IMG/VR virus record: IMGVR_UViG_3300030380_005920
Span: 1 to 26,995 of that record
Source of the DNA: a virus
Strand: one strand, 5' to 3'
DNA length: 26,995 nt
Of the stretch, positions 1-26,995 are shown piece after piece (position 1 is the stretch's first letter; each line of letters starts with the position of its first letter). The translations under genes and the position numbers were made by a program. Under the pieces are notes generated by a model. The model had not been told where the DNA came from. It ran no database searches and saw nothing but the letters and a program-made list of their open reading frames with translations.

Positions 1-1
1 G

Positions 2-1420
2 GAAGAGCTGGTTGGACTTGACACTACTATTGATTGGAAAAACACAGGTGATAACAGTTATGACGGTGAAAAGCTTAGCTTGTTAGTTCACGATGAAAGT
101 GGCAAGTGGGAAAGACCTGATAATATTCTAAACAACTGGCGAGTAACTAAAACTTGTTTAAGACTAGGTGCTCGTATAGTTGGCAAATGCATGATGGGTT
201 CAACGAGCAACTCGCTGGACAAGGGTGGTGATAATTTTAAAAAGCTGTACAATGATTCAGACGTTACAAGCAGAAACCGCAATGGACAAACAAAGTCTGG
301 TTTATATTCTTTGTTTATCCCAATGGAATGGAACTATGAAGGATTTATTGACGAATACGGACAACCTGTATTTAATAACCCAAATCATGATGTATACGGA
401 CCCGACGGTGAATTGATTGATATAGGTATAATTGATCATTGGAATAATGAAGCTGAAGGTTTGAAATCAGATCAAGACGCGTTAAACGAGTTTTACAGAC
501 AGTTTCCAAGAACTGAAGAACACGCGTTTAGAGATGAAGCAAAAAATAGTATATTTAATTTAGTTAAAATATACGAACAGATAGATTATAATGAAGGAAT
601 AGGTAATGATTCAGTTGTTACTACTGGAAATTTTCAATGGATAAATGGTGTTAAAGACACTCAAGTTATTTTTTATCCAGATGCAAAAGGTAGATTTAAA
701 ATAAGCTGGGTGCCACCTGTAAATCTTCAAAATAAAACAATAATTAAAAATGGAGTTAAATATCCTGGGAACGAGCACATGGGCGCTTTTGGCTGCGATA
801 GTTATGATATTAGCGGTACTGTTGATGGTCGAGGATCCAACGGATCTCTTCATGGATTGACAAAGTTTTCTATGGAAGACGCTCCGCCAAACCATTTTTT
901 TTTAGAATATATAGCTAGACCACAAACCGCAGAGATATTTTTTGAAGACGTACTAATGGCTTGCATATTTTACAGCATGCCAATACTTGCAGAAAATAAT
1001 AAGCCAAGGCTTTTGTACTATTTTAAACGTAGAGGATATAGAGGCTTTAGCATGAATAGACCAGATAGAGTTTGGAACAAATTATCTACGGCTGAAAAAG
1101 AAATAGGTGGTATACCAAACTCTAGCGAAGATATTAAACAAGCTCACGCAGCTGCTATTGAAATGTACATCAACGACCATGTTGGTAACAAAGGCGATGG
1201 CGTTTATGGTAATATATATTTTAATAGAACTTTAAACGATTGGGCTAAGTTTGATATAAATAAAAGAACTAAGTTTGATGCTTCCATAAGCTCTGGCTTA
1301 GCAATAATGGCTTGCAATAGACATTTATATACACCACGAGCACAAGTAACAAAACAACCACTTAATATAAATATAGCTAAATATAGCAATACCGGTAACA
1401 CATCAAGAATAATAAAATAA
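2..1420 (+). CDS. terL: Terminase large subunit, 5'-truncated by the window edge
   Basis: This is the motor and nuclease that packages phage DNA into the prohead. The frame is open from base 2, so the gene starts before the window; 472 residues remain. Numbering from base 2, a Walker B-like LLVHDE (catalytic Asp31-Glu32) and the coupling motif GSTSN (66-70) are visible, while Walker A is upstream and absent. The RNase H-like nuclease follows: GCDSYD (Asp266, Asp269) as acidic site I, an AENN segment (Glu331) as site II, and KFDAS (Asp426) near the end as site III. A TTG at base 80 could be taken as a start, but it falls inside Walker B, so it is internal. The portal gene begins 4 bases after the stop, the usual packaging order. 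The assignment is firm; the exact catalytic residues are assigned by eye. Confidence 0.92.
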   Translation, partial: EELVGLDTTIDWKNTGDNSYDGEKLSLLVHDESGKWERPDNILNNWRVTKTCLRLGARIVGKCMMGSTSNSLDKGGDNFKKLYNDSDVTSRNRNGQTKSGLYSLFIPMEWNYEGFIDEYGQPVFNNPNHDVYGPDGELIDIGIIDHWNNEAEGLKSDQDALNEFYRQFPRTEEHAFRDEAKNSIFNLVKIYEQIDYNEGIGNDSVVTTGNFQWINGVKDTQVIFYPDAKGRFKISWVPPVNLQNKTIIKNGVKYPGNEHMGAFGCDSYDISGTVDGRGSNGSLHGLTKFSMEDAPPNHFFLEYIARPQTAEIFFEDVLMACIFYSMPILAENNKPRLLYYFKRRGYRGFSMNRPDRVWNKLSTAEKEIGGIPNSSEDIKQAHAAAIEMYINDHVGNKGDGVYGNIYFNRTLNDWAKFDINKRTKFDASISSGLAIMACNRHLYTPRAQVTKQPLNINIAKYSNTGNTSRIIK

Positions 1421-1424
1421 AAAT

Positions 1425-3851
1425 ATGGCAGAGTCTGTTATAAAAAGTTATTTTCCAAGTCAAGTAGTTAGTGATGCTGAAAAGCTTAGTTATGACTATG
1501 GATTAAAAGTTGCTAAAGCAATAGAAACAGAGTGGTTTTACGATGATAATTCTCGCACTAGGTATGATGATAATTTCAATAATTTTCACAAATTAAGATT
1601 ATACGCAAGAGGTGAGCAACCTGTTCAAAAATATAAAGACGAATTATCTATAAATGGTGATTTAAGTTATTTAAACCTAGATTGGACGCCAGTACCAATT
1701 ATACCTAAGTTTGTAGATATAGTTGTTAATGGTATTGCAGACAGAGCTTTTGAAGTAAAAGCATATTCTCAAGATGAATATGGCATTGCTAAAAGAACTG
1801 AGTATATGGAAAGCATACTAGGTGATATGGCTGCTAGAGAGATGAACGATTTTGCGGCTCAAGAGTTTGGTATTAACTTATACGAAAACGATCCTAAAAC
1901 TTTACCTGAAAATCAAGAAGAACTAGAGCTACACATGCAGTTAAGCTACAAGCAAGCTGTAGAAATAGCAGAAGAACAAGCTATAAATGTACTGCTACAA
2001 GGTAATAATTACGACTTAATAAAAAGAAGACTTTATTATGATTTAGCAGTTTTAGGTATTGCAGCTGTAAAAACAAACTTTACAACATCAGATGGCGTTA
2101 CGGTTGACTATGTAGATCCAGCCGATTTAGTTTACTCTTATACTGAGTCACCATACTTTGATGACATATACTATGTAGGCGAAGTTAAAACAATACCTAT
2201 AAACGAGCTTGCTAAACAATTTCCACACTTAACGCAAGATGATTTAGAAGAAATACAAAACTCAGGTTACACACAAAAATCTAACTACAATAAAAGCGGA
2301 GCTAGATACGAAGATACAGATAGAAATAAAGTTCAAGTTTTATACTTTAATTATAAAACATATATGAACGAAGTTTACAAAGTAAAAGAAACAGGCAGCG
2401 GTGCTATTAAGCTAATTGAAAAAGATGATAGCTTTGATCCGCCTGCAGATACTCAAGGTAATTTTTCAAAACTAGAAAGAGCTATTGAGACTCTTTACGA
2501 AGGCGCGTTAGTTTTAGGAACTAGCAAGCTTATTAAATGGGAGATGTCTGAGAATATGATGAGATCAAAAAGTAATTTTACTAAAGTAAAAATGAATTAT
2601 AGTATTGTTGCTCCTCGTATGTACAAAGGTAAAATTGAATCACTAGTTAGAAGAATAACTGGCTTTGCTGATATGATACAGCTTACGCACTTAAAGCTAC
2701 AGCAAGTTATGTCGCGTATGGTTCCAGATGGCGTATATCTTGATGCTGATGGCTTAGCTGAGGTAGACTTAGGTAATGGCACAAACTATAATCCACAAGA
2801 AGCTTTAAATATGTTTTTTCAAACAGGTAGTGTTATAGGTAGATCATTTACAAGCGAAGGTGATATAAATCCTGGTAAAGTGCCTATACAAGAAATAACT
2901 AGCGGTAGTGGCGGTAATAAAATCAATGCTTTAATAGGAAATTATAATTATTATATGCAAATGATTAGAGACGCTACTGGCTTAAATGAAGCTCGTGATG
3001 GTAGCTTGCCAGATGAAAGAGCTTTGCTTGGCGTTCAAAAGCTAGCTGCCGCTAATAGTAATACTGCTACAAGACATATATTAAATTCTGGTTTATTTTT
3101 AACAGCTGAAGTTGCAGAGCAATTATCTCTTAGAATATCAGATATTATTGAATACTCGCCAACTAAAGAAGCTTTTATACAAAGCATAGGCGTTCATAAT
3201 GTTGCTACACTTGAAGAGATGTCAGAACTTCATCTATACGACTTTGGTATATTCTTAGAGCTAGCTCCAGATGAAGAAGAAAAAGCTATACTTGAAAACA
3301 ATATACAGCAAGCTTTATCGCAAAAAACTATCGACCTTGAAGACGTTATTGATCTTAGAGATATAAGTAATGTTAAAGTTGCTAATCAAATGCTTAAGAT
3401 ACGAAGAAATAAAAAGCAGCAAAAAGATCAACAAATGCAGCAACAGAATATTCAAGCTCAAGCTCAAGCTAACGTTCAACAGCAACAAGCTTCTGCTCAG
3501 TTAGAAATACAAAAGCAACAAGCATTAAAGCAAGCTGAAGCTCAAATGATGCAGTTGCAGGCTCAGCTCGACGCTAGTAGAATACAGGCTGAGTCGCAAA
3601 TGAAAGCTCAACTTGCAACTCAAAAGTTTCAGTTTGACATGCAGTTAAAATCTTTAGAAACTCAAGGAATTAAAGACAGAGAAAAAACTAAAGAAGATCG
3701 AAAAGACAAAAGAACAAAAATACAAGCCTCTCAACAATCAGAGCTTATAGATCAAAGAAAAACAGGTGGATCACCTAAAAAGTTTGATTCTGCAGGTAAT
3801 GATATACTTGGAGGTGGGCCTAGCATAGACGATAATATGCCTATGCAGTAA
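1425..3851 (+). CDS. Portal protein
   Basis: Likely the dodecameric ring at one capsid vertex through which DNA enters and leaves. It has 808 residues, in the size range of P22-type and crAss-like portals. A portal-like segment, YVDPADLVYS at about residue 229 followed by a DDIYYVGEVK stretch, lies in the N-terminal half. Residues about 664-760 are extremely rich in Gln, Ala and Lys with heptad-like spacing and are probably helical; in P22 the portal C-terminus forms a long barrel into the capsid, and this tail may do the same. The last 50 residues are charged, then Gly/Pro-rich. It sits between terminase and the scaffold candidate. The leader is A/T-only and codon 2 is Ala. Function rests on position, size and motif memory and is well supported. 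Confidence 0.87.
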   Translation: MAESVIKSYFPSQVVSDAEKLSYDYGLKVAKAIETEWFYDDNSRTRYDDNFNNFHKLRLYARGEQPVQKYKDELSINGDLSYLNLDWTPVPIIPKFVDIVVNGIADRAFEVKAYSQDEYGIAKRTEYMESILGDMAAREMNDFAAQEFGINLYENDPKTLPENQEELELHMQLSYKQAVEIAEEQAINVLLQGNNYDLIKRRLYYDLAVLGIAAVKTNFTTSDGVTVDYVDPADLVYSYTESPYFDDIYYVGEVKTIPINELAKQFPHLTQDDLEEIQNSGYTQKSNYNKSGARYEDTDRNKVQVLYFNYKTYMNEVYKVKETGSGAIKLIEKDDSFDPPADTQGNFSKLERAIETLYEGALVLGTSKLIKWEMSENMMRSKSNFTKVKMNYSIVAPRMYKGKIESLVRRITGFADMIQLTHLKLQQVMSRMVPDGVYLDADGLAEVDLGNGTNYNPQEALNMFFQTGSVIGRSFTSEGDINPGKVPIQEITSGSGGNKINALIGNYNYYMQMIRDATGLNEARDGSLPDERALLGVQKLAAANSNTATRHILNSGLFLTAEVAEQLSLRISDIIEYSPTKEAFIQSIGVHNVATLEEMSELHLYDFGIFLELAPDEEEKAILENNIQQALSQKTIDLEDVIDLRDISNVKVANQMLKIRRNKKQQKDQQMQQQNIQAQAQANVQQQQASAQLEIQKQQALKQAEAQMMQLQAQLDASRIQAESQMKAQLATQKFQFDMQLKSLETQGIKDREKTKEDRKDKRTKIQASQQSELIDQRKTGGSPKKFDSAGNDILGGGPSIDDNMPMQ

Positions 3852-3875
3852 CACTAATTTATATATTATTTTATT

Positions 3876-5069
3876 ATGGAAGAAAAAGAAAACGTAGTTG
3901 AAGAAACTACACAAGAGCAAACTATTGACGAAAGCAAATTTCAAAGCGCTGAAGATGATAGTGTAATTAAAATAGATTTAGATAAACCTGTAGAAGATGC
4001 CACTGGAGAGCAAAGCACAGATGAGGTACCTGTTCGCAACGAATCCGAAACTAGCGAAGAAGTACGTAAAGAAAACGTCGAAGAAAAAGTTGAAGAACCT
4101 GCCGGAGAAGAAAAGCCCGAGCAAGTTCAAGATGAAGAGCCCGTCGTTCAAGAAATAACTGATGAAGAGGTTGCTGAAGAAGTAGAAGAAGTAACTGAAC
4201 AAGTTCAAGAAGCAGTTGCTGAAGCTGAAGCTACAGGTAAACCACTACCTGAAAATATTCAAAAGTTAGTTGACTTTATGAATGACACAGGTGGAGACAT
4301 AGAAGATTACGTTAAATTAAATAAAGATTATTCTAACTTAGATAATGTAAGTCTTCTTAGAGAATATTATAAACAGACTAAACCTCATTTAACTTCAGAA
4401 GAAGTTGACTTTTTAATGGAAGATCAATTTTCTTTTGATGAAGAAGTTGATGAGGAAAGAGATATAAAAAGAAAAAAATTAGCTTTGAAGGAGCAAGTTG
4501 CTCAAGCAAAGAACCACTTGGAAAGTGTAAAATCCAAATATTACGATAGTATAAAACAAGGCTCTAAGCTAACAACTGAACAGCAAAAGGCTATTGATTT
4601 TTTCAATCGTTATAACAAAGAGTCGGAAGACAATAAAAAAGTAGCTGAACAACAGCAACGAACGTTTTTAAATAAAACTAATCAACTATTCAACAAGAAC
4701 TTCAAAGGTTTTGAATATAGTGTTGGAGATAAAAAGTTTAGATATAACGTTAAAAACACAGATACTGTTAAAGATACTCAAAGCGATATTAACAACTTTA
4801 TAGGAAAGTTTCTTAATGAAAGTAATGAAATGTCAGATGCTAAGGGCTATCACAAGAGTTTATTCACGGCTATGAACGCTGACGCTATAGCACAGCACTT
4901 TTATGAACAAGGTAAAGCAGATGCTTTAAAAGAAAGTATTGCTAAGTCTAAAAACGTTAGTATGAATCCTCGCCAAGAATTTGGTGGTGTTCAAAATAAC
5001 AGCGGCATGAAAGTTAAAGTGTTAGGCGACAACTCTTCTGATTTTAAATTTAAAATTAAAAGAAAATAA
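3876..5069 (+). CDS. Scaffold-like protein, very acidic N-terminus
   Basis: A candidate assembly scaffold: 397 residues between portal and major capsid genes, the classic scaffold position. Residues 1 to about 135 are dominated by Glu, Asp, Val and Thr and are probably disordered. Residues about 135-200 form a more ordered helical part containing TGGDIEDYV and LREYYKQTKP. Residues about 200-245 are charged and coil-like. The end is basic (FKFKIKRK), matching the basic C-terminal coat-binding tail known for P22-type scaffolds. There are no protease motifs, so this is not a protease-scaffold fusion. The ATG at 3876 follows ATTTTATT, the same leader as the capsid gene. A packaged internal protein is the main alternative, because scaffolds diverge too much for a motif to prove the role. 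Confidence 0.7.
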   Translation: MEEKENVVEETTQEQTIDESKFQSAEDDSVIKIDLDKPVEDATGEQSTDEVPVRNESETSEEVRKENVEEKVEEPAGEEKPEQVQDEEPVVQEITDEEVAEEVEEVTEQVQEAVAEAEATGKPLPENIQKLVDFMNDTGGDIEDYVKLNKDYSNLDNVSLLREYYKQTKPHLTSEEVDFLMEDQFSFDEEVDEERDIKRKKLALKEQVAQAKNHLESVKSKYYDSIKQGSKLTTEQQKAIDFFNRYNKESEDNKKVAEQQQRTFLNKTNQLFNKNFKGFEYSVGDKKFRYNVKNTDTVKDTQSDINNFIGKFLNESNEMSDAKGYHKSLFTAMNADAIAQHFYEQGKADALKESIAKSKNVSMNPRQEFGGVQNNSGMKVKVLGDNSSDFKFKIKRK

Positions 5070-5091
5070 TTAACATTTAAAACATTTTATT

Positions 5092-6606
5092 ATGGCAATT
5101 ACAGCTGGACCTAATTTGAATAGTGTACCTGCTCCAAGAAAGCAGACACTAGCTACAAATTATCTAGACTTCACGGGAACTGCAAACTCGTGGGGACAAC
5201 AATATCTGCCTGACTTGATGGAAAAAGAAGCTGAGGTTTTTGGACCTCGTACAATTTCTGGTTTCCTTGCACAAGTTGGCGCGGAAGAAGCAATGCAGTC
5301 TGATCAAGTAGTCTGGTCAGAACAAGGTAGACTACATTTATCGTACAAAGCGCAAGTTAGTACTGCTTCTGGTGGTACTCAAGTAAACAGTACGAACGTT
5401 TCTATCATCACAATTGAAAAAGATATAGACGGTAAAGCTTTACACGCTAACGGACACGGTGTTAGAGTTAACGATACTATTATTGTATCTGATACTACTA
5501 ACGGTATTGTTAAGTGTTTAGTAACAAAAGTTCCTTCAACGACAACTATTGAAGTTTCACCTTATGATGCAGGCGCTGCTCAATTGAGTGCTACTTCTTC
5601 AGAAGCTACTACTATATTAGTTTATGGTTCTGAGTTTGGTAAAGCTATGGCTTATACTGCTGGTGCTGGTACAACAGCTGATCTTGAATCAAGAGGAGCT
5701 AACGAACCAAGATTCCAAACTTTCACTAACAAGCCTATCATTATGAAAGACTACTACGAAGTGTCTGGATCAGATACATCTCGTATTGGTTGGGTAGAAG
5801 TTTCAACTGAAGGTGGACAAGGCGGTTACTTATGGTACTTAAAAGCTGAGTCTGACACAAGAGCTCGTTTCAATGACTATATTGAAATGGCAATGTTAGA
5901 AGCTGAGCTTAATGATAGTTCTTCTGTTCTTGACGGTGCTACAGCTCTTTTAAAAGGATCTGCAGCTGGCGACGGAACTGTAGGTACTGAAGGTTTATTT
6001 GCTGCTATTGAATCAAGAGGTAATATTACTTCTGGTATCACTGGTGTTAACGCTGCTACTGACTTAGCTGAGTTCGATGCTATTTTAGCTGAATTTGACA
6101 AGCAAGGTGCTATTGAGGAAAACATGTTCTTCTTGAACAGAAACACTTCTTTAGCTATTGATGACATGTTAGCTTCTATGAACTCTTACGGTGCTGGTGG
6201 TACATCTTACGGTGTATTCAACAACTCTGAAGACATGGCATTAAACTTAGGCTTCTCTGGTTTCCGTAGAGGATCTTATGACTTCTATAAGTCTGACTTC
6301 CGTTACTTAAACGACAAAGCTACTCGTGGTGGTATTAATGAAGCTAGCCCAGCTAACGCTATTCGTGGTGTTGTAATTCCAGCTGGTTCTTCATCTGTAT
6401 ATGATCAAACTGTTGGAGCTTCTATTAAGCGTCCGTTCTTACACGTACGTTATAGAGCTTCTCAAACTGATGATCGTAGAATGAAGACTTGGACTACTGG
6501 TTCAGTTGGAGCTGCTACAACAGCATTAGATGTGATGCAACTACACTTCTTAACTGAAAGATGTTTGATTACTCAAGCAGCTAATAACTTTATGTTATTG
6601 AAGTAA
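5092..6606 (+). CDS. Major capsid protein, HK97-type
   Basis: Likely the main shell protein, 504 residues. The N-terminal part holds a capsid-like stretch including YLPDLMEKEAEVFGPRTIS (residues 39-57). Residues about 88-180 are Ser/Thr/Val-rich with alternating hydrophobics and look like an inserted beta domain, perhaps surface exposed. The remainder has features of the P- and A-domains, including a long helix-like section near 255-275. Codon use differs from neighbours: by hand count 15 of 20 Phe codons are TTC, against 4 of 19 in the scaffold gene, and Asn, Asp and Tyr favour C-ending codons. This suggests selection for high expression. A strong terminator begins 10 bases after the stop. 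No cleavable delta-type N-terminal domain is evident, consistent with a separate scaffold. Confidence 0.87.
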   Translation: MAITAGPNLNSVPAPRKQTLATNYLDFTGTANSWGQQYLPDLMEKEAEVFGPRTISGFLAQVGAEEAMQSDQVVWSEQGRLHLSYKAQVSTASGGTQVNSTNVSIITIEKDIDGKALHANGHGVRVNDTIIVSDTTNGIVKCLVTKVPSTTTIEVSPYDAGAAQLSATSSEATTILVYGSEFGKAMAYTAGAGTTADLESRGANEPRFQTFTNKPIIMKDYYEVSGSDTSRIGWVEVSTEGGQGGYLWYLKAESDTRARFNDYIEMAMLEAELNDSSSVLDGATALLKGSAAGDGTVGTEGLFAAIESRGNITSGITGVNAATDLAEFDAILAEFDKQGAIEENMFFLNRNTSLAIDDMLASMNSYGAGGTSYGVFNNSEDMALNLGFSGFRRGSYDFYKSDFRYLNDKATRGGINEASPANAIRGVVIPAGSSSVYDQTVGASIKRPFLHVRYRASQTDDRRMKTWTTGSVGAATTALDVMQLHFLTERCLITQAANNFMLLK

Positions 6607-6615
6607 ATTGATTAC

Positions 6616-6643
6616 GGTCGGGGCTTCGGCCCCGATCTTTTTT
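6616..6643 (+). terminator. Intrinsic terminator after the capsid gene
   Basis: A 9-base-pair stem (6616-6624 with 6629-6637, one G-U pair) closes a TTCG tetraloop at 6625-6628, and six T residues follow directly (6638-6643). This is a complete Rho-independent terminator for + strand transcription. No T tract lies on the other side, so it is not bidirectional. Because genes downstream are co-oriented and only 20 bases away, partial readthrough or a new promoter in the A/T-rich gap is needed. Confidence 0.93.
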
Positions 6644-6663
6644 AACTTTTATTATATTATATT

Positions 6664-7488
6664 ATGGCAAAAAAGCAAACAAAAAAGGCTGAAGTAGCGC
6701 CTGAAGTAAAAGCTACTAACGATATGGTTGAGGTTGTTATTGAAAAGCCAAAGCCAAAAAAACCAACTTGGGAAATAAAAGATAGAGTTTATTATTTAAG
6801 AGGTAGTAAAAAACCTATATCTAGATCAATAAAATCTGCAGGAGTATATTGGTTTGATCAAGAAAAAGGTTACGAAAGAGAATTAAAATATTGTGAAAAT
6901 CAAAGAACACCTTTTGTTGATGAGATGACTGGTGATCAAAGATTATCTCATATTATATTTAGAGATGGTTCTTTATTTGTTCCAAAAGAAAAAACTACTT
7001 TACAAAAACTTTTATCTTTATATCACCCGCATAAAGATCAAATATACTACGAGTTTGAAGCTGATGAAGTAGCTGCTGATGAAATAGAATTATTAGAAAT
7101 GGAAGCAGACGCAATATTAATGGCTAGACAAATAGATATTGATATGGCTGAAGCTATCATGCGTGTAGAGAAAGGCTCTGAAGTGTCTAAGCTTAGTTCT
7201 AAAGAACTTAAAAGAGATTTATTAGTGTTTGCACGAAATAATCCTAGTTTGTTCTTAGAGTTAGCGGCTGATGATAACGTGCAGCTTAGAAACTTTGGTA
7301 TTAAAGCTGTAGAGCTTGGAATTATTAAATTATCAAACGATCAAAGAAACTTTTTATGGGGATCTAACGATAGAAAAATAATGACTGTACCATTTGACGA
7401 GCATCCATATACCGCTCTTGCGCATTGGTTTAAAACTGATGAAGGTATGGAGATTTATGCTAACATAGAAAAGCGATTAAACGCGTAA
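6664..7488 (+). CDS. Unrecognised protein after the capsid gene, possible head or neck factor
   Basis: I do not recognise a named family. The 274-residue protein has a Lys-rich N-terminus (1-45, likely disordered), a middle part with aromatic and basic residues (PTWEIKDRVYYLRG), an acidic helical stretch at about 138-170, and a compact C-terminal part containing NFLWGSNDRK and PYTALAHWFKTDEG. There is no signal peptide or membrane segment. It starts 57 bases after the capsid stop, behind the capsid terminator, and is followed by a second UUCG hairpin, so it may be expressed at a different level from its neighbours. Position suggests a head-completion, neck or capsid-associated role, but that is inference only. 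The ATG follows ATTATATTATATT and codon 2 is Ala. Confidence 0.6.
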   Translation: MAKKQTKKAEVAPEVKATNDMVEVVIEKPKPKKPTWEIKDRVYYLRGSKKPISRSIKSAGVYWFDQEKGYERELKYCENQRTPFVDEMTGDQRLSHIIFRDGSLFVPKEKTTLQKLLSLYHPHKDQIYYEFEADEVAADEIELLEMEADAILMARQIDIDMAEAIMRVEKGSEVSKLSSKELKRDLLVFARNNPSLFLELAADDNVQLRNFGIKAVELGIIKLSNDQRNFLWGSNDRKIMTVPFDEHPYTALAHWFKTDEGMEIYANIEKRLNA

Positions 7489-7500
7489 TCATTTATAGAA

Positions 7501-7528
7501 GAGTAACCGCTCTTCGGGGTGGTTACTT
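7501..7528 (+). terminator. UUCG hairpin, weak terminator or RNA-stabilising stem
   Basis: Bases 7503-7512 pair with 7517-7526 around a TTCG loop (7513-7516), giving 10 base pairs including two G-U pairs; A7502-T7527 can extend it. The following bases are TTAACTATAAAA, not a proper T tract, so termination would be weak. It could equally protect or delimit the upstream transcript. The hairpin itself is clear; its function is not. Confidence 0.55.
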
Positions 7529-7546
7529 AACTATAAAATATATATA

Positions 7547-8308
7547 ATGGCGGTAAATGTAAATACAGTATATCAAACAGTTTTAGCGCTAGCTAACAAA
7601 GAGCAAAGAGGCTATATAACTCCTCAAGAATTTAATCTGTTTGCAAAGCAAGCTCAGATGCAAATATATGAGCAATATTTTTACGACTTAAATCAATTTA
7701 AAAGAGTTCCAGGTAATTCTACTGAGTTCTCTAATATGACAGACTTAATAGAACAAAAACTTAACAGAAGGTTTTTAAGATCTGTTGAATCAGATAATTC
7801 ATCTGTTGTAGGTATACCTGATAGTTTTAGTGAAGTTTTTCATAGACTTTCTGACGTTACAGTTTCATATAAGCACGTATACAACAGGCCGGCTAAAACT
7901 TACAAAGTAGATATAATGCCTAAAGAAAAAGTAGATTTAATAGCTTCTTCGGGGCCATTAACAAGACCTTCTTTTACTAGGCCTATAGGTTATTTATATA
8001 GAAATCAAGTTTATATACTTCCTTTTAAAAATATAGATACAACTTTTAATCCTGGAACGCATAGTAAAGTTTTCGTAAGCTACTACATACAACCAAAGCC
8101 TCCTAGATGGACTTACATTACAGCTGGAACTAAAGCTATATTCAACGCGTCCGCTGGTGATTTACAACACTTTGAGTTACATGCTTCTGAAGAGTATGAT
8201 TTAATATTAAAAATACTACAAATGGCAGGTATATCTATAAAAGAATTTGCTTTAACTCAAGCGTCTGGCCAAGCAGAAGTAAATATAATATCACAACAAA
8301 AACAATAA
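7547..8308 (+). CDS. Ring/adaptor-type connector protein candidate
   Basis: A 253-residue protein that probably sits in the neck below the portal. The N-terminal motif, with YITPQEFNLFAKQAQ (about 23-37) then QIYEQYFYDLNQF, is of a kind I associate with structural proteins of Bacteroidota and uncultured marine phages, including crAss-like ring proteins. The middle is mixed alpha/beta with PTRPSF-like loops (SSGPLTRPSFTRPIGYLYR at about 134-152). The C-terminal third, with SEEYDLILKILQMAGISIKE, is helical and resembles an oligomerisation tail. It lies 3 bases before the gp4-like connector gene, so the two are very likely co-translated partners. Its exact ring number or partner cannot be decided from sequence. 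The upstream leader is ATAAAATATATATA with no Shine-Dalgarno site. Confidence 0.65.
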   Translation: MAVNVNTVYQTVLALANKEQRGYITPQEFNLFAKQAQMQIYEQYFYDLNQFKRVPGNSTEFSNMTDLIEQKLNRRFLRSVESDNSSVVGIPDSFSEVFHRLSDVTVSYKHVYNRPAKTYKVDIMPKEKVDLIASSGPLTRPSFTRPIGYLYRNQVYILPFKNIDTTFNPGTHSKVFVSYYIQPKPPRWTYITAGTKAIFNASAGDLQHFELHASEEYDLILKILQMAGISIKEFALTQASGQAEVNIISQQKQ

Positions 8309-8311
8309 AAA

Positions 8312-10030
8312 ATGGCTTATTTAGACGGACAAACTCAAAGAGAATACTATGAAGGTCGAGAGTACGGCCAATATCAGTTTGTATCACTTCAAGATGTAAT
8401 AAGCCAGTTTATGGTAGCTTATGTTGGTGACAATAAACTAATAACAAGCGTTGATAGAACAGACGTTGCTTTTTTTGCTCAAAGAGGTTTAGCTGAACTA
8501 TCTTTTGATACGTTAAAATCTTTTAAAAGTCAAAGTATAATATTGCCACCTACTTTAGTTATGCCTCTGCCGCACGACTATGTAAATTATACAAGAGTTG
8601 TTTGGTGTGACGAGTCAGGTATTAAGCGACCGCTTTATAGAACTACAGATACTCAAAATCCTTTTCAAATTAAACAAACTTGGGGTGGTGGTTACGATTT
8701 TCAACCAAATAATTCTGCTATAACATTTAATGATTTTACAGCTCTAAATGGTGTTACAGAGTTTTCTCAGTACTGGCAAAAAACACCTAATGATTCTGGT
8801 TCTCAAGTTATAAATCCGAACACAGGATTAACCAATCAAATTGGTGGAGGCGTTGTACATCCTAACCCTTGGTTTAGTTTATCAGAGCAAATAGAAGAAG
8901 CTGAAGGAACTTACGGTAATGGAGAAATGAATCTTTGGACTGGTGCTATAACAGAAATAGCTAATGATCAACTAATATTTAGAATACACCAAACTTCATC
9001 GTACGGAACTATTCATGGTAGTTGTCTAGCTGTTTGGCAAGAAATTGATGCTTCAAATATAGATTTACTAGTGTTAAGAGCTAAAGCTGTTACAGATGCG
9101 GCTGGAACAATGAACGTTACTTTAGTTTCAGATAATCCAAATACTGTTTTAAACGAAGCCACAGAATATAATAAAACTTATAATTCTCCAGCATCTACAG
9201 TTAGAATAGGCTTAACAACTAAAGTTCCAGATACTAATACTAAAATGTTTAGTTATTTACCTAGTTTAGTAAATCCAGAATTTGCCCAATATGATCAACC
9301 AGCTACAACAAATACTGAAACAGATCTTTTTGATATAGGCTATTTAGAGTGGACTGGTGGCGTAGATAACAATGTTGAAAAAACATTAGAGTTGCCTACA
9401 AACGTTTTTGATGGTCCTGTTTATTTTGTTATGCTGGGATTTGCTCAATGGGAAGATGGTATTGGTGGTTCTGCACAAAGCGAGCTATATGTTCAGCCAA
9501 GAGTTAGCTCTGTAAGTTTAGAAAACTTTTATCCTGCTGATACATTAGAAGAAGCTACTGGTTATTATCAAAGCTCTATCATGTGGGAAAAATATAAAGA
9601 TATAGAGTCTGCAGAAATACAAAACCAAGACTATAAAGATCCTGATTATCAAAGATCATTTTTAGACGAAAGATATGGTTTAGATCCTTCTAGAGCTCAA
9701 ACTAATGGATCTTTTTATATTGATGATAGAATAGGTAGAATACATTTTAGCTCTAATGTTTCTGGAAAAACTGTAATATTAGATTACATAAGCGATAGCC
9801 TTGGAACTGAAGATGAAATGCAAGTTCATAAGTTTGCTGAAGAAGCTTTATACAAGTATATAGCGTACAACATACTTTCTACAAGATCTAATATTCCAGA
9901 AGTTATTGTTAGAAGATTAAAAAAAGAAAAGTTTGCTATGACAAGGCAGGCAAAGCATAGGCTATCAAATGTAAAATTAGAAGATATTACGAGAGTTCTT
10001 AGAGGTAAGTCTAAGCATATAAAACACTAG
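8312..10030 (+). CDS. Tail connector/stabilisation protein (P22 gp4-like) with inserted beta-sandwich
   Basis: Likely the connector that attaches the nozzle to the portal, like P22 gp4 or T7 gp11. Residues about 20-120 hold the family-like segment VAFFAQRGLAELSFD and the beta segment PPTLVMPLPHDYVNYTRVVW. The C-terminal part, about 465-572, has FYIDDRIGRIHFSS followed by helices with EEALYKYIAYNIL and a very basic end, a typical finish for this family. Between them, from about 165 to 408, lies a Ser/Thr/Asn-rich region ending RVSSVSLENFYP that reads like a carbohydrate-binding-type jelly roll, making this longer than the usual few-hundred-residue connector. It ends in TAG, the only TAG among the 12 complete stops; the other 11 are TAA. 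The next gene starts 3 bases later. The connector role is well supported; sugar binding is inference. Confidence 0.75.
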   Translation: MAYLDGQTQREYYEGREYGQYQFVSLQDVISQFMVAYVGDNKLITSVDRTDVAFFAQRGLAELSFDTLKSFKSQSIILPPTLVMPLPHDYVNYTRVVWCDESGIKRPLYRTTDTQNPFQIKQTWGGGYDFQPNNSAITFNDFTALNGVTEFSQYWQKTPNDSGSQVINPNTGLTNQIGGGVVHPNPWFSLSEQIEEAEGTYGNGEMNLWTGAITEIANDQLIFRIHQTSSYGTIHGSCLAVWQEIDASNIDLLVLRAKAVTDAAGTMNVTLVSDNPNTVLNEATEYNKTYNSPASTVRIGLTTKVPDTNTKMFSYLPSLVNPEFAQYDQPATTNTETDLFDIGYLEWTGGVDNNVEKTLELPTNVFDGPVYFVMLGFAQWEDGIGGSAQSELYVQPRVSSVSLENFYPADTLEEATGYYQSSIMWEKYKDIESAEIQNQDYKDPDYQRSFLDERYGLDPSRAQTNGSFYIDDRIGRIHFSSNVSGKTVILDYISDSLGTEDEMQVHKFAEEALYKYIAYNILSTRSNIPEVIVRRLKKEKFAMTRQAKHRLSNVKLEDITRVLRGKSKHIKH

Positions 10031-10033
10031 TAC

Positions 10034-13000
10034 ATGACTGAAATAAGAAATAATTTTTTAAAAGGTCGAATGAACAAAGACCTTGACGAAAGGCTTGTAC
10101 CTAAAGGAGAATATAGAGATGCTTTAAACATAGAAGTATCTACTTCAGAAGGTAGCGACATAGGTACTGTTCAAAATATATTAGGTAACCTTCGTGTAGA
10201 TAATTCTGTTTTTACTACAGATAATAACACACCTTTTAAGTGTGTTGGCTCAATAGCTGACGAACAAAAAAATAGATTATTTTGGTTTCTTACGTCTAGA
10301 AATACAGACGCTATAATAGAGTGGGACGATCTTCTTCAAACCTCAACGTTAGTATTTGTAGATATAAATAAAAGAAATAGTAGAGCAGCTTTAAAGTTTA
10401 CTGAAAAGTTAATAACAGGTATAAATATTATTGATGACTTTTTGTTTTTTACAGACGGTATAAGCGAGCCTAAAAAAATAAATATACCAGACTGCAAGTT
10501 AGGTACAACTAGTTTAACAGAGCAAACTAGATTTTTTGTTAATAGCGTTGATAGAGGCAATATAAGAGAAGAGCATATAACAGTAATAAAAAAAAGACCC
10601 AGTAAGCCGTTATACTTTAATATAAATCATAGTGATGATATAACAGAAAAAGGTATATTTGAAAGAACTTTTCCTAGATTTTCTTATAGATATAAATATT
10701 CTGATGGAGAGTATTCTGCTTTTGCACCTTTTACATCACCAGTCTTTAGCGCTAAGCATGCTAAAGATTTTAATGATCAAAACTTTTTTAGTAAAAAAGA
10801 AGGTTACAATACTTCAATGCTTAACACTATAGAGTCTGTTGAATTAATGGACTTTGTTCCTTCAGATATTCCTAATGGTGTTGTTCAAGTTGATATACTT
10901 TTTAAAAGAGAAGACTCTAACGTTGTTTATACTGTAGCTAGTATAAAAGAAAACGATGAAGAGTTTAATTTATTAGGATCTACAATGGGTGTAAATGTTC
11001 CTGATAATTTTGTTCTTGACAGAGGAAGATATACTATAACTACTGAAAACATATATTCTGCTTTACCAGAAAATCAAATATTAAGATCTTGGGACAATGT
11101 TCCAACTTCTGCTTTAGCTCAAGAAATAATAGCCAATAGACTTGTTTATGCTAATTACAAACAAGGTTATGATGTTGGTAATACAACAGTAAAGCTAAAC
11201 TCTTCTTACGAAACTAGAAACTTATTTAACTATGAAGCCGATGGATTTCCAAGTATAAAAGCTCAAAGAGATTATCAAATAGGTGTTGTATATGGAGACA
11301 AACAAGGTAGAGAAACGCCGGTGTTAACTTCAAATAACGCATCTGTAAAAATACCATGGTTTAGTAATAACGTTTATCAAGGCGAAGGTCCTAACTACTT
11401 AAGCTCTTTGCTATTAACTTCAAGTGTTCAAACTTCTATGCCTTCTTGGGTAGACTATTATAAGTTTTATATAAAAGAAACTTCTGGAGAGTATTATAAT
11501 TTACTGCTAAACAAACTTTATATTCCTAGTTCTAGCTCTGAGTTTGAAAACGAAAACGATCACGTATGGCTTGCTTTTAATTCGTCTGATATAAATAAAA
11601 TAAAAGAAAACGATTATATTATATTAAAAAAAGTTTCATCTTCCACTGAAAAACCTGTTGAAACAAAGAATAGATATAAAATAATTGACATAAAAGAAGA
11701 AGCACCAGATTCTATAGCTTATGTATATCTTGATTTAGCGCAGCTTACTAATGCTAATGATGTTGATGGTGGTGTTTTAGCAGATGGAGTAAGTGATGAC
11801 GCGTTATTCACTGATTTTAATAGAAGAATAGATAATACTACAGATGTTTTGTTGATTAATTCATCTGCAATTGAATCTGCTGGTTTTGCTAGAATAGATA
11901 CTGTTGGAGCTTTTAAAGAAGAGTCTTTGTATATATCTTGGAAAAAAACTTTAGCTGATGGAACTGAAACGTTTTCTAAAAGATATAGAATAGTTCAAAC
12001 AGAAAACAGTAGTGGCGGAGCTTTTCCAGCTAAATTAGATAGAAAAATATCTAGACAAGATGCTCAGCTAGCTGTACTTGATGATACTATTATTGATTAT
12101 GCCACTGAAGTTTCAGAAAGTGATAAACTACACCCAAATCTTACTGTTATAATAGAGAAAAAAGTTTTAAAAGATGGTGAAGATTTTTCAGGATTATTTT
12201 TTGCCCAAATACTTTCTGACGAAGTTATAGAAAATAACTTAATAGCTTTAAAAGCAAGTCCTTCTTTAAATAAATTTATACAAGCTACTAATAGCACTTT
12301 TTGGTGGGCAGATAATCAAGCTGAAGGTACTGAAGGAGAAAATGAAGGTGTTAGAACAGGCTATGACTCTTCTATACCACACGCTCAGCCAGCTTCTCTA
12401 ACAGATGATCTTCAAGAAGCTAATGAAACTACTAATACAGAACAGTTTTGGTCTCAGCTAACTGCTAATGTAGACGCAAAAGCTATGTTTGTTGACAACA
12501 TGTACATGACAGCCGCAAACTTATCTGAGTCAAATTACGCGAAAAATGCTGGTCAAGGCGTTTTAGCAAATGAAGTTGTTTATTCTGAAGTACAATGGAA
12601 CGTTACTGAAGACAGCGCTTGGGAAATAGATGGAGATACTAGCTGGTCTGATACAAACTTTGGCGGTGATTGGGTGTCAAATATTAGAAACGCTATGCCA
12701 GGAATAATAACTGCTACACAACAATCTGTAGATGGTCCTGCGGCTTGGAAAAAAGAAATATATAGCCAAGAGCTAGATGATGTTTATGGTAGTGAACCTG
12801 GTGGAATATATATGCACTTATCGTTTTTTGCTCCAGGAAAAGATTTACATGATGGATCTTTTGAAGGCGGTAATAGTTTAGAGAATATAGATGTTAGCGG
12901 TGAAGACAGTATTGCTGGTTTATTAAAAGGAATATGGGGAGGCGGTGCTTTTACGTTTAGTAATGGTTCAACTATAGAAGGCGAAAGATTTATAGAGTTT

Positions 13001-16000
13001 GAAAGCAATTATCTAGGTGACGATGCTTTAGGTGAAGCTCCTGCGCCTGGAGTTGGCAAAGGTTATGACTTAGAGTATCAAGAGCAACACGAAAGACAGT
13101 GGGACCCTACGTATTCACCCAATAGTACTGAGTTAGACATTCCTTCAGAAGTAAACTTAGATCTTAATGATTTTGTTTCTAATTTAAAAATAGGTAGTAA
13201 ATTTAAGTTTGAAGGTGACAGTGGAGAAAATATATATACGATACTAGATGTTAGAATAAAACATATATATAATCACACCCCGTGGAGATCTAAGTGGGAT
13301 TATACTGGTGATAGTATTTTAAGAGGAAATAATAGTGTTGAAGAAGCTGCAGCTAGCTGGGCACAAGCTAAATTAAATAACAACGAAGATGTTGCTAGTT
13401 TAGCCGAAGCTTTATGCAGTAAAATAAGAGACTTTGGTAAGGCTAACAATAGAAGAACTTGTTATATATTAAAGCTTGATAAAGACCCTTCAGATACTAG
13501 TTTAACAAATTTATTAGCTAGCAGTGATACAGATATAGATGTTAGTCTGAGTAAAAAAATACAATTTATAAATTCAAAAGCTCAAGCACAGTCTGGACTA
13601 GTTAGAAATGTATCAGGTGTATTTGAAACAGAGCCAAAAGACTCTTTAGATTTAAATATATTTCACGAAGCTGGCCAAGCAATACCTAAGCTATTAGAAA
13701 CAATAAATAAAGCTAATTTGTTTGCGCCTATAGGTTGTAGAGTTGAGTTTGTTCAAGTTCCAGCAGCAAAAAGAGGTGATGTAATTGTAACTAAAGATTT
13801 ATTCATTACTGAGTGGGGAGAAACTGAAGACTCTAGATTATTTTTTACTGTCGACTCATTAGATGGCACTGGCGATGGATTTAACAATACAAATAATGAA
13901 ATTGTAATAGACTATTTAGATTCTAGAGTGCGGTTTTATAGACCTGACGGTAGCTTTACTACTGTTAGACTTTTAGCTAATGACGACGATTTTTTAAGTG
14001 GCAATGTATATAGAAATACTTTTATAGTAGACAAAAATATAGATGCTAGTTTAGAAATGGGTATTAATTGGCATAATATATTTACTTTTAAAAACGGTGT
14101 TGAATCAAATAGAATACAAGATAATTTTAACCAGCCATTTATTGGTAATGGACCTAGAGTTTCAACTATAGTAGAAGAGCCTTATGCTTTTGAAGAACAT
14201 AGAAAGCACGGGTTAATATATTCTGGCATATATAATGCTACTACTGGCATAAACAATTTAAATCAATTTATTGCTGGAGAAAAAATTACAAAAGATTTAA
14301 ACCCAACATACGGTAGCATACAAAAACTATTTACTAGACAAACTGATTTAGTAGCTTTTTGTGAAGACAGAATATTAAAAATATTAGCAAATAAAGACGC
14401 TTTGTTTAATGCTGATGGTAATCCTCAGCTCGTCGCTACAACAAACGTATTAGGTCAAGCGGTTCCTTTTGTAGGTGAGTTTGGTATATCTAAAAATCCT
14501 GAATCTTTTTCTTCAGAGTCTTATAGAGCATATTTCACAGATAAACAAAGAGGTGCAGTTCTTAGATTATCTATGGACGGGCTTACACCTATATCTGATG
14601 CTGGTATGCACGACTTTTTTAGAGATGCTTTGCCTGAAGCTGGTGTTTTATTAGGTCATTACGACGAATACAAACAACAGTATAATCTTACTTTAAAAAA
14701 TTATATATTTGAAAATGTAATACAAAACTCATACGTCACAGAAGGTGAAGAACTTACAACTAGTACTTCTATTTTTCAAATACTACAAGGCGCTAGCTTA
14801 GAGTCTGGTATTAACTTTATGCCTGTAGATATAAATCAAACGTTTTTATCTGGTGGAGATAATGCTCCTGTGCCAAATCCTAACTTTGCTTTAAATGTTA
14901 CTGCTATTGAGTGGCCAGGCATTCCGACTAGTTCAAGTACAACATATATAGTTAATAGCACGCCAGCAGTGTATACTTATGAAATAATTGATCTTGCTTA
15001 TGAAGATGATTTACAGGACATACAAGATGGTAGTATACAAACAAACTTAGGTGAAACGGTAGAGGCAGTCACCACGGCGCAAGAAAGCTCTGGTTATCCT
15101 GTCTATATGAATTCTTATGAGTCAGCTGTTTATAATAGTTCTGTCGCAGCTAATAATTCACTTGAAACTCCAACTGGAAATGATATATCTGGAGCTATTG
15201 ATTTTCAAAGTCAATTTTCTGGCACAAACACTCTTTTAGGTAATATATACAAGTTGTTTACAGCTAAAAATGGTAGTATTATATTTTATACAGAAACAGA
15301 CAGTTTTAACGATAATAACTCTTCAGTAGCTGCTCAATTTCCTAACGCTCCTAGTAACGGCGCTTTTTTTGGAGAAGAATTTCAAGTTATAGTAAAATAT
15401 AGAGGTGAAAGAAATCCTGTCAATTTTGGAGGTGATGGTAATCCTAAAATTAAAGTTACATTAATTGATCAAAATGGCGAAGGTATTAGATCTAGTTTTA
15501 CTGGAGAAGGAATATCTAATATGGATATGGGTTATTTTTTAACTGATCCTAATCCTTTCTCAGAACCAGCAGGGTTATTATCTATTAGTTATACACACGG
15601 CTTAGTAGAGGATTACACTGGAGTAGATAATAGCGTAGAAATAGGTGATTCTACAAACTATGATGGAGCCTTAAGTGCTCAGTTTAATGAAGCTTTAAGT
15701 GGCGACTATGGCGACGTTAGCTCTCATGAAGTTGTAAGTTTAGGTAGAGTAAGTAGTTTAAACGGTTCTGCAGAGTGGCCTGCTTTTGGAGGAACTGATG
15801 AAACTGCTAACGCGTTAACCAATGCTATGTGTGGTACTTCTGGATTATCTGGTAACACCAAGAAGTACACTAAATCTAAGTCTGTTGCATTGACGTTTAG
15901 AGTTGCGCCTTCGCCAGCAACTGTTGGTCTAGAAGTCCAGAAAATAGGTTTTGAAATAGAAGTCACAGGATGTCCAGCGCTTAGTAAAACTAGCGTGTGG

Positions 16001-18895
16001 TTTGAAGATGTTTCTATTACTAAAATTAAAAAATTAAACGTTCCAGGATATGCTGGTGTTCAAGAAGTAACTAGTGTAGTGCCAGCTGATCCAGCTTATG
16101 ACCCTATTCTAGATATAGTAGATATTATTAATCCTACGCAAGTTGGGTCAGTCACGCAAACATCTGGGTTGGCTGAAGCTGACTTTTTAGCTGCTTTTAA
16201 TTTTACTACAGCTACTGACAGTGAAGGAATTCCATATCCAGGTAATGCAACTCAACAGGTTGTTCTAATAGACACTCAAGAAGCCGAAACTACATGGGCA
16301 AACTTTTTAGAAAGCGACCCTAATTATGATCCAAACTATGGAGACGAAGGTGGTATACCTCCTTGGACAGAGTGGTATTATAGCACGCCTTTCGTTACAT
16401 CTGGTCAAAATGATTTTACAGCTTTTCACGGCTCTACTATTGGCGCTACTAACAATAATCAATTGCTAGCACAAACTATAAGTCTACAGAGCACGTATGC
16501 TCAAAACTATTACGAGTCTAATCCTGGCTCTTGGGTGAATATACCAGCTGCCGCTGGTGGTGGTCAGTATTATAGCGGATCTAACCCCTCTTCTTTTGGC
16601 GTTACTAGTAATGCTACTGCTAGTAGCTTAAGCTTTTTAACCGAAGGAGAGTACAGTACAGAAGAAGTTTTAACGCATCCTATGAACAATGTAAACATAC
16701 CAGCTATAAACGCACTAGGTAGCGTTGGCGTACAACAACACACTTTAACAAACTGGCCTCAATTAATTACAGCTTCTGCAATTGAATCTAATTCAAGTGG
16801 GTATATAACTATCGATCTTAGCAATAATCCATTAATACATGGTAGATACTATATGGTTGATTTAACAGTTAGTTTTTTAGATAATCCGCAAGCAAACTTT
16901 TTACATCATATAAATGAATCAGGTGTAGTTAGTGGAGATTGGAGATATAATCAACACAAGGTAATAGCTAACAGTGTTGTTCCTTCTGGTGTTGCAAGCG
17001 TTAACAACGGTTTTACTCATCTTGATGTTACTAGTGAAAACACTTATCCTGCTGGGTTTTTTGGACAAATATCCGATAGTCCTAACAGTATATTATTTAT
17101 GAGAGCTGAAAGAACTGAATATAGTAGTAACGCTGATGTTTTAAGAGTAGTATTTATGGCAGATGAAAGCGCTGAGGCAAGTTTAGATGAGTTTGTTATA
17201 CAGCTATTTTCAACTGGAACTAACGGCGAATCTTTTGATATTAGCGAAATAAATATTGTAGATGTAACTTACACTGGTAACGGCGGTGGTTTTAACGAGC
17301 ATTGGTCTTCTAGCAATCCTGTAGAAAATCAATTAACAACTAGTCTTGAGCAGCCTTTACATTACTATGACGCTGGAGGCTGGACTTGGAATACTTACGA
17401 TGTAGAAAGCTTTTTAAACACTTCAGACACTTATGATCCTCAAGCATTTCTTATAGGTCAAACTTTTCAAAGTAACGAACTGTCTGGACCTTCTCAAGAT
17501 GGTTATACTTTAGAATTTAATATTGATTCTGTTTTATTAGCTGACGGCATAACTAATGGTACTCAGGGATCTCTTACTATAACTATTCAAAGTCAATCTA
17601 TAGATGGAAATATTTATAGTATGAGGTTGACTGGAATAGATACTGCAGGTGATTATAAGGTTAATTTTAATTATCCAACAGAAGGCAATGAATTTTTTAA
17701 CGAAATAATTTTAAGTGCTTCTGAAAATTTTGAAATTGAGCTTATTGACTTTTCTGTGCAGAATCAAAACATATTAATTGGACCTAGCGGAAACGAAGGA
17801 TTTTATGGTAAACTAGATTACATAAGAATATTTAATGAAACTACTGTAGTAACAGCTGGAGGTAGTGAAGGCTGGCTATTTACACAGGTTAGTGACGAAG
17901 GTAATACTGTTAATGTTACTACAGAAGGATTTGTTGGTTACCAAGACGAATCAATACAATTAATCAATGCTCCAAATGGCGTGCAAGTAAGCCAAAACGT
18001 AGATATAGAAGTAACTGAAGGCGAAGTATATAATGTTGTCTTTGAAGTTAATCACACTTCTGGAAACTTAGAAGTTTATTATATATATCAGCAAATAACA
18101 GACACTACTGCTTTAGGCTTTAGAGCATTTTTGTTTCCTCCTGACGAAGTACCTGAGACTTCTTTTGACTCAGTTATTTTTGATCAAAACTTAACTATAG
18201 AGATTATTGATTTTGTTGCAGAAGGCTTTGGAGATAATCCTGATATTGTTGGTAGTTTAGTTTTGAGAAGTACAGGAGCAGACGCTGATGTAGCTGATAT
18301 TGAAATAGCTTTAGACAATATAACTATGATTCAAGTTTTTGATCCTGGTAATTTTGTAGAAAAAACAATATCTTATAGTGAAGATGTTAAAGGCTGGGTA
18401 AGCTTTAAGTCTTTTATTCCTGAAAGCGCTTTAAGTGTTTCTAAAAAATATTTTACAGTTAAAGATGGTGAATTATTTCAACATTACCATCAAAATAGTC
18501 ATTATGGAACTTTTTATAGTGAGCATTTTGAGTGTCATGTAGAACCTATATTTAATCAAGCGCCAGATACAGTTAAAACATTTAATACGCTATTTTATGA
18601 AGGTAGTCAAAGTCAAGTTTTATTAAAAAATGAAATTACATCTCAAGAATACAATCAATACTCACACAACGGATGGTTTTGTTACAGTATAACAACTGAC
18701 TTAGAAGTTGGACAAGTTCAAGAGTTTATTAAAAAAGAAAACAAATGGTTTAATAATATAGTAGCTAAGTCTTTACCTGCTAGTAACAATGAAGTTCGTT
18801 TAGATTTTGGAAAACTTTCAACACAAGGAATAGGTACTATAGCAAGTTTACCAGAATTATACGGTGAAGAAGAAGAGGAAAACTTAGATTTATAA
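10034..18895 (+). CDS. Giant tail nozzle/muzzle-type protein with long beta-domain insertion
   Basis: Probably the nozzle at the tip of the short tail (crAss-like muzzle, P22 gp10 or T7 gp12 class). At 2953 residues it is unusually long. The N-terminus carries the hallmark KGRMNKDLDERLVPKGEY (about 10-27) and SEGSDIGTVQNILGN. A second conserved block at about 1430-1555 includes DLVAFCEDRILKILANKD, GISKNPESFSSES, a YFTDKQRGAVLRLS segment and a DEYKQQYNLTL end. The final block begins TISYSEDVKGWVSFKSF (Lys2786) with a YEGSQSQ segment. Residues about 1555-2775 separate these blocks and hold several beta-sandwich-like domains, roughly 1775-2000, 2260-2415, 2485-2575 and 2655-2770, most ending in an aliphatic strand like IELIDFSV or IALDNITM. 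The frame is intact throughout. No peptidase motif was seen. It lies between the connector and fibre-like genes. Confidence 0.8.
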   Translation: MTEIRNNFLKGRMNKDLDERLVPKGEYRDALNIEVSTSEGSDIGTVQNILGNLRVDNSVFTTDNNTPFKCVGSIADEQKNRLFWFLTSRNTDAIIEWDDLLQTSTLVFVDINKRNSRAALKFTEKLITGINIIDDFLFFTDGISEPKKINIPDCKLGTTSLTEQTRFFVNSVDRGNIREEHITVIKKRPSKPLYFNINHSDDITEKGIFERTFPRFSYRYKYSDGEYSAFAPFTSPVFSAKHAKDFNDQNFFSKKEGYNTSMLNTIESVELMDFVPSDIPNGVVQVDILFKREDSNVVYTVASIKENDEEFNLLGSTMGVNVPDNFVLDRGRYTITTENIYSALPENQILRSWDNVPTSALAQEIIANRLVYANYKQGYDVGNTTVKLNSSYETRNLFNYEADGFPSIKAQRDYQIGVVYGDKQGRETPVLTSNNASVKIPWFSNNVYQGEGPNYLSSLLLTSSVQTSMPSWVDYYKFYIKETSGEYYNLLLNKLYIPSSSSEFENENDHVWLAFNSSDINKIKENDYIILKKVSSSTEKPVETKNRYKIIDIKEEAPDSIAYVYLDLAQLTNANDVDGGVLADGVSDDALFTDFNRRIDNTTDVLLINSSAIESAGFARIDTVGAFKEESLYISWKKTLADGTETFSKRYRIVQTENSSGGAFPAKLDRKISRQDAQLAVLDDTIIDYATEVSESDKLHPNLTVIIEKKVLKDGEDFSGLFFAQILSDEVIENNLIALKASPSLNKFIQATNSTFWWADNQAEGTEGENEGVRTGYDSSIPHAQPASLTDDLQEANETTNTEQFWSQLTANVDAKAMFVDNMYMTAANLSESNYAKNAGQGVLANEVVYSEVQWNVTEDSAWEIDGDTSWSDTNFGGDWVSNIRNAMPGIITATQQSVDGPAAWKKEIYSQELDDVYGSEPGGIYMHLSFFAPGKDLHDGSFEGGNSLENIDVSGEDSIAGLLKGIWGGGAFTFSNGSTIEGERFIEFESNYLGDDALGEAPAPGVGKGYDLEYQEQHERQWDPTYSPNSTELDIPSEVNLDLNDFVSNLKIGSKFKFEGDSGENIYTILDVRIKHIYNHTPWRSKWDYTGDSILRGNNSVEEAAASWAQAKLNNNEDVASLAEALCSKIRDFGKANNRRTCYILKLDKDPSDTSLTNLLASSDTDIDVSLSKKIQFINSKAQAQSGLVRNVSGVFETEPKDSLDLNIFHEAGQAIPKLLETINKANLFAPIGCRVEFVQVPAAKRGDVIVTKDLFITEWGETEDSRLFFTVDSLDGTGDGFNNTNNEIVIDYLDSRVRFYRPDGSFTTVRLLANDDDFLSGNVYRNTFIVDKNIDASLEMGINWHNIFTFKNGVESNRIQDNFNQPFIGNGPRVSTIVEEPYAFEEHRKHGLIYSGIYNATTGINNLNQFIAGEKITKDLNPTYGSIQKLFTRQTDLVAFCEDRILKILANKDALFNADGNPQLVATTNVLGQAVPFVGEFGISKNPESFSSESYRAYFTDKQRGAVLRLSMDGLTPISDAGMHDFFRDALPEAGVLLGHYDEYKQQYNLTLKNYIFENVIQNSYVTEGEELTTSTSIFQILQGASLESGINFMPVDINQTFLSGGDNAPVPNPNFALNVTAIEWPGIPTSSSTTYIVNSTPAVYTYEIIDLAYEDDLQDIQDGSIQTNLGETVEAVTTAQESSGYPVYMNSYESAVYNSSVAANNSLETPTGNDISGAIDFQSQFSGTNTLLGNIYKLFTAKNGSIIFYTETDSFNDNNSSVAAQFPNAPSNGAFFGEEFQVIVKYRGERNPVNFGGDGNPKIKVTLIDQNGEGIRSSFTGEGISNMDMGYFLTDPNPFSEPAGLLSISYTHGLVEDYTGVDNSVEIGDSTNYDGALSAQFNEALSGDYGDVSSHEVVSLGRVSSLNGSAEWPAFGGTDETANALTNAMCGTSGLSGNTKKYTKSKSVALTFRVAPSPATVGLEVQKIGFEIEVTGCPALSKTSVWFEDVSITKIKKLNVPGYAGVQEVTSVVPADPAYDPILDIVDIINPTQVGSVTQTSGLAEADFLAAFNFTTATDSEGIPYPGNATQQVVLIDTQEAETTWANFLESDPNYDPNYGDEGGIPPWTEWYYSTPFVTSGQNDFTAFHGSTIGATNNNQLLAQTISLQSTYAQNYYESNPGSWVNIPAAAGGGQYYSGSNPSSFGVTSNATASSLSFLTEGEYSTEEVLTHPMNNVNIPAINALGSVGVQQHTLTNWPQLITASAIESNSSGYITIDLSNNPLIHGRYYMVDLTVSFLDNPQANFLHHINESGVVSGDWRYNQHKVIANSVVPSGVASVNNGFTHLDVTSENTYPAGFFGQISDSPNSILFMRAERTEYSSNADVLRVVFMADESAEASLDEFVIQLFSTGTNGESFDISEINIVDVTYTGNGGGFNEHWSSSNPVENQLTTSLEQPLHYYDAGGWTWNTYDVESFLNTSDTYDPQAFLIGQTFQSNELSGPSQDGYTLEFNIDSVLLADGITNGTQGSLTITIQSQSIDGNIYSMRLTGIDTAGDYKVNFNYPTEGNEFFNEIILSASENFEIELIDFSVQNQNILIGPSGNEGFYGKLDYIRIFNETTVVTAGGSEGWLFTQVSDEGNTVNVTTEGFVGYQDESIQLINAPNGVQVSQNVDIEVTEGEVYNVVFEVNHTSGNLEVYYIYQQITDTTALGFRAFLFPPDEVPETSFDSVIFDQNLTIEIIDFVAEGFGDNPDIVGSLVLRSTGADADVADIEIALDNITMIQVFDPGNFVEKTISYSEDVKGWVSFKSFIPESALSVSKKYFTVKDGELFQHYHQNSHYGTFYSEHFECHVEPIFNQAPDTVKTFNTLFYEGSQSQVLLKNEITSQEYNQYSHNGWFCYSITTDLEVGQVQEFIKKENKWFNNIVAKSLPASNNEVRLDFGKLSTQGIGTIASLPELYGEEEEENLDL

Positions 18896-18899
18896 TAAT

Positions 18900-20102
18900 A
18901 TGGCAAGTTTAAAAATAAATAAATTGTTGATGAACTTCAACGATATAGCTGAAGCTGGAGAGACTAGATCTTACACTATAAGTGGAGACGTTGGAGCTGG
19001 ATTTATATTTATGGTTGTAAATGACAGCGCGCAATATTATGATTTTATAACTAAAACATTTTCAAAAGGGCATACGCCTCAAAAAATATTAAGAAAAACT
19101 TTATCTTCTAATTCATTTACAGGTAGCGTAGTATTTCCTCAAGTTGCTGGTGAAGCTTACGACGTTATTGTTATTGCAGATCCTTCTAAAAACACGACTA
19201 TCGATAAACAAGTTATAGTTAAAAGAATAAATCAACTAGGTAATGTAACCTTAACATTTTCTCCCGTTTCACCTGCTAATAATAGCTCTTATGCTACTTT
19301 ACCTAGCAATGTTCAGCTTCAATCTAATGTTGTAGGTACAGGCTCTTCTTCTGCTGTTATAGAATGGACAATTACTAACGCCAGCGGCTCTCACGGCTTA
19401 ATAATAAATGATATAACACAGTTTGATGTTATAGATTTAAACGATCAGTGTTGGTATTATGAAACAACTAAAACTGTAAACGGAGCTACATCTAGCTTAG
19501 GTTATGTAATATTAGATGATGTAGACGGTCTTATACCTGGCATGACTATAGTTGGTGTTAGCTCTGGCAGTCTTGCTGGAACGCCTGTCGTTAAAGATCC
19601 TATAGACACTGGAAACAAACTCGTAGCGCTCGGTGGATCTGTTCAAAGCTTTGCAGATGGAATAACTTTAACATTTAGAGCTACTGGCCTTAGTCTTATA
19701 AATACTTTGTTTTCTTGTAATATAGTTTCAAATTTAAGAATTAGACCTACAAATGTTACAACTACAGTTAGAGGAGCTGTAAGCGGCACTACTGTAGACT
19801 TAAACGGAACTACAGGTATACCAGGCGGAAATATAGCGGTATATACTGGAGCTAATGTTAATAACTCATCTGCTAACGCTGTAACTTCTGTTTCGGCAAG
19901 TGCCTCAGCAGGTAGTATGGCTGTGCAGCTTGCTCAAAGTTTTAAAGGTTTTGAAGAGCTTACGTTTAGCGTGCCGCTACCTAAGCTTTTACTTTTAAGC
20001 TGCGGCATTGATGGTCAGATGAACGTTTCTCAAATGCCTAGTACTGATTTAACTATAAAAATGAACTTAGATACCTTGTTTACAATAGGGTCTGCTAGCT
20101 AA
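18900..20102 (+). CDS. Beta-rich, internally duplicated structural protein, fibre-like
   Basis: 400 residues, almost without Cys or Trp and rich in Ser, Thr, Asn, Val and Gly, as in phage fibres and decoration proteins. After an N-terminal beta domain (1 to about 115, with GETRSYTISGDVGAGFIFMV) and a linker, two related units follow: about 198-261 (GYVILDDVDGLIPGMTIVGV ... DGITLTFRA) and about 293-356 (GTTVDLNGTTGIPGGNIAVY ... FEELTFSV). Both share the order strand, Gly-Pro/Gly turn, strand, Val-rich strand and a closing LTF. It begins 4 bases after the nozzle stop, so it probably attaches to tail or head. A tail fibre, head fibre or adaptor are all possible; no receptor-binding motif is identifiable. 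Confidence 0.55.
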   Translation: MASLKINKLLMNFNDIAEAGETRSYTISGDVGAGFIFMVVNDSAQYYDFITKTFSKGHTPQKILRKTLSSNSFTGSVVFPQVAGEAYDVIVIADPSKNTTIDKQVIVKRINQLGNVTLTFSPVSPANNSSYATLPSNVQLQSNVVGTGSSSAVIEWTITNASGSHGLIINDITQFDVIDLNDQCWYYETTKTVNGATSSLGYVILDDVDGLIPGMTIVGVSSGSLAGTPVVKDPIDTGNKLVALGGSVQSFADGITLTFRATGLSLINTLFSCNIVSNLRIRPTNVTTTVRGAVSGTTVDLNGTTGIPGGNIAVYTGANVNNSSANAVTSVSASASAGSMAVQLAQSFKGFEELTFSVPLPKLLLLSCGIDGQMNVSQMPSTDLTIKMNLDTLFTIGSAS

Positions 20103-20108
20103 TAAATT

Positions 20109-20495
20109 ATGGCAATATATAGTGTAACATTTTCAAATCCAATAACTAGAGAGCTACTCTCTGAAGGCGACTCTTTATTTTTTGCTATTAACTCTGATGC
20201 AAATATTACTAATACTGGTAATATATTTTACATAGAAGATACTTTTAGAAGTTTTGGAACAATCTTACAATCTCCACCGCCTTTTCCTCAGCCGTCTGCT
20301 AATCAATTGTTTTTTGATTATAGCGGAGGAGATATAAACGATATTAGTCTTGGTGACTACGTACTAGCTGCTAAAGCAGGTTTAAATGTTTCTGGCATAA
20401 AAGGATATTACGCTAGAGTTTTATTTAAAAACAACTCAAAGCACAAAGCAGAATTATTTGCTATAGGCTCTCAAACACAACCTAGCAGTAAATAA
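20109..20495 (+). CDS. Small conserved-looking virion protein of unknown function
   Basis: 128 residues, no signal peptide or membrane segment. The N-terminus is beta-like (IYSVTFSNPITRELLSEGDS), a central Pro-rich loop reads SPPPFPQP (about 55-62), and the C-terminus carries SGIKGYYARVLFKNNSKHKA followed by ELFAIGSQ and SSK. I recall similar endings (glycine, two tyrosines, then an NNS and AELFA block) in small proteins of marine phage structural clusters, but cannot name a function. It starts 6 bases after the fibre-like gene, suggesting coexpression and perhaps assembly with it. The following 41-base gap is the longest in the 3' half and contains a direct repeat. Confidence 0.6.
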   Translation: MAIYSVTFSNPITRELLSEGDSLFFAINSDANITNTGNIFYIEDTFRSFGTILQSPPPFPQPSANQLFFDYSGGDINDISLGDYVLAAKAGLNVSGIKGYYARVLFKNNSKHKAELFAIGSQTQPSSK

Positions 20496-20501
20496 AACAC
20501 T

Positions 20502-20532
20502 TAAAATGTAACTATAAAAAGATAAAATGTAA
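20502..20532 (+). repeat. Short direct repeat in the gap before the internal-protein module
   Basis: TAAAATGTAA occurs at 20502-20511 and again at 20523-20532, 21 bases apart start to start (about two helical turns). The second copy runs into the ATG at 20537. In AT-rich DNA this could be chance, but it sits at the boundary between the fibre-like genes and the internal-protein genes. Whether it is a binding site or promoter element is unknown. Confidence 0.3.
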
Positions 20533-20536
20533 TAAT

Positions 20537-21748
20537 ATGGCAATTGTAGGTTTAACATCACCGTTTAGAAAAAGGCAAGAAAAAGAAAGTCCAATGAAGG
20601 CTGCTTGGATTCCTATTGTTTTATCTGGCTTAAGCTATTTATCAAGTAAAAAAGCTGCTAAAAAAGCTAATAAGATGCGTAGGCAAGATCAAGCAGCGTT
20701 TGAAGAGCAAAAAGAAGCTTTTGAAGCTTATGAGTTTACTAATCCTTACGAAGGCATTAAAAACCCTTATAGCAATTTAACTAACCAGTTTGCGGGCTTA
20801 GATAATCAATTTAGCGACCTTGATAATCAATACGCTGGATTAGGTAGCCAATTTGCAGGATTACAAAATCAATACGAAGGTTTAGAAAATCAATTTACAG
20901 GTTTGCAAAATAGGTTTGAAGACGCTGAAAACGTTTTTGAAGATTTACGTGTAGACACTCAAGCAGCTGACTTCGCTAGAGAATCAGCGCAACAACAACA
21001 AGCAAATATATTAAGCCAACTTCAAGGCGTTGCTGGATCGAGTGGCGTTGCTAGTTTAGCACAAGCTATAGCGGGCGCTGGTGTTAATCAGGCAAGACAA
21101 GCTTCAATAGATATAGCACAGCAGGAGCGTCAAAACCAAATGATGGCTCGTCAAGAAGAAGCTAGACTACAACAGGCTAGATTAGGTGAAGCAACTAGAA
21201 TTGATCAACTACAAAGACAAGAACAAGGTAGACTAGAGCAACTTAGAGCTGGAGAAGCTGGCAGACTAGCACAACTTCAAGCTCAAGACAGATCTAGAAT
21301 ACAACAGTTGCAAGCTGGTGAAGCTGCAAGACTACAAACACTAGAAGCGCAAGAAGCTTCTAAGTTAGCTCAGCTAACAGCGCAAGAGCAAGCTAAATTA
21401 GATCAATTAATAGCCACTGGTGATTTTCAAGTAGAAATGCTTGATCGTAAAGGCCAACAATATGTTCAGCAAATGGGTTTTAATAGACTTCAAGCTATGT
21501 ATGGTTTATCAGCGTCTAACTTATCAGCGTCTACTCAGTTTGCTAATCAAGCAAGCGCTAACGCTAGTGCTGCGTTTAGCAATTTAATAACAACATCTGT
21601 TAGTTCTGGTCTTTTTGACGGTGGTACTACAGGAGGTTCAGCCCCTGTTACATCAGATAATCCTCTTGTTCCTGTTAGTTACGGAACAGGCGGAGGAACA
21701 GAAATAGATTTAAGCACTAGCACTAACGCTTCTGCGGGCTTATATTAA
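20537..21748 (+). CDS. Repeat-rich internal virion (ejection) protein candidate
   Basis: 403 residues. A hydrophobic N-terminal segment (AAWIPIVLSGLSYLSS, about 22-37) is followed by a basic patch (KKAAKKANKMRR). Residues 69-138 are ten 7-residue repeats of the type NQFAGLD. Residues 210-297 are eight 11-residue repeats of the type RLEQLRAGEAG, predicted to make a long hendecad coiled coil. Between them is an Ala/Gly-rich segment (VAGSSGVASLAQAIAGAG) that could insert into membrane. The C-terminus is Ser/Gly/Thr-rich. Short-tailed phages eject helical, Ala/Gln-rich proteins encoded in this position, so a packaged ejection protein is the best guess; a tail or head structural rod is possible. 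Start 20537 is chosen for its TAATAATATGG context and Ala codon 2; ATG 20594, just before the hydrophobic segment, is an alternative. Confidence 0.65.
   Translation: MAIVGLTSPFRKRQEKESPMKAAWIPIVLSGLSYLSSKKAAKKANKMRRQDQAAFEEQKEAFEAYEFTNPYEGIKNPYSNLTNQFAGLDNQFSDLDNQYAGLGSQFAGLQNQYEGLENQFTGLQNRFEDAENVFEDLRVDTQAADFARESAQQQQANILSQLQGVAGSSGVASLAQAIAGAGVNQARQASIDIAQQERQNQMMARQEEARLQQARLGEATRIDQLQRQEQGRLEQLRAGEAGRLAQLQAQDRSRIQQLQAGEAARLQTLEAQEASKLAQLTAQEQAKLDQLIATGDFQVEMLDRKGQQYVQQMGFNRLQAMYGLSASNLSASTQFANQASANASAAFSNLITTSVSSGLFDGGTTGGSAPVTSDNPLVPVSYGTGGGTEIDLSTSTNASAGLY
20741..20950 (+). repeat. Ten 21-base units encoding heptad repeats
   Basis: The protein reads as ten consecutive heptads (residues 69-138): NPYEGIK, NPYSNLT, NQFAGLD, NQFSDLD, NQYAGLG, SQFAGLQ, NQYEGLE, NQFTGLQ, NRFEDAE, NVFEDLR. 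An aromatic residue is at position 3 of every unit, and Leu or Ile at position 6 of eight or nine. The units are diverged at DNA level, so the array is old and under protein-level selection. Confidence 0.9.
21164..21427 (+). repeat. Eight 33-base units encoding 11-residue (hendecad) repeats
   Basis: Residues 210-297 divide exactly into eight 11-residue units: RLQQARLGEAT, RIDQLQRQEQG, RLEQLRAGEAG, RLAQLQAQDRS, RIQQLQAGEAA, RLQTLEAQEAS, KLAQLTAQEQA, KLDQLIATGDF. Position 1 is Arg or Lys, position 2 Leu or Ile, and position 5 is Leu in all but the first. An 11-residue period predicts a nearly straight or right-handed coiled coil. Confidence 0.9.
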
Positions 21749-21757
21749 TTAGTAATT

Positions 21758-23185
21758 ATGGCAAAGAAAAAAACAACAAATCCAACAAATTTAATGGCTT
21801 ATGACTTTTTGCCAAACATGGGTGCAGGTGACAATACTGGTTTATATGGTCAATTAGCTCAGTTAGGTAGAGTACAAAGAGCTCAACCACTTGTAGATCA
21901 GCGAATAACTCAAGCGTTTCTTGATCCTATAACAACGTACATTAATAAAGCTGAAGAGCAAGTTGTTGCAGGTATGGTAGAGTATAACGATGCTAATCCA
22001 GATTTAGATGACTCTTTATTGTTTGATGGTACAGAAGAAGCTATAGGTAGTCAATTACAAGAAAATAGTAATAGGTTTAAAGAATTAAACAGAAAGCTAG
22101 CTTATATGAGCCCTAATAATAAAAACTACGCTGATACTGTTTCTGAAATAAATAAAATAAATAAAGAAAACGTTAATTTAAGAGATCAAAACAAAAAGCT
22201 TTTAGATATTAGAAACGTAATAAAAGCTAGTGATATTAGCAAAATATCAAAAGGTAATGGCGCTGCTTATGGTAAGATGTATGATCAAATTCAGAAAGGC
22301 GTTAAAGATAACTTTTCCGTAAAAGACGGTAAAATTATTTGGACAAACCCAGACAAAAATGGTAGAGTAAAAGAAATAAGTGTTGATAGTTTAAATGCTG
22401 AAGGACCTGAAATGACAAGTGGGGCTTGGCTTGAGCTTCATACAAAAAACTTAAATACTATTGGTGAATTACCAGCTAATCTTACAGCTAGTAGATCTGC
22501 TTTAGTAGTTAAAAACACTTTTAAATCTCTTGGTAATTCTGGTGTTAAATCTTTACTATGGGATAATCAAAACGGTGGTGAAAAGATGAACTCAGACTTA
22601 ACGTTTTATAATACAGAGCCTTTTATTCAAAAGTATATAAAAAGTGCTAGTAAAGGAGTTACACCAGATATAATTGAAGAGCTTAAAGTTAAAGGCATGA
22701 CTTATACTTTGCCTGGTGCTACAGAGAGTATAGGCGATGCTTTTTCCAAATGGTATCAAGGTAAGCTTAATGAAGAGCCTAAGTTTGGTAAAGGTTTGCC
22801 TTCAAAAGAAGAAAACAATAATCGTACCAATTATTTAATAGACAAGCAATCTGTTCCTATTGCTGATGTTCAGCCAACCGTTGATTTGTTAAATAAAAAT
22901 CTTCAAAATTTAAGCCCACAAACTTCTTGGAACGGTGTTACTTGGCGTATAGTTAATGGTCAGTATCAGTTTTTTAATACAGCCGAAGAAAAATATCAAG
23001 ACATAGATAAAAATGAGTTAACAGCTAGAGGTTTTAAACTTGGCTCTCAACATGGAGTGCAAACAGGAGGTGTTATGGATCTTAATAATGACGGGCAAAT
23101 ATCAAAACAAGAGTTTAATAACTTCATGGGCGGAAGCAGCTCTAACAATCTTATGTTTCCAACTTTACAATTACCAAAATTTTAA
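21758..23185 (+). CDS. Internal virion/cargo candidate with C-terminal EF-hand loop
   Basis: 475 residues, hydrophilic, Lys/Asn/Asp-rich. The N-terminus is basic (MAKKKTTNPTN). Residues about 38-165 are helical with a heptad-like coil (NRKLAYMSPNNKNYADTVSE region, then NKENVNLRDQNKKLLDIRN). The middle is mixed with TWRIVNGQYQF-like strands (about 394-404). Near the end, residues 441-452 read DLNNDGQISKQE, a complete 12-residue EF-hand/dockerin-type calcium loop with Asp441, Asn443, Asp445, Gly446, Ile448 and Glu452. No enzyme motif was found. It is flanked by the repeat protein (9 bases upstream) and the giant zincin-motif gene (3 bases downstream), so it probably belongs to the same packaged or ejected set. 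Its function is not otherwise identifiable. Confidence 0.6.
   Translation: MAKKKTTNPTNLMAYDFLPNMGAGDNTGLYGQLAQLGRVQRAQPLVDQRITQAFLDPITTYINKAEEQVVAGMVEYNDANPDLDDSLLFDGTEEAIGSQLQENSNRFKELNRKLAYMSPNNKNYADTVSEINKINKENVNLRDQNKKLLDIRNVIKASDISKISKGNGAAYGKMYDQIQKGVKDNFSVKDGKIIWTNPDKNGRVKEISVDSLNAEGPEMTSGAWLELHTKNLNTIGELPANLTASRSALVVKNTFKSLGNSGVKSLLWDNQNGGEKMNSDLTFYNTEPFIQKYIKSASKGVTPDIIEELKVKGMTYTLPGATESIGDAFSKWYQGKLNEEPKFGKGLPSKEENNNRTNYLIDKQSVPIADVQPTVDLLNKNLQNLSPQTSWNGVTWRIVNGQYQFFNTAEEKYQDIDKNELTARGFKLGSQHGVQTGGVMDLNNDGQISKQEFNNFMGGSSSNNLMFPTLQLPKF
23078..23113 (+). other. EF-hand-type calcium-binding loop
   Basis: Twelve codons encode DLNNDGQISKQE with acidic or amide ligands at positions 1, 3, 5 and 12, Gly at 6 and Ile at 8, matching the canonical loop exactly. 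Phe at +2 after the final Glu also fits the exiting helix. Only one loop is visible, where EF-hands usually pair, so it may act as a single dockerin-like site or through a partner. Confidence 0.75.
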
Positions 23186-23188
23186 AAT

Positions 23189-26100
23189 ATGTTTGAATTA
23201 AATGGTCAACCAGTTACTCTTGAGCAGCTTCAAAGTGACGCAGCTCAATACAACGCTACGTTTGAAGAGTATTTAGAAGAAATGAAAAAAAATGGTCTTG
23301 TGGAAAAGACAAACGGCTCTCAGATAGAGGATGCGACTGCGGAGTCAAACGTTACGGCATCCGAGCCGGTAGATTTTTTATCGGAGTTACAGCCAGCTGC
23401 TCAAAGTAGTACGGCTGTAGTACCTTCTATAGGTCAAAGCGAGCTAAATAAATTCTATAGCACCGCTCCAACTTCACCTGTTGTAGCTTACAGCAAAACT
23501 GAAAATGATAAAAACATAGCGGAACTTAATTTAAAAAAAATTGTTCCTGAAAAAATACAACAAACAACAGGTATTAGTAGCTTTGGAGTTCCTACTACTA
23601 CACTAGTTGATAAACAATTAAGCGATGAAGATTTAAAATATAATGAAAAAATTCAAGAGGAAATAGACGCCCAAGTAAGCTCTAGCTTAGAAAAGTTAGA
23701 AGCCTGGGCAGAGCATGATTTTTTTACTAAAAAAGAGTATTTAAGAGGAATAACAAACACAAAAACTTTAACTGCTTACGAAGAATTAGAAGATCCAGAC
23801 AAACAAGATTTAAAGGAAGTATTTAAAAGAAATATATTATCGGCTGGTGGATTTGGAAAAAGTTATTTTCCAGGTTTAAATGAAACTCATATTGACAAGG
23901 TTTTTGAAGACGCGTTTGCTAATGCAAAAAATTCAGAAAAAGGTGAAGAGCAAAGAAAAGATATAGATATAGCTATTGACGAAGGAAATAAAAAAGGCAT
24001 TTCTATAGATCAAAACATTGATAGCTTAAACTCTGTTATGAAAAGCACTTATGGCAAAAAGCCTGAGCAAGAGCTAGCCTTATTACTAGACTTTGAAGAA
24101 AAAATAGCTACAGGTAAAATAGATGGATTTTTTCCAGAAGATAAAAAAAATAGAAAAGAAGAGCTTATAAATCAATTATTTTATAAAGACGAATTAAAGA
24201 CAGTATTTGATCCTATTACTAAAGAAACAAGACTTGTTGCTACAGGCAAAAGAATACCAAAAGACGGTGGTTACAAAGTGTTTCACGACTTTAATACTGG
24301 TCAAAATATTCAAAATCCTACAGAAAGAAAAGCACCTACAGGTACAGTTGATGTAACTAGCGCTTTTGAAATGTACATGTCTAAATATAAGAATACGTCT
24401 AGAGGTGATTTAGCTAAATTCAACGATAGACTACTTTTAGAAGAGTCTGGATATAATATTGAAGGCGACCAGATAGAATCAGTAGCTATAAATGATAAGA
24501 CTCTTAGAGGTCTTCTATCTGAATATAAAAGACCTAATAGCGCTATATTTGATGTTCCAATAAAAAAATTGACAGAGCTTGGTTATATAGCTAATAAATG
24601 GGATTTTTGGAGTAGAGATATATTTGCGCCAGGTGCTGACTTTGATGAAATAAAACCAATCAGCTATGAAAACAAGCCTTATTCTAACGAGCAAGAGTTT
24701 ATAGAATATTTAGAAGTTAGAAATCAACAAGGTCTAGATATAGCTGCTAAAAAGCATGCTTTATGGCAAACGTATCACTTAAATAGAGATGTTACATCTA
24801 TAGCTAAAACAAGAACAGGTCAAGTGTTAGGTGCTTTTTCAGAAACAGTGTTTGGTCCTGAAATAACTGAAGAGCAGTTTGGCTTTACAAACCAAAAAAC
24901 AGTAGATGTATTTGCTCAGGAAATAGCACCCGCATCAGGACTAGAGTTAAGTGAAGATCAAAAAAGACATACAGAAAGAACGCTAGGCGATCAAATGTAC
25001 GAAAACGTAGGATCTCTTGGAGGTTTAATGGTTTATTTAACACCTATGGGTAGAACTTTAAAACCAGCTACTACAGCTATTGCTAGACTGAACGCTCCTA
25101 GGTACTTTATGAAAGGCAAACAAATATCATCAGGTAATCTTATTAAATTTGCTAGTAAAAATCGAACATCAGTAGAGAACTTAGTTAAAGCTGGCACAGT
25201 TGTTAAAAAGCCCGCTAGTGTTTGGAATAAAGGAAAGGCTCTTGCTTTAGGCGCTACGCTTGAAGAGTTTAAAATGAAAGAAGGGCTTGGCGCTCTTACT
25301 GACGGTAGACTAGAGTTTGAAAGAGGCGTTGGCGCTGGTTTTTATCTTGGTGGTCAGCTTTTACCTTATTCTTTTAAAAACGCGACTAAATACAATCCGC
25401 TCAACTCATTTTTAGAAAAAGCATTTAAAAACGCGCCTGCTTTTGTTATTGCTGCAGAAGCCGGTGAAGCTATAAATGCTGTTGTTGATGATTTACAAGG
25501 TAGAGAAGAGTTTCAAACTTTTGTTAAAAAACATTGGGGTGATTACGATAAAAATGTTGAAAGAACTATACTCCATTTAATGACAGGTTTTGGCTTAGGT
25601 TTTACTCATACAAAGAGATTTGACTTTAAAAGATTTAGTGGTATTAAAAACTTTAAAGATCAAGCTATAAAAAAAGTAATAGAAAAACAAGACGTATTAG
25701 AAAATCAAGCTAAAAAAGAAGGTGTAGATATTACAAACGAAAAAGCTTATGGAGAGTGGTTAGACGGGCAAATGGCAGTTGGCAATAAAGACTTGCAAAA
25801 AATGGAAAGATACCACCAAGACTTTTTAGAAGCTGATGCTTATTTAGAGAAAATAAACGAAGTAGAAGAGTGGACAGATCCAGCAAAAGCTAAAAAACAC
25901 TATGAAGAGCACTACAAAGGTTTAAAAGATTTATATAAATCTAGAGGTAAAGAGCTTATTGTTGAAGTAACAAACCAACCTTTATATCAAGAGTTTTTTG
26001 ATACTAGAGGTAATTTACAAAGACAAGAAGTTAGCGCTTTGTTTACAAGATTATCTGATATTAAAGATGGTACTACTACAAAAAATCAAGCTAAAATACA

Positions 26101-26995
26101 GATAAATACATCAAAGTCTAAAGGTAAGCAAACAGCGTCTCACGAAGGGTTACATGCTTATATGGATTTAATGTTTGACGGTAAACCTGCTTTAAAGCAA
26201 AACTTTGCAAATCAATTAATAAGCGTTTTGTCTGAAGTAAATCTTGGAACTGGCATAGACTTATACTCAGAAATATTAAAAGACCCTGCTCTTGCTGGTA
26301 AAAAACAACTGCAGTTAGAAGAACTTATGACTTACACTGCTGAGTTTTTAGCAAGAAAAGAAAACAGATATTTAATACAAGAAGGTGTAGTTGGTAAAGT
26401 AGCAGACTTTTTTAATAACTTTTCTAAATCTGTTACAGGCAAACCAGCCGATGCATTTACTCATCAAGATATTATAAATATATTAGGTAGATACTCTGCT
26501 AAAGGTGATTATTCTAAATTAAAAGGTTTAGATAGATATGTTGAGATCGGTGAAAACATAGAAGGTCAAATGGCTAGAAGACCTATTGAAACTATGAAGG
26601 ATCAAACTAAAAGGCTTGAAGCTTCAAAAAAACAAATAATACAAAAGATAACAGATCTTAATATAGCTAAGCTTGAGAATTATAAAAGTGAAATTGCAGA
26701 CTTACAAAAAGAACTACGAGAAAACATTAATCCTGAGCTAAATAAAATTAATGACATTATCAAGAAAGGAGATCCTAGAGATTTATTAAATCAATTTTTA
26801 AGTCAAAAAGGTAGTGATGGTAATTTTAAAAATAAATATACTAAAGAAGAAATAAAAGAAGGCGGTATAGGTAGAAAAGACTTTAACGAAACAGCCAAGC
26901 TAATTCTTGAAAGTGATTTTGTAAAAAACATGATAACTACTAGCACTGGTGAGTTACGTTTTAAAAAAGGTGGCTCTAACGAGCAAATGTTCTAT
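23189..26995 (+). CDS. Giant internal virion protein with HExxH zincin motif, 3'-truncated
   Basis: The frame is open from ATG 23189 to the window end with no stop: 1269 residues, gene unfinished. The N-terminus (FELNGQPVTLEQL ... FEEYLEEMKKNGLVEK) resembles a small motif seen at the start of large phage internal proteins. Residues about 40-110 are low complexity. From 600 to 810 there are short Gly-rich hydrophobic segments (GSLGGLMVYL, GVGAGFYLGGQLL, HLMTGFGLGF) that might touch membrane. Residues 985-989 are HEGLH, a zinc metallopeptidase signature; a possible third ligand lies in EELMTYTAEFL (Glu1044, Glu1045 or Glu1052). Residues about 1128-1192 form a charged coiled coil. Large multidomain proteins with zincin domains are known among phage polyvalent and ejected proteins. 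Ejection with DNA and peptidase activity are inferred; packaging-only cargo is an alternative. Confidence 0.7.
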   Translation, partial: MFELNGQPVTLEQLQSDAAQYNATFEEYLEEMKKNGLVEKTNGSQIEDATAESNVTASEPVDFLSELQPAAQSSTAVVPSIGQSELNKFYSTAPTSPVVAYSKTENDKNIAELNLKKIVPEKIQQTTGISSFGVPTTTLVDKQLSDEDLKYNEKIQEEIDAQVSSSLEKLEAWAEHDFFTKKEYLRGITNTKTLTAYEELEDPDKQDLKEVFKRNILSAGGFGKSYFPGLNETHIDKVFEDAFANAKNSEKGEEQRKDIDIAIDEGNKKGISIDQNIDSLNSVMKSTYGKKPEQELALLLDFEEKIATGKIDGFFPEDKKNRKEELINQLFYKDELKTVFDPITKETRLVATGKRIPKDGGYKVFHDFNTGQNIQNPTERKAPTGTVDVTSAFEMYMSKYKNTSRGDLAKFNDRLLLEESGYNIEGDQIESVAINDKTLRGLLSEYKRPNSAIFDVPIKKLTELGYIANKWDFWSRDIFAPGADFDEIKPISYENKPYSNEQEFIEYLEVRNQQGLDIAAKKHALWQTYHLNRDVTSIAKTRTGQVLGAFSETVFGPEITEEQFGFTNQKTVDVFAQEIAPASGLELSEDQKRHTERTLGDQMYENVGSLGGLMVYLTPMGRTLKPATTAIARLNAPRYFMKGKQISSGNLIKFASKNRTSVENLVKAGTVVKKPASVWNKGKALALGATLEEFKMKEGLGALTDGRLEFERGVGAGFYLGGQLLPYSFKNATKYNPLNSFLEKAFKNAPAFVIAAEAGEAINAVVDDLQGREEFQTFVKKHWGDYDKNVERTILHLMTGFGLGFTHTKRFDFKRFSGIKNFKDQAIKKVIEKQDVLENQAKKEGVDITNEKAYGEWLDGQMAVGNKDLQKMERYHQDFLEADAYLEKINEVEEWTDPAKAKKHYEEHYKGLKDLYKSRGKELIVEVTNQPLYQEFFDTRGNLQRQEVSALFTRLSDIKDGTTTKNQAKIQINTSKSKGKQTASHEGLHAYMDLMFDGKPALKQNFANQLISVLSEVNLGTGIDLYSEILKDPALAGKKQLQLEELMTYTAEFLARKENRYLIQEGVVGKVADFFNNFSKSVTGKPADAFTHQDIINILGRYSAKGDYSKLKGLDRYVEIGENIEGQMARRPIETMKDQTKRLEASKKQIIQKITDLNIAKLENYKSEIADLQKELRENINPELNKINDIIKKGDPRDLLNQFLSQKGSDGNFKNKYTKEEIKEGGIGRKDFNETAKLILESDFVKNMITTSTGELRFKKGGSNEQMFY
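26141..26155 (+). other. HExxH zinc-peptidase signature
   Basis: Codons in the reading frame of the giant protein encode HEGLH (residues 985-989), followed by AYMD. It is preceded by a beta-strand-like AKIQINTS and a Lys-rich loop, and followed 55-63 residues later by a Glu-containing helix (EELMTYTAEF). That layout matches gluzincin-type metallopeptidases, in which the two His and a downstream Glu bind zinc and the motif Glu is catalytic. Confidence 0.65.

Follow-up and report, generated by a model that had tools for sequence, protein, structure and literature searches.

Introduction

Zincins are the commonest domain in the polyvalent proteins of phages and plasmids, where Iyer, Burroughs and Aravind described 12 MPTase clades in 2017 (PMC5512222). 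Self-processing, maturation and attack on host proteins have been discussed as roles of these polyvalent zincins (PMC5512222). In case of phage N4, the giant vRNAP possesses a C1 domain with an HExxH motif and is itself ejected (PMC12633501, PMC10925440). The DEV equivalent of N4 vRNAP is likewise an ejection protein; its gene shares an operon with those of two smaller ejection proteins, an arrangement that the authors compared to T7 gp14-15-16 (PMC10925440).

Here, we analyzed a complete IMG/VR record of 26,995 bases (the window), which covers a tailed-phage virion block. A preliminary description of this DNA had proposed a metallopeptidase motif inside a giant and probably ejected protein encoded at the window end. 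Based on synteny, family profiles and structure prediction, we consider it likely that this protein contains a gluzincin-type zinc peptidase domain which is delivered by ejection.

Results and Discussion

Genomic context of g14

All genes of the virion block are located on the + strand in the order TerL, portal, scaffold-like protein, MCP, four further genes (one of them encoding a 2953-aa protein) and g10 to g14. Relatives of the portal and MCP are found in Flavobacterium elemo phages, Cellulophaga phages phi38:1 and phi13:2, Maribacter phage Panino and isolate ctfjg026; the host is therefore probably a flavobacterium. Since the window represents the whole IMG/VR record, the 3' part of g14 is missing; 18 complete relatives have lengths of 2189-2783 aa. 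The coordinates of g14, its domain and its two upstream neighbors are collected in Table 1.

Table 1. Positions of g12 to g14 and of the predicted functional elements of g14 in the window.
Feature	Position	Strand	Basis or remark
g12, Ala/Gln-rich, first upstream internal-protein candidate	20537..21748	+	A1 profile match to phi13:2 gp124
g13, second upstream internal-protein candidate	21758..23185	+	syntenic in relatives; position of phi38:1 gp100
g14 (P0001), giant protein	23189..26995	+	1269 aa visible, no stop before contig end
N-terminal module of ~41 residues (MFELNGQ...YLEEMKKNGLVEK)	23189..23311	+	BLAST to L126, L127, L170
Predicted zincin-type metallopeptidase domain, P0001 residues 913-1105	25925..26503	+	leave-window-out HMM and AF2 model
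Strand, KIQIN region, residues 968-973, directly before HExxH helix	26090..26107	+	AF2 model; 'IxIN' conserved
HEGLH, residues 985-989; predicted zinc ligands H985/H989, predicted general base E986	26141..26155	+	invariant in 44/44 rows
E1045, predicted third zinc ligand, 60 residues past H985 (family range 53-87)	26321..26323	+	invariant in 44/44 rows
E1052, acidic, two turns further along the E1045 helix	26342..26344	+	D or E in 42/44 rows

The large g14 adjoins two smaller candidate ejection-protein genes, g12 and g13. This is in good agreement with the preliminary description, which had seen two internal-protein candidates ahead of the giant. The match of g12 to gp124, annotated 'virion structural protein', has an E of 8.2e-6, and gp100, the positional equivalent of g13, is annotated 'structural protein'. 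Sequence comparison of g12 and g13 with solved structures gave no match. In their annotation, the syntenic giants of the elemo phages and phi38:1 are likewise termed 'structural protein', and gp101 of phi38:1 has a match among the PHROGs for virion structural proteins. Further, the window order of portal, scaffold, MCP, other genes, two smaller proteins and giant resembles that of N4, where portal and MCP are followed by gp52, gp51 and gp50, the giant vRNAP being last. Because of this N4/DEV-like gene order and the virion annotation of related giants, delivery of the protein with the DNA is likely, which indirectly supports the ejection proposed in the preliminary description. The g12 versions of the window, G001, G003 and G011 additionally contain a tract of 7-residue repeats (xNQFxGLx; ~20770-20960 in the window) that is absent from G006/G009/G010-type proteins. 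Near the C-terminus of g13, residues 440-457 (23075-23128) resemble an EF-hand calcium loop (DLNNDGQISKQEF) at a sub-threshold level (Pfam E=3e-5).

One HExxH motif in every syntenic giant

HEGLH, which had been reported at residues 985-989 of the window-end ORF, was confirmed at the codon level, and no second HExxH was present among the window ORFs listed, as expected from the claim that it is the only peptidase-like motif in the window. The motif falls within the region 25900-26400 assigned to it previously, with the domain reaching slightly past that end. Taken alone, HExxH in P0001 is only mildly unusual because 1.8% of P0001 shuffles contain one, so that the single-sequence evidence is weak and would be compatible with a motif that arose by chance in a protein rich in helices and charged residues.

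Family data were obtained via two routes. First, 80 loci were collected via the portal and their longer contigs inspected at the g14 position, where a giant ORF with HExxH was found wherever more than ~800 residues were covered. Second, the g12 alignment A1 was used to fetch 75 loci, which partly overlap the portal set and include as much as 10 kb of downstream sequence each. The largest + strand ORF downstream of g12 was defined as the giant regardless of motif, yielding ORFs of more than 1,000 aa in 54 of the 75 loci. All 54 contain exactly one HExxH. For shuffled giants, HExxH is expected in a mean of 0.62 out of 56 (maximum 3), and the remaining ORFs of the giant-bearing loci hold 7 HExxH in 283,822 aa. 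The giants form 43 clusters at 90% and 29 clusters at 50% domain identity. The frequency of HExxH across syntenic giants is thus far beyond chance.

Relatives covering the zincin domain were reached only by synteny through g12. When full P0001 served as the query, no relative covering the domain was returned by tblastn against cultured phages, by a peptide-pattern scan of viral contigs or by a whole-record search, and Pfam and PHROGs likewise gave no convincing relative of the protein. A profile built from the C-terminal zone that is conserved in the giants (+850 to +1750) matched no cultured relative. Because of its high diversity, the family alignment A4 did not lend itself to pattern scanning of genome or viral collections.

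The domain and its predicted active site are conserved

Alignment A3 comprises 44 rows with 12-21% identity to the window and has only four invariant columns, namely His985, Glu986, His989 and Glu1045. Both histidines, the motif glutamate and the downstream glutamate are therefore kept in 44/44 aligned homologues, a pattern that matches the active site foreseen in the preliminary description. An HMM built without the window matches P0001 in the domain region with E=3.2e-12 (42.4 bits) and the elemo phage giant with E=5.3e-8. Nei-Gojobori dN/dS values of the domain range from 0.03 to 0.24 in 9 out of 10 pairs and reach 0.40 in one, indicating that the domain is under strong purifying selection in most close pairs. 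At the sequence level, these data support a distinct domain with invariant residues that is universally present at this locus in the clade. Given the 54/54 conservation, the four invariant residues, the HMM match and the purifying selection, the family data refute a chance motif, whose probability we regard as negligible.

Predicted structure points to a gluzincin-type fold

AlphaFold2 (AF2) models were analyzed for the window domain (pLDDT 72.3 overall, ~85 in the HExxH and Glu helices) and for relative L198 (pLDDT 89.7, pTM 0.82). In both, strands are followed by the HExxH helix, a further helix and the Glu helix. In the P0001 model, H985 and H989 are located together on helix 979-996, preceded by a strand pair, while E1044/E1045 (59/60 residues downstream of H985) are part of the later helix 1039-1055, which fits the Glu-rich helix that had been noticed 55-63 residues past the motif. 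The KIQIN strand corresponds to strand 104-109 of A3 row 1 in the AF2 model. Hence, an HExxH helix and an invariant glutamate on a later helix, the two elements of the proposed gluzincin layout, are both found in sequence and model.

Searches of Pfam, NCBIfam, PHROG and PDB sequences yielded no family matching the domain above cut-off, and none of the Pfam zincin/MPTase models exceeded its gathering score in the 44 family members. Sub-threshold, scattered library matches of different members include several zincins (M35, M78, M90 and Zincin_1), and a PDB profile search with the family listed snapalysin at 0.057. Foldseek against the PDB gave only helical noise for the 271-residue window model and nothing significant for the cleaner L198 model (best E>1), with anthrax lethal factor and Certhrax appearing only at E 3-9. 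Against a viral structure library, Foldseek probabilities of up to 1.00 (E 0.003) were observed, mostly to large phage proteins of which several are annotated polyvalent; an elemoC structural protein was matched with a probability of 0.89. The structure prediction and fold search suggested earlier as checks thus recovered the predicted layout and no significant PDB match, and the assignment to a zincin fold therefore rests on the motif, its invariance and the layout of the models.

The lack of a significant PDB fold match would also be in line with a metal site of another kind, either structural zinc or a different enzyme such as an alpha-ketoglutarate-dependent hydroxylase. HExxH does occur in non-peptidases, and the N4 structure paper notes radical-SAM-linked enzymes (PMC12633501). 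However, the invariant glutamate on the later helix and the strand-helix order match gluzincins, and the sub-threshold similarities mentioned above, snapalysin included, also point to zincins, making a non-peptidase site improbable. Sequence and model thus support a gluzincin-type zincin of MEROPS clan MA(E) and a candidate peptidase.

Divergence of the giants and exchange of cassettes

Compared with G011 (L127), the nearest giant-bearing relative, identity is 86-98% for g7-g11 and falls to 77% for g12, 42% for g13 and 23% for g14. BLAST similarity between the two g14 proteins is limited to the first ~90 residues. Despite this divergence, HExxH is located at residue 985 in the window giant and 986 in that of G011. 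These values suggest that the end of the ejection block (20109-26995) was replaced or has rapidly diverged relative to G011, with g14 as the most divergent gene of its neighborhood and its predicted active site kept. As the peptidase domain is universal in the clade and its carrier protein nearly unconstrained, the active site is evidently selected.

The syntenic giants of the more distant phages phi38:1, phi13:2 and Panino lack the whole zincin domain. The domain is therefore not needed for ejection as such, and it appears to have been gained or lost as a cassette. In the syntenic giant of Panino (L003 13229-18718, - strand), residues 381-599 match PHROG 4752 ('tRNA methyltransferase'), which suggests that enzymatic cassettes are exchanged in the giant gene. 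Sequence modules are also apparent at the N-termini. The module of g14 shows 37-47% BLAST identity over 47-91 aa to the three giants listed in Table 1 and is common to some giants, with other module types standing there in others. Across L126-L200, the N-termini draw on a few exchangeable modules (MFELNG..YLE.MK..GLVEK; MNNLQKLYQ..; YxLSDGREANV..; ELYQALYDQGKYTKTFEEF), some of which are tandemly duplicated (L160, L183 and ctfjg026); the modules could possibly serve as packaging or docking tags. A constant hydrophobic stretch ahead of the zincin was considered as well and rejected: it lies 300-500 aa upstream in many relatives, but no 19-aa peak of at least 1.4 occurs in the window protein.

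Proposed role and likely substrates

In the mechanism we favor, g14 would be the giant third member of the ejection set g12-g13-g14 and take the place of T7 gp16 or N4 vRNAP. Judging from gene order and the annotation of relatives, the giant would be packaged into the head and then ejected along with the DNA. Its domain, with H985, H989 and E1045 as ligands and E986 as base, may then cleave a peptide bond at an early stage of infection. As its substrate, we consider the giant itself or its ejectosome partners most likely, cleaved in cis, and such a cut could free the large C-terminal part once it has passed through the envelope. We lean slightly towards cleavage in cis because the zincin is located in the middle of the protein, ahead of a large C-terminal part, and regard it as a tentative assignment that is quite possible yet short of probable.

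A host envelope or defense protein would be a close second as substrate, the closeness resulting from the divergence pattern of the giant. Here, the ejected zincin would act as an effector that cuts a host envelope, secretion or defense protein instead of the giant, a role that falls among those named by Iyer et al. (PMC5512222). Between otherwise close phages, no other gene comes near the giant in divergence, while the giant's active site is fixed, as expected if it tracks a changing host target. However, the whole giant diverges and not the zincin alone, with the zincin less diverged than its flank in several close pairs, and no target can be identified from sequence. We consider such an effector possible, although doubtful.

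Alternatively, the giant or its neighbors might be trimmed inside the procapsid before packaging. This has been proposed for P1 DdrB, which is processed pre-packaging and has a C-terminal MPTase (PMC5512222). Against this stands N4 vRNAP, which has a corresponding gene position and a similar domain and is packaged unprocessed (PMC5512222), its deposited chains measuring 3500 aa. As N4 vRNAP is packaged whole, a maturation protease is disfavored for g14 and we regard it as unlikely. Cleavage in cis after ejection remains our preferred, if tentative, reading.

Among the virion-carried polyvalent zincins in the literature examined, none has a demonstrated substrate. The present family extends to the elemo phages, which can be cultured on Flavobacterium sp. 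BAL314, so that the substrate question is testable. A bolder and not very likely proposal is that this unrecognized zincin family constitutes the fixed catalytic core of hypervariable, wholesale-swapped ejection giants which cleave host proteins at entry in a widespread marine lineage of Bacteroidota phages. If host cleavage at entry were true, the giant would represent a host-adapted, protease-bearing machine for counter-defense or envelope opening that works without RNA polymerase or lysozyme. Further, a family profile would let annotators recognize a domain missed by current libraries.

Comparison with known systems

Like the polyvalent MPTases described in 2017, the window domain is predicted to combine a short sheet, an HExxH helix and a downstream Glu helix; it forms part of a very large protein of the late region, for which an autoprocessing or effector role is proposed. 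In contrast to them, it matches no Pfam, NCBIfam or PHROG model, and the giants scanned contain hardly any other recognizable enzymatic domain; when ten syntenic giants were scanned with Pfam, sub-threshold LPD14 (L163) and DUF3293 (elemo) were the only matches to stand out.

In case of N4 gp50 (C1 in chains 9pnr and 11gp), the giant is likewise the last gene of the virion/ejection cluster. C1 has an 'IYL...HELVHA' layout, with HExxH followed by a conserved NEF-type glutamate, as in g14. An hhalign comparison of family A4 with the N4 C1 profile A5 aligned the HExxH and Glu columns, although the match was weak (E=0.0021, probability 13%). The g14 zincin lies mid-protein whereas C1 sits after the RNAP. 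A hidden N4-type RNA polymerase in g14 was rejected, as the N4 RNAP domain, used as phmmer query on the giants, gave a best E of 0.087.

Among isolates, the elemo phages (MT497074) encode a syntenic 3667-aa giant with HEIFH and ctfjg026 (MW202828) a syntenic 3859-aa giant with two HEFGH, both otherwise unrelated in sequence. In the latter (L002 741-12320, - strand), HExxH occurs at 1615 and 2500; the profile match is modest for 2500 (2.4e-5 in a ten-protein search) and marginal for 1615 (E 0.018).

T7 gp14-gp15-gp16 and DEV gp73-gp72-gp71 share with g12-g13-g14 the arrangement of two smaller genes and a giant, a gene set of short-tailed phages. T7 gp16 carries a transglycosylase, an enzyme domain different from the zincin in g14. 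Zincins in phage polyvalent and ejection proteins are already known from the work of Iyer and colleagues (PMC5512222) and from domain C1 of N4 vRNAP. Rather than a new kind of system, the giants described here thus add a new, mostly uncultured marine family to the virion and polyvalent zincins.
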